Source of the DNA: Desulfuromonas sp. AOP6
GTDB lineage: Bacteria; Desulfobacterota; Desulfuromonadia; Desulfuromonadales; SZUA-540
Direction: 5' to 3'
Length of the DNA stretch: 64,000 nt
NCBI RefSeq assembly: GCF_009731355.2
Contig: NZ_AP022810.1
Location: 1,392,001-1,456,000, forward strand
In this document: positions 1 through 64,000 of the stretch, one piece after another
Position numbering within the stretch: position 1 is the stretch's first letter
Layout: each line of letters starts with the position of its first letter
Made by a program: the position numbers and the translations under genes
Notes under the pieces: generated by a model
What the model saw: only the letters and a program-made list of their open reading frames with translations
Databases searched by the model: none
Told to the model about the DNA's origin: nothing

Positions 1-897
1 TTCAAAAAGGTCGGTGATTATATTCTGGAAAGGAACCTGATCGACATTTCGAGTAAAAACACAATTCTGCTGGTTAACAGGCCTGATAGTTGGACCCGCT
101 CGCTGGTAGAAAGACGTTTTTCGGATGTAGCGATAAAAATTTTTGATTGGTCCGATGACTTTGAACAATTTACCGACGATGAAGCCACCCGAAAAACCAT
201 ACGCGATAATGTTCAATACCATATCTCCTCATCCGACATCGTCTTGTGTGTGAATGATAAATTGGGAGAGTTTGCGAAAAAGATCAATCCCAATTCCCAA
301 GTGGTGAAGAACGCGACGAATTATTTTACTTTCGAATGGGCGTACCCAGTTCGAGTTAGGGCGTTCAGGACCGGTCGACCTCTGATCGGCTATATGGGGT
401 GGATAAATGAATTACGCCTTGATGAGCAGTTGATCGAATATCTGGCGAAAAGTAGACCCGAATGGGATTTTGTTTTTGTCGGGCCCAAGAGCCATGAAGA
501 TGCCCTTGCTCGGTTATCTGCCCGTTGTCAGAACGTCCACTTGCGCGACCCGGTTCCCTATTCCAATATCCCATGGGTCCTGAGCCAGTTCGATGTCTGT
601 ATACTACCCAATCTGCTGAATAAGCACACTGCTGGAAATGACCCCATCAAGTACTTTGACTACCTCGCCAGTGGCAAGCCTATCGTTTCTACTGATACCG
701 CCGGCGCGGAGTATCTCGCTGGGTATATCGAAATAGCCCACGACAAACAACAGTTTCTAGACAAGATATCAGATTGCCTGAGTCACCCGAAAGAGGAACG
801 TGAGCGGGTCGCTTTCGGGCGGCTCAACTCCTGGTCGAATCGATTTAACGAGGTAAGAGAACTTATATACGAGGCATTGGCTAGAAATGAAAGATAA
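1..897 (+). CDS. Glycosyltransferase, 5'-truncated by the window edge
   Basis: The reading frame is open from base 1, so the gene begins left of the window. The visible 298 residues look like the C-terminal part of a GT-B glycosyltransferase of the TuaH/GT4-like kind: a stretch ending SSSDIVLCVN (the 'unmasked informant' region of these enzymes), a segment LIGYMGWINE opening the second Rossmann domain, and a nucleotide-sugar motif NDPIKYFDYLASGKPIVST near the end. It would transfer a sugar during exopolysaccharide assembly at the inner face of the membrane. The last 11 bases overlap the next glycosyltransferase, which implies translational coupling. Donor and acceptor sugars cannot be told. 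Confidence 0.8.
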   Translation, partial: FKKVGDYILERNLIDISSKNTILLVNRPDSWTRSLVERRFSDVAIKIFDWSDDFEQFTDDEATRKTIRDNVQYHISSSDIVLCVNDKLGEFAKKINPNSQVVKNATNYFTFEWAYPVRVRAFRTGRPLIGYMGWINELRLDEQLIEYLAKSRPEWDFVFVGPKSHEDALARLSARCQNVHLRDPVPYSNIPWVLSQFDVCILPNLLNKHTAGNDPIKYFDYLASGKPIVSTDTAGAEYLAGYIEIAHDKQQFLDKISDCLSHPKEERERVAFGRLNSWSNRFNEVRELIYEALARNER

Positions 898-2086
898 GAT
901 CACTGTCCTTCATTGTATCTTCGACTATTATCCTTCCTTCAGCGGCCATGGGATATACCTGGACAATCTTTTTCCGTTTATCGATCAGACCCGCTACCAA
1001 AACAAGGTCTTGTCATGCAGCTATGGAAAATACGGCCCTCGAGACGAATTTCGCGGCATTCCAATCTATCGCTTCGATTTTACGCCTGGTGGCCGATTCT
1101 CAGAGTTGCGTCATGGCTATCAGATTCTGCAATTCCTGTTTCGCCACAGGGATATGTTCGACATCCTTCACTTGCATGGGCACATTGACATCTATGGTCT
1201 GCTTGCCCTGTTTTGTCGAATTTTTAAAAAAAAGCTGGTTATGCAGATGGTTCTTTTGGGGACAGACGATCCTCTGACTATCAAGCGCAATTACAAGCTG
1301 ATGGCGTTACGCTTTCACCTTTTTTTGCTGATCGACAAATTTCTATGTATTTCGAGGCAGATTGTAAATTCCTGCATAGAGGCTGGAATCCCCTCTGAAC
1401 AGGTGGCGTATGTCCCCCAAGGTGTCGACAGCGATCGCTTTCATCCCGTCACCCATGTAGAAAAAGAGCGGATCAGAACAACACTCAGTCTGGAACCTGG
1501 AACGAAGGTGGTCACTTTTGTCGGTGCAATTATCAAACGAAAAGGAATCGATTGGCTTATCGACGCGTGGAAGAATATTCAGAGAGATCATGCGAATGCG
1601 CTGCTGCTATTAGTTGGGCCTTACCAATTTTCAGATGAGGATACAAATCAGCAAATGCTGGATGCTTTTGTCCAGGGAATCAAGAATGAGATCACCAAAA
1701 ATCAGTTGAACGTCCGAATGGTTGGGCGTCGAGATGATGTGGATCTTTTTCTTAAAATGTCTGACGTTTTTGTATTGCCTTCTCGGAAAGAAGGTTTTGG
1801 CAACGTAATCATCGAAGCAATGGCGTGTGGTGTACCGCCGGTTGTGACCTTTATGGATGGCGTGGCCCTCGATACCGTTCAACACGGGTACAATGGATTC
1901 ATTGCCAATGATCCGTCCGAGCTATCGAACTATGTGAGTCAGTTGCTGAAAGATGAGCAGATGAGCCTGAAAATAGCTCAGAATGCTCGGCAAACGGTCG
2001 AGGAGAGATTCTGTATCAAAAAAATCGCCAAATGTTATGAGAATGTCTATTCGAGTCTTTCTGACACGGTACGGGGAAATAATTAG
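887..2086 (+). CDS. Family 4 glycosyltransferase
   Basis: A 399-residue GT-B enzyme. The N-terminal domain has the loop FSGHGIYLDNL and the C-terminal domain has VTFVGAIIKRKGIDWLI followed by the EX7E signature EGFGNVIIE in VLPSRKEGFGNVIIEAM, the nucleotide-sugar binding element of GT4 enzymes. Full length for the family. The start ATG overlaps the upstream glycosyltransferase by 11 bases and the next gene begins directly after the stop, so three glycosyltransferases form one translationally linked block. It probably adds one sugar of the exopolysaccharide repeat unit; specificity is unknown. Confidence 0.88.
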   Translation: MKDKITVLHCIFDYYPSFSGHGIYLDNLFPFIDQTRYQNKVLSCSYGKYGPRDEFRGIPIYRFDFTPGGRFSELRHGYQILQFLFRHRDMFDILHLHGHIDIYGLLALFCRIFKKKLVMQMVLLGTDDPLTIKRNYKLMALRFHLFLLIDKFLCISRQIVNSCIEAGIPSEQVAYVPQGVDSDRFHPVTHVEKERIRTTLSLEPGTKVVTFVGAIIKRKGIDWLIDAWKNIQRDHANALLLLVGPYQFSDEDTNQQMLDAFVQGIKNEITKNQLNVRMVGRRDDVDLFLKMSDVFVLPSRKEGFGNVIIEAMACGVPPVVTFMDGVALDTVQHGYNGFIANDPSELSNYVSQLLKDEQMSLKIAQNARQTVEERFCIKKIAKCYENVYSSLSDTVRGNN

Positions 2087-3067
2087 ATGGCAAAGCGATA
2101 TTTAGTCAATCTTGAATTGACCAATTATTTCGCGGACGAAGTTTTTGTCGAGCCGTTGCCCAATAACTTGAAAATCAAAAAGAATTTTTTCGCCATATTG
2201 CGACATGTCTTTGATAACAGAAAAAGTTTTGATGGAATCTTATTGTTCAACCCCTCATTCTTCTGGTTCCTTGCGGCATTTCTGTTGAAGCTAGCCACAC
2301 TTTTCAGGTTCCGGGTTGTTATTTTCGACCTGTTGCTGCAACGCCCTGAAACCATAAAAGACAAGGCTGTTGCCTTGGTCAAACGAATTCTGCTGGCGCC
2401 AGTGGATCTGTTCCTTTTTTTACACAGAGATGTTTCCGGGTACACTGAGTATTACGGGATTGATCCGGGCCGGTGTCGCTATATTCCATTTAAAGCCAAC
2501 AATTATGAGGTTTTGAAAGACTTTGAGATAACAGATGCGGGCTACGCTCTTTCTTGTGGTGCCAGCCATCGGGATTATCGCCTACTTGACAAGGCTCTCA
2601 CCTTGGTCGATGTGCCGATGAAAATTGTCCTTCCACAAAAGGATCTCTCCGATTATCACAATTCTGTTATCGACGAAGATGCTTTCGGAGAGAATGTCGA
2701 AATCATCCGGCATGATTTTGACAGAACCTCCTGGTATGAATACCTATCCAAATGTCGGTGTGTCGTGCTGCCGATACGTTCGAGTGCAATCCAATGTGCG
2801 GGGATCAGTGTCTATCTTGAAGCGATGGCTTTCGGCAAACCCGTCATTATTTCGGAGGGACCGTCGACTAGAGATATCCTGACCTTGAACGAAGCAGCCA
2901 TCTTCCCCCCGGACGACGCCGCCACGCTGGCCAGCCTGATTGACAGGGTTTGGAAGGATGAGGCGTACCGTCAGCGCCTCGGGCATGCCGGTCAGACCTA
3001 TGCATTGGCGCTAGAGGGTGAAGAGCGTCTGGTAAAAGATATTCTTCGGGCACTGATCAATTTGTGA
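2087..3067 (+). CDS. Glycosyltransferase (GT-B fold)
   Basis: A 326-residue protein starting on the base after the previous stop codon. The C-terminal half carries AGISVYLEAMAFGKPVIIS, the usual GT-B donor-binding motif with the conserved Glu, and a preceding YEYLSKCRCVVLPIRSS. The N-terminal half has a hydrophobic stretch (FFWFLAAFLLKLATLF, about residues 57-72) of the kind that attaches such enzymes to the inner membrane. It is shorter than a standard GT4 protein (350-400 residues) but appears complete. Part of the glycosyltransferase block of this exopolysaccharide locus; substrate unknown. Confidence 0.8.
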   Translation: MAKRYLVNLELTNYFADEVFVEPLPNNLKIKKNFFAILRHVFDNRKSFDGILLFNPSFFWFLAAFLLKLATLFRFRVVIFDLLLQRPETIKDKAVALVKRILLAPVDLFLFLHRDVSGYTEYYGIDPGRCRYIPFKANNYEVLKDFEITDAGYALSCGASHRDYRLLDKALTLVDVPMKIVLPQKDLSDYHNSVIDEDAFGENVEIIRHDFDRTSWYEYLSKCRCVVLPIRSSAIQCAGISVYLEAMAFGKPVIISEGPSTRDILTLNEAAIFPPDDAATLASLIDRVWKDEAYRQRLGHAGQTYALALEGEERLVKDILRALINL

Positions 3068-3080
3068 GAAAGGTTTCGCA

Positions 3081-4427
3081 ATGACTGTTGGCTGGCGCTT
3101 GAGACAGCATATTTTCGAGCCGTTGCATGGGCTGATTTCACACAGCCCGAAGCTGCATTATTGGCGTGAGATCGAAAAAACACAATATCTGCCTGAATCA
3201 CAGTTGCGCGAAATTCAATGGCAACGCCTTCAAGAAATGCTGGGAATTGTTGCGGAGCAGAATCCCTATTACCGTCACCAATTCGCTCAGGCCAAAATCT
3301 CGCCCTTCGATATTAAAACGCCAGAGGATTTTCTCCAGATACCCATCTTAACCAAGGCTGATATCCGTCGCAGTGGCATAGGCATGATAACTGATGGCTA
3401 TTCTGTAGATCGCCTGCATAAGGCCAAGACGGGTGGTTCGACAGGGAAGTCGCTTGAACTTTTTTTTACCGAGGAGTGTAGTGAACTGAGAAATGCATGC
3501 GCACGCCGTCACGACCGTTGGACTGGGTGGGAGCCGGGCGAGCCAATCGCGGCTTGTTGGGGCAACCCACATCTACCGACTACCTTAAAGGCGAAGCTGC
3601 GACAAGCCCTTCTACAGCCCATGGTTTACCTCGATACCATGAGCGTCAATCAAGTTTCGGTTACTGAGTTCGTTCGGGAGTGGCGGCGATTATGTCCGAC
3701 ATTGCTTTATGGGCATGCTCATTCTATTTATTTACTCGCTCAACACCTCAAACAGATGGGAATTGAAGACCTTTTGCCAAGAGGAATTCTCTCCACCTCA
3801 ATGATGTTATTGCCATCTGAACGCAAGGTTATTGAAGATGTTTTTAGTACAAAAGCAATAGATCGTTATGGGTGCGAGGAAGTGGGTCTTATTGGATGTG
3901 AATGTGAAAAACATGAAGGGATGCATTTGAATATCGAGCATTTGTTTGTTGAGTTTATCAAGGATGACGGCTCGCCTTGTGAGCCTGGAGAGACTGGACG
4001 CATTGTTGTTACCGATCTTGTAAACAAGGCAATGCCTCTTGTTCGCTATCAAGTAGAGGATATTGGTGCACCAACAAAAAGACAATGTAGTTGCGGCAGG
4101 GGGTTGCCTCTAATGGATAGTTTGATGGGTCGTGTTGCTGATTTTCTTCAGAAAAGAGATGGCACTAGTGTAGCAGGGATTTCGTTAATTGAAAAAACTT
4201 TGACATGTTTCCCAGGTCTGGATCAAATGCAGATTATTCAGCAAAAAATAGACCTCTTTGAAATTAATATCGTTCCGGGAAAATTATTTTCAGCTGAAGT
4301 TTTAGATGATTTAAGGCGTTATTTGGAAATAGTCTTTGGTGATGGTATTGCCATCAAATTTTTTATAAAAAAACAAATTCTACCAGAACTATCAGGCAAG
4401 TTTAGATTTTCAATCTGTCGAATTTGA
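3081..4427 (+). CDS. CapK/PaaK-like adenylate-forming enzyme (copy 1)
   Basis: A 448-residue member of the phenylacetate-CoA ligase-like (CapK) branch of the adenylate-forming superfamily. Visible motifs are the phosphate-binding loop KTGGSTGKSLELFF, the RYGCEEVGLIGCEC element that lines the adenylate pocket, VVTDLVNKAMPLVRYQVEDIG (the conserved Asp/Arg region), and a CSCGRG cysteine motif typical of this branch. Such proteins are common in exopolysaccharide loci, where they are thought to activate a carboxylic acid that decorates the glycan; a role in phenylacetate breakdown is unlikely because no paa genes are nearby. Base composition becomes AT-rich over its last 300 bases. A paralogue lies at 5818. 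Confidence 0.85.
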   Translation: MTVGWRLRQHIFEPLHGLISHSPKLHYWREIEKTQYLPESQLREIQWQRLQEMLGIVAEQNPYYRHQFAQAKISPFDIKTPEDFLQIPILTKADIRRSGIGMITDGYSVDRLHKAKTGGSTGKSLELFFTEECSELRNACARRHDRWTGWEPGEPIAACWGNPHLPTTLKAKLRQALLQPMVYLDTMSVNQVSVTEFVREWRRLCPTLLYGHAHSIYLLAQHLKQMGIEDLLPRGILSTSMMLLPSERKVIEDVFSTKAIDRYGCEEVGLIGCECEKHEGMHLNIEHLFVEFIKDDGSPCEPGETGRIVVTDLVNKAMPLVRYQVEDIGAPTKRQCSCGRGLPLMDSLMGRVADFLQKRDGTSVAGISLIEKTLTCFPGLDQMQIIQQKIDLFEINIVPGKLFSAEVLDDLRRYLEIVFGDGIAIKFFIKKQILPELSGKFRFSICRI

Positions 4428-5689
4428 GTCGCATGAAAAATCTTGGTTTTTATCTTTATTTAGTGTTTGTTTGCAGCTGGTTTCTGCATTTGCCAGCGAG
4501 ATTGCCAATTCTCGGCAATTTACGCTTTGACCTATTTCTTGTGCTAGTATTGGCATTAATTGTAATATTTGAAAATAAAAATAATTTTGGAAACAATAAT
4601 TGCGTTAAAAGATTAAATTTACTAATCCTTATAATTATAATAATAACACCATTCGCCGAATGGCCAGGTAGTGCTATAAAGTTTGGACTGCCTAATTTTA
4701 TTAAGGCGGTGGTATTTTTTTATTTTACAATAACTTTCGCACATACAGAGAAAAAGTTTAAAACTTTGATTACCTGTTTTATCCTTTGCCAACTTTTTCG
4801 TGTGATTGAACCACTTTACCTGCATATTACTGAAGGTTATTGGGGGGACTCTGCTTATATAGGTAGTGGTGATTTTATGGCGAGACTTTCCGGGGCACCA
4901 CATGATGTTGTTAATCCAAATGGGCTGGCTTTTGTAATATTGACAATTATCCCCTTCCTGTTCCTTTATTTAAAAGAAAGCCTTTTGTGGAGAATTTTAG
5001 CTCTGAGTGCGATGCCAGTCCTCTTATATGCACTTTATCTCACTGGTAGCAGATCTGGAATGATTGGTTTATTTTTAATTATGTTTATTTTGATGTATTT
5101 TAGTAAAAATAAAGCGAAAAATTTTACGATTCTCCTTATTGCTGGCTGCATCCTGTTCCCGAAGATGGATAGTATTTTTAAGGATCGTTATTTAAGCATT
5201 TTTTCCGAAAATACGAAAAATAGCATTACTTCTTCTGATCGTCAAGACGGGATGATTAAGGATTTTAAAACTGGCATGAGAAGACCTATCTTTGGCCATG
5301 GCCTGGGGACGTCAAGGGAGGTTAACTTTAACTATGGGAACAGAAAGGTTATGTCACACAATATATATTCTGAAACATTTCAAGAGATAGGTATTGTAGG
5401 GCTCATATTTTTTATTCTGTTTATTATCTCAATTTTTGAAAATATAAGAGGTACCATAGTAAGAATAAATAATACTTATTTGTTCAATACAAGAAGCGCT
5501 ATTTATTTTTTCTGTATTATGAATGTAATTTTTGGTTTAGCTAGCTATGGACTTTCAAGCTATGAGTGGTATCTATTTGGCGGTCTATCTGTCGCCTTGA
5601 GTAATTTAAACAATCAAAATGGTGATTACCACTTGTCTCAAGTTATTTTAGAGGAAGGGATAAATGGTCATACAAAAACGCAAGCTTAA
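4424..5689 (+). CDS. O-antigen ligase/polymerase-like membrane protein (Wzy/WaaL type)
   Basis: About 421 residues with roughly ten hydrophobic segments, for example residues 5-50, 60-110, 160-230 and the C-terminal 320-400. A large loop holds GHGLGTSREVNFN and SHNIYSETFQEIGIVGLIFF; the G-H-G-(L/x)-G and SHN(x)Y...GI(V/x)G pattern is characteristic of the O-antigen ligase/polymerase superfamily. It likely polymerises the repeat unit on the periplasmic side. Two starts are possible: TTG at 4424, overlapping the upstream stop by four bases, or ATG at 4433. The gene is strongly AT-rich compared with most of the window. Confidence 0.82.
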   Translation: MSRMKNLGFYLYLVFVCSWFLHLPARLPILGNLRFDLFLVLVLALIVIFENKNNFGNNNCVKRLNLLILIIIIITPFAEWPGSAIKFGLPNFIKAVVFFYFTITFAHTEKKFKTLITCFILCQLFRVIEPLYLHITEGYWGDSAYIGSGDFMARLSGAPHDVVNPNGLAFVILTIIPFLFLYLKESLLWRILALSAMPVLLYALYLTGSRSGMIGLFLIMFILMYFSKNKAKNFTILLIAGCILFPKMDSIFKDRYLSIFSENTKNSITSSDRQDGMIKDFKTGMRRPIFGHGLGTSREVNFNYGNRKVMSHNIYSETFQEIGIVGLIFFILFIISIFENIRGTIVRINNTYLFNTRSAIYFFCIMNVIFGLASYGLSSYEWYLFGGLSVALSNLNNQNGDYHLSQVILEEGINGHTKTQA

Positions 5690-5817
5690 ATAATTATTAA
5701 GAAATTTGGTTAGCATAAATTCAATAAATACATATTGCAATTTAAACAGAAAAATACTATTTCAGGATTTTCTTTATTGAGATGATGGGATAGCACTAAA
5801 ACTAATTTTTAGGAGCT

Positions 5818-7176
5818 ATGATGTATAAAAAACTTTTGGAAAAAATCATATATCCATTTATGTATTTTGTTAGAAGAGAGAGAGTTTCCACGTTTGTAAA
5901 GCTGTATGAAGAATCTCAGTGGAATAGCATCAACATAATCGAGAACAATCAGTTTGAAAAAATAAAAGAACTCATTCAATATCATGCTATTAATTCAAAA
6001 ACATATAGTCAATTTTTAATAAAAAATGGTGTGTCCACAAATCTATCAACCATTGCTGACTTTGAAAAAATTCCGATTATGGAAAAATCTGATGTAAATA
6101 ATTTTTTAGTTGATGCTAAGAAAAATTATTCCTCTTTTGGTAGCTATACTGTGAGATTGACTGGAGGGAGTTCTGGAGTTCCTGCAGTTGTTTTTGTTGA
6201 CCCGGAGTGCTCTGCCCGGTCTTTGGCTGCTAGAATCGTATGCCAAGGATGGCATGGAGTCAAGCCGAGTGACCGTCAAATAAGGTTGTGGGGCCGCCCG
6301 TTAGTTTCTGGACGTACCAAAGCATTTCTTAAAGACTTATTGCTAAATAGGATTAGATTAAATTCACAATCCTTCGAAGAAATTAAGATTAATAAAACCA
6401 TTAAAAAGTTAATAAAATCAAAACCTGACTATATTTATGGCTATGCTTCGTTAATTCAACTGGTATCTGATAAAATAAATGACAAAAATTTGAAACAAAT
6501 TTTTAAAAACATTAAATGTGTTATATCTACATCTGAAACTATGAGTATAAAGCAACAGAAGGCTATTAGTGAAAAATTTAAGTGTCCTGTGGTTGATGAA
6601 TATGGGTGTAGTGAAGTTGATATTATTGCCTTCGAATGTCCAAGCGGAAGTAAACATATTGTATCAGACAACGTTTTTATTGAAATAATTAGATTCGGAG
6701 ATGAGCCAGATGGATATGGGCAAGTTGTGATTACTGATTTAAATAATAAATTAATGCCAATGATTCGCTATCGGTTGGGAGATCTGGTGTCAGTTGAAAA
6801 AATTAAGTGTAGTTGTGGGCGAGGGTGGCCTTGTCTGGGGCGAATAATTGGTCGCTCTCAAGGCCAGTACATTTTTTCTCCAGGTAAGGGCATGGTTCAT
6901 AGTCAATATGTTGTCTATATTATTGAAGAGTTAGTTTTTAAAGGATTTCCTATCGAAATTTTTAAGATTATTCAGTCAGATAATTACAATTTAAAAATAA
7001 TTCTCGGTTTAAAGGAAGGAACAGATTTAGATCTTGGAGAGGTTTCTACTTACTTCAAAAATGAAAGTAAGCATGTTTTAGGGGAAGGGTTAATTTGTAA
7101 TTTTGAAATAGCCTCAGTTGACACTATGAGGAAAGATTTAAAAAACAAATTCTGTCACTTCGAGTCCCAGATTTGA
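5818..7176 (+). CDS. CapK/PaaK-like adenylate-forming enzyme (copy 2)
   Basis: A 452-residue paralogue of the enzyme at 3081. It shares the phosphate loop LTGGSSGVPAVVF, the EYGCSEVDIIAFEC element, VITDLNNKLMPMIRYRLGDL and the CSCGRGW cysteine motif. Two ATG codons follow each other; AGGAG at 5811-5815 is two bases from the first and five from the second (5821), so the second may be used. A 128-base AT-rich gap separates it from the polymerase gene. By family it should adenylate a carboxylate, possibly passing it to the polysaccharide or to CoA; the substrate is unknown. Gene composition is about as AT-rich as its neighbours. Confidence 0.84.
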   Translation: MMYKKLLEKIIYPFMYFVRRERVSTFVKLYEESQWNSINIIENNQFEKIKELIQYHAINSKTYSQFLIKNGVSTNLSTIADFEKIPIMEKSDVNNFLVDAKKNYSSFGSYTVRLTGGSSGVPAVVFVDPECSARSLAARIVCQGWHGVKPSDRQIRLWGRPLVSGRTKAFLKDLLLNRIRLNSQSFEEIKINKTIKKLIKSKPDYIYGYASLIQLVSDKINDKNLKQIFKNIKCVISTSETMSIKQQKAISEKFKCPVVDEYGCSEVDIIAFECPSGSKHIVSDNVFIEIIRFGDEPDGYGQVVITDLNNKLMPMIRYRLGDLVSVEKIKCSCGRGWPCLGRIIGRSQGQYIFSPGKGMVHSQYVVYIIEELVFKGFPIEIFKIIQSDNYNLKIILGLKEGTDLDLGEVSTYFKNESKHVLGEGLICNFEIASVDTMRKDLKNKFCHFESQI

Positions 7177-7239
7177 ATTGGTTAGAGTTTAAGTATTTGG
7201 GCTAGACATAGTTTCTAGGTAATTAATCGGTGAGATAAA

Positions 7240-8367
7240 TTGAAAAAAAACATCCATTTTAATGTTGTAGCTGTTGGTGATCTAATGCTTGGCGATTCAG
7301 CTAAGTGTATTGGTATTGGTGTTCGCTCTCGCATGGAAAAATACGGGGTTGACTATGTTTTTTCAAATATAAAAAAAGAACTAAGGGGTGATATTGTTTT
7401 CGGGAATTTAGAGTGCGTATTATCTGATAAAAAGTATATGAAAAATAATTTTTCAAGAGCTCAAATGATAGGTACTCCGTCGTGTGTTGATGCCTTAAAG
7501 CATGCTGGGTTTAATTCGCTTAACGTAGCCAATAACCATACAATGCAACATGGTGCAGAAGGATTTAATGAAACTTGTAACATTCTTAAAAAAAACGGAT
7601 TCTATGTTATTGGTATTAGAGGTAGAGATGGCTATACCTGTTTACCCGAAATAATTGAAATTAATAATGCAAAAATTGGGTTGCTTGGGTATAGCTTAAC
7701 TAAAGAGAATTACGAAAAAAAAGAACTTTTATATGCGTCTGGAAGTATTGAGGATATATTGGAAGATGTAGAAAAAATTAAAAATATATGTGATTACTTA
7801 ATTGTTAGTGTCCATTGGGGCGATGAATTTGTTCATGTTGCATCAAAAAACAGTAAGGAAATTGGAGCAAAATTATTGGCATGCGGTGTTGATCTTGTGC
7901 TTGGACACCACTCACATACTCCACAGGAGATTTGCGTAAAAAATACTTCTAACATATTTTATGGTTTAGGAAACTTTGTGTCAGATATGATTTGGGATTC
8001 AAAGCTTAGGAATTCCTTAATTTATAAAGCTACTGTTAAGAATCTAGTCGTGACTAAACAAAGTATCATCAGTTGTTTTATTGACTCTAATTATAGAGTT
8101 GTCAAGAAAGAAGAACTAACGCTTGATGAATATATAGAAAAATTTAAAAATATTTGGGAAAATGAAAAATTAATAGAATATGAAGAACTTGTTGAGAAAA
8201 TGAGAATCAGGAACAGAAATTTGTCACATATTTACGTTATTAAGAATTTTCATAAATACAAAAGTCTAGTCTTTTTAAAAATATTAACAAATTCAATAAT
8301 GTCATTATACAATGGCTATAAATGGAAAAAATTTAACAAAACATGGGTAAAATATAATGAAAAATAA
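7240..8367 (+). CDS. CapA-like metallophosphatase family protein (poly-gamma-glutamate capsule type)
   Basis: A 375-residue CapA-family protein, a branch of the calcineurin-like metallophosphoesterase fold. The signature motifs are in order: VGDLMLGDS, GNLECVLSDK, NVANNHTMQHG, SVHWGDEF, GHHSHTPQ and YGLGNFVSD, supplying the Asp, Asn, Glu and His residues of the metal site. No signal peptide or membrane anchor is evident, unlike CapA of Bacillus. The start is TTG at 7240. The next gene overlaps by 11 bases. In capsule systems CapA belongs to polymer export or amide ligation; here it may work with the two CapK-like enzymes on a glycan modification, which is inference. Confidence 0.85.
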   Translation: MKKNIHFNVVAVGDLMLGDSAKCIGIGVRSRMEKYGVDYVFSNIKKELRGDIVFGNLECVLSDKKYMKNNFSRAQMIGTPSCVDALKHAGFNSLNVANNHTMQHGAEGFNETCNILKKNGFYVIGIRGRDGYTCLPEIIEINNAKIGLLGYSLTKENYEKKELLYASGSIEDILEDVEKIKNICDYLIVSVHWGDEFVHVASKNSKEIGAKLLACGVDLVLGHHSHTPQEICVKNTSNIFYGLGNFVSDMIWDSKLRNSLIYKATVKNLVVTKQSIISCFIDSNYRVVKKEELTLDEYIEKFKNIWENEKLIEYEELVEKMRIRNRNLSHIYVIKNFHKYKSLVFLKILTNSIMSLYNGYKWKKFNKTWVKYNEK

Positions 8368-9277
8368 AGTATCCTTTATAATCCCAACAAAAAACGAAGA
8401 AAAAAGGCTGGCAAGCTGTATCGATTCAATAAAACGATGTGATAAAGATGGTTTTTATATAGAAATAATTGTAGTCGATAATGGCTCCGATGACAACACA
8501 GTATCCTTAGCCCGAAGTCTTGGAGCTAAAACATATATAGACCCTGATGCGACGATAGGAAAACTTAGAAATATAGGGGCAAAAAATTCAGTTGGAGACA
8601 TTCTTTGTTTTGTCGATGCTGATGTAAATGTCGGTGTTGAGTTTTTATTATCCTTGGAAGAGATATTGGAAGATTCTTCCGTCGGTATTGTGACAGGGCC
8701 AATTTTATTGCCTGATAATCCGTCATGGGTTGAATTAATATGGGCACTTGGGAGAAATAATAGAAAAGGTAGGTTAGAAGTATTTTGGTCTTCTTCAATG
8801 AATATGATAGTTAAAAGACATGTCTTTGATTCTGTAGGTGGATTCTCTGAAAATATGAAAACTTGTGAAGACGTTGATTTTTCAAGAAAAGTTATCACAT
8901 TGAATTATAAAATTATTTATGAACATGAAAGAAACGTAGTCCATATGGGCGAAGCCAAAAGTCTTATAGGGTTATATAGAAAAGAAAAATGGCGTGGTAA
9001 AAGTATTTGGATGCTTTTTTTTAAAAATATAAATGATCCAAGGAGATGGCTAAATATTTGTCAATTGATTTATTTTCTTTTTGCAACCATGTTTCTTTTA
9101 ATTTCAATAGTTCTTTTAAACTATGAGTTAACAATTATATCAGTAATTCTGATTTTTACATTACCATTTATCAGGTCACTTAATGTTGTTATGAAAACTA
9201 AGAAATTACTTTACTTTCCTCAATTAATAATTGTTTGGTTTGTTTATTATTCAGCCCGAACAAGAGCTTTGTTTTGA
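8357..9277 (+). CDS. Family 2 glycosyltransferase with C-terminal membrane segments
   Basis: A 306-residue GT-A enzyme. The N-terminus has FIIPTKNEEKRLASCIDSI, then VDNGSDDNT, and the metal-binding CFVDADVNVG; a later TCEDVDFSRK gives the acidic catalytic-base motif. Hydrophobic segments at about residues 237-258 and 262-280, and near the C-terminus, should anchor it in the inner membrane. It overlaps the CapA-like gene by 11 bases, so the two are translationally coupled. It is the last gene of the AT-rich polysaccharide block; a 460-base non-coding stretch follows. Confidence 0.86.
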   Translation: MKNKVSFIIPTKNEEKRLASCIDSIKRCDKDGFYIEIIVVDNGSDDNTVSLARSLGAKTYIDPDATIGKLRNIGAKNSVGDILCFVDADVNVGVEFLLSLEEILEDSSVGIVTGPILLPDNPSWVELIWALGRNNRKGRLEVFWSSSMNMIVKRHVFDSVGGFSENMKTCEDVDFSRKVITLNYKIIYEHERNVVHMGEAKSLIGLYRKEKWRGKSIWMLFFKNINDPRRWLNICQLIYFLFATMFLLISIVLLNYELTIISVILIFTLPFIRSLNVVMKTKKLLYFPQLIIVWFVYYSARTRALF

Positions 9278-9485
9278 ACTGATTTTCTTTGTCATTATTG
9301 CCGGATTTTTCAAGTAAAATTGTCATCTTTGAAGCGTTTGAAAATTTCTCTTTGTTCCACCCTAGTATAAGACTAAATGTTCAGCCCTGGTATTCTTATC
9401 TTTTAACTGACGATTTAATGGTGTCTTTAGGGCAGCGTCAGCAACGATTCGAATCGCACCAAATAGTTCTTTGAAAAAGACAAGG

Positions 9486-9506
9486 AAAGGGCCGTGGCTT
9501 TTTTCT
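9486..9506 (+). terminator. Possible weak Rho-independent terminator
   Basis: AAAGGGC and GCTTTTT can pair around a CGTG loop, with two G-T pairs, and the right arm runs into a T-rich tail. It lies about 210 bases after the GT2 stop, so it could end the polysaccharide transcript. The stem is weak and the call is tentative. Confidence 0.3.
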
Positions 9507-9603
9507 TTAATTGCAAATTTAGGCGTTTACAGATAGCGTTCATCTTGTCTGCCCAGGGCCATTATTGTATCTGTTTGTATGGAACATGGGTGCTTGCATT
9601 TAT

Positions 9604-9619
9604 TGGCATGATAGCTGCA
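9604..9619 (+). promoter_or_regulatory. Sigma-54 (RpoN) promoter, -24/-12
   Basis: TGGCATGATAGCTGCA matches the consensus TGGCAC-G-N4-TTGC-A with the invariant GG and GC elements ten bases apart; only the C at position 6 and the first T of TTGC differ. It is 118 bases before the GTG start of the secreted protein at 9738, giving a leader of about 105 bases. RpoN is encoded at 55017 and the sigma-54 activator PrsR at 13275, so PrsR is the natural candidate activator. Confidence 0.6.
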
Positions 9620-9737
9620 AAAAATATTGCAAGAGACATGTAGTGCTTTGCGTACAAATGTCATTTTTGCTTAATACCCCCTCGCATCGCTATGCCGCCC
9701 TCGTGGTGGTTAGCCAAGTGTCATAAGGAGAAGAGTT

Positions 9738-10838
9738 GTGCTCAAATTATTTAAGGTATCTTTTTGGTCAGTCCTTATTTTGTTTTTAAGTCAAGCTGCT
9801 TTTGCAGCACCAACTGTTAATGCTGTAAATTCTGTCACCAATTCAAGTTTGGTAATTCAAGGTGCTGGTTTTGGAATCAAAGTTCCTGCCGAACCCCTTT
9901 TGTGGGAAAATTTTGAAAGGGGGGTAGACGGCAGTTTTTTAGCAACTGACCCGAAATGGAAAAATTATTCCATGAACGCTACTAACCCTAAATACTCTGC
10001 TGCAATGGTATATTCTGGTAATTTAGCAGGACATGGGAGAGCTTTTCCGAATTCGCCGGCGCCTGGAAATGAGGAGGATTGTTCAGCGTATTTCACTTTT
10101 GATGGCCAGGATGCCCTGTATGCCTCTTATTATTCATATGTTAAATTAGGTGGTCCTTTCCAGGGAACTGGAAAGTTTGCCCGTTTCAATTCGCAATCTG
10201 CGTACACCGGGGTACCTTCATTCATTACCCAAACCACCGCCGCTGCATACTCGTATCCTACAATCAACACTGGATCTGGTGGACCTACTTTTCACAATAT
10301 TGGGTTCAAAATGGCCCAAAATAAATGGAACCGTATGGAAATGTTCGAGTTTCTTTCCACCCCAGGGGGGGCAAAAAATGGCATTGTTGAATTGAACGAA
10401 AATAATGGGCCTAATTTAATACCGGCAAGTTTTGATGGTATAACCCGAGCTTCAGGAATTTCTAGTAAGTTAAATATATTTTTGTTGCCTCTTATGTGGG
10501 CAAATTTAACTGGTGAAAATTATGCCGATATGTATGTTGATGATGTATATATTGATATTACTCGTGCTCGTGTCGAAATTGGTAATGCTATCAATTGGCA
10601 TGACTGTACTACTAGAGAAGTACAAATTCCATCGGCATGGACTAATAATTCCATCACAGTTAGTTTAAACCTAGGCCGACTTAAAGAGGACGAAAAGAAG
10701 TTTTTATTTGTTGTCGACAGCAATGGTGATATGAATACTATAGGTTTTCCAGTCACAATTAATGGATCCGGCGAAGTAGACCCCATTACCCCTGGACTAG
10801 AGCCCGCCCAAAACCTAAGGGATGTGCCTGTCCAATAA
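9738..10838 (+). CDS. Secreted jelly-roll/IPT-like protein of unknown function
   Basis: A 366-residue protein with a Sec signal peptide (residues 1-23, cleavage after LSQAAFA). Residues 25-48 read like the opening strands of an IPT/TIG domain (LVIQGAGFG). Residues about 55-273 look like a ConA/jelly-roll beta sandwich with ALYASYYSYVKLG, KWNRMEMFEF and a closing YADMYVDDVYID. Residues 276-342 (REVQIPSAWTNNSITVSLN...) resemble the closing strands of an IPT domain. There is no PEP-CTERM tail, LPXTG or lipobox. The start is GTG at 9738 after AAGGAG. It stands alone between a sigma-54 promoter and a terminator, next to prsK. A polysaccharide-binding or lyase-like role is possible but not shown. 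Confidence 0.75.
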   Translation: MLKLFKVSFWSVLILFLSQAAFAAPTVNAVNSVTNSSLVIQGAGFGIKVPAEPLLWENFERGVDGSFLATDPKWKNYSMNATNPKYSAAMVYSGNLAGHGRAFPNSPAPGNEEDCSAYFTFDGQDALYASYYSYVKLGGPFQGTGKFARFNSQSAYTGVPSFITQTTAAAYSYPTINTGSGGPTFHNIGFKMAQNKWNRMEMFEFLSTPGGAKNGIVELNENNGPNLIPASFDGITRASGISSKLNIFLLPLMWANLTGENYADMYVDDVYIDITRARVEIGNAINWHDCTTREVQIPSAWTNNSITVSLNLGRLKEDEKKFLFVVDSNGDMNTIGFPVTINGSGEVDPITPGLEPAQNLRDVPVQ

Positions 10839-10858
10839 AAATTAGACTTCTATCACCT

Positions 10859-10889
10859 AAAAGGGGCCCCTAATCGGGCCCTTTTTTTT
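10859..10889 (+). terminator. Rho-independent terminator after the secreted-protein gene
   Basis: A GC-rich stem (AAGGGGCCC paired with GGGCCCTT across CTAATC, one bulged G) is followed by eight T residues. It starts about 20 bases after the stop codon, making the secreted-protein gene a monocistronic unit. Confidence 0.85.
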
Positions 10890-10939
10890 ATTTGTCATCT
10901 ACCTTAAAGGTCATTAAATCATTGAAACTGTGGCATTTT

Positions 10940-10967
10940 TTGACACTGGATAAAATTGCTGTAAAAT
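10940..10967 (+). promoter_or_regulatory. Sigma-70 promoter for prsK-prsR
   Basis: A perfect -35 TTGACA (10940-10945) and a five-of-six -10 TAAAAT (10962-10967) are separated by 16 bases. The predicted start is near 10974, leaving a leader of about 200 bases. The kinase/activator pair would thus be made constitutively while its targets use sigma-54. Confidence 0.65.
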
Positions 10968-11201
10968 ACTGAAATCATATAAAAAACTAAATCAATACTC
11001 GTACTGCTCTTTGGGTTTTTGATATTCGTATGCAATTCCGACTACTTATAACTGTTGCATTTTTGTTACATCAATCCGGTGAATGGCGGCTTTCTGGATA
11101 AATTTTGTAGTGAAAACGCATGCCGAATTGACGGAAATTGTCGAAAAATAACATTTTTTTGATTCTTGTTCTTAGGCTATTTTAAGGATGGCCCCTTTTT
11201 T

Positions 11202-13244
11202 ATGGCATTGATCCTGTTGATGATTTCCGCTTGCGTGGCGGCATTCGTTCTTGCCTTGGTTTCAACCTTAATCCGCCGTCGCAGCGGCGGCCTTCTTCTT
11301 TTCATCTTAGTTCTTCTTTTTTCTATCTTTCTTGAGATCTTCGAGTTTAGTGCCTTATCATCACCAGCCAAATGGCCGCGTTGGAAGTATGCTGCCTTGT
11401 TGGTGGAATCCTTCTTGCCTGCATGCTGGCTTGGGTTTTGTCTGCTCTTTTACCGCGAAGGGTATAAGCGCTTGCCGCTTTGGCAGTGGCTGCTGTTTCT
11501 GCCGGCTGTGGGCTATCTGGCCGTCAATGCCTTCTCGCCAGTTGATCGTTTGTTCTTTTCTCCGGATTTTGTCGACGAAAATCTTCTTTTTGTCAGTTAC
11601 TACGGACTTTTCTTTTATATCACTCTGTCCCTGTATCTCACGCTTGCCCTGGTGAACCTGGAAAAAACCTTTTTCGCCTATCCACGCTATGAGCGGTGGC
11701 AGGTGAAGTTTGAATTTATCGGTATAGGCACCATTCTTGTGGCCAGTCTGCTCTATTACAGTCAGGCCCTCTTGTATCGCTCTCTTGACATGTCTTTAGT
11801 CCCACTTCGCACTGCAGGGCTTCTGATCGGTTGCCTCTTGATCCTTTTCTCGCAATTGAAGCGGGGAGGTGGGCATAGAATACGGTTGTCCCGGGATGTA
11901 ACCTACCGCTCCATGGTAGTCATTGCCATAGGTTTGTATTTCCTGGTTTTGGGGTTGCTTGGGGAGGGGATGCTTTACCTTGGTGGCGGCTCCCAGAAGC
12001 TTCTTTTTGTCCTGGTGGCCTTTTTACTGGGGATTGTTTTTATTGTTTTTCTGCTTTCGGAACATATTCGGCGAAAGGTCATGGTGCTTCTGCACAAGGC
12101 GTTTTTTGCCGAGAAGTACGACTACCGTATCCACTGGAAATCTCTGACCGATGAGTTGGGGCGGGTGCGGTCTGTCGAAGAAGTTAGATCGGTCATCCTG
12201 AAAACTTTTTGCGAGACCTTTGCCACGCAGGCGGGTGCTCTGTTCTGGCAGAAGCGTGAGGGCGGTGCTTTCGAGCTGGCGGGTGAGTATCATCTGCCCT
12301 GGCATCATGGGAACTTTGCGCCTGACAGCGCCCTGGTTGGATTGTTGCGTGATGACGAACGGATTCTGGATGTGGCATCTGACGACGCGGGTCATCTGCC
12401 TTTTTTAGAGGGGGAAGCCATAGCCTTTGTCGTTCCTTTGGTTTTTGAGCAGCGGCTAAAGGGAATGATTCTTCTTGGCCGCCGGATCAACTCAGGGGAG
12501 GCGATGACCTATGAAGATTATGATCTGATGAAGATGCTGGCTCGCCAGGCCGTGACGTCTTTGCTGAACTGGCACTTGGTTGAAGAGGTGGTCGCTCATA
12601 AGGAGATGGCGGCCATGGGAAAGGTAACTACCTTCGTCATGCATGATCTGAAAAATACCGTGTCCAACCTGGCCTTGGCTGTCGATAACGGCCGTCATTA
12701 TTTAAACGATCCTGCCTTTCAGCAGGATATGCTGGAAACCCTCGATAAGAGCGTTGAACGAATGAAGGGGCTGATCGACAGGCTGAAAAACCTGGAAGGG
12801 ACAAAGTCGCTTGCCACCGAGCGCGTTGATTTGCTGGAACTGGCCTTACGCCTTGTGCGGGAAATGTCTGTCAAGGGGGTCCGAGTGACGGGCAATCCTG
12901 CTTTTTGCCAGGCCGACCCGATAGAACTGGCCAAGGTTATTGAAAATCTTATTCTCAATGCTCTGGACGCCAGCAACGGTGAAGGGCCTGTTGATTTGGA
13001 GGTAGGTCAGGCTGGGATGGCCTATCTGCGCTGCCGCGATGACGGCTGCGGGATGTCCGAAGCTTTTGTAAGGGACCGCCTGTTCAAACCCTTCGAGACC
13101 ACCAAGAAAAAAGGGTTTGGCATCGGCCTTTATCAGAGCCGGAATATCGTGGAGGCCCATGGTGGTCGCATTGAGGTTGAAAGCCAGGAGGGCGGGGGGG
13201 CGACGTTCACTGTCTGGCTGCCTGGGTGTGACTTGGCAGAATAA
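11202..13244 (+). CDS. prsK: XrtA/PEP-CTERM system sensor histidine kinase PrsK
   Basis: About 680 residues. The N-terminal 290 residues form some eight membrane helices. A linker EHIRRKVMVLLHKAFF leads to a GAF-like domain (about residues 320-460), then a kinase core: phospho-acceptor His481 in VMHDLKN, the N box NLILNALDAS, the G1 box DDGCGM and the G2 box KGFGIGLYQSR. The HDLKN form of the H box and the multi-spanning N-terminus are typical of PrsK. I chose ATG 11202; a TTG at 11166 in the same frame would add 12 residues but has no ribosome-binding site. It should phosphorylate PrsR, encoded 30 bases downstream, and control exosortase-associated exopolysaccharide and protein genes. Confidence 0.92.
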   Translation: MALILLMISACVAAFVLALVSTLIRRRSGGLLLFILVLLFSIFLEIFEFSALSSPAKWPRWKYAALLVESFLPACWLGFCLLFYREGYKRLPLWQWLLFLPAVGYLAVNAFSPVDRLFFSPDFVDENLLFVSYYGLFFYITLSLYLTLALVNLEKTFFAYPRYERWQVKFEFIGIGTILVASLLYYSQALLYRSLDMSLVPLRTAGLLIGCLLILFSQLKRGGGHRIRLSRDVTYRSMVVIAIGLYFLVLGLLGEGMLYLGGGSQKLLFVLVAFLLGIVFIVFLLSEHIRRKVMVLLHKAFFAEKYDYRIHWKSLTDELGRVRSVEEVRSVILKTFCETFATQAGALFWQKREGGAFELAGEYHLPWHHGNFAPDSALVGLLRDDERILDVASDDAGHLPFLEGEAIAFVVPLVFEQRLKGMILLGRRINSGEAMTYEDYDLMKMLARQAVTSLLNWHLVEEVVAHKEMAAMGKVTTFVMHDLKNTVSNLALAVDNGRHYLNDPAFQQDMLETLDKSVERMKGLIDRLKNLEGTKSLATERVDLLELALRLVREMSVKGVRVTGNPAFCQADPIELAKVIENLILNALDASNGEGPVDLEVGQAGMAYLRCRDDGCGMSEAFVRDRLFKPFETTKKKGFGIGLYQSRNIVEAHGGRIEVESQEGGGATFTVWLPGCDLAE

Positions 13245-13274
13245 AGGCATGCCCGTTTTATGGTGAGGGGTTTT

Positions 13275-14654
13275 ATGGAAAAACTGCTGGTTATCGATGA
13301 CAACAGCGAAATTCTGAAGCAGTTGCGCTGGGGGCTGGGCAAGGACTACAAGGTTCTGTTCGCGGCGAATGGTCAGGAGGCCATGGAGCTGTTTGTCAAG
13401 AATGAGCCGAAGGTCGTGACCCTCGATCTGGGCCTGCCTCCTGATCCCGATGGCTCGGAGGAGGGGTTTCGCTGTCTTTCCCGGATGCTGCAACAGGCGC
13501 CGGCGACCAAGGTCATCGTTATTACCGGACGGGGCGAACAGAAGGTGGCCCTTAAGGCTATCCAACTGGGCGCTTATGATTTTTATCACAAACCCATCGA
13601 CCTGAACGAGCTGAAGGTCATCCTTTCGCGGGCCTTTCATCTGGCGGCGCTGGAGGCTGAGAATCGGCAGCTGCAGTCAGCGCTGGTGGCCGAGCAGAAT
13701 ACTCAGGGCATTTTCGGTCAATGCCCGCCCATGCAGGAGGTTTTCACCACCATCCGTAAGGTGGCGACCACCAATGTCTCGGTGCTGGTGCTGGGAGAGA
13801 GCGGTACGGGCAAGGAGCTGGTGGCTAGAGCCATCCATGGCGAAAGCCTGCGCGCCAAGGCTCCCTTTATCCCCATCAACTGCGGGGCTATCCCCGAGAA
13901 CCTGCTGGAGTCGGAACTGTTCGGGCATGAAAAGGGCGCTTTTACCGGAGCGCAGAACCGGGTGCACGGCAAGGTGGAATATGCTCACAACGGCACGCTC
14001 TTTCTTGATGAAATCGGTGAGCTGTCGGCGCCTTTGCAGGTCAAGTTGCTGCGTTTTCTGCAGGATGGGGTTATGCAGCGGGTCGGCGGCCGCGAGGATA
14101 TTGCCGTCGATGTGCGGGTGATTGCCGCGACCAACGTGGATATCGAGAAGGCCATCGCCTCAGGTGCTTTCCGTGAGGATCTCTACTACCGCCTTGGGGT
14201 TATCAGTATTGTGCTGCCGCCGCTGCGCGAGCGGGGAGACGATGTCCTGCTGCTGGCCAATCTTTTTCTCCATCGCTACAGCGACAGTTTCAAGAAAAAG
14301 GTGAGGGGATTCAGCGTGGCGGCCATGAATCAGCTGCAAAGCTATGCCTGGCCGGGGAACGTGCGGGAGCTGGAGAACAAGGTGAAGCGCGCCATTATCA
14401 TGAGCGATGGCCCCCTGATCACTCCGGTGGATTTAGGTTTTGAAAGCTCTGCGGCCAATCTGGAACCGGAAGCAAAAACGGTTGGCATGTCTTTGAAGGA
14501 TGCCAAAGACAAGGTTGAGCGGCAGATGGTGCTGGCGGCTATTGAACAGGAGCAGGGCAATGTAGCCAAGGCGGCTGAAACCTTAGGTATCAGCCGCCCG
14601 ACGATCTATGATCTGATGAAAAAGCATGGACTGCATGTCAGCACCGAGGGCTGA
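13275..14654 (+). CDS. prsR: PEP-CTERM-box response regulator PrsR (sigma-54 activator)
   Basis: 459 residues from ATG 13275, which has GTGAGGGG upstream; an in-frame ATG at 13260 is less likely. Receiver domain: acidic pair Asp8/Asp9 and phospho-acceptor Asp51 in LDLGLP. AAA+ domain: Walker A GESGTGKELVA, the sigma-54 contact loop GAFTGA, Walker B GTLFLDEIGEL, and arginine finger region YYRLGV. A Fis-type helix-turn-helix ends the protein (AAETLGISRPTIYDLMKKHG). It activates RpoN-dependent promoters when phosphorylated by PrsK. The gene converges on the fibronectin-III gene with only eight bases between the stop codons. Confidence 0.93.
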   Translation: MEKLLVIDDNSEILKQLRWGLGKDYKVLFAANGQEAMELFVKNEPKVVTLDLGLPPDPDGSEEGFRCLSRMLQQAPATKVIVITGRGEQKVALKAIQLGAYDFYHKPIDLNELKVILSRAFHLAALEAENRQLQSALVAEQNTQGIFGQCPPMQEVFTTIRKVATTNVSVLVLGESGTGKELVARAIHGESLRAKAPFIPINCGAIPENLLESELFGHEKGAFTGAQNRVHGKVEYAHNGTLFLDEIGELSAPLQVKLLRFLQDGVMQRVGGREDIAVDVRVIAATNVDIEKAIASGAFREDLYYRLGVISIVLPPLRERGDDVLLLANLFLHRYSDSFKKKVRGFSVAAMNQLQSYAWPGNVRELENKVKRAIIMSDGPLITPVDLGFESSAANLEPEAKTVGMSLKDAKDKVERQMVLAAIEQEQGNVAKAAETLGISRPTIYDLMKKHGLHVSTEG

Positions 14655-14662
14655 CTTCGGTC

Positions 14663-15535
14663 TTACGAGTTGGTCGTTGTAAAGCTGTAGGTCGAGCTTT
14701 CGGTGACGGTTACGCCATCGTCGGCGACGACTTTCCAGTAATAGGTAGTATTGGGGTCGAAATCGAAGATCTCGAAAGTGCTTTCCACCAGATTATCCAC
14801 CACATCCGTGTATTGAGGCGCAACAGACGACGGTTGATCGATATTCACCGAACCGCTGATCGCGTCATCTCCACCACCACCGCCACCGCAGCTGGCCAAC
14901 AGCATGGTGGCGCCCACCAGGGCGGGAATCACCGCTTTTCTCATTTTACGACGCTGGGGAATGGCCAGACTGAGCAACGACAGGGCGGCGATCGCCAGCA
15001 GAACTTCCTTGTTCGGATAGAGTGGTTCGAAATTTATGCTGCCCACTGCGCCTGACTGGAGGGTCGGGTCGGTGCCGTAGTAGAGGGTGTAAACGACGTT
15101 ACGGCCGTCAGAGGGGTCGCTCCAGTTGAATTGCACCGTTCTGGGGATTTCGCTGGCCTGATTGGCCGGATATTGCAGGGAGGGAATGAAGGGATTGGGA
15201 TCCCCGGCACTCCAGGCAATAACGTTGGAGAAAGGGCTTTCATTGCCGGCGGCATCGTAGGCCACCACCGTAAAGTAGTAAACGACGCCGGCATCGAGGC
15301 CGCTCAGGCTCGTCGTCAGGGTATCCCCGACAATAACGGGAGAATTCCCTTCAATGGCGCCGGTGCCGTTGAGGGGAGCGACGGAAGAGCCCGCTTTGTA
15401 ATACATCTTGTAGCCGACGACTCCTGCGGAGGGACTTGGATCCCAGGCCAGGGTGACGTCAGCGGCAAAGGAGAGGGTGGCGGTGAAAAGGCACAGCAGT
15501 AGGGTGGACAAAGAGAGGACGTGTTTCGTTTTCAT
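14663..15535 (-). CDS. Secreted fibronectin type III protein with internal membrane hairpin and lipobox
   Basis: 290 residues from the ATG at 15535, preceded by CGGAG. Signal peptide 1-24 (TLSFA). First FN3 domain about 26-110 (VTLAWDPSPS...VVYYFTVVAYDAAGNESPFSN). A second FN3 domain starts at about 134 (VQFNWSDPSDG...YTLYYGTDPTL) but is broken after residue 161 by an insert: hydrophobic 178-192, basic PQRRKMRK 193-200, hydrophobic 201-215 ending in a lipobox-like LLASC (Cys216), then six glycines. FN3 strands resume at 240-288 (NTTYYWKVVADDG...YSFTT). The insert looks like an exosortase-style tail joined to a lipoprotein signal. Its neighbours are prsR and a CPBP protease. Function unknown; surface or outer-membrane location is likely. 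Confidence 0.8.
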   Translation of the reverse strand: MKTKHVLSLSTLLLCLFTATLSFAADVTLAWDPSPSAGVVGYKMYYKAGSSVAPLNGTGAIEGNSPVIVGDTLTTSLSGLDAGVVYYFTVVAYDAAGNESPFSNVIAWSAGDPNPFIPSLQYPANQASEIPRTVQFNWSDPSDGRNVVYTLYYGTDPTLQSGAVGSINFEPLYPNKEVLLAIAALSLLSLAIPQRRKMRKAVIPALVGATMLLASCGGGGGGDDAISGSVNIDQPSSVAPQYTDVVDNLVESTFEIFDFDPNTTYYWKVVADDGVTVTESSTYSFTTTNS

Positions 15536-16015
15536 TTGGGAACTCCGATCTTTCGGCCTAGGCCATTTATCATTTGGGTGACAAAAATTGCAGTGGACGT
15601 GGTTTTTGGAACTGTCGTTCCCGTCGCCGCCTTTCTTATCAAGTTCCATGCCAGTCAATGATGTCTTGGGTCCTGTGATGCCGTATATTCGAAGACTGAA
15701 ATCATCGGAAACAGAATTTAAGTCGTTGAAATTGTTTTGGGCAAAAGCACAGGACAGAAAAAGCCTGTACCGAAAAAAGTTTTTATTTTTCAGTCATCTT
15801 CAGGGCGTGTTCCCTGTTTTCATGTCGCAATTTCGACACGTCTCCAAAAAAGTTGCCAAAACACGTTCTCCCCCTGCCTTTTATGGTCATGCAGGCATTT
15901 ATCGAAAAATAAGGAAGGGACAGTTGAGTGGATAACAGGCTGTTTTTTTTGTGAATTGGTAAGACAGGCGGGAGTGTTGTAATTAAGCTACAGTTGAACG
16001 GTCTCTGTTTATGGT
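15536..16015. other. 480-base intergenic region between the CPBP protease and the FN3 gene
   Basis: No gene is recognisable. The stretch holds a near-perfect 16-base palindrome at 15823-15838 and the ribosome-binding site of the FN3 gene. No sigma-54 promoter with both invariant GG and GC elements was found on the minus strand; a partial match at 15589-15604 lacks the GG. Short plus-strand frames here have no support. Confidence 0.5.
15823..15838. promoter_or_regulatory. 16-base palindrome, possible activator site
   Basis: TGTCGCAATTTCGACA is an inverted repeat TGTCG-N6-CGACA with an AATT centre, so 14 of 16 bases are symmetric. It lies 288 bases upstream of the FN3 start codon, a distance usual for enhancer sites of sigma-54 activators. 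Assignment to PrsR is a guess. Confidence 0.35.
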
Positions 16016-16702
16016 CTACCAGAAGCGCCATTGCCCGGTTTGCAAAACGTAGAGGCCCAGGGCGAGGTTGGCCACGGCATGGGCCAGTATGCACTGGGCG
16101 ATGCTGCGGGTTTGGTAGAGGAGCAGGTTGAAAAGGGCCCCGGCGACGATGCCGGCGACGATGTAGTGATGTTCAAGACCGAAAAGGACGCTGGCGACCA
16201 GGAAGGAGAACCAGCTGAAGGTGCCGATGGCGACGGTGGTGAATTGACTTTTGATGAGATACCGGAGTAAAAAGGAGCGCCAAAAAAGCTCTTCCATGAT
16301 AGGTACCACGACGACGGCGCCCGCCAGGCGGCAGGCAATAAAGGCGTAGCGGTTGGCCTCCTCGGAGATGGTTTGCGGATCGAACCCTGCCGATTCCCCC
16401 TGAGAGAGGAGACTCCAGTCAAGGTGGATCCACAGCGCGAAGATCAGCAGGCCGATGAGGATGCTGAGTGCGCTGGTTTTTATCTGCAGCCACTGGCGGA
16501 TGTCTATCTCAGAATAGAATTTGCGGTAGAAAATCAGTATGGCCGCGACGGAAAAGATTTTAAGGGCATAGAGGGGGTAAAGGATCTTTGTGTCGAGCAG
16601 GATGAGCTGCTGGCCGTGCAGATGGCGCATCAACTCTTCTATCCCCACAAAGGCCATGAATACGGTAAAGGGGAGAACTCGGGACCAGAAATTCTGATTC
16701 AA
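16016..16702 (-). CDS. CPBP family intramembrane glutamic protease, exosortase-associated type
   Basis: About 228 residues with seven or eight hydrophobic segments. The family motifs are present: EELFWRSFLLRY (EExxxR), FGLEHHYIVAG (FxxxH) and HAVANLAL (HxxxN), which together form the membrane-embedded active site. The layout resembles the 'CAAX prenyl protease-related' proteins of XrtA loci (TIGR03008). The start is placed at TTG 16702 (MNQNFWSRVLPF); a longer frame would run into the oppositely oriented trmJ gene and has no hydrophobic content. It is transcribed toward the FN3 gene, 480 bases away. Substrate unknown; processing of surface proteins is plausible. Confidence 0.82.
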   Translation of the reverse strand: MNQNFWSRVLPFTVFMAFVGIEELMRHLHGQQLILLDTKILYPLYALKIFSVAAILIFYRKFYSEIDIRQWLQIKTSALSILIGLLIFALWIHLDWSLLSQGESAGFDPQTISEEANRYAFIACRLAGAVVVVPIMEELFWRSFLLRYLIKSQFTTVAIGTFSWFSFLVASVLFGLEHHYIVAGIVAGALFNLLLYQTRSIAQCILAHAVANLALGLYVLQTGQWRFW

Positions 16703-16811
16703 GGCGATTTCCGTCTTAAGGGGTGACTCACGGTAACAACGATTGCTCTCCTTCCTGCCGTTCCATTGTAAAAGGCTTTGTTGGAAAATCCAGTTGGGAA
16801 TGAATCTATCT

Positions 16812-17555
16812 ATGAATCTTGATAACGTGGCGGTGGTCCTGGTCGAACCCCAGGGTGCCCTTAATATCGGCTCGGTATGTCGGGCCATGATGAATTTTGG
16901 TTTTTCGGACCTGCGGCTGGTTAACCCCCAGGTCGATCATCTGGGGGAAGAGGCCCGCCGCATGGCAGTCAAGGCCGGCGTCTTGCTCGATGCGGCCAGG
17001 ATTTTCGGCAGCCTTGAAGAGGCGCTGGCCGATTGTCACTTTGCTTTGGGGACAACGCGGCGGTTCGGCAAGTACCGCGAGGATTTTCTGCATCCCGATG
17101 AAGCGGCCGATCAGTTTCTGCCTCTGGCGGAGAGGGGGCGGGTCGCCCTGCTTTTCGGCCGGGAGGACAAGGGCCTGCTGACCAATGAGCTGGATCTGTG
17201 TCAGCGCTTCATCACCATACCCACGCATGACGCCTTGCCGTCCATGAATCTGGCCCAGGCTGTTTCCCTGTGTCTCTATGAAACCTCCCGGGCTCTCGGC
17301 CGAGCGCAGGGTAAGGTGGCCGGCCGCAAGAAGCTGGCCTCATCCAAGGTTCTGGAAGGCATGTATGCCCATCTTCGTCGCACGCTTCTCGATATCGGGT
17401 TTCTCGATCCCCAGAACCCGGACCATATCCTGCGCTCTTTCCGGCGGATTTTCGGGCGCGCCGGCCTCAACGATAGAGAGGTGCGTATTCTGCACGGCAT
17501 GTGTCGAAGTATTGACTGGGTGGAAGAAGACCGCAGGAAGAAGGGGGACAAATGA
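16812..17555 (+). CDS. trmJ: TrmJ/TrmH-family tRNA or rRNA 2'-O-methyltransferase
   Basis: About 247 residues of the SPOUT class (RNA methyltransferase, TrmH family group 1). N-terminal VVLVEPQGALNIGSVCRAM, then LLFGREDKGL and MNLAQAVSLCLYE give the three conserved SPOUT motifs that build the knotted SAM site. It should methylate a ribose 2'-OH, in E. coli TrmJ at position 32 of tRNAs. ATG 16800 is also possible; I prefer 16812 because GGGA precedes it at a workable distance and the family begins close to this point. It overlaps the next gene by ATGA. Confidence 0.85.
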   Translation: MNLDNVAVVLVEPQGALNIGSVCRAMMNFGFSDLRLVNPQVDHLGEEARRMAVKAGVLLDAARIFGSLEEALADCHFALGTTRRFGKYREDFLHPDEAADQFLPLAERGRVALLFGREDKGLLTNELDLCQRFITIPTHDALPSMNLAQAVSLCLYETSRALGRAQGKVAGRKKLASSKVLEGMYAHLRRTLLDIGFLDPQNPDHILRSFRRIFGRAGLNDREVRILHGMCRSIDWVEEDRRKKGDK

Positions 17556-17947
17556 GTACATTGCTTGACCGTCAGGTGTTGGATAATGGTGTTGTCGTCG
17601 CGTTCTCTGACCGATCAAACCGCTACTTTGGCGATTATCACCGTATCTGTATCGATGTAAGCTGTCACATCCGGTTGTCAGTGGAAACCTTTACGGCAGC
17701 CGGCGATCCGGAGGCTGAGTATCGCAAAGCCCAGTCTGCCCTCGGCGAAGAGGCTGTTTATCAACGCACGCTGGAGCGCATGGGGGTGGCGGGGGCAGAG
17801 GTGGTGGAAACACGCCAACGGATGATCAACGAATTTTGCCAGACCAATTTCCCTTACCTTGGATCCCCTGAATTTCCGGCCCGCTTTGTCGCGAGTGAAA
17901 TGGCAAAAGTCCGCAAACCCCGTCATCTCTTCGTGCCGAAACCATGA
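17552..17947 (+). CDS. Conserved-looking hypothetical protein between two RNA methyltransferases
   Basis: 131 residues, not recognised. It overlaps trmJ by four bases (ATGA) at its start and rlmD by four bases (ATGA) at its end, so its translation is coupled to both. The N-terminal part is strand-rich (DNGVVVAFSDRSNRYFGDYHRICIDVSCHIRL), the middle is a charged helix (PEAEYRKAQSALGEEAVYQRTLERM), and the C-terminus ends basic (KVRKPRHLFVPKP). There is no signal peptide, membrane segment or cysteine cluster. Its tight placement suggests a role in RNA modification or an unrelated housekeeping task; no function is claimed. Confidence 0.75.
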   Translation: MSTLLDRQVLDNGVVVAFSDRSNRYFGDYHRICIDVSCHIRLSVETFTAAGDPEAEYRKAQSALGEEAVYQRTLERMGVAGAEVVETRQRMINEFCQTNFPYLGSPEFPARFVASEMAKVRKPRHLFVPKP

Positions 17948-19233
17948 CCGCCAAGATCCGCATTGATTCTCTTGCTTTTGGCGGTAGAGGTGTCGGGCGC
18001 CTCGATGGCAAGGCCGTGTTTGTGCCGGGCACCGCCCCGGGGGATCTCGTCGACTGCCGCCTTGTCCGTGAAAAGAAGCGTCATGCCGAAGCCGAGCTGG
18101 TGGAAGTGCTTGAGCCTTCACCGGTTCGCCGTCAGGCCACTTGCCCTGTGGCCCACGAATGCGGCGGTTGCCAATGGCAGCATCTGCCCTATGAGCAGCA
18201 ACTGGTCTGGAAGGAAAGGATCTTTCGCGACATTTTGGTGCGGCAGGCGGGTGTCAACGGGGACAAGGTCCTGTCAATTCTGCCCTCGGCGGCGGAGTGG
18301 GGCTATCGCAGCCGCGTGCAGTTCAAGTGCCGCCTGACGGAAAAAGGTTTTGTCATGGGGTTCTATCGTGCGGGCAGCCACTATGTCGTCGATGTTGCGC
18401 GCTGCCTTATTACCGACAGCCGCCTCAATGAACTGCTGCCGGTGTTGCGAACGCTGCTGGGAGATTCGCCCTTCGCCGCTCTGATACCTCAGGTCGATAT
18501 GGCTGTGGGCGATGATGGGCAATGTCGGGTCGTCCTCCATTTTATAGGATCTGAACCAGGTCCGTTCTGCGACTGGCTCAAGCAGCCCTCGCAAAGGGTT
18601 GAAGCCTCGCTCTTCATCCAGTCCGGCCGTAAGCAAACCCTGCGTCAGGTCTATGGAGAGACGGATCTGCATATCCAGGTGGCGGAGCCCCCCTTGACTC
18701 TGGGCTACGGCCCAGGCGGCTTCGCCCAGATCAACCTCGCACAGAACAGACGCCTGGTGATGGCGGTGCTCGCTGCTGCCGAACTGACCGGCAGGGAGAA
18801 CGTGCTGGATCTTTTCTGCGGCATGGGGAACTTTTCTCTGCCGCTTGCCCGTCGGGCGGCTTCGGTGACCGGGGTCGAGGACTTTGAACCTTCCATCGAA
18901 AAAGCTCGCCAAAATGCCCGGGCCAATGGCATTGCCAACGCTCATTTTCTTGCCCGTCCTGCAGAAGGGTTCCTGTCTTCACTGCCCGGGGAGGTCCCCT
19001 TTGACCTGGTTATCCTGGACCCGCCGCGCAGCGGGGCCTATGGCGTAGTCAAGGAACTGGTGGAGGCCGCGGTGCCGCGAATTCTTTATATCTCCTGTGA
19101 TCCCTCGACCCTGGCCAGAGACCTGCAGCCCCTGCTTCATCGTGGCTATGCTGTCGCCTGGGCCCGGCCCATTGATCTTTTTCCGCAGACCTTTCACACG
19201 GAAAGTCTGACTCTCTTGGTGAAAGAAGGGTAA
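17944..19233 (+). CDS. rlmD: 23S rRNA (uracil-5-)-methyltransferase RlmD/RumA type
   Basis: 429 residues. An N-terminal TRAM domain (SLAFGGRGVGRLDGKAVFVPG) binds RNA. Cysteines in CPVAHECGGCQW plus a later VARCLITD match the 4Fe-4S cluster of RumA-type enzymes. The methyltransferase domain has the SAM motif VLDLFCGMGNFSLP, DPPRSG, and the catalytic cysteine in LYISCDPSTLARDL. It makes m5U in 23S rRNA; paralogues can act on other sites or on tRNA, so the exact target is inferred. ATGA overlap with the upstream gene. Confidence 0.9.
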   Translation: MTAKIRIDSLAFGGRGVGRLDGKAVFVPGTAPGDLVDCRLVREKKRHAEAELVEVLEPSPVRRQATCPVAHECGGCQWQHLPYEQQLVWKERIFRDILVRQAGVNGDKVLSILPSAAEWGYRSRVQFKCRLTEKGFVMGFYRAGSHYVVDVARCLITDSRLNELLPVLRTLLGDSPFAALIPQVDMAVGDDGQCRVVLHFIGSEPGPFCDWLKQPSQRVEASLFIQSGRKQTLRQVYGETDLHIQVAEPPLTLGYGPGGFAQINLAQNRRLVMAVLAAAELTGRENVLDLFCGMGNFSLPLARRAASVTGVEDFEPSIEKARQNARANGIANAHFLARPAEGFLSSLPGEVPFDLVILDPPRSGAYGVVKELVEAAVPRILYISCDPSTLARDLQPLLHRGYAVAWARPIDLFPQTFHTESLTLLVKEG

Positions 19234-19323
19234 TAGTCTGATACAAGATCGGAAACTGGCATTCGTGGCCCGTTATGGTATAAGGGATAAAATAACTTCA
19301 CCATTTAGCCTTGGAGACAGTTT

Positions 19324-20004
19324 ATGCCGAAATTCATGAAGCTGATATGCTTGGTGGCTCTTTCTTTGGTTCTTGGCTGCTCGCAGGATTACCGGGCCAG
19401 TATTGCCAGTGATATGAAAACCATCCCTCTTGCTGACGACATGGATCTGGGAATTCGCCTGCCTGGGGATAACTGGAAGATATCGCCGGAGCCGCCAATG
19501 TTCCTGGTCGAGGAGGTGGCTGAGCACATAGAACATGAGTTGGAAGAAACGGGCCGGATGACCGAATCTCTGACCCTGGACCAGTTGAAAAAAGCAGCTC
19601 TCAAAAAGTTGCAGGCCAATGAAGCTTACGTGTTCAATCCTGCCACGGGAGCGCACCTCGATGTCGATATCAGTCGTCTGGGCGAGGGGGGGGTGGCTCC
19701 TTCTGCCCGTGGTGTCGAAAACTCGGCCCGGTATGCTGTCAGCTCCCTTGAGGGGGACGAAGGGGTCAGCGACGTCGTGGCCCGGGTTGAAAAAACACGG
19801 CTGGCTGGAACCCAGTATGCCTGGCGTATTTCAGCTGACTACAAGATGCACGAAGAGCCCCGTCGATTTGTGGGTATTGTGGCCTTTGCCTCACCATACT
19901 GGGTTTATCTCTATTACACGGATCCTCTGAAAAACAACATGGATTACGGCGAGATGGAGAAGATGCTCCAGTCCGCTGTTCTGGGCTTCAAGACCGCCCC
20001 CTGA
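19324..20004 (+). CDS. Putative lipoprotein of unknown function
   Basis: 226 residues with a lipoprotein signal peptide: basic start, hydrophobic LICLVALSLVLGC with the lipobox LVLGC (Cys20). The mature part is mixed alpha/beta with no motif I recognise; it includes charged helices (VEEVAEHIEHELEETGRM) and a C-terminal segment FVGIVAFASPYWVYLYYT. It should be anchored to the inner or outer membrane. It is transcribed alone: 90 bases separate it from rlmD and a terminator follows. Confidence 0.75.
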   Translation: MPKFMKLICLVALSLVLGCSQDYRASIASDMKTIPLADDMDLGIRLPGDNWKISPEPPMFLVEEVAEHIEHELEETGRMTESLTLDQLKKAALKKLQANEAYVFNPATGAHLDVDISRLGEGGVAPSARGVENSARYAVSSLEGDEGVSDVVARVEKTRLAGTQYAWRISADYKMHEEPRRFVGIVAFASPYWVYLYYTDPLKNNMDYGEMEKMLQSAVLGFKTAP

Positions 20005-20069
20005 TGTAAATAGTGGTTGCAATTTCCATCTTTTCATGGTAGGAACATGTTGTTTAATTTGTTCACAGT

Positions 20070-20099
20070 AAAAAGTGAGCTTCGCTGCTCACTTTTTTT
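20070..20099 (+). terminator. Rho-independent terminator just upstream of rimP
   Basis: AAAAAGTGAGC and GCTCACTTTTTTT form a perfect stem around TTCGCT, followed by seven T residues. It ends the lipoprotein transcript. It also sits 19 bases before the rimP start codon, so any rimP promoter upstream of it must read through it. Confidence 0.88.
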
Positions 20100-20117
20100 G
20101 TTTTCGGAGCTGGATGT

Positions 20118-20606
20118 ATGGTGCAGGAGACAACCCTTGTTCGCGTGCAACAATTGGCAGAGCCTATTCTGACTGATTTTGGGCTGGAGCTGGTTGATGT
20201 CGAATTCAAACGCGAGGGAAGAGACTGGTTTCTCAGGTTTTTCATCGACAAGGAAGGCGGTATCACCCTCGATGATTGCGCGGACTTCAGCCGTGAAATC
20301 GGCGCAATCCTTGAGATCGAAGATGTGATCGGTGTCGCCTATCGGCTCGAGGTGTCGTCGCCCGGGCTTGATCGACCTTTGAAAAAGCCGCAGGATTATG
20401 AGCGCTATCAGGGGCGATTGGTCAAGGTCAAGACCTTCGAAAAGCTGGACCCTGACGAACGAGGGCATGAACGCAAGACCTTCGAGGGAGAGCTGTTGGG
20501 CCTCGAAGAAGGCAAGGTGCGTATCCGGCAGCTCGACAAAAAGGGTGGCATCGTCGAGATTGATCTGAATGCCATTGCCAAGGCCAATCTGGAAATAGAG
20601 TTCTGA
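20118..20606 (+). CDS. rimP: Ribosome maturation factor RimP
   Basis: 162 residues with the two RimP domains: GLELVDVEFKREGRDWFLRFFIDKEGGITLDDCADFSRE and LEVSSPGLDRPLKKPQDY are the diagnostic segments (given here in part). It binds the 30S subunit during assembly. The start ATG follows GGAG at 20106-20109. It opens the nusA-infB operon, the same order as in E. coli and Bacillus, and a terminator hairpin lies directly before it. Confidence 0.95.
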   Translation: MVQETTLVRVQQLAEPILTDFGLELVDVEFKREGRDWFLRFFIDKEGGITLDDCADFSREIGAILEIEDVIGVAYRLEVSSPGLDRPLKKPQDYERYQGRLVKVKTFEKLDPDERGHERKTFEGELLGLEEGKVRIRQLDKKGGIVEIDLNAIAKANLEIEF

Positions 20607-20624
20607 GTCTGAAGAGGGCGTGAG

Positions 20625-20700
20625 AGGATATCGAAGATTATCCTTTTCTGGACAGTAGACACGCCAACATGAAGTGAAATAACTTCGCCGCTGCAAGCGG
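20625..20700 (+). promoter_or_regulatory. Three consecutive stem-loops between rimP and nusA
   Basis: The 122-base gap holds three short inverted repeats: AGGATA/TATCCT (20625-20644, followed by T's), GAAGT/ACTTC (20671-20686) and CCGCT/AGCGG (20688-20700). The Shine-Dalgarno of nusA (AGGGAG, 20715-20720) follows. Such a cluster could tune nusA expression or processing; no known riboswitch is matched. Confidence 0.4.
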
Positions 20701-20728
20701 TGAGAAGAAGATACAGGGAGATGTCGGG

Positions 20729-22018
20729 ATGGTAACAAATCTTAATCACATTATTGATCAGGTTGTTAAGGATAAGGGGGTGGACAGGGCTATTCTGGTT
20801 GAAGCCCTTGAGTCGGCCGTGCTTTCCGCCGCCAACAAGAAGTACCGCAACACCCGTGATCTTGAAGCTCATTATAACGACGAGATGGGTGAAGTTGAGC
20901 TCTTCGAGTTCGTCACCGTCGTCGAGGACGTGCAGGATTCCTATAAGGAAATCTCGCTGGAGGAAGCCCGCGAAATTGATCCCGATGTTGAAGCCGGTGA
21001 CTCCCTTGGCATGAAGATGGATGCCAGCAACTTCAGTCGCATTGCCGCTCAGACTGCCAAACAGGTGATCATCCAGAAGGTGCGTGAAGCCGAGCGGGAA
21101 GGGGTCTACAACGAGTTCAAGGACAGGGTGGGTGAGCTGCTCAACGGCATTGTGCGTCGTTACGAACGAGGCGACCTGATCGTCGATCTCGGTCGCGCCG
21201 AAGCGCTGCTTCCTCACCGTGAGCAGGTTCCTCGCGAGAACTACCGTCAGGGAGACCGTGTTCGCGCCTATGTTTCGGAAGTCAAGATGTCTCCGAAGGG
21301 GCCTCAGATTATCCTGTCTCGTACCCACCCCGGTGTGGTTTCCGCCCTTTTTCAGGTGGAAGTTCCCGAAATCTACGAGGGGATTGTGGAGATCAAGGCT
21401 GCGGCCCGCGAACCTGGTAGTCGCGCCAAAATTGCGGTCGTCTCCCATGACCCTGATGTGGATCCTGTCGGGGCTTGCGTCGGAATGCGGGGATCACGCG
21501 TTCAGAACGTTGTCTCTGAATTGCGCGGTGAAAAAATCGATATCATCCCCTGGTCCCATGATATTGCACGGTTTGCCTGCGCAGCGCTGGCACCTGCCGA
21601 GGTTACCCGCGTCTATGTCGACAATGACGAGCAGGCTCTGGAGATTATCGTTCCCGACGATCAGTTGTCGCTTGCTATTGGTAAGAAGGGGCAGAATGTA
21701 CGTCTCGCCGCTAAGCTGACGGGCTGGAAAATCGACATCAAGAGCGAGTCGCGCGCCGCCGAAGCGGAGATGGACGAGCTTGCAGGCGGTGATGGCGACG
21801 AGGATAATGTCGGGAGGGCTTCATCTTCCGGCTCTCTCGGTTATGATTCTCTCTCCAGGGATGAACTTTACGAATTGGCCAAGCAGCACAACATCCCCGG
21901 ACGCAGCTCCATGAACAAGGACGAGCTTGTCGCCGCCCTTAAGGCTCTCTCCGCTGAAGTGGAGGCGCCTGCCGAGGTGGAACCCTCTGTTGAGATCCCG
22001 GAAGAAGGGGGAGACTAG
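20729..22018 (+). CDS. nusA: Transcription termination/antitermination factor NusA
   Basis: 429 residues. N-terminal RNAP-binding domain (residues 1-125), S1 domain (about 135-200, [19 protein letters not shown]-like segment), then KH1 and KH2 with [19 protein letters not shown] and [19 protein letters not shown]. After residue 350 comes an acidic linker and a helix-turn-helix-like element [20 protein letters not shown], resembling Rho_N/SAP motifs, in place of the two acidic repeats of E. coli NusA. It modulates pausing, intrinsic termination and rRNA antitermination. Confidence 0.95.
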
Positions 22019-22023
22019 TCCGA

Positions 22024-22620
22024 TTGACTGCCAGCAGACACAAGGCCGAGCGCACGTGCCTCGGTTGTCGCGAAACCTTTGACCCTCAGCAGTTGGTACG
22101 CTACGTTGTCAGTCCTCAGGGTGAAGTCCTGGTTGACTATCGGAAGAGGCTGCCTGGCAGGGGAGCTTATACCTGCCTGAAACGGCAGTGTATTGACGAT
22201 GCGGTAAAAAGGCGCCAGTTCGGCCGCGCTTTTCGAGGGCTCGCTGGGGATGTTTCTGCCGAGGTGCTGACGGAATCGTTGGTGGCTGAAGTCAGAAGCC
22301 GAATCCTCTCTCTGATTGGCATGGCACGCAAGTCGGGCTGTTTGGTGTCCGGCAGCAACCTTGTTATGATGGCGCTGTCTTCACCTGATTCGTTTACGTT
22401 GATTATCCTCTCTGCCGATATTTCTACCGGAATTGGGGATAAAATCAAAAGTAAAGCACGTCATCTTGGGGTCCCCTGCTTCACTTTTTCCACCAAGGAA
22501 GATTTGGGGCATCTGCTGGGCAAGGAAGAACGGAGCGTTGTCGGGATCAAACCCGGGGGGCTGGCAAACTCGATTATTGAGGAACTATCACGATATAAGC
22601 ACATCGCAGGGGAGTTTTGA
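22024..22620 (+). CDS. YlxR (RnpM-like) and L7Ae-like fusion protein
   Basis: 198 residues. The first 75 are a YlxR/DUF448 domain ([26 protein letters not shown]). The rest is an L7Ae-type RNA-binding domain ([34 protein letters not shown]), equivalent to the separate YlxQ of Bacillus. YlxR proteins bind the RNase P RNA in some Firmicutes. The start is TTG at 22024 after GGGGGAG. It shares a base with the infB start (TGATG). Confidence 0.88.
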
Positions 22621-25472
22621 TGGGAAAGACAAGGGTATACGAACTGGCACAGAAACTCGGTGTTGAAAACAAGGATCTTCTGGAGCGCCTTCAGGAGGCG
22701 GGTATTGACGCCAAGACCCACATGAGCGTTCTTGAGGAAGATGATGTCCGCAAGTTTGAGGCAACCTCCGCTCCTGCTGTCGAAAAGATCGAAGAAGAGA
22801 GGATCATGCCTGGAATCATCAGGCGTCGTCGCAAGGAGGTTCCACAGGCTGTGACAGCTGAAGAACCCGAGTCTTCTGAAAAGTTTGAGGAGACTGATGC
22901 TGCGCCCGAGGTGGAAGTTGCCAAGGCTGCCAAGACAGCGCAGGTTGAAAAGACCGAGCCCGTCGAACCTGTGAAGGGCAAGGAGGCAGATCAAAAGGGT
23001 GATGAAGCTCCGGTGAAGGAGGCAGCCGCTGAAAAAGTTGCTGCTGAGCCAGCTGCTGAGGTCCCTGCTAAAAAAACGCCTCCCCCGGCACCCAAGGAAG
23101 CCCCCGCGGTTTCCTCCGAATCGGCAGAGACATCCGTCAAGGAGTCTGTCACAGCGCCTTCTGCAAAAGAGGAATCTCCTGCTGAAGAGAAGCCAGTTCC
23201 TGCACCTAAGGCCACAAAACCGACGGCTTCCCGGGCTAAGATCCTGGGTCGTGTCGAACTGCCGAAAAAGGCGCCTGCGCAGCAACAGGGGCGTCGCGCC
23301 GAGACGCCGCCCGCACCACGTGGTGAAGGCGCTGCTCCCAGACGTCCCGAGGCTGGCGCTCCAAGGCGACCCGAGGCGGGTGCTGGTGCCCCCGATCGAG
23401 GCGCACCTCGTCGTGAAGCCGGCGCTCCACCCAAAAGGCGTGGAGAAATGGGGGCGGGTCGTCCTTCCGCTCCTACCCTGCCACCTGCTTCTCTCGGCGA
23501 ACCCTTTGCCGGGAAAGAAGTGCGCGGAGGCAAAAAGAAGAAGAAGGGGAAGGGCGCTGATTACAGCGAGGCTCAGGGAGACGGCTTGCGCCGCAAAGGA
23601 CGTCGCGAGGTCTTCGAGCCTGACCACGCCGACCGCACCCGGCGGGGGCGCCGGGCGCCTAAGCCGGTCAAGAAGACTGAAATCACTGTTTCCAAGGCCA
23701 TCAAACGGATTATCAAGATCAGCGATGTCATTACAGTCGGTGAACTTGCCAAGCGCATGGGAATCAAGGCAAATGATCTTATCCGCGAGCTGATGCGCCA
23801 GGGAACGATGGTGACGATCAACCACCCGCTCGATTTTGATACCGCCGCCATTCTTGCATCCGAATTCAATTATGAAGTTGAGAACGTCGCCTTTGATGAA
23901 GAGACGATTCTTGATCATTCCGGGATCAGAAAAGAGGGCGAAAAAGAGAAGCCCGAAGATCTGAAAACCCGGCCCCCGGTCGTTACGATCATGGGTCACG
24001 TCGATCACGGTAAAACCAGTCTTCTCGACGCCATACGCGCTACCAACGTGACGGAGGGCGAGGCTGGAGGCATTACTCAGCATATAGGTGCCTACGATGT
24101 AGAACTTGACGGCAGGAAAATTAGTTTCCTTGATACCCCTGGCCATGAGGCTTTTACTGCCATGCGTGCCCGCGGTGCCAAGGTGACGGATATCGTTATC
24201 CTCGTCGTGGCCGCAGATGACGGTGTCATGCCGCAGACCAAGGAAGCGATCAACCATTCCAAGGCGGCCGAGGTACCCATTATTGTTGCCATCAACAAGA
24301 TGGACAAACCTGAGGCCAATCCTGATCGCGTCAAGCAGGAATTGACCGAATTCGGTCTTGTCTCTGAAAGCTGGGGCGGTGATACGATTTTTGTCGAGGT
24401 GAGTGCCAAGCAGCGTCTAAATATCGATCAACTGCTGGAAATGATCCTTCTGCAGGCTGAAGTGATGGATCTTAAGGCGAATCCCGACAAACTTGCCAAG
24501 GGCGCTATTGTCGAGGCCCGTCTTGACAAAGGCCGGGGTCCTGTCGCGACGGTGCTCGTTCAGGAAGGAACCCTGCGCATTGGCGACCCCATCGTCAGCG
24601 GTGTTCATTTCGGTCGGGTCAGAACCATGACGGACGATCGGGGTGGCCGTGTTACTGAAGCAGGGCCTTCGGTGCCTGTCGAGGTAACCGGTCTTTCCGG
24701 TGTTCCTGATGCCGGAGACACGTTCCATGCCGTCGATGATGAAAAAACGGCCAAGGATGTCGCTCAGCATCGCCAGCAGAAGCTTAGAGAGGCCGAACTC
24801 GCCAAGACCAGCAAAATCTCTCTGGAACAGCTGTATGCCCGTATCCAGCAGGGGGATGTCAAGGAACTCAAAGTCATCATCAAGGGTGACGTTCAGGGCT
24901 CTGTCGAGGCGGTCAAGGATTCTCTTCTCAAGTTGGCGACAGAGGCCTGCCGACTGGTTGTCATTCATACCGGCGTCGGTGGCATCACCGAAAGTGATAT
25001 TACTCTGGCCACGGCCTCGGACGCTATCGTGCTTGGCTTCAATGTCCGTCCTGAAACCAAGGCCAGCGCGCTGGCGGAGGCGGAAGGCGTTGATATTCGC
25101 CTTTACAACATCATTTATGATGCCGTAGCTGATATTCGCGACGCCATGGAAGGGCTGCTGGCACCGACTTTCCGGGAAAAGCACCTTGGTCGCGCCGAAG
25201 TCAGGGAAACGTTCACCATTTCCAAAGTGGGTACCATTGCCGGCTGTTACGTGGTGGATGGGAAGCTTCTTCGCTCTTCGCAGGTCCGCCTGGTGCGAGA
25301 CAGTGTCGTTATCTGGGAAGGCAAGCTGAGCTCATTGAAACGTTTCAAGGATGATGTCAAAGAAGTGGCCACTGGCTATGAATGTGGTATCAGCCTTGAG
25401 AATTATAATGATATTAAAGTTGGTGACTTTATTGAAGCCTTTGAGATGGAGGCTATCAAGACAACCCTTTAA
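22620..25472 (+). CDS. infB: Translation initiation factor IF-2
   Basis: 950 residues from ATG 22620, which overlaps the previous stop by one base; AGGGGAG lies upstream. An N-terminal IF2_N domain ([21 protein letters not shown]) is followed by a long Ala/Pro/Glu/Lys linker with degenerate RRPEAGA repeats near residues 240-275, then a second IF2_N. The G domain has [14 protein letters not shown] (G1), DTPGHEAF (G3) and NKMDKPEAN (G4). Domains II-IV follow to [10 protein letters not shown]. It is a GTPase that places fMet-tRNA on the 30S subunit. Confidence 0.97.
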
Positions 25473-25485
25473 AAGGGACTAAGTC

Positions 25486-25776
25486 ATGGTTGTTGGCGTC
25501 ATGAAGTTGGATCTTCATCTGCATGCCCCCCAGAATCTCAAGGAAAAGCGCGGTGCGGTTAAAAGAATTGTCGGCCGTTGTCGTGAGAGATTCCCGGTGT
25601 CCGTAGCCGAGGTGGGCAGTCAGGACCTGTGGCAGCGTACTGAGGTGGGTTTTTGCATGGTCGCTACCAGCGAGGCCGATATACAGGCCGTGTTCAGCCA
25701 CATCGAAGATGAAATTGATCGCCTGGCTTTGGCTGATGTGCTTCATCGGGATACTGAATTTCTGCACTATTCTTAA
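25486..25776 (+). CDS. YlxP/DUF503 family protein
   Basis: 96 residues of the DUF503 family: [20 protein letters not shown] and a following [19 protein letters not shown] are typical. The family sits between infB and rbfA in many bacteria, as here (13 bases after infB, 17 before rbfA). A compact alpha/beta protein without catalytic motifs; a role linked to ribosome assembly is inferred only from its place. Confidence 0.85.
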
Positions 25777-25793
25777 AAAAGAAGGCCTATTAC

Positions 25794-26171
25794 GTGGATT
25801 TAAAACGCACACAACGAGTTGGAGAAGAAATTCAAAAAGAGATCTCCTCTCTTCTGCTCAACGGGCTGAAAGATCCCCGCATCGGTTTTGTCACCATCAC
25901 CAATGTGGATGTCACCGCGGATCTTCAGATCGCCAAGGTCTATTTCACGGTAATGGGGGATGAGACAGCGCGCAAAAATTCGGAAAAAGGACTAAATAGC
26001 TCCATTCCATTTATCCGCCGTGAACTGGGTAAACGTCTGCGCCTGCGCCACGTACCTGACATCGTTCTCAAATATGATACCAGCCTCGAATATGGCAATC
26101 GTATTGAATCTCTTTTGAAGGATATTCAGACCGAAAGCTCCGATGATAGCGAAAATCAGCAGGATAATTAA
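25794..26171 (+). CDS. rbfA: Ribosome-binding factor A
   Basis: 125 residues with the RbfA KH-like fold: [43 protein letters not shown] (in part) and [18 protein letters not shown]. It binds the 30S subunit and aids 16S 5'-end maturation. The start is GTG at 25794. Its last 29 bases overlap the next gene. Confidence 0.94.
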
Positions 26172-27093
26172 AGAAAACAATCGTTTCCTGGTCGCTTCCC
26201 ATGAAGGTCCGGATGGGGACGCGATGGCTTCGACTCTGGCTCTGACCAACGCCCTTCGGGAGATGGGAAAGGACGTTGTCGCCTACAATCGGGACGCTGT
26301 TCCTGCTGATTTCACTTTTCTGCCTGGGGCCGAAACAATCGTCCAGAACCTCGACGGGTCTGGAGCCTTTGATGTTGGTTTTGTGCTGGATGCCGGTGAG
26401 TTGCGCCGTGCTGGCTCTCATCTGAAAGAATGCTGCGGCACCCTGGTTAATATTGACCACCACCCTTTTTCCGAAGATTTTGGTTCCCTTTACTTTGTCG
26501 ACGAATCGGCCAGCGCCACCGGGGCTCTGATTTACCGTATTCTCAAAGCTATGGGGCATCCCATCTCCTCTCAGGTCGCCCTGTGTGTTTATACGGCCAT
26601 TCTGGCGGATACAGGTTCTTTTCGTTATTCCAACGCGGACCCGGAGGCTTTTTCTATCGCTGCAGAAATGGTTGCTCTCGGGGTTTCTCCCTGGGAGGTG
26701 GCCTCCGGTCTGTATGAAAGCCAGGAGGAAAAAAGGTTGCGCCTGCTTGGTGCTGTCCTGAACACCCTGACCGTTTCTTCCTGTGGCCGCTATGCATCCG
26801 TGACGGCGACCCTTGACATGATGGCCCAAACGAATACCGGTCCGGAGTATACGGACGGCTTTATCAACTATCCCCGCTCCGTTCGTGGTGTCGAAGTCGC
26901 TCTTTTTTTCCGCGAAGTCTCCCCGGACAATCATAAGGTAGGTTTTCGCTCGAAGGGCAAGGTCGATGTCGGTGCCCTGGCCCGGGAACTTGGTGGCGGT
27001 GGTCACCATAACGCTTCCGGGGCCATGGTCCTGGGAGCCATTGAGACCGTGCGACAGAGTGTTTTTGCCCGCCTTGACTCTCTTCTGTTCTGA
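26143..27093 (+). CDS. nrnA: DHH-family oligoribonuclease/pAp phosphatase (NrnA type)
   Basis: 316 residues. DHH domain motifs: [30 protein letters not shown] and [11 protein letters not shown]; the DHHA1 domain ends with the GGGHH motif [12 protein letters not shown]. NrnA enzymes degrade short oligoribonucleotides and dephosphorylate pAp in organisms without Orn. It overlaps rbfA by 29 bases, so it is probably translated by coupling, and truB begins six bases after it. Confidence 0.9.
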
Positions 27094-27098
27094 CATCC

Positions 27099-28016
27099 AT
27101 GCATGGTCTTCTGATTATTGATAAACCCCAGGGAATGACATCCCACGATGTGGTTCGGCGGGTGCGGCGCTTTTTTCGCACGAAGCGTGTCGGCCATACG
27201 GGTACCCTGGATCCCATGGCCACCGGTGTTTTGCCTGTCGCTATCGGGGAAGCTACCAAAATAGTTCAGTTTCTCATGGCTGGACAAAAGCGCTATCGTG
27301 CCACACTTAAACTGGGTGAAACGACAGATACTTACGATGCGGAAGGGACGATCACCCAGTGTCGGCCTGTTCCGCCCATAACTTTTGCGGATATTGCTCG
27401 CTGCTGCCAGAAGTTCACAGGGAACATTGAACAGATTCCCCCCATGTTTTCCGCCATCAAAAAAAACGGCACCCCGCTCCATCGTTTGGCCCGGCAGGGT
27501 ATCGAGGTGGAGCGCGAGCCGAGAAATGTTGAGATTTCACGGATTGAAGTGTTGGAGGTGAGCCTGCCTTATGTTACCCTTGAGGTCGATTGTGGCAAAG
27601 GCACCTACATCCGCTCTCTGGCCCACGATTTGGGTGAAGAGCTCGCAGTAGGTGCTCACCTCACCGCTTTACGACGTACGCGCAACGGTTTTTTTGACGA
27701 AGGGGACGCCGTTTCTCTTGAGCGACTGGAGACCGCGTCCATTGCTGACATTCCCCTTCTCTCACCCTTGGAAGCCCTGAGGGGATTCGCGCTGTTGCAG
27801 GTTTCTACCGAAGCGGCCCGCGCCTTGAGGTTCGGTATCCCTCCCGGCCTGCAGTCTATTGAAGGACCATGCTCCCTCAACGAGGGAGATACCGCTGGTC
27901 TTGTCCATGGTGGGCATCTTTTAGCGGTAGTTCGTTTTGCCCCGGGGAGGCAGAGGGAGCGCAGGGGAGACTTTGAGTTCCTAAGGGTTATGAATCAGGG
28001 AGATGAGGATGATTAA
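27099..28016 (+). CDS. truB: tRNA pseudouridine-55 synthase TruB
   Basis: 305 residues. The catalytic Asp is in HTGTLDPMATGVLPV, and the other family motifs are LLIDKPQGMTSHDVV, QIPPMFSAIKKNG and CGKGTYIRSLAHDLG. It isomerises U55 in the T-loop of tRNAs. The C-terminal PUA-like part ends near residue 300. Last gene of the rimP operon; the rpsO promoter begins four bases after its stop. Confidence 0.95.
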   Translation: MHGLLIIDKPQGMTSHDVVRRVRRFFRTKRVGHTGTLDPMATGVLPVAIGEATKIVQFLMAGQKRYRATLKLGETTDTYDAEGTITQCRPVPPITFADIARCCQKFTGNIEQIPPMFSAIKKNGTPLHRLARQGIEVEREPRNVEISRIEVLEVSLPYVTLEVDCGKGTYIRSLAHDLGEELAVGAHLTALRRTRNGFFDEGDAVSLERLETASIADIPLLSPLEALRGFALLQVSTEAARALRFGIPPGLQSIEGPCSLNEGDTAGLVHGGHLLAVVRFAPGRQRERRGDFEFLRVMNQGDEDD

Positions 28017-28019
28017 ACC

Positions 28020-28049
28020 TTTACACTTCTCTTGTTTTTATGATACAAA
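28020..28049 (+). promoter_or_regulatory. Sigma-70 promoter for rpsO-pnp
   Basis: TTTACA (28020-28025, five of six) and TACAAA (28044-28049, four of six) are 18 bases apart. The predicted start near 28056 leaves about 60 bases before the rpsO start. Confidence 0.5.
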
Positions 28050-28118
28050 GTCCGATGTTTTTGAACCAGCCAATAGCCTGGTAAATTCCAGAAGAAGAGT
28101 TTGAAAGGAGGTGGCAAG

Positions 28119-28385
28119 GTGTTAGCCACGGAACGCAAGCAGGAAATCATTGACAAATTCAAGACCCACGAAGGTGATACCGGTTCCCCGGAAGTTCAGA
28201 TCGCCCTTCTCTCCGAGCGGATTAATTATCTGACCGAACATTTCCGCACTCACAAGAAGGATCATCACTCCCGGCGTGGACTGCTCAAAATCGTAGGGCA
28301 ACGGCGTCGGCTTCTCGATTATCTGAAAAAGAAAGACGTCGACCGGTATCGCACGGTCATCAAAGAATTGGGAATCCGCAGGTAA
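28119..28385 (+). CDS. rpsO: 30S ribosomal protein S15
   Basis: 88 residues, the normal S15 length. The conserved segments are [42 protein letters not shown] and the C-terminal [15 protein letters not shown] chose GTG 28119 because a complete AAAGGAGGT lies six bases upstream; a longer frame from 28101 would translate the ribosome-binding site itself. S15 binds the central domain of 16S rRNA. Confidence 0.96.
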
Positions 28386-28388
28386 TAC

Positions 28389-28434
28389 AGGGCAGCACGC
28401 TCTCGGAAAAAGGGGGCCTGCTGCCCTTTGTTTT
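28389..28434 (+). terminator. Hairpin/terminator between rpsO and pnp
   Basis: AGGGCAGCA and TGCTGCCCT make a nine-base stem around a 21-base loop, followed by TTGTTTT. In E. coli the same place holds the rpsO terminator and an RNase III site; here it may act as a partial terminator or processing point. Confidence 0.65.
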
Positions 28435-28591
28435 GGTCCGGCATCGGAGGTTGTCCCGAGAGAGGATCTGAGTTCCTCCCGGAGGGGAATACAGATACTG
28501 TCTCAGGCCATCCTCCTTTTGCCATTTGAGAACGCACACAAAGAACAGACGCTTCCTTCTGGTTATTCTGGAGGGAGCGAAGGAGAACAAC

Positions 28592-30688
28592 ATGGCTTAT
28601 CACAAAGTAGAGGTAGAATTTAACGGTCAACCCCTTACAATCGAAACAGGAAAAATGGCCCGGCAGGCTGACGGGGCAACAGTTGTCACCTATGGTGAAA
28701 CCCAGGTGCTGTGCACCGCGGTTTCTTCGACGAAGCTGCGTGAGGGACAGGACTTCTTCCCGCTGACCGTGAACTATCAGGAAAAATTCTATGCGGCCGG
28801 CAAGATTCCGGGCTCCTTTTTTCGTCGTGAGCGCGGTACCACCGAGCGTGAAACCCTGATCTGCCGTCTTATTGACCGGCCCATGCGGCCTATGTTCCCC
28901 AAGGGATATCTTTTCGAAACGCAGATCATGCCCACGGTGATCTCCGCGGATCGCGTCAATGACCCTGATACTCTCGCTATTGTGGCCGCTTCGGCTGCTG
29001 TCCAGGTGTCAGACATCCCTTTCAATGGCCCCATTGCCGCTGTACGCGTGGGCAGAGCCGGGGGGCAGTTCGTGGCCAACCCGACGCTCGAACAGATGGC
29101 GCAGAGCGATCTCGACATCATCGTTGCCGGTTCCCGGGACGCTGTTATCATGGTCGAAGGTGAATCCGAGTTTCTTTCCGAAGATGATATGCTCGAAGCG
29201 ATCTTTTTTGGCCATAAGGCCATGCAGCCTTTGATTGATCTTCAAGCCAAACTGGGCGAGCTCGTTGGCAAGTCCAAGCGTGAGTTTCAGGTTCCACAGA
29301 CCGATGAGGATCTGGCTGCCAAAGTGGCAGAATTGGCGGAAGACAAGATTCGCGAGGCTTTTGCCATTCGCACCAAGCAGGAGCGCTATGCTGCCCTGGC
29401 CGAGGCAAAATCCCAGGTCAAGGAAGCCCTCGCCGCCGACTTCGCCGATCGCCTTGACGAGATTGGGGAGCTCTTCGGCAAGATTGAGAAACGCGTTGTT
29501 CGTCAGATGATTATCAAGAGCAAGGTACGCATTGATGGTCGCGACATGAAAACGGTGCGGCCGATCTCTTGTGAGATAGGCAATCTCCCTCGTGCTCACG
29601 GCAGCGCCCTCTTTACCCGCGGTGAAACCCAGGCTCTTGTGGCCGTGGCACTGGGAACGGCCGTCGATGAACAGCGTATGGACAATGTGCAGGGAATGGA
29701 GTTTAAAAAGTTCTACCTGCACTACAACTTTCCCCCTTTCTGCGTGGGAGAGACCAGCATGCGTCTCTTCCCGGGTCGTCGCGAGATCGGCCATGGCATG
29801 CTGGCTGAACGCTCGATCTCCAAGATTCTGCCTGCTCACACGGATTTCCCCTATACCATTCGTATCGTCTCCGACATCCTTGAGTCCAACGGCTCTTCCT
29901 CCATGGCCAGTGTCTGTGGCGGTTCCCTGGCTCTCATGGATGCTGGTGTGCCTGTTAAGGAGGCTGTCGCCGGCATCGCCATGGGACTGATCAAAGAAGG
30001 CGACGATGTGGCTGTGCTCAGCGACATTCTCGGTGACGAAGACCATCTCGGCGATATGGACTTTAAGGTTACCGGTACCCGCAATGGGGTGACGGCCCTG
30101 CAGATGGATATCAAGATCACCGGTGTTACCCGTGATATCATGAAGCAGGCCCTTCAGCAGGCCCGTGAAGGTCGCATCCACATCCTCGACAAAATGGCGG
30201 AAGCCATCAGCTCTGCTCGTGGAGAACTTTCTCCTTACGCCCCCAGAATCACCACCATTTATGTCAAGTCCGACCAGGTGCGTACGGTTATCGGCTCGGG
30301 GGGTAAAACAATCCGCAGCATTATTGAGGCAACAGGCTGCTCCATCGATATCGAAGATGATGGCCGCATCAATATCGCTTCGGCTGACGGTGAAGCCAGT
30401 CAGCGGGCGGTCAAAATGATCCGTGATCTCACGCAAGAAGCCGAAGTGGGCAAGCTCTATATGGGGACGGTGCGTAAAATCATGGAATTTGGCGCCTTCG
30501 TGGAAATATTCCCCGGGACAGATGGTCTCGTGCATATCTCCGAACTGGCCAAAGAGCGCGTCCGCAATGTCACCGATGTGCTTCAGGAAGGAGACCAGGT
30601 CCTGGTCAAGGTTCTGGCTATCGACAAGCAAGGGAAGATAAAGCTTTCCCGCAAAGAGGCGCTCGACCAGACTTCTTCAGCGGAGTAG
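28592..30688 (+). CDS. pnp: Polynucleotide phosphorylase
   Basis: 698 residues from ATG 28592 after AAGGAGA. Two RNase PH domains are visible: [16 protein letters not shown]-like first core ([20 protein letters not shown] in part) and the second core with [11 protein letters not shown] and [15 protein letters not shown]. The catalytic segment [16 protein letters not shown] is intact. KH ([19 protein letters not shown]) and S1 ([20 protein letters not shown]) domains finish the protein. It degrades RNA 3'-5' with phosphate. The 140-base leader contains stem-loops, consistent with autoregulation as in E. coli. Confidence 0.96.
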
Positions 30689-30703
30689 CTTCATCTGTCG
30701 TCC

Positions 30704-31963
30704 ATGATAGAAAAGACCACGCTCGAAAACGGGATCCGCATAGTCACCGAAAACGTACCCGCTGTCCATTCGGTGACTATCGGGATCTGGGTGGAAAGCG
30801 GTTCACGCCACGAGAATCAGACTCAAGGCGGAATCTCTCACTTTGTCGAGCATCTGCTCTTCAAGGGAACCAACCGCCGCAGCGCTCTTGAGATCGCCAG
30901 GGAGATTGACTCGGTTGGTGGAGTGCTTAACGCCTTCACCAGCCGAGAATACTGCTGTTTTTACGCCAAGGTTCTGGCCAGGCATCTCCCCCTGGCCATC
31001 GACCTTCTTGCTGATTCCCTTCAATCCTCCGTATTTGATCTTGATGAGATTGAAAAGGAACGTCGGGTTATCCTCCAGGAAATCAGTATGGTGGAGGATA
31101 CTCCGGACGATGTGGTTCATGATCTCTTCAGTCAGGCTTTTTGGGAAAATCACCCCCTTGGACGTCCTGTCCTTGGCTCTCGGGAATCCGTAAAAAACAT
31201 GTGCAGAGATGATTTTCTCGATCATCTCAAAACCTGTTTTGTTGGTGGTAATATCCTGGTCTGCGCTGCTGGCGACCTGGTCCATCAAAAGGTCGTCGAT
31301 CTGATTGCTGGGGCCTTCAGCCAGATTGTGCCCGGTGCAAAAAAGCAGATCCTTTCTCCTCCTGATTATCGACCCAGCCTGCGCTTTAACCACAGGGATC
31401 TTGAGCAGGTCCATATCTGCCTCGGCACGAGAGCTCTGCCGCAAAATCATCCCAACCGCTTTTCTGCCTATGTGCTGAACACGATTCTCGGGGGGAGTAT
31501 GAGCTCCCGTCTTTTTCAAACAGTGCGGGAAGAGCAGGGGTTAGCTTATTCCATTTACAGCTATCTCAACAGTCACTCCGATGCAGGGGCTTTGGTGCTC
31601 TATACGGCTACGTCCACGGAGAATGCACCTCTTGTTGTTCGACTGATGCTGAAAGAGATGCATCGCTTCAGGTCGGAACCCGTTTCCCGCGCGGAGTTGA
31701 AGGCTTGCAAGGATCAGCTGAAGGGGCAGCTGTTGCTCTCTCTGGAAAGTACGGATAACCGCATGACGCGACTGTCCAAAAACGAGATTTATCTGGGTCG
31801 GCAACCTTCCCTGAAACAGGTCCTCGGTGAATTTGAAAAAGTGACTGTTGAAAGTATCCAGCGATTGGCACAGTTTCTATTTCAAGACGACTATCTTAAT
31901 CTTCAGCTGCTTGGCCCGATTGATGAAAAACAATTCCCCCTGCTCGACCTGACGCTGGGATAG
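30704..31963 (+). CDS. M16 family zinc metalloprotease
   Basis: 419 residues of the pitrilysin/processing-peptidase family. The inverted zinc motif HXXEH is HFVEH in GGISHFVEHLLFKGT, with the distal Glu in the EIEKERRVILQEISM region. A second domain with GGSMSSRLFQTVREEQGLAYS follows. No signal peptide is seen. The order pnp - M16 protease - dut resembles the pnp-ylxY-mlpA region of Bacillus. Substrate unknown. Confidence 0.9.
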   Translation: MIEKTTLENGIRIVTENVPAVHSVTIGIWVESGSRHENQTQGGISHFVEHLLFKGTNRRSALEIAREIDSVGGVLNAFTSREYCCFYAKVLARHLPLAIDLLADSLQSSVFDLDEIEKERRVILQEISMVEDTPDDVVHDLFSQAFWENHPLGRPVLGSRESVKNMCRDDFLDHLKTCFVGGNILVCAAGDLVHQKVVDLIAGAFSQIVPGAKKQILSPPDYRPSLRFNHRDLEQVHICLGTRALPQNHPNRFSAYVLNTILGGSMSSRLFQTVREEQGLAYSIYSYLNSHSDAGALVLYTATSTENAPLVVRLMLKEMHRFRSEPVSRAELKACKDQLKGQLLLSLESTDNRMTRLSKNEIYLGRQPSLKQVLGEFEKVTVESIQRLAQFLFQDDYLNLQLLGPIDEKQFPLLDLTLG

Positions 31964-31990
31964 CACGGGGCAATACACCACGGGTGGAGA

Positions 31991-32446
31991 ATGAGTCCTA
32001 TTACAGTGCGTATTAAGAAGCTGCGGGATGATGCAGTCGTTCCGCGCTACATGACTGACCTGGCGGCAGGGATGGATCTTTTTGCCGCTCTTGATTCACC
32101 TGTTCGCCTGGCGCAAGGACAACGCCTTCTCATACCGACCGGTTTGGCTCTGGCTATCCCGGTCGGGTTTGAAGGGCAGGTCCGTCCGCGCTCGGGACTG
32201 GCTCTGAAAAAGGGCATTGCTCTGGTCAATTCGCCCGGGACCATTGATGCCGATTATCGAGGAGAACTCGGAATCATCCTGATTAACCACGGACAGGACG
32301 AAGTGACCCTGTCTCCCGGGGATCGTATTGCTCAACTGGTCATTGCCCCTGTTCAGCAGGCCGTTATGGAGGTGGTCCAAGATCTGGACGTCACCGAGCG
32401 CAATACGGGTGGGTTTGGCCACACCGGTACAGGCCCTGAGGTTTAG
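31991..32446 (+). CDS. dut: dUTP pyrophosphatase
   Basis: 151 residues, full length. The five trimeric dUTPase motifs are present: LAAGMDLFAA, RPRSGLALKKG, NSPGTIDADYRGELG, GDRIAQLVIAPV and the C-terminal RNTGGFGHTGTG. It hydrolyses dUTP to dUMP, protecting DNA from uracil and supplying dTMP synthesis. Confidence 0.96.
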   Translation: MSPITVRIKKLRDDAVVPRYMTDLAAGMDLFAALDSPVRLAQGQRLLIPTGLALAIPVGFEGQVRPRSGLALKKGIALVNSPGTIDADYRGELGIILINHGQDEVTLSPGDRIAQLVIAPVQQAVMEVVQDLDVTERNTGGFGHTGTGPEV

Positions 32447-32447
32447 C

Positions 32448-32717
32448 ATGGATTCATCCGACAGCCTCATACAGTTCCCTTGCGACTATGTGTTCAAAGC
32501 TATCGGCAGTGAAGGGGCTGATGGCTCTTTTTTGCGTGCGGTACACAGGGCCGTTTCCGATATTGTGCCGGTACCTCTTGATGCCCTCAAGTGTCGGCCC
32601 AGTTCTCGGGGGAGCTATCTGGCGGTTTCTGTTCTTGTTCGTCTCCACAATATGCAGCAGGTGCATGATATTTACGCGGCTCTGCGCGGAGTGGAAGGCC
32701 TCAAGTTCCTGTTGTAA
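32448..32717 (+). CDS. YbeD/DUF493 family protein
   Basis: 89 residues from ATG 32448, one base after the dut stop codon. IQFPCDYVFKAIG and a C-terminal VYAALRGVEGLKFLL-like end (DIYAALRGVEGLKFLL) fit the YbeD family, a ferredoxin-like fold with an ACT-like look whose members are linked to lipoate or regulatory functions. Function here is not known. Confidence 0.8.
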   Translation: MDSSDSLIQFPCDYVFKAIGSEGADGSFLRAVHRAVSDIVPVPLDALKCRPSSRGSYLAVSVLVRLHNMQQVHDIYAALRGVEGLKFLL

Positions 32718-32834
32718 CTACAGTCAGATGGGGACAAATCGACAACGTATGTTAGTATTGTCCTGTGGGCCGGTCAGTCTGAAGAAACAACCAGGTCATG
32801 GTCGCTGTGATGACTTTTTAGATGGAGATTTCTC

Positions 32835-33449
32835 ATGATTCTATCCATTAATCCGATTAATCCGCAGCAGAGACTTATCAATCGGGTTGTTGAATGCTTG
32901 AAACAGGGAGGTGTTATTGTTTATCCGACCGATACTATTTACGGAATAGGTTGTGACATCTTCAACAAAAAAGGGGTCAAAAAGATTTACCAGATCAAAC
33001 AGCGCGATCCCCGTAAACCTTTTTCCTTTATTTGTTCAGACCTCTCCGATGTATCCAATTATGCCCAGGTCAGTAACTTCGCGTTTAAAACGATGAAGCG
33101 CAACCTGCCTGGACCCTATACGTTTGTCCTCGAAGCGACCCGTATTGTTCCAGACCTGTTGACCACCAAGCAGAAGACAGTTGGTATCCGCATCCCCGAC
33201 AACCCGATCGCTCAGGCTATCGTTAAGGAGTTGGGCCATCCTCTGGTAACTACTAGTGTCAATATCAGTGGGGAAGAACCCATCCACGACCCGGCTGAGA
33301 TTGAGATGAACTTGGGAAAAATGGTGGATATGGTCGTCGATGGTGGCGTTCTGCTGGGAGATGCCTCGACCGTTATCAGTCTTATCGATGACCAGGTTGA
33401 AATTCTTCGTCAGGGGAGCGGGGATACGTCCTGGATTCACCAGAGATGA
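32835..33449 (+). CDS. Sua5/YciO/YrdC-type L-threonylcarbamoyladenylate synthase-like protein
   Basis: 204 residues. VIVYPTDTIYGIGCD, KQRDPRKPFSFIC, NLPGPYTFVLEAT and TTSVNISGEEP match the YrdC fold with its nucleotide and bicarbonate site; the N-terminal NPQQRLINRVVE is typical of the YciO subgroup. The synthase makes threonylcarbamoyl-AMP for t6A37 of tRNA. YciO-type members are less active than TsaC, so the exact role is uncertain. Preceded by a 117-base gap. Confidence 0.87.
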   Translation: MILSINPINPQQRLINRVVECLKQGGVIVYPTDTIYGIGCDIFNKKGVKKIYQIKQRDPRKPFSFICSDLSDVSNYAQVSNFAFKTMKRNLPGPYTFVLEATRIVPDLLTTKQKTVGIRIPDNPIAQAIVKELGHPLVTTSVNISGEEPIHDPAEIEMNLGKMVDMVVDGGVLLGDASTVISLIDDQVEILRQGSGDTSWIHQR

Positions 33450-33488
33450 CTTTTGTCATGCAGCCAGCGTAGAGAGTTTTTTTCGGAT

Positions 33489-33881
33489 ATGAATCAAAAA
33501 CAGATTACGGTTGCCTTTTATCGCTGCAGGGCGGTTGAAGGCAAAAAAAAATATGGTATCGATAGGGAGTCCATGAACGCCATGCTGGATGATTTAGCTC
33601 GAGAGCTGTCCGGCTATGATATCCAACTGAATTACTGCGATGATGACGCCGTTACCCTGGATATTAACGGGTATGGCGACCTTTTGAACGCTGTGCGGCT
33701 ACGCTCTCCCCAGGATAATATCTTTAATCTTTGCCTGGGGCATGTCATAGGCAAGAGCGCTGACCTGGATATCGTTGAGGATGTGCGTCGAGGGGTCAAT
33801 CGGGTGGCTTTTGCTCCTGAAACGGTTGAGCCGGAAGGAAGCTCCAAAATTGTATGCCATAACTGCGGCTGCGGTTGCTGA
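33489..33881 (+). CDS. Small hypothetical protein with C-terminal cysteine cluster
   Basis: 130 residues from ATG 33489 (a TTG at 33453 in frame is possible). Not recognised. The body is alpha/beta (ITVAFYRCRAVEGKKKYGI, DIQLNYCDDDAVTLDINGYG) and the protein ends in IVCHNCGCGC, four cysteines and a histidine in nine residues, which could bind zinc or a cluster. No clear Shine-Dalgarno is visible. Transcribed with the gene before it and closed by a strong terminator. Confidence 0.7.
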   Translation: MNQKQITVAFYRCRAVEGKKKYGIDRESMNAMLDDLARELSGYDIQLNYCDDDAVTLDINGYGDLLNAVRLRSPQDNIFNLCLGHVIGKSADLDIVEDVRRGVNRVAFAPETVEPEGSSKIVCHNCGCGC

Positions 33882-33908
33882 GGTCTGGCTGGCAATAATA
33901 TTGAACAG

Positions 33909-33938
33909 AAAAAGCCCGGTCAGAAGACCGGGCTTTTC
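33909..33938. terminator. Bidirectional Rho-independent terminator
   Basis: A perfect stem AAAAGCCCGGTC/GACCGGGCTTTT around a four-base loop, with A-runs on one side and T-runs on the other. It can end the plus-strand hypothetical gene and the minus-strand secG/tRNA-Leu transcript. Confidence 0.92.
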
Positions 33939-33945
33939 ATTTATT

Positions 33946-34032
33946 TGGTGCCGAAGGAGAGACTCGAACTCTCACGACCAATTGGCCACCACCCCCTCAA
34001 GATGGCGTGTCTACCAGTTCCACCACTTCGGC
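33946..34032 (-). tRNA. tRNA-Leu (anticodon GAG)
   Basis: 87 bases including an encoded CCA end. On the minus strand it begins GCCGAAGTGGTGGAACTGGT, with acceptor stem GCCGAAG pairing CTTCGGC, a D-arm, the anticodon loop TTGAGGG (GAG at 33996-33998), a long class II variable arm, and GTTCGAGTC in the T-arm. It follows secG, as leuU does in E. coli. Confidence 0.96.
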
Positions 34033-34095
34033 TTTAACGGCTTGTATATATACTGATTTAGCTTGTGTGTGTCAACAAGAAATTGGCTCTGTTTT

Positions 34096-34434
34096 TTACT
34101 TTTTTGTCTCTTCCGGTTGTGCTGCCGCAGGGGCTTCAACAGGTGCTTGAGGGGCAGTCTGTGTTTGAGGCGCCAGATTTTCAGGCATGACACTGCTGCC
34201 TCCGGGTTGACCATGGAAGTAGGCCAGGGTAAGGCTGGTGAGCATGAAGATAATGGCGACGCCCGCGGTCATTTTGCTCATGAAACTTTGACCCCCGGAA
34301 GCCCCGAAAACCGTGTTACTGCCGCCGGAGCCGAAAGATGCCCCGATTTCGGCTCCTTTACCGGCCTGCAGCAGGACGATGATGATAAGGGCAATGCAGA
34401 TAAAAACGTGAATAATGAGAAGCAATGAGGACAT
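34096..34434 (-). CDS. secG: Preprotein translocase subunit SecG
   Basis: 112 residues. Two membrane helices (about residues 3-22 and 54-72) flank the conserved GASFGSGGSNTVFGASGGQSF loop that is diagnostic for SecG. The tail is rich in Pro, Ala and Gln (PQAPVEAPAAAQPEETKK). It associates with SecYE and helps SecA-driven export. Start after AAGGAG; 75 bases downstream of tpiA. Confidence 0.94.
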   Translation of the reverse strand: MSSLLLIIHVFICIALIIIVLLQAGKGAEIGASFGSGGSNTVFGASGGQSFMSKMTAGVAIIFMLTSLTLAYFHGQPGGSSVMPENLAPQTQTAPQAPVEAPAAAQPEETKK

Positions 34435-34509
34435 GGTTCAACTCCTTGGAAAATCATCTGTAAACCGCGGTAACCTAGCATAGTTTCCTCTTTTTACAAA
34501 GAGAAAATG

Positions 34510-35283
34510 TTATTGCTGGACGGTTTCGCTCCGTTGAAAACGCGCAATGCGGATGAAGTCCTCGGCGACAAGGCTGGCTCCTCCGACGAGGACACCGTCA
34601 ATATCTTCCTGGGCCATGAGACCGTCGACGTTGCCTGGCTTGACGCTCCCCCCGTAGAGAATGGGTGTTTTATCTGCCACGTTTTCATTAAATATTCCCT
34701 GGAGCAGTCCACGGATAAAGGCATGTGCCTCTTCCGCCTCCTCGTCCGAGGCGGTTTTGCCTGTACCTATGGCCCATACCGGCTCATAGGCCACGACAAC
34801 CTTGTCCATATCTTCGGGGGTAAGACCTGCGAGCCCTTCTTTTACCTGCCCGGTAAGAATGTCGTACATACGCCCGGATTCACGCTCTTCCAGGGTTTCG
34901 CCAATGCAGAAGATGGCACGCAGGCCGGCGGCCAGCAGTGCTTGGACTTTGGCGTTGATAAATGCGTTGGACTCTCCGAAGAGTTGGCGTCTTTCCGAAT
35001 GGCCGACAATGGCTCCCGTGCATCCGATGTCTTTAAGGAGAGTGGGGGAGACTTCGCCGGTGAAGGCGCCGGAGGAGGCGGGATAGCAGTTCTGGGCAGC
35101 AATGGCGATCGGGCTGCCCTTGGCGGCGGCCACAGCACTTTCAAGTGCTGTGAAGACGGGGGCTACCACAATTTCAGCGTCCGTCACATCCTTTAAATTC
35201 TCAGCCAGCGTCTGTATAAGATGACGGCTCTCGTTGACTGTTTTATGAAGCTTCCAGTTGCCCGCAATGATCGGTTTGCGCAT
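34510..35283 (-). CDS. tpiA: Triosephosphate isomerase
   Basis: 257 residues. AGNWKLHK carries the catalytic Lys, VGHSERR the His and VAYEPVWAIGTG the catalytic Glu; the phosphate loop YGGSVKPGN is intact. It interconverts DHAP and glyceraldehyde 3-phosphate. Third gene of the gap-pgk-tpiA-secG order. Confidence 0.97.
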   Translation of the reverse strand: MRKPIIAGNWKLHKTVNESRHLIQTLAENLKDVTDAEIVVAPVFTALESAVAAAKGSPIAIAAQNCYPASSGAFTGEVSPTLLKDIGCTGAIVGHSERRQLFGESNAFINAKVQALLAAGLRAIFCIGETLEERESGRMYDILTGQVKEGLAGLTPEDMDKVVVAYEPVWAIGTGKTASDEEAEEAHAFIRGLLQGIFNENVADKTPILYGGSVKPGNVDGLMAQEDIDGVLVGGASLVAEDFIRIARFQRSETVQQ

Positions 35284-35298
35284 AAAATACTCCGTCCT

Positions 35299-36492
35299 TC
35301 AGCTTTTGTCGGTCAAGGCAGCGATGCCGGGAAGTGTTTTGCCTTCAAGGAATTCCAGGGAGGCACCACCGCCCGTGGAAATGTGGGTCATTTTATCGTT
35401 GAGGCCGGCCTTGTTGACTGCAGCTACCGAATCCCCGCCGCCAATGATGGAAAGGGCTTCGGACTCTGCCAAGGCTTTGGCCACCACAAAGGTGCCCTTT
35501 GAAAACGCTTCGAACTCGAATACTCCCATGGGGCCATTCCAGATGACGGTTTTAGCCTCACCCAGAACCTCGGAAAAAATCCGTGAGGTTTCCGGGCCAA
35601 TATCGAGTCCCATCCAATCTGCCGGAAAATCTTTGTTGGAACAGATTTTGTGCTGAGCATCTTCCTTGAATTCCGGGGCAATAACGTGGTCTGTTGGCAA
35701 CAGCATCCTGACCTGTTGATCCTCGGCTTTTTGCAAGAGATCCCGCGCCAGTTCCAGTCGATCCTCCTCCACCAGGGAACGTCCGACAGGGTGCCCTTGG
35801 GCCTTGAGGAAAGTGTATGCCATGCCCCCGCCAATAAGAAGGCTATCCACCTTGCTGAGCAGATTTTCAATGACCGCGATTTTGTCCGATACTTTGGCGC
35901 CACCGAGGACGGCAACGAAGGGATGGCTCGGCTTGGCCAGCGCTTGGCTGAGATACCGGATTTCTTTTTCCATAAGCAAGCCAGCGACGGCTGGTGAAAG
36001 GAGTCGTGCGACTCCCTCAGTGGAAGCATGGGCCCGGTGGGCCGTGCCGAAGGCATCGTTGACGTATACTTCTGCCAGGTCGGCCAGTTGGCGGCAGAAG
36101 TCAGGATCGTTTTTCTCTTCTCCGGCGTGAAAACGGAGATTCTCCAGAAGGATGATATCGCCGTTTTCCATGTGGTTTACCAGGCTGATGACCTGGGTGC
36201 CGACACAGTCTTCGGCCATGGCGACATTTCTGTTGAGAAGTCCGGAAAGGTAGGGAGCCACGGGGGCAAGGCTGTATTTGGAATTCTTCTTGCCCTTTGG
36301 GCGGCCGAGATGAGAAGCGAGAATGAGACGCGCTCCCTGGTCGATGATATGTCGTATGGTAGGTAGGGCGCCGAGGATGCGGGTATCGTCGGTGATCTCG
36401 CCTTCATCATTCAGCGGCACATTGAAGTCAACGCGGCAGAAAACCTTTTTTCCTTTAAGGTCAAGGTCAAGCACGGACAGCTTTTCAGGCAT
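35299..36492 (-). CDS. pgk: Phosphoglycerate kinase
   Basis: 397 residues, standard length. [20 protein letters not shown] (substrate loop), [10 protein letters not shown], and the C-terminal [14 protein letters not shown] and [13 protein letters not shown] nucleotide-binding motifs are complete. It transfers phosphate between 1,3-bisphosphoglycerate and ADP. Fifteen bases separate it from tpiA; 108 bases separate it from gap. Confidence 0.97.
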
Positions 36493-36600
36493 GGATAGGC
36501 ACTCCTGTCTGGTAAGATTTTATCGACTGGGCCTGGGCACAGAACGAACCAAAGGCAGATCCGTCAGGACCCGCCTTTGATCTGTTCTGCCAACCCGTCG

Positions 36601-37996
<1,396 letters not shown>

Positions 37997-40048
37997 ATGA
38001 AAAACACCCTGGAAAAGCGAATCCTTTTGTTTGCCTTTGTTGTCCTGACCCTGACGATTCTGGTGAATACAGGGTTCAACATTGAAGGGTTCCGACGTGA
38101 TTATCGGGACGGTATTGTCCTCCGTTGCCAGAACCTCGCTGGAGAGTTGAAGGGTTCTATCGAGAACGTGGTGGCCCTTGGTGTGCCCATGGAAGAGCTC
38201 GATGGTCTTAATGCGCGCTTTCAGGGGATAGTCACCACTGATCCCGATATCATTTACTGTTTTCTGGAAAATCAGAATGGTCAGCCACTTTTTGCCAATG
38301 ATCCCTCCTTTCACTTTATCAGCGGCGTTGATTTTACCTCGTCCCCTGGCAGCGGCGTCTCTGTCGTAAACTTTCCCCAGTGGGGCAAAACCTACGATGT
38401 TTCCCTGCCCATCACCAGTCTTGACGGGGAAACCGTTGGCACTGTCCGTCTTGGCTTCCCCGATACCGTTCTCGATGAGAAACTAACCGCAGTCTACCAG
38501 CGCTCCATGGTGGTCCTTGGTCTTGCTTTTCTCATCGTCTTTGCCCTGATCGTTGTTTTTGCCCGGCGCCACCTTATCGGCCCCATTGATCGACTCTGTT
38601 CCGTTGCCAAGGAAATAGCCTCAGGTCATTTCCAGATCGCTATACCCACTATGCCGACCCGTGATTTTGCTGAACTGGCCACGGCACTTACAGAGATGTC
38701 CGCCTCTTTGCAGGAAAGGGATGAAAAGCTTCAGGAGGGCTACCAGGAATTGGAGTCCACGAACCTGGAGCTGCAGAAATCCTACGAATACCAGGAAAAG
38801 ATAGGCACTGAGCTGCGACGTAGTAGGGAGATGTATCGGTCACTGCTTGAGGATGCGAGCGATGCGATCATGGTGACCGACGACGAGGACCGTGTTGTTC
38901 TTGTCAACAAAGCCGCCGAGGTCTTTTTCGGGGTCAAAAAAGAGCGGGTTGAAGGAGCCAACTTCTTTTCCGTTCTTGAGATGCTTCATTGTGATCAGCT
39001 TGAAACCCTGTACGACATGCACCAGAGGATTCTCGCCGGCGAGACTCTCGAGGCGCAGATTAACTATATCCGTTTAGATGACCAACGTCCTGTCGTTGGC
39101 TGGGTGCGTGGTTCCCATGTCGTCGGTATGGATGGGCGGCACATGGTGCAGACCATTGTCCGGGATGTCACCCAGGAGAAGGAGATCAAGGATAATCTTG
39201 AGAAGAGCGCCTGGGAGTTGCAGCGACTCAACCAGATGAAAGATTCCTTTTTGGGGGTCGCTTCCCATGAGCTCAAAACCCCTCTGACGGTGATCGTAGG
39301 TTATGCCGATCTGATTCTGAGCGAAAAAATCGCCACGCTGGACACAGCGGTCGCGGCTATGATCCAGAATATCGCCGATGCGGCTCAGCGTCTTAGCGGT
39401 ATCGTCAGGGATATGGTCGATGTATCCATGCTTGACAGTAAAAACGTGCACCTGAAAACAACCCCTCATAATCTAAACCAGCTTGTTCGCCAGGCAACCA
39501 AACCCATGGTGCGTTCTTTTGAACAGAGGAAGCAGTCTCTGGTCATGAACCTGCAGGAAGCGTTGCCCGAGATTTACTGTGACGGCGAGCGTATGGTGCA
39601 GGTGATTGGCAATCTGGTGGGAAATGCGCTCAAGTTTACTCCTGACGGCGGCAAGGTTTATGTAGAGACCCGTTTGCTGGAGACCCTTCGGCCGCCCTTT
39701 ACTATTACGGCGGCAACCAGCCCTGGCCTTTGTCCGCTGACTTCGTCGCCGCTGCCCTATGTGGAAATCGTTGTGAGAGATACGGGCATCGGTATCGACG
39801 GGTCTGACCAGGGGTACATCTTTGACAAATTTTATGAAGCCGGAACCATTGAAGAACATTCCAGTGGCAAAGTGTCTTTCAACGGCAAAGGCGCCGGTCT
39901 TGGACTGGCTATTGTCAAAGGGATCATCAATATGCACGGTGGCGAAATCTGGGTTGAGAGTGCGGGGCATGATCCCGAAAACTGTCCGGGAAGCTCCTTT
40001 CATATCCTCTTGCCGCAGTATGGCGGCGCCGACCTGGTGCTTTCCTGA
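37997..40048 (+). CDS. HAMP-PAS sensor histidine kinase
   Basis: 683 residues: a membrane helix at about 9-24, a periplasmic sensor region to about 165, a second helix (VVLGLAFLIVFALIVVFA), a HAMP domain (about 190-245), a coiled coil (ERDEKLQEGYQELES...), a PAS domain (about 275-395), then HisKA with His424 in GVASHELKTPL and an HATPase with QVIGNLVGNALKF, DTGIGIDG and GAGLGLAIVKGI. No response regulator is adjacent. A terminator follows and then a WalJ-like hydrolase gene, recalling the WalK/WalJ neighbourhood of Firmicutes. The signal is unknown. Confidence 0.9.
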   Translation: MKNTLEKRILLFAFVVLTLTILVNTGFNIEGFRRDYRDGIVLRCQNLAGELKGSIENVVALGVPMEELDGLNARFQGIVTTDPDIIYCFLENQNGQPLFANDPSFHFISGVDFTSSPGSGVSVVNFPQWGKTYDVSLPITSLDGETVGTVRLGFPDTVLDEKLTAVYQRSMVVLGLAFLIVFALIVVFARRHLIGPIDRLCSVAKEIASGHFQIAIPTMPTRDFAELATALTEMSASLQERDEKLQEGYQELESTNLELQKSYEYQEKIGTELRRSREMYRSLLEDASDAIMVTDDEDRVVLVNKAAEVFFGVKKERVEGANFFSVLEMLHCDQLETLYDMHQRILAGETLEAQINYIRLDDQRPVVGWVRGSHVVGMDGRHMVQTIVRDVTQEKEIKDNLEKSAWELQRLNQMKDSFLGVASHELKTPLTVIVGYADLILSEKIATLDTAVAAMIQNIADAAQRLSGIVRDMVDVSMLDSKNVHLKTTPHNLNQLVRQATKPMVRSFEQRKQSLVMNLQEALPEIYCDGERMVQVIGNLVGNALKFTPDGGKVYVETRLLETLRPPFTITAATSPGLCPLTSSPLPYVEIVVRDTGIGIDGSDQGYIFDKFYEAGTIEEHSSGKVSFNGKGAGLGLAIVKGIINMHGGEIWVESAGHDPENCPGSSFHILLPQYGGADLVLS

Positions 40049-40053
40049 GATGT

Positions 40054-40074
40054 GGGGTTTTTCTAACCCCTTTT
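40054..40074 (+). terminator. Rho-independent terminator after the histidine kinase
   Basis: GGGGTT and AACCCC pair around TTTCT and are followed by TTTT. It lies five bases after the kinase stop codon. Confidence 0.7.
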
Positions 40075-40077
40075 CCC

Positions 40078-40106
40078 TTGCAGGGTATGGATTATTTCGG
40101 TATATA
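40078..40106 (+). promoter_or_regulatory. Possible sigma-70 promoter for the metallo-hydrolase gene
   Basis: TTGCAG (40078-40083) and TATATA (40101-40106) are exactly 17 bases apart. It sits between the preceding terminator and the TTG start at 40142, so the hydrolase gene probably has its own transcript. Confidence 0.5.
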
Positions 40107-40141
40107 GACTGCGCTTTCACCGGGGAGCCTGGAGGTTTTTT

Positions 40142-40912
40142 TTGCGGGTATGTCTTCTCGCCAGCGGCAGCAAGGGTAATGCCATCTATGTGGAAAGCCG
40201 ACGCAGTCGGATTTTGATTGACGCCGGTCTTTCCGCCAGAGAAATTCGCAAAAGGCTTGCCGTTGTGGGGGTTCAGGCGGAGGATCTTGACGCCGTTTTC
40301 GTGACGCATGAACATAGTGATCACATTCGAGGTCTTGGCCCACTCGCCCGGATGTGTAAGTTGCCTGTTTACCTTCACCACCAGACTCGTGCCGTAATGC
40401 CCGATATCGGGCCCTTGCCTGTTGTCGAGGAATTTGATGACGGTGAAAACCTGGTTTGGCGTGATCTTTCGATCCACAGTTTTCCTGTCACCCACGACTC
40501 GGTGGCTCCCGTGGGTTTTATTATTGAAACAGACGAGGGGAAAATCGGCGTCGCTACGGACCTTGGGATAGCCACCCGTCTGGTTTCCGATCGTCTCAAG
40601 CATTGCCGCGTACTGATTCTTGAATCCAATCACGACGAGGACATGCTGCGGGATGGTCCATACCCCTGGCCGCTCAAACAACGGGTTCGTAGCAATCATG
40701 GGCACTTGTCCAATGACGCGGCGGCCCACCTTCTGGAAGGCGTGCTCTGGAGTGGGCTTGATGCCGTTTTTTTAGCCCATCTTAGCGAAACCAACAACCA
40801 TCCCCAACTCGCCGAGAGTTGTGCAAGGCAGGTTCTTGATAGACAGCATACGTGCTGCCCCCACCTGGTTGTGGGAGCGCAGCATGAGACCAGCTTCTGT
40901 TTTCAGATCTGA
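40142..40912 (+). CDS. WalJ/YycJ-like metallo-beta-lactamase-fold hydrolase
   Basis: 256 residues. LASGSKGNAIYVE opens the fold, the metal motif THEHSDHIRGLG supplies HxHxDH, and later FPVTHDSVAP, ATDLG and LESNHDEDML give the remaining ligands. This set is typical of YycJ/WalJ proteins, proposed to be 5'-3' exonucleases or to link cell division with replication. Start is TTG 40142, with GGAGG at a good distance. Upstream neighbour is a PAS kinase, downstream is purL. Confidence 0.85.
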   Translation: MRVCLLASGSKGNAIYVESRRSRILIDAGLSAREIRKRLAVVGVQAEDLDAVFVTHEHSDHIRGLGPLARMCKLPVYLHHQTRAVMPDIGPLPVVEEFDDGENLVWRDLSIHSFPVTHDSVAPVGFIIETDEGKIGVATDLGIATRLVSDRLKHCRVLILESNHDEDMLRDGPYPWPLKQRVRSNHGHLSNDAAAHLLEGVLWSGLDAVFLAHLSETNNHPQLAESCARQVLDRQHTCCPHLVVGAQHETSFCFQI

Positions 40913-40932
40913 GTTGGTTTTTGACGACAAGA

Positions 40933-40967
40933 ATCACCTTGGTAAACCCCTTGTTCATCGAGGTGAT
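40933..40967 (+). promoter_or_regulatory. Hairpin upstream of purL
   Basis: ATCACCT (40933-40939) and AGGTGAT (40961-40967) can pair across a 21-base loop, followed by CAAAAAA. It lies 30 bases before the purL start. It may be a weak minus-strand terminator or a leader structure; it does not match a purine riboswitch. Confidence 0.3.
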
Positions 40968-40997
40968 CAAAAAATGGATATCTGCTGAGGAGAAGTT

Positions 40998-43979
40998 ATG
41001 GCCTGGAGAATTACTGTCGGTTTGAAGGACGGCGTCAAAGATGCCCGTGGCGAAAGAATCCGACGTGAACTTAAAGAACACTTGGGGGTAAGTCTCGACA
41101 GTGTCCGTACGGTGGATGTGTATACCGTCGACGCCGATCTGACCGACGCTGAGATTGCCGCCGCCGCGGCCGGCCCTCTGTCTGACCCTGTCATCCAGGA
41201 GTATGCTGTCAACAGGCCCGTGGCCCATGATTTCGACATGCTGATCGAGGTTGGTTTTCGTCCCGGTGTTACGGACAATGTCGGGCGTACGGCCAAGGAA
41301 GCCATTCAGTATATTACGGGCCGTTCTTTTCGTGTCGGCGAGGGTGTTTATACCTCGACCCAATATCTTCTCCGCGGCCAGATCGACAAAAAGCTCGCCG
41401 AGCGTGTCGCTGCGGAATTCCTGGCCAATGGTCTCATCCAGCGCTGGACAATCGTGGCATCCTCCGAGTTTGACAGCAGCAAGGGGATGGAGCCTTATGT
41501 ACCCAAGGTGGTGAGCGACGCCCGTGTCGAGGTCAGGCAGATTGACCTCGATGTCGCCGATGACCAACTGATGCAGATCAGCCGTGACGGCATGCTCGCC
41601 CTGAACCTTGAAGAGATGAAAACCCTGCAGGCCTATGCGGCGTCTCCTGAAATCAAGGCGCGTCGAAAGGAAGCCGGTCTGAGCGAACTCCTGACGGATG
41701 TCGAGCTCGAAGCCTTGGCGCAAACATGGAGTGAGCACTGCAAACACAAGATCTTCTCCGCCCGCATTGACTATGAGGACGAAAAGGGGCAGCGGGAAAC
41801 CATCAATTCCGTGTTCAAGACCTTTATTGTCGGCGCTACCCGCGACATCCGGGCCCAGAAGGGCGCCGCTGACTTCTGTCTGTCCGTATTTAAAGACAAC
41901 GCCGGTGTCATCCGCTTCAATCAGGACTGGAGCCTTGTTTTCAAGGTCGAAACGCATAATTCGCCGAGCGCGCTCGATCCCTACGGTGGGGCTCTCACGG
42001 GTATTGTCGGGGTCAACCGCGATCCTTTCGGTACCGGCATGGGCGCGCGCCTGATCTTCAATACCGATGTCTTCTGTTTTGCCTCTCCCTTCTATGACAA
42101 GCCGCTGCCCCCCAGGCTTCTGCATCCCCGCCGCATTTTCGAAGGGGTCGTCGAGGGAGTGGAGCACGGTGGTAACAAGAGCGGCGTGCCTACGGTCAAT
42201 GGCTCCATCGTGTTTGATGAACGCTTTGCCGGCAAACCCTTGGTTTACTGTGGCACGGCTGCCATCATGCCCGCCCAGTTAAACGGGCGTCCCGGGCATG
42301 AGAAAAAAGCGCAGGTGGGCGACCATATTGTCATGTGCGGCGGACGTATCGGCAAGGACGGAATTCACGGCGCCACCTTCTCCTCGGAAGAATTGCATGA
42401 AGGCTCTCCCGTAACCGCCGTGCAGATCGGTGATCCCATCACCCAGAAAAAGATGTTTGACTTCCTGTTGATTGCCAGGGACCGGGGGCTCTACCATGCT
42501 ATTACCGATAACGGCGCCGGTGGTCTGTCTTCTTCTGTCGGCGAGATGTCAGAAGATACGGGCGGCTTCGAGCTTCACCTTGACCGCGCCCCGCTGAAAT
42601 ATCCCGGTCTGCAGCCCTGGGAAATTCTCATTTCCGAAGCCCAGGAACGTATGACGCTGGCCGTTCCCTCTGAAAATCTGGAGGAATTTATCGCCCTGGC
42701 TCGGGAGATGGACGTGGAAGCCACGGATCTGGGTCGCTTTACCGATTCCGGTTACTTTCATTGCCTCTATGAGGGGAAAACAGTGGCGTATCTGGATATG
42801 CATTTCCTGCATGAGGGAGTGCCCCAGCTTGTTATCCCGGCGCGCTGGGAAATCAAATCCTGGCCGGAGCCCGTATTACCCGAAAACCCCAACTTGGCGA
42901 ATATCCTTGCCCAGCTTCTTGGCCGCCTGAATATCTGTTCGAAAGAATCGGTGGTCCGTCGTTATGACCATGAAGTTCAGGCCGGGACGGTCATCAAGCC
43001 GTTGCTGGGTGTGGCGAATGACGGACCTTCGGATGCGGCCGTCGTCAGGCCCCTGTTCGATTCATTCGAGGGTGTGGTCGTTGCTCATGGTATCTGTCCC
43101 AGTTACAGCGACATCGACACCTACCATATGATGGCCTGCGCTATCGATGAGGGCCTGCGTAACTACGTCGCCGTGGGCGGCGACGTCGATCATGTGGCCG
43201 GTCTGGACAACTTCTGCTGGTGTGACCCAGTCAAGAGTGAAAAGACGCCCGATGGCGAATACAAGGCGGCTCAACTGGTGCGGGCCAACAAGGCCCTCTA
43301 TGACTACTGTGTCGCCTTTGGCGTCCCGCTGATCTCCGGCAAGGACTCCATGAAAAACGACTATCAGGTCGGCAATACCAAAATCTCGATTCCGCCTACC
43401 GTCCTCTTCTCGGTGATCGGCAAAATCGATGATGTTCGTCAGGCCGTATCCATGGACGTCAAGCGTGCCGGCGATCTGGTCTATCTGCTCGGCAAAACCC
43501 GCAACGAACTGGGGGGCTCTGAGTATTACGCCCAGCTGGGGGCCATCGGTCAGACCGTGCCCCAAGTCGATGCCGAGGGGGCGCTGCTGAGATACCGCAG
43601 CCTGAACCGGGCCCAGAAGGCTGGTCTGGTTGCTTCCTGCCATGACCTTTCTGATGGGGGCCTTGGCGTCGCGCTGGCGGAAAAAGCCTTCGCCGGGGGC
43701 TTCGGCATCCGGGCCGACCTTCGCCAGGTGGTAGCCGAAGGTTGTGAGCGGGATGATGTCCTGCTTTTTTCCGAAACCCAAAGTCGTCTGCTGGTGACGG
43801 TCCGACCCGGCAATAAAGATCGTTTTGAAGAAATCTTCGCCGGTCAGGACTTTGCCCTCATCGGTGAGGTGGTTGAACAGCCTGTGCTGGAAGTTACCGG
43901 CTGTGGCGGCCAGGTGGTTCTCCAGGCCGACATTCTGGCACTAAAAGCGTCCTGGCAGGCGCCTCTCAAGGAGCTTTAA
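40998..43979 (+). CDS. purL: Phosphoribosylformylglycinamidine synthase with PurS-like N-terminus
   Basis: 993 residues, between the small PurL (about 740) and the large E. coli enzyme (about 1300). Residues 1-75 and 80-155 each look like a PurS unit (ITVGLKDGVKDARGERI; IEVGFRPGVTDNVGRTA), then the PurL body begins LSDVELEALAQTWSEHCKHK (in part), with FKVETHNSPSALDPYGG and the second half ISGKDSMKNDY. No glutaminase domain is present; PurQ is encoded separately two bases downstream. Together they convert FGAR to FGAM with ATP and glutamine. Confidence 0.93.
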   Translation: MAWRITVGLKDGVKDARGERIRRELKEHLGVSLDSVRTVDVYTVDADLTDAEIAAAAAGPLSDPVIQEYAVNRPVAHDFDMLIEVGFRPGVTDNVGRTAKEAIQYITGRSFRVGEGVYTSTQYLLRGQIDKKLAERVAAEFLANGLIQRWTIVASSEFDSSKGMEPYVPKVVSDARVEVRQIDLDVADDQLMQISRDGMLALNLEEMKTLQAYAASPEIKARRKEAGLSELLTDVELEALAQTWSEHCKHKIFSARIDYEDEKGQRETINSVFKTFIVGATRDIRAQKGAADFCLSVFKDNAGVIRFNQDWSLVFKVETHNSPSALDPYGGALTGIVGVNRDPFGTGMGARLIFNTDVFCFASPFYDKPLPPRLLHPRRIFEGVVEGVEHGGNKSGVPTVNGSIVFDERFAGKPLVYCGTAAIMPAQLNGRPGHEKKAQVGDHIVMCGGRIGKDGIHGATFSSEELHEGSPVTAVQIGDPITQKKMFDFLLIARDRGLYHAITDNGAGGLSSSVGEMSEDTGGFELHLDRAPLKYPGLQPWEILISEAQERMTLAVPSENLEEFIALAREMDVEATDLGRFTDSGYFHCLYEGKTVAYLDMHFLHEGVPQLVIPARWEIKSWPEPVLPENPNLANILAQLLGRLNICSKESVVRRYDHEVQAGTVIKPLLGVANDGPSDAAVVRPLFDSFEGVVVAHGICPSYSDIDTYHMMACAIDEGLRNYVAVGGDVDHVAGLDNFCWCDPVKSEKTPDGEYKAAQLVRANKALYDYCVAFGVPLISGKDSMKNDYQVGNTKISIPPTVLFSVIGKIDDVRQAVSMDVKRAGDLVYLLGKTRNELGGSEYYAQLGAIGQTVPQVDAEGALLRYRSLNRAQKAGLVASCHDLSDGGLGVALAEKAFAGGFGIRADLRQVVAEGCERDDVLLFSETQSRLLVTVRPGNKDRFEEIFAGQDFALIGEVVEQPVLEVTGCGGQVVLQADILALKASWQAPLKEL

Positions 43980-43981
43980 TC

Positions 43982-44815
43982 ATGGCGAAAGAAGTCAGAG
44001 CCATAGTCATTGCCGGCAACGGCACCAATTGTGAGCGGGAAGTCGCTCACGCCTGTCGACTGGCCGGGGCCGATGTCTGTGACATTGTCCACATCGCCGA
44101 ACTCTTGGCCGGGAGGGTCAGCCTCGACGATTACCACTTCCTCAATCTGGCGGGGGGCTTTCTTGACGGAGATGATCTCGGCAGTGCCAAGGCTGGTGCG
44201 AACCGCCTGCTCCAGGCGGCGGTTCGTGGGACCGAGGAGCATCTTGTTGACCAGATCCAGCGCTTTGTCAAGGCCGGCAAGCTGGTCATGGGGGTCTGCA
44301 ACGGCTTTCAGTTGATGGTCAAAATGGGGCTGCTGCCGGCTCTTGGCGGCGACTATCAGAAACAGTCGGTCACCCTGACCTTTAACGATGGCGGTCGCTT
44401 TGAAGACCGTTGGACCTATCTCAAGGTTGACGAAGCCTCTCCCTGTATCTTTACGCGGGGGCTGCAGGGTATTTATCTGCCCGTGCGCCACGGTGAAGGG
44501 AAACTGGTCGCCGCTTCACCGGCTGTGCTCGACGCCATGGAAGATCAACACCTGACAGTACTGAAATACTGCAAAGAGGATTATCAGGCGGCAACCATGG
44601 AGTACCCCTGGAATCCCAACGGCTCTTCCCAGGCCATTGCCGGGCTGTGTGACGCAAGTGGCCGCCTTTTTGGCCTGATGCCGCATCCGGAAGCTTATGT
44701 TCATCGCACTCACCACCCCCGCTGGACCCGGGAAGAGGACCTTCCGGAAGAAGGGATGGGACTCTGGCTCTACCAGAATGCCATACGTTTCATCCGGGAA
44801 GAGTTGTTGTCTTAG
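43982..44815 (+). CDS. purQ: Phosphoribosylformylglycinamidine synthase, glutaminase subunit PurQ
   Basis: 277 residues, a class I glutamine amidotransferase. The nucleophile is in MGVCNGFQLMVKMG, the catalytic His/Glu in LMPHPEAYVH. GNGTNCEREVAHAC at the N-terminus is typical of PurQ. It supplies ammonia to PurL. The C-terminus extends by about 40 residues beyond the short Bacillus PurQ. Confidence 0.93.
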   Translation: MAKEVRAIVIAGNGTNCEREVAHACRLAGADVCDIVHIAELLAGRVSLDDYHFLNLAGGFLDGDDLGSAKAGANRLLQAAVRGTEEHLVDQIQRFVKAGKLVMGVCNGFQLMVKMGLLPALGGDYQKQSVTLTFNDGGRFEDRWTYLKVDEASPCIFTRGLQGIYLPVRHGEGKLVAASPAVLDAMEDQHLTVLKYCKEDYQAATMEYPWNPNGSSQAIAGLCDASGRLFGLMPHPEAYVHRTHHPRWTREEDLPEEGMGLWLYQNAIRFIREELLS

Positions 44816-44882
44816 TCGTTTGATCAAGCGACAGATCCTTGTCTCGTCTTAAGAACAGGGTTTTTTGAAAACAGAGAAATCG

Positions 44883-44911
44883 GGATTCCTCCCTGCTTTT
44901 TTGGAGGGATC
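44883..44911 (+). promoter_or_regulatory. Hairpin in the purF leader
   Basis: GATTCCTCC and GGAGGGATC pair (one G-T) around CTGCTTTTTT and run into TTTT. It lies 20 bases before the preferred purF start and its right arm contains GGAGGG, a Shine-Dalgarno-like sequence for the alternative TTG at 44914. It may act as a leader terminator or control the start used. Confidence 0.45.
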
Positions 44912-44931
44912 TTTTGAGAAGGAGTGCTAAC

Positions 44932-46341
44932 TTGGCTTTCGATAAATTTGAGGATGAATGCGGCGTTTTCGGTATTTTCGGTCACCCCGAAGCCGCGAAT
45001 CTGACCTATCTGGGTCTTTACGCCCTTCAGCACCGTGGTCAGGAAAGCTGCGGTATTGTCGCCTCTGACGGCAGCCGACTGCGCGCCCACAAGGGCATGG
45101 GCCTGGTGGCGGATGTGTTCAAAAATGACAGCATCTTTGAGAGCCTGCCAGGATCCAGCGCCATAGGGCATGTCCGTTATTCCACCGCCGGCGGCAACGA
45201 CATGAAAAACTGCCAGCCGATCATGGTTGACTATGCCCGCGGCAGTATTGCGGTAGCCCATAACGGTAATCTGGTCAATGCCCAGGAGGTACGCAACGAC
45301 CTGGAACAGCGCGGCTCCATATTTTCCACCATTGCCGATACGGAAGTCATTATTCATCTTCTGGCCCACGCCCAGAGTGACTCCCTTGTTGAGCGGATTA
45401 CCGAGGCTCTTGAAATTGTGCGCGGGGCCTACAGTCTGGTTTTCCTGACCGAGACCCGTATGGTGGCGGTGCGCGACCCCAACGGATTTCGGCCACTGGT
45501 GCTGGGTAAACTGGATGGGGCCTATATTGTTGCCTCGGAAACCTGCGCCCTTGATCTGATCGAGGCCGAATTCATCCGCGAAATCGAACCGGGCGAAATG
45601 ATCCTTATCGATAAGTCGGGGTTGAAAAGCTTTACTCCCTTCAAGCCGACGCAGCCGTCGCCCTGTATTTTTGAATTTATCTATTTTGCCCGGCCGGACA
45701 GTGTCATCTTCGGCAAACAGGTTTACGGCGTACGCAAGGAGTTCGGTCGGCAACTGGCACGGGAACACCAGGTGGAGGCCGATGTCGTTATCCCTATTCC
45801 CGACTCTGGTGTGCCGGCAGCCATCGGCTACGCCGAGCAATCGGGAATCCCCTTTCAGCTTGGCCTGATCCGCAATCACTACGTCGGACGTACTTTCATC
45901 GAACCCCAGCAGTCCATCCGACATTTCGGTGTCAAAATCAAGCTCAATCCTGTGCGCGAAGTGATCGAGGGTAAAAGGGTGGTTGTGGTGGATGACTCGG
46001 TTGTCAGGGGAACCACCGCCCGCAAAATCATCAAGATGATACGCAATGCCGGGGCCAGGGAGATTCATATGCGCGTATCCAGCCCGCCCACGAGCTATCC
46101 CTGCTACTACGGTATAGACACGCCGACGCGCAAGGAGTTGATTTCCTCCTCCCATTCCATTGAAGAGATTAATCGCTATATCACCTCCGATACCCTGGGT
46201 TATCTTTCTCAAGAGGGGGTGCGTGCCGCCGCCGGAGCTCCGGCCGGATGTTCCGGTCATTTTTGTGACGCCTGCTTCAGCGGCTGCTATCCCGTAAAAT
46301 TTCCCCGTTTGAAAGCTGATACGCAGCTGGGATTGTTTTGA
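44932..46341 (+). CDS. purF: Amidophosphoribosyltransferase
   Basis: About 469 residues. The start is placed at TTG 44932, seven bases after AAGGAG; TTG 44914 is the alternative. A short propeptide MAFDKFEDE precedes the nucleophile Cys in CGVFGIFG, as in self-processed PurF. The glutaminase part has [11 protein letters not shown]; the phosphoribosyl part has the PRPP loop [17 protein letters not shown]. Cysteines near the C-terminus ([15 protein letters not shown]) fit a 4Fe-4S-type PurF. It makes 5-phosphoribosylamine. Confidence 0.95.
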
Positions 46342-46416
46342 TAAGAGGTTTGAGGCTAGCTTGGAGAAATTCCGCCGGCGGGTCTCTTTATTATGGTTTA
46401 TTGACAGGAGGATGAT

Positions 46417-46974
46417 GTGACCCAGTCGGAAAGAGATGAGTTGATGCAGATTGTCCGGGAGCTTTCCTATGAGGAAAGGGAAGTGACCCTGGCTTCCGGG
46501 CGTAAAAGTAACTTCTATTTTGACGGAAAACAGACGACTTTGCATGCCAAAGGCGGCCTGTTGGTGGGCAAGGCCTTCTACGAGGAAGTCCGGCAGTTTG
46601 ACGGCCCTATTGATGGGGTAGGGGGGCTGACCCTTGGTGCCGATCCTATTGCTACCGCAACGTCCATTGCCGCGTCTCTTGCCGGGCAGAATATCCATGC
46701 CTTCATCATCCGCAAAGAGCCTAAGGGACACGGCACGGGGCAATGGCTGGAAGGTCGGAAAAACCTGCCTAAAGGTTCTCGTGTTGTCATTGTTGAAGAC
46801 GTTACCACCACGGGGGGGTCTTCCATGAAAGCCGTTGAGCGGGCCAGGGAGGAAGGCTTGGAGGTTGTCGGGGTCGTGACTCTGGTGGACAGAGAAGAAG
46901 GTGCCCGGGATAATATTGAAAAAGAGGGAATTATCTTGCGGGCGGTTTTTACCCGCAGTCAGGTGGTCGGCTGA
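46417..46974 (+). CDS. pyrE: Orotate phosphoribosyltransferase
   Basis: 185 residues from GTG 46417, five bases after AGGAGG. The PRPP motif is VVIVEDVTTTGGSS; IRKEPKGHGTGQWLEG is the flexible catalytic loop, and GRKSNFYFDGKQ the N-terminal substrate segment. It forms OMP from orotate and PRPP. Separated by 75 bases from purF and followed by a strong hairpin. Confidence 0.92.
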   Translation: MTQSERDELMQIVRELSYEEREVTLASGRKSNFYFDGKQTTLHAKGGLLVGKAFYEEVRQFDGPIDGVGGLTLGADPIATATSIAASLAGQNIHAFIIRKEPKGHGTGQWLEGRKNLPKGSRVVIVEDVTTTGGSSMKAVERAREEGLEVVGVVTLVDREEGARDNIEKEGIILRAVFTRSQVVG

Positions 46975-47005
46975 TTTATTTTGGGGACCATTTGTGCGTT
47001 TCCAG

Positions 47006-47042
47006 ACACAGCCCGTCCTCTTCGCAGGGGACGGGCTGTGTA
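47006..47042. terminator. Long hairpin between convergent pyrE and HD-GYP genes
   Basis: ACACAGCCCGTCC and GGACGGGCTGTGT form a perfect 13-base stem around a ten-base loop. The T-run is poor on both sides, but the position, 32 bases after pyrE and 26 before the end of the opposite gene, fits a bidirectional terminator. Confidence 0.75.
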
Positions 47043-47067
47043 TTTATGGTGACTCAGTGCGGGGATG

Positions 47068-48069
47068 TCAGTGAGTCCATTGATGTAGGACAGTCGCGGC
47101 CTTTTCTGCTGGCGCGTCTGTGCTTTGCTCATTGATGCGGCCCAGAAATATTCTGACCAGATCCGGGTCAAGGTAAGTCCCCGCCATGGATGAGATGATC
47201 CCCTTGGCCTCATGCAGGCTGTAAACCTGTTCCCTGTATGGACGGCGGGTTGTAATGGCATCGTAGACATCGGCTACAGTTACGATGCGCGCTTCCAATG
47301 GAATGTCATCACCCTTGAGTCCGGCGGGGTAACCAAGACCGTCGTAACGTTCATGGTGATGCAGAATAGCGTTGATGACCCCCGGCTGCAAATTGGCCTG
47401 TCTGGCCACTTCCGCCCCCCAGGTAGGATGCAGCTTGAGAACTTCAAAGTCAGGATGATCTAATTCGCCCTGGAAGTTAAGAATGTTTTCAGGCACGCCG
47501 ATCTTGCCACAGTCGTGAAGCCAGCTGCCATGACGGATGTCGGTCAGCTGTGCCGATGCCAGATGCAGCGCCTTGCCGATCAGCAGAGCAAAGCCGGCAA
47601 CGCGGTCGCAATGGCCTTTTGTGTAGTGGTCTTTAAGTTCAATGGCCTGCCCCAGGGACCGAAGAGTCGCTTCATCGGCTTCTTTAAGGGCCAGCACGAC
47701 TTCATGACGGTATAGAGCATCTTTAATGGTTTGCCGCAGTGTCTCCGCATCCCAGGGACGGACAATGAGTCTAAAAACCTCGCCACTGTTGAGGGCGGGC
47801 ACCGAATTGGCCAATTCATTGCTGTGGACAAGAAGAATTTTGACGGCGTAGGGTGCGACACTTTTCAGTCGCATGAGGACAGAGGGTATTTCGAGGGGAG
47901 GAATGACATCCCCCAGGACGATTGTCACCACCATTTCCTGATGGACTACTTCCAGGGCCTGCTTCAGGCTTTCTGCCCTGTGGAGACGGATGTCTTCCTC
48001 GGCAAAAAGAGGGGATAGCGCCTCCGTTATTTTTGCTTCATGGTCCAGTACCAGAATGGCTGGGATCAT
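47068..48069 (-). CDS. HD-GYP domain response regulator (c-di-GMP phosphodiesterase type)
   Basis: 333 residues. The first 120 form a receiver domain that looks degenerate: only one acidic residue in LVLDHE, a candidate Asp in VLGDVIPP, and Arg instead of Lys in VRPWD. The HD-GYP domain (about 145-325) is intact: GHCDRVAGFA, WLHDCGKIGVPENIL, HHHERYDGLGYPAGLKG and VADVYDAITTRRPYR. It should hydrolyse c-di-GMP to pGpG or GMP. No kinase is adjacent. Convergent with pyrE and divergent from kdsB. Confidence 0.9.
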   Translation of the reverse strand: MIPAILVLDHEAKITEALSPLFAEEDIRLHRAESLKQALEVVHQEMVVTIVLGDVIPPLEIPSVLMRLKSVAPYAVKILLVHSNELANSVPALNSGEVFRLIVRPWDAETLRQTIKDALYRHEVVLALKEADEATLRSLGQAIELKDHYTKGHCDRVAGFALLIGKALHLASAQLTDIRHGSWLHDCGKIGVPENILNFQGELDHPDFEVLKLHPTWGAEVARQANLQPGVINAILHHHERYDGLGYPAGLKGDDIPLEARIVTVADVYDAITTRRPYREQVYSLHEAKGIISSMAGTYLDPDLVRIFLGRINEQSTDAPAEKAATVLHQWTH

Positions 48070-48241
48070 AAGTCTCTTTCCTGAAGAAGTTAAAGAGGGT
48101 AATTATTTGTAGGTTGTCGTGACCCTTTTTCTTATTATAGGACAGAAACGGCGACAGTAAACTCTCGCCATTAAATTCCAGAAAAGAAAACCCCGGCGTA
48201 GCGCTTGTCTCAGGAGCAGCTTTCCCTGTCTTTGCCGTTTG

Positions 48242-48256
48242 AGGTCGTCCTGACCT
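48242..48256. promoter_or_regulatory. Inverted repeat upstream of the kdsB promoter
   Basis: AGGTC-N5-GACCT ends four bases before the -35 hexamer. It could be an operator or activator site; there is no named match. Confidence 0.25.
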
Positions 48257-48259
48257 TTC

Positions 48260-48288
48260 TTGACAAGGTATTGGCGTTTGATTACTCT
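48260..48288 (+). promoter_or_regulatory. Sigma-70 promoter for kdsB operon
   Basis: A perfect -35 TTGACA (48260-48265), 17 bases, and TACTCT (48283-48288), which keeps the three most conserved -10 positions. Predicted start near 48295, about 30 bases before the kdsB start. Confidence 0.6.
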
Positions 48289-48325
48289 GTGCCCGACTCT
48301 ATGCTCCCGAAAGGATGCAAACTCC

Positions 48326-49075
48326 ATGGTTGTAACGGCGATTATTCCGGCCCGATTCGCTTCAACGCGTTTCCCAGGCAAACCTTTGGCAGACCTCATG
48401 GGGAAGCCGATGATTCAGTGGGTTTACGAACGAACCATGCAGGCCGAAGTTGTTGATAAAGTCATCGTTGCCACGGATGATCACAGCATATATGACGCGG
48501 TTCAGGCTTTCGGTGGTGTTGCCGCCATGACCTGCGGCGATCATCCCACTGGAACGGATCGTCTCGCCGAGGTTGCCGCTACCCTGAAGAGCGACCTCAT
48601 TGTCAATGTACAGGGAGACGAACCGCTTATTGATCCTGCCATGATAGAAGCGGCTGTCAGACCGCTTTTGCATGATCCTTCAATCCCTATGGGGACACTG
48701 AAAACCCCCATACGGGATGCAAGAGAATTTTTAAGTCCGCATGTGGTGAAAGTAGTAACGGATCACAATGACTTCGCTCTTTATTTTTCCCGTTCTCCCA
48801 TCCCTTATCCTCGGGACTTTTACGCAGAAATTGATGCGAACCCCACGAAGGTGGGAGCCTTTAAACACGTCGGGCTCTACGTCTACCGCCGGGATTTTCT
48901 CATAAGCTATCCGCATCTGCCTGCCACCCACCTTGAGCGCACCGAAAATCTGGAGCAGTTGCGTGCTCTTGAGCACGGGTACCGTATCAAGGTTGTGAGT
49001 ACGGATTTAATTTCACATGGCGTTGATACGCCTGAAGACCTGGATCGCGTCCGAGGTTTGTTGACAACCTCTTGA
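48326..49075 (+). CDS. kdsB: CMP-KDO synthetase (3-deoxy-manno-octulosonate cytidylyltransferase)
   Basis: 249 residues from ATG 48326, after [23 protein letters not shown] is the nucleotide-binding start; [16 protein letters not shown] holds the metal-binding Asp; the C-terminus has [11 protein letters not shown]. It activates KDO with CTP for lipopolysaccharide core assembly. The next gene makes CTP, which fits the pathway. Confidence 0.95.
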
Positions 49076-49118
49076 TGCACGAGGATTTGGGGTTTTCTTT
49101 TTAGCCCCATGCGTGTAA

Positions 49119-50771
<1,653 letters not shown>

Positions 50772-51602
50772 ATGACGCACGAAATCGCCATTGGGAATAC
50801 GATCCTCGGGGGGAATCGTCCCTTGGTACTCATTGCGGGGCCTTGCGCTATTGAGGATGAGTCTCTTACGTTGCGCATTGCGGGATATCTTAAAGACCTG
50901 TGCGCGGAGCTTGGCATCGGCCTTATCTTCAAGGCTTCCTACGACAAGGCCAATAGGACCTCGGTAACTTCTTTCCGTGGTCCGGGTCTTCAGGAGGGGT
51001 TGCGTATTCTTCAGCGAGTTCGCTCGGAATTTGAACTCCCTGTTCTATCCGATGTCCATGATGTGTCGCAGGTCGCCGCTGCGTCCGAGGTTCTTGATAT
51101 TATTCAGATTCCCGCTTTTCTGAGCCGTCAAACCGATCTGCTGGTTGCTGCTGGAGAGACAGGCAAGGCGGTCAATGTCAAGAAAGGGCAGTTTCTGGCG
51201 CCTTGGGACATGAAAAATGCTGTGGGGAAAATCGAGTCGACGGGAAATCGTAAAATTCTGCTGACCGAACGTGGAGCCTCTTTCGGGTACAACAATCTTG
51301 TTGTCGATATGCGTTCTCTGGTTATTATGCGTGAAATGGGATATCCCGTTATTTTCGATGCTACCCACGCGGTTCAACTTCCGGGTGGGGCAGGGGGAGC
51401 CTCCAGCGGACAGCGCCAATATGTCGGGGCCCTGTCCCGTGCCGCTGTCGCCACCGGAATCGACGCGCTCTTTTGGGAGGTCCATGAAGATCCCGACCGG
51501 GCTCTTTGCGATGGTCCAAACTGTTTGCCGCTACAACAACTCCGGCAGTCTTTGCAGGAAGTCATGGCGATCGATCGTATCGTTAAGGGAATCGAGATAT
51601 GA
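50772..51602 (+). CDS. kdsA: KDO-8-phosphate synthase
   Basis: 276 residues. LIAGPCAIEDESL, IFKASYDKANRTS, RGPGLQEGL and TERGASFGYNNLVVDM are the PEP and arabinose-5-phosphate site segments. AGPC with cysteine suggests the metal-dependent class, which is an inference. It condenses PEP with arabinose 5-phosphate. Overlaps kdsD by four bases. Confidence 0.96.
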   Translation: MTHEIAIGNTILGGNRPLVLIAGPCAIEDESLTLRIAGYLKDLCAELGIGLIFKASYDKANRTSVTSFRGPGLQEGLRILQRVRSEFELPVLSDVHDVSQVAAASEVLDIIQIPAFLSRQTDLLVAAGETGKAVNVKKGQFLAPWDMKNAVGKIESTGNRKILLTERGASFGYNNLVVDMRSLVIMREMGYPVIFDATHAVQLPGGAGGASSGQRQYVGALSRAAVATGIDALFWEVHEDPDRALCDGPNCLPLQQLRQSLQEVMAIDRIVKGIEI

Positions 51603-52570
51603 CCAAAATCCTCGAAACGGCCCAAAGGGTATTGCGTACGGAAGCGGATGCGGTTCAGCGCCTTGTCGATCGTCTTGACGAACAGTTCGTCAAGGCTGTC
51701 CAGTTGATTCTGACCTGTTCCGGCCGTCTTGTTATCAGCGGCATGGGGAAGTCGGGGCTTATCTGTCAAAAGATCGCTTCGACCATGGCCTCAACGGGGA
51801 CCCCCGCGCTCTTTCTGCATCCTGCCGAAGGCATTCATGGCGACCTTGGTATGCTGATGAAGGGGGATGTTGTTCTGGCTGTCTCCAACAGTGGCGAGAC
51901 GGAAGAAATTTTGCGCATCCTGCCGGTCATTAAACGAATGGGGCTGCCTCTTATTGCCATGAGCGGTAACACCCGCAGCTCCCTGGCTCGTGCCGGTGAC
52001 GTTTTTCTCGACATATCGGTCAGAGAAGAAGCCTGTCCGCTGGGCTTGGCGCCGACCGCCAGTACGACCGCGACGCTGGCCATGGGGGATGCTCTGGCTG
52101 TGGCCCTGCTGATTGAACGAGGTTTTCGGGAAGAGGACTTCGCGCTATTTCACCCTGGGGGTGCTTTGGGCAAGAAACTTCTGCTGCGCGTGGAAGATCT
52201 GATGCACACAGGTGCTGATATCCCCGTTGTCGGCAAAAATACGCCTCTGAAGGAAGCCCTGTTCGAAATTACCAGCAAGAAGCTCGGCATCACCGGCGTG
52301 GCTGATGACCAGGGTGAACTGGCCGGGGTTTTTACCGATGGAGATTTGCGCCGATCCATTGAAAAGGGGCTGGACGTGCTCAATCAGCCCATTGATAAAC
52401 TGATGAACGCCAATCCGAAACGTATTCTGAGGTCGAATCTGGCGGCCAAGGCGGTGCAGAGGATGGAAGAGTTCTCCATTACTTCTCTGTTTGTCTTTGA
52501 GGACGAAAGCAGCAAGGTTCCGGTTGGCATCATCCACCTGCACGATCTGCTTAAGTCGGGGGTCGTCTGA
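51599..52570 (+). CDS. kdsD: Arabinose-5-phosphate isomerase
   Basis: 323 residues: a SIS domain (about 40-180, SGMGKSGLICQKIASTM, SNSGETEEIL) and two CBS domains (about 205-320, LMHTGADIPVV, VFTDGDLRRSIEKG). It converts ribulose 5-phosphate to arabinose 5-phosphate for kdsA. Overlaps both neighbours (ATGA with kdsA, TGATG with kdsC). Confidence 0.95.
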   Translation: MTKILETAQRVLRTEADAVQRLVDRLDEQFVKAVQLILTCSGRLVISGMGKSGLICQKIASTMASTGTPALFLHPAEGIHGDLGMLMKGDVVLAVSNSGETEEILRILPVIKRMGLPLIAMSGNTRSSLARAGDVFLDISVREEACPLGLAPTASTTATLAMGDALAVALLIERGFREEDFALFHPGGALGKKLLLRVEDLMHTGADIPVVGKNTPLKEALFEITSKKLGITGVADDQGELAGVFTDGDLRRSIEKGLDVLNQPIDKLMNANPKRILRSNLAAKAVQRMEEFSITSLFVFEDESSKVPVGIIHLHDLLKSGVV

Positions 52571-53085
52571 TGAGGGAGAGGATCGCCAAAATACGACTGT
52601 TGCTGCTGGATGTGGATGGCATTCTCACCGATGGGCGTATTGTTTACGACCATGATGGTGTCGAATCGAAAATGTTTGATGTCAAGGATGGTCATGGACT
52701 CAAGCTTCTTCAGAGAGCCGGCATACGCGTCGGTATCATCACCGGTCGCTCCTCTGAGGTTGTTGCTCTGCGCGCTCGGGAACTCGGGATCGATATTGTC
52801 TATCAGGGGGCCAAGGAAAAGATTGTCCCATACAGGGAGATACTTGAGAACCTTGGGCTGAAGGATGAAGAAGTAGCCTACATGGGGGACGATCTCGTGG
52901 ACCTGCCGGTTCTGACCCGAGTCGGTTTTTCAGCGACCGTCGTTGATGCCGTCGAGGATATCAAGCCTTACGTTCACTATGTCACGCGGCAAAAAGGGGG
53001 GCGTTCCGCTGTCCGGGAAGTGTGTGACCTCCTCTTGAAGGAGGGGGGAAGGTGGCATGAAGTTACCGGTCGTTATTTCTCTTGA
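52570..53085 (+). CDS. kdsC: KDO-8-phosphate phosphatase
   Basis: 171 residues of the HAD C0 family. The nucleophile motif is LLLLDVDGILTDG, motif II is IITGRSS and motif IV YMGDDLVDLPVL. It removes phosphate from KDO-8-phosphate. Start overlaps kdsD by one base. Confidence 0.95.
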   Translation: MRERIAKIRLLLLDVDGILTDGRIVYDHDGVESKMFDVKDGHGLKLLQRAGIRVGIITGRSSEVVALRARELGIDIVYQGAKEKIVPYREILENLGLKDEEVAYMGDDLVDLPVLTRVGFSATVVDAVEDIKPYVHYVTRQKGGRSAVREVCDLLLKEGGRWHEVTGRYFS

Positions 53086-53125
53086 GGCTCCTTTCAAATC
53101 TCATGCCAATTAGCGAACAACTCCC

Positions 53126-53155
53126 TTTACACGGCCGGGAAAATGATGTTAGTAT
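53126..53155 (+). promoter_or_regulatory. Possible internal promoter for lptC-lptA-lptB
   Basis: TTTACA (53126-53131, five of six) and TAGTAT (53150-53155, four of six) are 18 bases apart. The predicted start would fall at about 53162, three bases before the lptC ATG, which lacks a Shine-Dalgarno. Confidence 0.4.
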
Positions 53156-53164
53156 GAGCGCACC

Positions 53165-53734
53165 ATGGCCGGAAATGTGAATATCCGCAATATACTGGGT
53201 TTTATCATCGTCGCACTGGTCGTCGCCCTCACCGTGATGATCCTTCGTAATTTCAAAGGCTTCGATGGGGATGAGATCCTGGAGCGGTTGCCGGATAATG
53301 TGGATCTGGCCATGTCGAGGATCCAATATACGGAAACACAGGACGGCGTACCCCAGTGGACCCTTCAGGCCGATTCGGCCATGCACAGTTTTAGTCAGGG
53401 CACGACGGACATCCAGAATATTCTCATGGTTTTTTATGATCAGGGGGAACTCGGAGATGTTACGCTGACTGCCGACAGTGGCAAGTTCTTTTCTGATCCG
53501 CAGGTTGTACACGTCCAGGGAAATGTCGTGGTGCGAAGTCCGAAAGGATATTCTTTCTATACGGATTCTCTTGTTTTTACTTCCGCCGACCGGATCATCC
53601 GAACCGAAGACGATGTTCGTCTCCTCTCTGGTGCTGCGGACATTAGGGGAACAGGCTTGCTCCTTCATGTAGACACCAGACAAATATCCATTCTTCGCGC
53701 CGTAACGGCCGTTATCCAGGAAGAGGGGGCTTGA
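53165..53734 (+). CDS. lptC: LPS export ABC transporter periplasmic protein LptC
   Basis: 189 residues. One N-terminal membrane helix (ILGFIIVALVVALTVMIL) followed by a periplasmic beta-jellyroll with QWTLQADSAMHSF, GKFFSDPQVVHVQGNVVV and DDVRLLSGAADIRG, the repeating pattern of LptC. It accepts LPS from the inner-membrane transporter. No ribosome-binding site is evident; the gap to kdsC is 79 bases. Confidence 0.88.
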   Translation: MAGNVNIRNILGFIIVALVVALTVMILRNFKGFDGDEILERLPDNVDLAMSRIQYTETQDGVPQWTLQADSAMHSFSQGTTDIQNILMVFYDQGELGDVTLTADSGKFFSDPQVVHVQGNVVVRSPKGYSFYTDSLVFTSADRIIRTEDDVRLLSGAADIRGTGLLLHVDTRQISILRAVTAVIQEEGA

Positions 53735-53736
53735 AG

Positions 53737-54240
53737 ATGAAAAGATGGAGTCCTTTGTACCTCCTTCTGGCGTGGTTACTGCTGGTGACGGGTAATGGTT
53801 TCGGTCAGGAAAATACTTCCGAAGGTCTCGGCAATCGAAACGAACCGATTCACGTTGTTTCCGACCGACTTGAGGCCGATCAGGCCGGCAAAGAGGTCCG
53901 CTTTATCGGTAGCGTGGTGGCCCGGCAAGGGGACGTTGTCATGTACGCACAGGAGATGCGTCTGGTGTACGTTCCCAGCACCCGCGAGGTGGAAAGGGTG
54001 GTTGCCACGGGTGATGTCCGGATCGTTCAAGGCGATAGGGTGGCGACGGGAGAGCAGGGAATTCTTTTTAATTCAGAAAAGAAGGTCGTGCTTACTGGTG
54101 CCCCCAGGCTGTTTCAGGGCGAAAATTCAGTGGCCGGCGACGAAATAACCGTCTATCTGCTGGAAGAGAGAAGTATTGTCAGCAGCGCCGAAGGTTCCAG
54201 GGTTCAAGCTGTCTTTCATCCCAAAGAGGAAAAACCGTGA
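53737..54240 (+). CDS. lptA: LPS transport periplasmic protein LptA
   Basis: 167 residues from ATG 53737 (a TTG at 53731 is possible). Signal peptide about 1-22 ([17 protein letters not shown]). The OstA-like repeats are [21 protein letters not shown] (in part), [14 protein letters not shown] and [14 protein letters not shown]. It forms the periplasmic bridge between LptC and LptD. Overlaps lptB by GTGA. Confidence 0.9.
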
Positions 54241-54962
54241 GACGCACCCTTTCGGCTAAGGGCCTCTGCAAGGCCTATAAGGGGCGGCAGGTGGTTCACG
54301 GAGTCGATCTGGCTGTCTCTTCCGGAGAGGTTATCGGCCTGCTCGGGCCCAATGGTGCCGGGAAAACGACTTCTTTCTATATGGTGGTGGGGCTTATCCG
54401 TCCCGACGCGGGCCGTGTTTTTCTCGATGATCTTGAGTTGACGGATTTTCCCATGTTCCAGAGAGCCCGGGCCGGCATTTCTTATCTCCCTCAGGAAGCC
54501 TCGGTTTTTCGGAAATTGACCGTCGCCCAGAATTTACTTGCCATTCTGGAAACGCTCAATATCCCCGCGGCCGAATGCAGGAGCCGGAAAGATCGTCTTC
54601 TTGAGGAATTCCGACTCAGTCACGTGGCCGACACCTACGGGTATGCGCTGTCCGGTGGCGAACGAAGGCGACTTGAAATTGCCAGGGCCCTCGTTATTGA
54701 ACCTTCCTTCATCCTGCTGGACGAGCCTTTTGCAGGGATTGACCCGATAGCGGTCATGGATATACAAAACATCATCGCTGATTTGAAGTCCCGCGGTATC
54801 GGCGTGCTTATTTCAGATCACAATGTGCGTGAGACTCTGGGAGTTTGTGACAGCGCCTACATTCTTAACGAAGGGGGAATCCTGGAATATGGGACTCCCG
54901 CTGAAATTGCCGGGAGTGAAAGAGCTCGGGCGATTTATCTTGGGGATAAGTTTAAACTTTAA
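54237..54962 (+). CDS. lptB: LPS export ABC transporter ATP-binding protein LptB
   Basis: 241 residues. Walker [17 protein letters not shown], signature [15 protein letters not shown] and Walker [17 protein letters not shown], with the LptB-typical [15 protein letters not shown]-loop. It drives LPS extraction with LptFG, which are not in this window. GTG start at 54237. Confidence 0.95.
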
Positions 54963-55016
54963 CAACACCCCTTGGACCTGGCATGGAGCGGGTCCTCAAT
55001 TCTCTTCGGGAGTGAC

Positions 55017-56468
55017 ATGGCTTTAGAGATTCGGCAACAGCTAAAACTGAGTCAGCAACTGGTCATGACGCCGCAACTGCAGCAGGCCATCAAGCTTCTT
55101 CAGCTTTCCCGTATGGAGCTTGTTGACATGGTGCAGCAGGAGCTTGAGGAAAATCCGCTTCTGGAGGAGGGTGCCGAATCGGTCGAGGAGGTCGAGAAAA
55201 GCCCGGACTCCCGCGATGAGGCGGAAGCGAACCAGACCTCTTCGGAAGAGATCAAAGAGGTCAAGGGAGAGTCCGAAGGCCTTGGGGATATCGATTGGCA
55301 AACATACCTTGAAGGATACAGTCTGGGTGGATCGACCGCCGACTACTATGAGGAAGACGATGATCGACCTTCCTATGAGAATCTTATTACCAAAAAGGGG
55401 ACCCTGACCGACCACCTTTTGTGGCAATTGAATCTTTCTCCTTTTAACGAGACTGAGCGTCGCATTGCTGAAGAGATTATTGGCAACCTGAACGAGGATG
55501 GCTATCTGATCGCCTCTTTGGATGAAGTAGCTGAGCAGATTCATGCCGAAAGCCAGATGGTTGAGGCTGTCCTTAAGAAAGTGCAGGATTTCGACCCTGT
55601 GGGCGTGGCCAGTCGCAATCTTCAGGAATGTCTCCTCAAACAGGTGGAGCAGCTTGAGCTGGATAATTCTGTCGTTGTGGCGATACTGGAAAACCATATC
55701 GGGGATCTTGAAAACCGCAAATATCCAGCTATCGCCAAAGCGCTCGGAGTCTCCCTGGATGAGGTGCTCGGCGCGGCCAAGGTTATCTCTCACCTGGATC
55801 CCCGACCGGGCAGGCCTTACTGGCAGGAAGACGCCCACTATATTGTGCCGGACGTCAGTGTGCACAAAATCGGTGACGAATACGTCGTCGTTCTTAACGA
55901 CGAGGGCCTGCCCAATCTTCGTATCAACTCCTTCTATCGCAGCGCACTTTCAGGAGGTTCTGATATAGACGCGAAGGCCGGCGAGTATATTCAGGAAAAG
56001 ATGCGTGGGGCCATGTGGCTGATCAAGAGTATTCATCAGCGACAGCGGACCATCTACAAAGTGACCAAATCCATCGTTAAGTTCCAGCGCGATTTCTTCG
56101 ACCGCGGCATTGAATATCTTAAACCCCTCGTTCTTCGTGACGTGGCTGAAGATATTGAGATGCATGAATCGACCATCAGCCGGGTAACGACGAATAAATA
56201 TGTCCAGACACCGCAAGGGTTGTTTGAGTTGAAATACTTTTTCAACAGCGGTATCAGCACAACTCAGGGAGAAACCATCGCCTCCGAAAGTGTCAAAAGT
56301 AAAATCAAGGAGATCATCAGCGGCGAAAATGTTAAAAAACCCTATTCTGATCAGAAATTGGTTGAACTTTTGCGCAAACATGGTATCGATATTGCCCGGC
56401 GGACCGTCACAAAATACAGAGAAATGCTTGGGATTGGCTCATCGACCGAGCGTAAGCGTCTCTTTTGA
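55017..56468 (+). CDS. rpoN: RNA polymerase sigma-54 factor
   Basis: 483 residues from ATG 55017 with GGGAG before it; an in-frame upstream extension to 54972 has no support. Region I is Gln/Leu-rich (MALEIRQQLKLSQQLVMTPQ), followed by an acidic region II, core-binding region, a helix-turn-helix (EDIEMHESTISRVTTNKY) and the RpoN box ARRTVTKYRE near the C-terminus. It reads -24/-12 promoters with activators such as PrsR. Sits after lptB and before hpf, as in many Proteobacteria. Confidence 0.97.
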   Translation: MALEIRQQLKLSQQLVMTPQLQQAIKLLQLSRMELVDMVQQELEENPLLEEGAESVEEVEKSPDSRDEAEANQTSSEEIKEVKGESEGLGDIDWQTYLEGYSLGGSTADYYEEDDDRPSYENLITKKGTLTDHLLWQLNLSPFNETERRIAEEIIGNLNEDGYLIASLDEVAEQIHAESQMVEAVLKKVQDFDPVGVASRNLQECLLKQVEQLELDNSVVVAILENHIGDLENRKYPAIAKALGVSLDEVLGAAKVISHLDPRPGRPYWQEDAHYIVPDVSVHKIGDEYVVVLNDEGLPNLRINSFYRSALSGGSDIDAKAGEYIQEKMRGAMWLIKSIHQRQRTIYKVTKSIVKFQRDFFDRGIEYLKPLVLRDVAEDIEMHESTISRVTTNKYVQTPQGLFELKYFFNSGISTTQGETIASESVKSKIKEIISGENVKKPYSDQKLVELLRKHGIDIARRTVTKYREMLGIGSSTERKRLF

Positions 56469-56559
56469 TTGACCATGGCGTGGCCATCCCGATAATCGGG
56501 GTTATAATTCAACCAGAAACGACTTGATCCCCCAGGGATATTTTCAAGAGGAGGTTTTT

Positions 56560-57108
56560 ATGCAGGTTGCGGTAACATTCAGACATATGGAAACCAGTGA
56601 TCCGGTTCGCACGTACGTGGAAGAAAAGCTTGAGCGCGTTAAAAAGTATATCGATGAGCCCATCGATGCGCAGGTGGTTGTTTCTGTCGAAAAGAAAATC
56701 AGGCATCGGGCCGAAATTAACTTGGTGGCCAAGGGCATTACCATCAAAGGTTCCGAGGAGACCAACGACATGTATGCGGCCATTGACGCCGTGGTCGACA
56801 AGATTGAGCGTCAATTGAAGCGCTACAAAGAGAAACTCAAAAAGCATAAGCCGCTTTCCGGGCGTGAAAGACAGGTCCAGAAAACGGTACTTGCCGCGGA
56901 AAGTATTGACGAGGGCGCTGAGCAACCTGTCATTGTGCGTACCAATCGCTTCTCGGTGAAGCCGATGTCCGTTGAAGAGGCGGTCATGCAGATGGATCTT
57001 TTGAACAAGGATTTTCTGGTTTTTACCGATGACAAGACCGAGGAGATCAACGTTGTCTATCGCCGCAAGGATGGCAATTACGGCCTGATCGCACCTGAAA
57101 GCAAGTAA
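56560..57108 (+). CDS. hpf: Long-form ribosome hibernation promoting factor
   Basis: 182 residues from ATG 56560 after AGAGGAGG. The N-terminal S30AE domain (1-100) has VAVTFRHMETSDPVRTYVEEK (in part) and a basic helix; the C-terminal domain (about 120-180, IVRTNRFSVKPMSVEEAVMQ) is the dimerisation part of long HPF. It forms inactive 100S ribosomes. The neighbourhood with rpoN explains the old name 'sigma-54 modulation protein'. Confidence 0.95.
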   Translation: MQVAVTFRHMETSDPVRTYVEEKLERVKKYIDEPIDAQVVVSVEKKIRHRAEINLVAKGITIKGSEETNDMYAAIDAVVDKIERQLKRYKEKLKKHKPLSGRERQVQKTVLAAESIDEGAEQPVIVRTNRFSVKPMSVEEAVMQMDLLNKDFLVFTDDKTEEINVVYRRKDGNYGLIAPESK

Positions 57109-57128
57109 ATAGGCAAAAACATTGAGAA

Positions 57129-57155
57129 GGGGGAAGGATCGTGTATCCTTCCCCC
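57129..57155 (+). terminator. Strong hairpin between hpf and ptsN
   Basis: GGGGGAAGGAT and ATCCTTCCCCC make an 11-base perfect stem around CGTGT. There is no T-run, so it may act as a transcript-stabilising or partial termination structure. Confidence 0.6.
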
Positions 57156-57195
57156 CATTGATTTGAGCGAACCCTGAAAGGCTGCTTGAAGAAAC

Positions 57196-57657
57196 ATGAA
57201 GATTGCCGATTTCTTAAACGCTTCTGCTATAGCGGACAACTTGAAGGCCAAGAGCAAGAACGATGTTCTTGCTGAGTTGACGGATACCATCGTCAATACG
57301 GACAAGAGCCTCGATCGAGACGAAGTGATTCGGGTGCTTCAAGAGCGGGAAAAACTTGGAAGCACCGGGATCGGTGATGGGGTCGCCATTCCACACGGAA
57401 AACTTAAAAACATCGGCAACCTTCTGATTTGTTTCGGACGAAGTCATGATGGTGTCGATTTTGATTCTATGGATGGTAGGCCTGCCCACCTCTTCTTTCT
57501 CTTGATTGCGCCTGAGGAATCGGTAGGGATTCATCTAAAAACCCTCGCCCGCATTTCCAAGTTGTTGAAAAATAAAGATGTTCGGCAGCGGCTTCTTCAG
57601 GCCGACACGGCAAGCGACATCTATTCCATCATTATCGAAGAGGAAGAAAAACTGTAA
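57196..57657 (+). CDS. ptsN: Nitrogen-type PTS EIIA protein
   Basis: 153 residues. The phospho-acceptor is His67 in GVAIPHGKLKN. KLGSTGIGDGVAIPHG and FFLLIAPEESVGIHLKTLARI are typical of PtsN. It acts in regulation rather than transport in most Proteobacteria. Downstream of hpf, upstream of hprK. Confidence 0.92.
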   Translation: MKIADFLNASAIADNLKAKSKNDVLAELTDTIVNTDKSLDRDEVIRVLQEREKLGSTGIGDGVAIPHGKLKNIGNLLICFGRSHDGVDFDSMDGRPAHLFFLLIAPEESVGIHLKTLARISKLLKNKDVRQRLLQADTASDIYSIIIEEEEKL

Positions 57658-57729
57658 AGAATACCCTCAGGGTTCCATCTGATTATCCGGTAGTTTCTCC
57701 TTCGGTTTTTTTCTTACAGGGAAGATGCC

Positions 57730-58704
57730 ATGCCAGGTCTGAGCATTCAGGAATTGTTGAGTGAAAAAGAGGCAGGCCTTGACCTGGAGCTGTTGGCCGG
57801 TGAAAAAGGACTGAATAACCTGGTTACTGTGCCCCGTATCCAGAAGCCCGGACTGGCCCTGGCCGGGTATATCACCAACCTCCATCCAGATCGTATCCAG
57901 GTTCTTGGTTCTACCGAGCTCAGCTATCTTGCCCATCTCCCTCCTGACACGGCAGCCGCTAATTTGCGCCGTCTGATCGCTCTGGACAACTCCTGCTTTA
58001 TCATTACAAAAGGGCAGGATGCCCCTGAGATGCTTATCCGGGAGGTGGAAAGCCAGGGCACACCCCTGTTGCGAACCCACCATCAAAGCTCTACATTTAT
58101 TTCCCTTATTACAAAGTTTTTGGAAGAACGCCTGTTGCCTTCAACCACCGTTCACGGCGTCCTTGTTGAGGTTGCCGGTGTTGGCGTCCTTATCCTAGGC
58201 AAAAGCGGCATGGGGAAAAGTGAATGTGCTCTTGATCTGGTCTTGAGAGGTCATCGACTTGTTGCCGACGACGTCGTCAAGGTTCGGCTGAAGCTGCCTT
58301 CCGTTCTTTTCGGTGAAGGGAGCGACCTTCTGCACTATCATATGGAAATTCGGGGTCTCGGTATCATCAATATCAAACACCTCTTCGGCGTGGCGGCAAT
58401 CCGTGAACGCAAAAAAATAGACCTCGCCGTGGAACTGGTTGAGTGGGAAGAAGGTCGAGAATATGATCGACTCGGACTTGAAGAACAAACGTACAGCCTT
58501 CTGGGTGTCGAAGTTCCCCTCCTCGAAATCCCTGTCAGGCCGGGACGCAATATGACCTCCATTGTCGAGGTGGCAGCTCGCAACCAGATCCTCAAGGAAA
58601 TGGGATACCACAGCGCCATTGAATTTCAGGATCGCCTGGAAAAGCGCATGGCTGAAATGGCCCGCCTTCATGCCCATACCATCATCGGGGATAACCTGGA
58701 GTAG
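57730..58704 (+). CDS. hprK: HPr kinase/phosphorylase
   Basis: 324 residues. The C-terminal kinase domain has the P-loop LILGKSGMGKSECALDLV, RGHRLVADDVV and the C-terminal RNQILKEMGYHSAIEFQ. It phosphorylates or dephosphorylates HPr at Ser46; the HPr encoded at 61957 keeps that serine. In Gram-negatives this links PTS activity to carbon or nitrogen state. Confidence 0.95.
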   Translation: MPGLSIQELLSEKEAGLDLELLAGEKGLNNLVTVPRIQKPGLALAGYITNLHPDRIQVLGSTELSYLAHLPPDTAAANLRRLIALDNSCFIITKGQDAPEMLIREVESQGTPLLRTHHQSSTFISLITKFLEERLLPSTTVHGVLVEVAGVGVLILGKSGMGKSECALDLVLRGHRLVADDVVKVRLKLPSVLFGEGSDLLHYHMEIRGLGIINIKHLFGVAAIRERKKIDLAVELVEWEEGREYDRLGLEEQTYSLLGVEVPLLEIPVRPGRNMTSIVEVAARNQILKEMGYHSAIEFQDRLEKRMAEMARLHAHTIIGDNLE

Positions 58705-58710
58705 TTCTGC

Positions 58711-59568
58711 ATGCGTCTGATCATTATCACGGGAATGTCCGGATCTGGAAAAAGCACAGCCGCCCGCGCCCTTGAGGACGATGGTTTTTTTGTTGTCGAT
58801 AATCTTCCTCCGGTGATGCTTCCCAAATTTCTTGAGGTGACCCAGGAGGAGAGGGCTGACACTCAGGGTATTGCCGTGGTCATGGATGTGCGCAGCCGAA
58901 GTTTCCTGCATGGTTGCGAGAGAGTTCTGGCCTCAATGGCAGCGCAGGGACATGAAGTCGAAATTCTTTTTTTTGATGCAACGGATGAGATGCTCGTCCG
59001 ACGGTACTCGGAAACCCGGCGTCGGCATCCCATGTCTCTCAACGGCGGTGTTCAGGATGGTATTCTGCGTGAAAGAATGCTCTTGGAACCTCTGCGAAAA
59101 TTAAGTACGACCCTCATAAATACGACCCAGTTTAGCCCCCATCAGTTGCGCGACAAGGTTATTAATGCGGTTCGCGGTCATGAAGGCAGTTCTCCTTTGG
59201 CCGTCTGCCTTCAATCTTTCGGCTTTCGCTATGGTCTTCCACCAGGTTCTGATCTGGTGATTGATGTCCGTTTTCTTCCCAATCCATACTTTGTCAGAGA
59301 ACTTCGGCCTTTTACCGGCAAGGATGCTGCTGTGCAGGAATTCGTCCTGAATCAACCCACCTGCCAGGAGTTTCTCCAGCGTTTTAAGGGGCTTCTCGAT
59401 TTTCTGCTGCCGCAATATCGTTCTGAAGGTAAAAGCTATCTGACTCTTTCCATCGGTTGTACGGGAGGACGGCATCGCAGTGTAACACTGGTTGAAGCGC
59501 TTCGACCCGTTTTTGATGTGGAGGGAATTTCACTCGAAATTGTTCATCGGGACATCGCGAAAGGATAG
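58711..59568 (+). CDS. rapZ: RNase adapter protein RapZ
   Basis: 285 residues. Walker A GMSGSGKSTAARALEDDGFF, then VDNLPPVMLPKF, DVRSR and the C-terminal CTGGRHRSVTLVEAL. RapZ binds small RNAs that control glucosamine-6-phosphate synthase in E. coli; its RNA partner here is unknown. Six bases after hprK. Confidence 0.95.
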   Translation: MRLIIITGMSGSGKSTAARALEDDGFFVVDNLPPVMLPKFLEVTQEERADTQGIAVVMDVRSRSFLHGCERVLASMAAQGHEVEILFFDATDEMLVRRYSETRRRHPMSLNGGVQDGILRERMLLEPLRKLSTTLINTTQFSPHQLRDKVINAVRGHEGSSPLAVCLQSFGFRYGLPPGSDLVIDVRFLPNPYFVRELRPFTGKDAAVQEFVLNQPTCQEFLQRFKGLLDFLLPQYRSEGKSYLTLSIGCTGGRHRSVTLVEALRPVFDVEGISLEIVHRDIAKG

Positions 59569-59571
59569 ATC

Positions 59572-59970
59572 ATGGTCGGTCTGGTTATTGCCACCCATTC
59601 CAATCTGGCCGAAGAATTTATTCGGGCGGCGGAAATGATCATCGGACCTGTCAAAAACGTCAGGGCTGTTTGCATTTGGCAGGAAGACAGTGTCGAGACG
59701 ATTCGGGAACGCATTGACGAAGCCATTGAGACGGTGGGATGCGATGGCGACGGCGTTTTGATTATGACGGATATGTTTGGTGGAACGCCGGCCAATATTG
59801 CCATCTCCTTTCTTGAAAGGGAAAAAGTCGACGTTCTGACTGGCGTCAATCTGCCCATGATCATCAAACTTCTCAACAGCCAGGAATCCGTTTCTTTTCA
59901 CGAATTGGGCGCCATGCTCAGGGCCTATGGCCAGCAGAGTATCTATCTGGCCAGCGACATGCTTTCCTGA
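59572..59970 (+). CDS. Mannose-type PTS EIIA protein
   Basis: 132 residues. His9 in LVIATHSNLAEEF is the phosphate acceptor from HPr; MTDMFGGTPANIAISFL is the family signature. It passes phosphate to the EIIB protein encoded 28 bases downstream. Start three bases after rapZ. Confidence 0.92.
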   Translation: MVGLVIATHSNLAEEFIRAAEMIIGPVKNVRAVCIWQEDSVETIRERIDEAIETVGCDGDGVLIMTDMFGGTPANIAISFLEREKVDVLTGVNLPMIIKLLNSQESVSFHELGAMLRAYGQQSIYLASDMLS

Positions 59971-59998
59971 GGTGCGATTTCTCGGAGTATCCCGTTCT

Positions 59999-60487
59999 AT
60001 GAGCATAGTATTGGCTCGCATTGATAACCGTCTGATTCACGGTCAGGTTCTCGAATCCTGGGTTCCCGCTACGCGGGCTGATTGTATCGTCGTTGCCAGC
60101 GATTCGCTTCCCGAGCAGCCTTTTCAGAAGATGTTGATGAAAGCGGCCGTACCCAAAAATATTCGGGTTGAAATCGAACCCGTAGAGGAAGCCGTTCGGT
60201 TGCTGGCTTCGGACGATCTGGCAGGCAAGCGGGTAATGATTCTCTTTGCCAACTCTTCGGACAGTCGTCATGCTCATGAGCTGGGGATGCCGTTCACGGA
60301 ACTCAATCTTGGCAATATGCACGCCGGCACTGGCAAGATTCGGGTCACCTGTACGCTGGCCCTTAGTGATGAAGATATTGAGAATCTTCGCTCTCTGGAG
60401 AGAGAGGGGATTGGTATCGTTTCCCAGTGCTTTCCGTCGGACAAAAAACAAAGATGGGAAAAACTGATCAAGGCGCCCATAAAATAA
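59999..60487 (+). CDS. Mannose-type PTS EIIB protein
   Basis: 162 residues from ATG 59999. The phospho-site is His14 in RIDNRLIHGQVLESWVP. VVASDSLPEQPFQKMLMK and the later ELNLGNMHAG match EIIB of the mannose family. Complete. Sugar specificity is not visible. Confidence 0.92.
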   Translation: MSIVLARIDNRLIHGQVLESWVPATRADCIVVASDSLPEQPFQKMLMKAAVPKNIRVEIEPVEEAVRLLASDDLAGKRVMILFANSSDSRHAHELGMPFTELNLGNMHAGTGKIRVTCTLALSDEDIENLRSLEREGIGIVSQCFPSDKKQRWEKLIKAPIK

Positions 60488-60488
60488 T

Positions 60489-61181
60489 ATGCCTATCGAT
60501 AAGATTTTTCTTGCTGGATTTGTCGCGATCTTTGCCGGAATAGACAGGACGGCCATGTGGCAGTTCATGCTTTCTCGTCCCATCGTGGCCGCGCCCCTGA
60601 CTGGCGTTTTGCTTGGCGATGCCGGGGCGGGTTTGCTTGTGGGGGTCCTGGTTGAGCTGCTTTGGCTGGGCCGACTTCCCGTGGGGGCGGCCATCCCGCC
60701 GGACGATACCCAGGTGGCGGTGGCGGCAACCGCCCTGACAGCTATATTGGGGCCTCTGCAAGGATATGAGGGGCCTGCCTTCGCCGTACTGGCAACAATC
60801 GTCACGCTGCCCCTCGGTAAGGTCGGGCAGCTTTTCGACAGGGCGGCACGCTATGGTAACGGCCGACTTTTAACTCGAGCGGAAGAAGCCGTGGCAGAGG
60901 GAAGGGTGGACCAGATCGAACGATTGCATCTCTGTGGGTTGGGAAACTTTGCCTTGGCTGCCCTTGCCACCTTTGTTGTTCTCTTTATTTCGGGATCGTT
61001 CCTTGTGACCTGGGGCGGCCCGTCAGTCTTCCCCCTGATTGATAAATCAATCGCCTGGTGGATTGTCGCCTTTCCCTGTATCGGGGCGGGGGCCATTATG
61101 GGTACCATCAATGTGACGCGAAGAGCTACGTTGTTTACCGCATCTTTCGCTACAGTATTCCTGACTCTTTGGCTCCTTTAA
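60489..61181 (+). CDS. Mannose-type PTS EIIC membrane protein
   Basis: 230 residues with about seven membrane segments. DRTAMWQFMLSRPIVAAPLTG and GVLVELLWLGRLPVGAAIPP are typical of EIIC. Somewhat shorter than ManY (about 265). It forms the sugar channel with EIID. Confidence 0.88.
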   Translation: MPIDKIFLAGFVAIFAGIDRTAMWQFMLSRPIVAAPLTGVLLGDAGAGLLVGVLVELLWLGRLPVGAAIPPDDTQVAVAATALTAILGPLQGYEGPAFAVLATIVTLPLGKVGQLFDRAARYGNGRLLTRAEEAVAEGRVDQIERLHLCGLGNFALAALATFVVLFISGSFLVTWGGPSVFPLIDKSIAWWIVAFPCIGAGAIMGTINVTRRATLFTASFATVFLTLWLL

Positions 61182-61184
61182 CGG

Positions 61185-61946
61185 ATGAATGAGATGAATC
61201 GCAAGTTGCCTGCCATAATTATCGCGCAGATTCTACCGCGCCTGTTCCTGCTCCAGGCCAGCTGGAACTTTGAGCGGCTCCAAAGCTTGGGTGCTCTTTA
61301 CGTTATGGCGCCCGGCTTGCGTTTTCTCTATCAGGGGCAGGAACTCTCCATGGCATTTCAACGTCATCTTTCTTATTTCAATACCCACCCTTATATGGCT
61401 TCTCCTGTGCTCGGCGCAGCCCTCGCCCTGGAAGAGTCTGGAGCCACCGGAAAAAACTCCGTGCTTGGTGTCACTGAATTCAAGGAAATGACCATGGCGC
61501 CTTATGCCGCCATGGGTGATGCCCTTTTTTGGGGTGCTCTTCGTCCGCTCTCCGCCGGCGTGTCCCTGTTTTTCGCAGTCAAGGGTTCCTTGTGGGCGCC
61601 CGTGGTTTTTCTACTCCTTTTCAACGTCCCCCACTTATGGATGAGGGTCGGCGGGTTTTTCCATGGCTACCGCAGTGGTCTGCAGGTCGTCGAGGTTCTT
61701 CAAAGGCGAAGTCTGCCTGACCTGGCGCTTCGAATCAAGGAGGCGACCGTTGTTCTGCTTGGTGGACTGACCGCTTTTTTGTCTTTTCAGCTCATGGAAA
61801 ATGAAAAAATTTTCCCTTTATGGGGTTTTGGAATCTTGGCAGCCATCGGCGGCATTGCCTGGATGATTCACCGCCGGGTATCGGTTTTGTTTATGGTTAT
61901 GTTTGTTGTTTTTCTGCTGCTTGTGATGACATGGTTTGGTAGCTAG
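61185..61946 (+). CDS. Mannose-type PTS EIID membrane protein
   Basis: 253 residues. LFLLQASWNFERLQSLG, the FFNTHPYMASPVLGAALALE segment (SYFNTHPYMASPVLG here) and several C-terminal helices mark EIID. It is about 25 residues shorter than ManZ, but the conserved core is present. Start ATG 61185 or 61194. Confidence 0.88.
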   Translation: MNEMNRKLPAIIIAQILPRLFLLQASWNFERLQSLGALYVMAPGLRFLYQGQELSMAFQRHLSYFNTHPYMASPVLGAALALEESGATGKNSVLGVTEFKEMTMAPYAAMGDALFWGALRPLSAGVSLFFAVKGSLWAPVVFLLLFNVPHLWMRVGGFFHGYRSGLQVVEVLQRRSLPDLALRIKEATVVLLGGLTAFLSFQLMENEKIFPLWGFGILAAIGGIAWMIHRRVSVLFMVMFVVFLLLVMTWFGS

Positions 61947-61956
61947 AGGAGAGGCG

Positions 61957-62223
61957 ATGGACGGTAAAGAATTCAGAATTATTAACAGGCTCGGCTTGCA
62001 TGCCCGTGCGGCGGCTCAACTTGTGCAGACCGCCAACCAATTCAAAAGTGAAATAACCGTCAGGAAAGACGATCTGGAAGTTAACGGAAAAAGTATCATG
62101 GGGCTGCTTATGTTGGCCGCACCGCAAGGATCGATCATTCATGTGTCCGCTGATGGCGTGGACGAAGCTGAGGCGATGGCGGCTATTGGAAAGTTGATTG
62201 ATGACGGCTTTGGAGAAGACTGA
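61957..62223 (+). CDS. ptsH: Phosphocarrier protein HPr
   Basis: 88 residues from ATG 61957 after AGAGGAGAGG. His15 in GLHARAA is the EI phosphorylation site and Ser46 in NGKSIMGLLML is the HprK site. Both are intact. Its 3' end lies close to or overlaps the start of ptsI. Confidence 0.96.
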   Translation: MDGKEFRIINRLGLHARAAAQLVQTANQFKSEITVRKDDLEVNGKSIMGLLMLAAPQGSIIHVSADGVDEAEAMAAIGKLIDDGFGED

Positions 62224-62239
62224 TCTTTTGCAGGATACC

Positions 62240-63988
62240 ATGCTCATTGGAATCGGTGCTTCACCCGGCATCGCTATCGGGGAGACCTATATGGTCAACC
62301 GGGCGCGTATGTCCGCCGTGGAGCGAGCTATTGATGAGGGGGCCGTCGATCAGCAGATAGCGGCCTTTATGGATGCGGTCAATCTTTCCAAAAGGCAACT
62401 TGAAGAGGTCAAGCAAAGCGTTACGGACAGGAACCTGTCCGAGCATATCTATATCATCGATACCCATCTGATGATCCTTGAGGATCAGATGCTTCTTGAT
62501 GAAACCAGGAAGCTGATCCGTGAAGAAAGGATCAATGCGGAAGGAGCCCTGAAAAGGACGCTTGATAAGTTCCGCAAGGTCTTTGAAACGATTGAAGACG
62601 AGTACCTCCGGGAGCGACGCTCCGACATGGATTTTGTCGGGGAGCGGCTCCTGCGGAACCTTCTTGGCGAACACCAGCAATCGCTCAAGGATATTGATCG
62701 CAAGGTCATCGTCGTAGCCCACGATCTTTCACCCGCCGATACCATGCAGATGGACAAAAGCAAGATTGTGGGATTCGTGACCGACGTCGGCGGGAGAACC
62801 TCCCATACCGCCATTCTAGCCCGCTCCATGGGCATTCCCGCGGTCGTTGGTCTTGAAAACGTTACCTCTTTTGTCCCTGGTGGTACCCCTGTCATTATTG
62901 ACGGAACCGCCGGCCTCATGGTCCTGCACCCGACCGAAGATATCTTTAAGGAATATCTACGGAAAAAGCAGATTTTCGAGTATCGGGAGCGTGAACTTCT
63001 CAGCTATAGGGATTTGCCGGCGATCACCCTCGACGGTCATCGGGTGGCCTTGCGTGGCAACGTCGAAATTTCTGAAGAGGTTCCCCTAGCCCTGCAGCAG
63101 GGGGCTGAAGGAATAGGTCTCTACCGTTCTGAATTTCTATACATGAATCGACTGGTTCCCCCTTCAGAAGAGGAACAGGTCGAAGCGTATCGCGATATTG
63201 TCGAGCAGATGAAGCCCCATGTCGTGACGATTCGTACACTGGATGTCGGCGGCGACAAGTTCGTTCCCGAGATCAACCTGTCGGATGAGGCCAATCCCGC
63301 CATGGGGCTTCGGGCGATAAGGTTCTCCCTCAAGGAAAGACGTCTTTTTAAAACACAATTGCGTGCCATTCTAAGAACTTCCGCTTCCGGAAAGATTCGC
63401 ATCATGTTCCCTATGATTTCCGGTGTGGCTGAAATAAGGACGTGCAAATCATGCCTGGAAGAAGCCAGAGCCGAACTCGTCGCGGAGGGACTTCCCTTCG
63501 ATGAAAATATTCCCGTAGGGATCATGATCGAGACGCCTTCTGCGGCTCTCATTGCTCATCTGCTGGCCCGGGAGGTCGATTTTTTTTCTATCGGAACCAA
63601 CGATCTGATTCAATATTGTCTGGCCGTGGATCGTAGCAACGAGCATGTGGCCTATCTTTACGAGCCTCTGCACCCGGCTGTGCTGGCGGCCATAGGCATG
63701 ATCTGCTCAGCGGCTCAATCTGCCGGCATCGAGGTGGGGATGTGCGGGGAAATGGCTGGTGAGTCTATGTATGCCCTCGTGCTTCTGGGGTTTGGCTTCA
63801 CCGAATTATCGATGAACGCCCCCGGCATTCCCAGGGTCAAAAGAATTCTTCGGCAGGTACGGCGAGACGAAGCGGAAAACCTCCTCCATGAGATGATGAA
63901 GCTCTCAACAGCCAGCGAGGTGAAGCAATATCTTGAAGAGGCCATGACGAAACGATTCCCTGATCTTTTTGAGCAAAAATCCTTCTGA
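62240..63988 (+). CDS. ptsI: PTS enzyme I (PEP-protein phosphotransferase)
   Basis: 582 residues from ATG 62240 after AGGA; longer starts at 62201 or 62198 overlap ptsH. With this start the active His falls at 189 in GGRTSHTAILARSMG, the E. coli position. The PEP-binding barrel has LDVGGDKFVPEI, SIGTNDLIQYCLAVDR and GMCGEMAGES with the catalytic Cys. It starts the PTS cascade by phosphorylating HPr. Last gene of the window. Confidence 0.95.
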   Translation: MLIGIGASPGIAIGETYMVNRARMSAVERAIDEGAVDQQIAAFMDAVNLSKRQLEEVKQSVTDRNLSEHIYIIDTHLMILEDQMLLDETRKLIREERINAEGALKRTLDKFRKVFETIEDEYLRERRSDMDFVGERLLRNLLGEHQQSLKDIDRKVIVVAHDLSPADTMQMDKSKIVGFVTDVGGRTSHTAILARSMGIPAVVGLENVTSFVPGGTPVIIDGTAGLMVLHPTEDIFKEYLRKKQIFEYRERELLSYRDLPAITLDGHRVALRGNVEISEEVPLALQQGAEGIGLYRSEFLYMNRLVPPSEEEQVEAYRDIVEQMKPHVVTIRTLDVGGDKFVPEINLSDEANPAMGLRAIRFSLKERRLFKTQLRAILRTSASGKIRIMFPMISGVAEIRTCKSCLEEARAELVAEGLPFDENIPVGIMIETPSAALIAHLLAREVDFFSIGTNDLIQYCLAVDRSNEHVAYLYEPLHPAVLAAIGMICSAAQSAGIEVGMCGEMAGESMYALVLLGFGFTELSMNAPGIPRVKRILRQVRRDEAENLLHEMMKLSTASEVKQYLEEAMTKRFPDLFEQKSF

Positions 63989-64000
63989 GCTGGCAACGGT

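Follow-up and report, generated by a model that had tools for sequence, protein, structure and literature searches.

Desulfuromonas sp. AOP6 encodes a secreted protein of 290 residues in which a membrane hairpin followed by a lipobox sits in the middle of the second fibronectin type III domain (FN3-2). The insert probably acts as an internal lipoprotein signal that is portable and, here, embedded in the FN3 domain; it would give two paired chains with the lipid on the C-terminal one. The window, i.e., the whole stretch of DNA analysed, is 64,000 nucleotides long (contig NZ_AP022810.1, positions 1,392,001 to 1,456,000); its relevant features are collected in Table 1, and the loci retrieved from this and other genomes are designated by L numbers.

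Table 1. Features of the window around the gene of the 290-residue protein (window coordinates; residue numbers refer to that protein).
Feature	Position	Strand	Basis
PrsK (TIGR02916)	11166..13244	+	equivalog, 9.2e-148
PrsR (TIGR02915), tail to tail with the 290-residue protein gene	13260..14654	+	equivalog, 3.7e-199
Gene of the 290-residue secreted protein, stop codon included	14663..15535	-	open frame and translation; same-genus orthologue 94% identical
FN3-2 second half, strands E-G, residues 243-287	14675..14809	-	PF16656 match 247-287; model strands; invariant residues
Gly6 spacer, residues 217-222	14870..14887	-	differs among relatives (e.g., SDD, READN, GDVND)
Lipobox LASC, residues 213-216	14888..14899	-	predicted LspA cut before Cys216, predicted lipid on Cys216
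TM2, putative hydrophobic core of the internal lipoprotein signal, residues 201-215	14891..14935	-	model helix 196-214; alignment
Basic loop RRKMRK, residues 195-200, contains Met198	14936..14953	-	net charge of the loop between +1 and +6 in 68/68 units
TM1, residues 176-192	14960..15010	-	model helix 176-191; hydropathy of units
FN3-2 first half, strands A-C, residues 116-160	15056..15190	-	model strands 133-138 and 148-154; 116..288 aligned as one FN3
FN3-1, residues 26-110	15206..15460	-	Pfam fn3, 1.2e-10; model and structure alignments
N-terminal Sec signal peptide, residues 1-25	15461..15535	-	sequence and alignment of 26 family members
CPBP-type intramembrane protease, XrtA/PEP-CTERM set (TIGR03008), upstream of the gene	16016-16888	-	5.6e-79

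One predicted FN3 domain in two halves

An earlier note, made from the DNA sequence alone, had described a secreted 290-residue protein with a split second FN3 domain, and this description is correct, including the residue numbers of the insert. The frame runs from 15535 to 14663 on the minus strand, the plus strand of this segment being interrupted by stop codons. According to the AxA rule, the signal peptide would be cleaved after Ala24 or Ala25. The Pfam fn3 match covers residues 26-106, and the last strands of FN3-2 are matched by PF16656. About 80 residues, located between the C and E strands, part the two halves of FN3-2: they comprise TM1, the RRKMRK loop, TM2, LASC216, the six glycines and a linker. 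The hydrophobic stretches themselves span residues 178-192 and 201-215, and the loop between them is probably cytoplasmic, based on the positive-inside rule. LASC216 fits the lipobox pattern [LVI..]-x-[GAS]-C, following a basic n-region and a hydrophobic core. This signal occupies residues 195-216 of 290, so it does not lie at the N-terminus of the precursor.

The fold prediction that the note had called for agrees with a single domain made of both halves. The AlphaFold2 model of the protein was obtained from 11 alignment rows and has intermediate confidence (mean pLDDT 65.7, pTM 0.38): the ten-residue pLDDT means are 68-78 for residues 131-160 and 69-81 for residues 241-290, and fall below 50 for residues 114-130. 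A Foldseek search with the whole model returned mostly two-domain FN3 chains with a poor whole-chain rmsd, hence the use of per-domain alignments. Residues 116..288 of the model align as one FN3 domain with positions 3 to 93 of 8f0m_B, a monobody chain of 91 residues (Z 9.5, rmsd 2.2, 87 residues aligned), an alignment over the whole chain that requires both halves of FN3-2. A second AlphaFold2 model, that of a unit from Nitrospirota (13 rows, mean pLDDT 71.8, ten-residue means of 67-94 for residues 1-60 and 73-96 for residues 141-183), aligns from 2 to 183 with the single FN3-like domain 9kvu (Z 11.2, rmsd 2.1, 92 of 94 residues). In both predicted models, one FN3 sandwich is formed jointly by the halves on the two sides of the insert.

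Conservation and spread of the unit

A search of 98 genomes, including that of strain AOP6, gave 26 short-family proteins that could be aligned (the window protein and 25 others; one of them, L027, is partial, and another, L014, has an in-frame TAG near its end). L026, L028 and L029, which consist of FN3-1 alone or are fragments, were left out. The succession TM-basic-TM-Cys is found at the same position in all 26 members. Mean identity, calculated over 21 members, is 50% in FN3-1, 41% and 44% in the two halves of FN3-2, and 61% in the lipobox and glycines, compared to 18% in the helices and 23% in the signal peptide. The insert thus evolves like a signal peptide, with a free core and a fixed cleavage site. 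Residues Y265, W267, S280 and F285 are invariant in the 21 proteins. Pro171, ahead of TM1, is almost always conserved among short-family members, which counts against reading the insert as a lipoprotein signal. Two genomes encode a paralogue (L161, L162) whose FN3-2 is the same except that a hydrophilic linker replaces the cassette. Absence or free variation of the insert in homologues had been put forward as grounds for doubting it; the two insert-less paralogues and the divergent helices go in that direction, but the lipobox and the layout hardly vary.

The C-terminal unit was then compared over 68 distinct sequences, from loci up to L160, each chosen for spanning the profile model; the Cys of a unit was taken as the last one after a hydrophobic stretch. 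Outside this set are the units that do not span the model and all those from L161-L180; the sequences left outside include the insert-less L161 and L162, the broken L090 and L180, and L169, L175 and L179, where the Cys is retained. The lipobox Cys is present in 68/68 units, a count that, like the other 68/68 counts, describes the family and is no blind test, since the profile was made from 44 like sequences. The Cys is preceded by Ser (31 units), Ala (28) or Gly (9), Leu occupies position -3 in 42 of the 68, and none has Asp directly after the Cys. The best 15-residue hydropathy of TM1 is at least 1.5 in every unit, and that of the stretch after the Cys is at most 1.31. The Gly run is not essential, as it is missing from L122, L131, L135 and L169, all of which retain the Cys. 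One comparison goes against the lipoprotein-signal reading. In a noisy set of 29 N-terminal Cys-Gly/Ser frames from the same loci, position -1 is Ala or Gly in 22 cases and never Ser (0/29), compared to Ser in 31/68 units.

The unit is not restricted to the short family. A profile built from 22 units gave 75 matches (two of them partial) in 51 of the 98 genomes of the order. Across the phylum, at least 8 of 297 sampled genomes have the unit, 5 of them from the same order, when up to the 12 best candidates per genome are scored, and at least six loci from Nitrospirota are found among the 80 matches listed. The unit ends subtilases (an S8 domain was found in 10/10 further hosts scanned and in L061, from the AOP6 genome itself), a YVTN beta-propeller protein (L064) and a 564-residue frame whose N-terminal region has no assigned domain (L179).

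Two side observations concern damaged copies. In L180:1192-3175 (-), the frame of a unit protein is broken in the G run of the Gly tract, directly after the lipobox Cys; phase variation and assembly error cannot be told apart here. L090:1264-2048 (+), on a contig titled Shewanella sp. MAG, has the family split over two overlapping frames, possibly by a binning or sequence error, and is the only unit match with a title other than Desulfuromonadales-like or Nitrospirota among the matches listed.

The layout itself (internal TM, basic loop, TM and lipobox) was scanned for in 1113 distinct frames of at least 200 residues from L001-L180, with thresholds set after the family had been seen. Of the 77 matches, 73 are among the 78 unit-bearing frames; the remaining four, out of 1035 other frames, represent one subtilase type from another genus. 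The five unit frames that were missed include the insert-less L161 and L162 and the broken L180. In the subtilase L172 (about 1087 residues), the succession TM-basic-TM-LMAACGSGG separates the I9 propeptide from the S8 domain, so that an internal lipobox also occurs in a fold other than FN3; a cut at this site would detach the inhibitor from the enzyme and lipidate the enzyme. Similar frames are found in two more genomes of its genus (L173, L174), the domains having been tested in L172.

At the DNA level, the AOP6 genome contains 20 CysGly-run sites compared to 22 for a reversed control pattern, which means that the pattern itself is not enriched. Six of the 20 sites have a hydrophobic stretch before the Cys: three belong to N-terminal lipoproteins, one is unrelated by eye, and two are the internal cassettes of the window protein and of a subtilase.

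One alternative is that the hairpin is a mere membrane anchor, with FN3-2 held to the inner membrane by the two TM helices and no use made of the lipobox. TM1 and the basic loop match the lipobox in the constancy of their layout, as this explanation would have it. A plain hairpin, however, needs no Cys with Ser, Ala or Gly before it, as observed in every one of the 68 units, and the Cys-Gly run is shared with three ordinary N-terminal lipoproteins of the genome (L181, L184, L197). We consider this alternative unlikely.

Sorting enzymes and known systems

The gene adjoins prsR and prsK and lies downstream of the TIGR03008 protease gene. The earlier note had compared the first half of the insert to the tail of an XrtA-type C-terminal sorting signal, and one may imagine that TM1 and the basic loop form a mid-protein sorting signal, cut by an exosortase, a rhombosortase or the CPBP protease, and that the lipobox is used by the C-terminal part once it is released. 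The existence of an NCBIfam family named 'midcut-by-XrtH' indicates that cuts in the middle of proteins have already been proposed. Moreover, an exosortase is present in 30 of the 51 genomes that have the unit compared to 11 of the 47 others (Fisher p 0.0005, phylogeny ignored), and in 17 of the 26 short-family genomes compared to 24 of the 72 others (p 0.006, phylogeny ignored), a co-occurrence that may be due to shared ancestry and linkage but that counts against the lipoprotein-signal reading.

Against this, the protein has no PEP motif and neither an exosortase nor a rhombosortase scores over the cut-off in 18/51 unit genomes. The same is true of 9/26 short-family genomes, where no PF09721 match was found either; eight of these nine are listed as 96-100% complete, and most are drafts. 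No link appears between the unit and rhombosortase (10/51 unit genomes vs 10/47 others; TIGR03902 gives none over the cut-off in the AOP6 genome) or TIGR03008 (22/51 vs 20/47 genomes of the order), and within the retrieved flanks TIGR03008 stands beside the gene only in its own genus (L001, L002 and, with a fragment, L026). Genome co-occurrence thus does not support XrtA, rhombosortase or TIGR03008 as a required enzyme, despite the enrichment in exosortase. The comparison with an XrtA-type signal is not supported, and a mid-protein sorting signal seems quite improbable.

A PrsR homologue is found inside the retrieved flank of 20/26 short-family loci, including seven whose genomes have no PF09721 match; this proximity, too, counts against the lipoprotein-signal reading. 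In these seven (L009, L010, L011, L016, L018, L020, L022), PrsR adjoins the short protein, and the prsKR locus is apparently without XrtA. No sigma-54 box that PrsR could target was seen upstream of the window gene; among 25 other upstream stretches, seven had a weak best site, and comparison with shuffles made none of these rarer than 8%. Elsewhere in the window, 9738-10838 (+) encodes a secreted protein of 366 residues with no NCBIfam match at E 1e-10; in L005 and L082, apparently one and the same contig, a distant relative (4e-29) is adjacent to the short protein.

One of the closest catalogued families is NF058595 invert_tail ('lipo-invert putative C-terminal anchoring domain', NCBIfam). 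Its model positions 33-78 fall on residues 179-222, from TM1 to Gly6, but the window protein scores 21.6 bits, under the cut-off of 37. Seven of ten further proteins also match (21.9 to 32.4 bits, all under the cut-off), and no match was obtained with the insert-less L161 and L162, nor with the unit-bearing L122. These matches below the cut-off are unspecific, since 5/14 control genomes match at E 0.001. Over the cut-off, the family is found in 1/98 genomes of the order, and that match (L031) is a plain N-terminal lipoprotein; at E 1e-9, 0/297 genomes of the phylum are over it, and the controls are equally blank, so this is no proof of absence. The name suggests anchoring by a lipid at the C-terminal side and does not mention a split FN3. 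The NCBIfam curators seem to have noticed something of this layout, and the window protein would function in the way that this name implies. No paper on 'lipo-invert' or 'internal lipobox', nor on an internal signal peptide and LspA in lipoproteins, was found in the literature searched.

The insert shares a basic n-region, a hydrophobic core, a lipobox and a Cys-Gly run with ordinary lipoproteins processed by Lgt, LspA and Lnt; it differs from them in that the signal is internal, comes after a stop-transfer helix and lies within a domain. TM1 and the basic cluster resemble the tail of PEP-CTERM/XrtA and GlyGly-CTERM/rhombosortase signals, but TM1 is internal, not C-terminal, no PEP motif is present, and the unit also occurs in genomes where neither enzyme scores over the cut-off. 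MYXO-CTERM signals, associated with myxosortase, combine an invariant Cys, a TM helix and a basic cluster, and their lipidation has been proposed (PMC11980579). There, the order is Cys-TM-basic, at the C-terminus and with no defined lipobox in the text consulted; here, it is an internal TM-basic-TM-Cys with a lipobox, so the protein does not belong to that class. An FN3 domain can reportedly also reassemble from two fragments (Dutta et al. 2005), whereas here the cell itself would make the cut and one piece would bear a lipid. As far as our searches go, what is new is an anchor embedded in a split FN3 domain, its portability as a unit, and natural versions that lack the insert.

The last alternative, an artefact or fusion in which a lipoprotein gene was joined to an FN3 gene by a frameshift, or in which the second half starts at its own Met198, is very improbable and largely refuted: a good lipoprotein signal does follow Met198 and broken forms exist (L090, L180), but the layout is common to all 26 aligned short-family members, the unit is widespread in the order, the 48 codons of the cassette show five synonymous and no non-synonymous differences from the same-genus orthologue (small numbers), a Met is found in the loop of 16/68 units only, and no Shine-Dalgarno-like sequence or other ribosome site was seen ahead of Met198. 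The internal lipobox described earlier is supported, but not a start of its own at Met198.

A possible lipid tether on the C-terminal side

In the preferred reading, that of an internal lipoprotein signal, the protein would leave the cytoplasm via Sec, using its N-terminal signal peptide. TM1 would then halt the transfer, the basic loop would remain inside, and TM2 would act as a second signal, of the lipoprotein type, that re-exports the rest of the chain, as hydropathy and charge suggest. The lipobox points to the usual sequence of events at Cys216: Lgt would add diacylglycerol, LspA would cut before the Cys, and Lnt would acylate the new N-terminus. The products would be, on the one hand, FN3-1 and strands A-C with the hairpin and, on the other hand, a 75-residue chain bearing the lipid and strands E-G. 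The two halves would end up on one face of the membrane and, after cleavage, associate into a single FN3 domain, so that an N-terminal cargo or enzyme would be held by a lipid on its C-terminal side. Fragment complementation of a fibronectin FN3 domain has reportedly been obtained in the laboratory.

The hairpin left in the inner membrane would not fit well with sorting to the outer membrane, which the Gly after the Cys suggests, and a further cut of TM1 may thus be needed. The leftover hairpin on the N-terminal chain may be removed by a rhomboid or another protease. The earlier suggestion that cleavage and lipidation split or anchor the protein is consistent with the layout and the lipobox; the earlier interpretation as a whole is partly supported. 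We only tentatively propose the more specific mechanism, in which LspA would cleave the C-E loop and the cargo or enzyme would be held non-covalently by the lipidated half of the sandwich, serving as a portable and possibly releasable tether.

The lipid of bacterial lipoproteins sits at the N-terminus, and a lipid on the C-terminal side is beyond the reach of an ordinary N-terminal lipoprotein signal. Judging from the sequences, the hairpin with its lipobox looks like a real and portable way of tethering proteins to the membrane by a lipid. If the proposal is true, the ordinary lipoprotein machinery would be used in the middle of a protein, with a re-formed beta-sandwich bearing the load; enzymes would need no dedicated sortase to be anchored on their C-terminal side, and the family would provide a natural example of a two-chain domain created by signal peptidase II.
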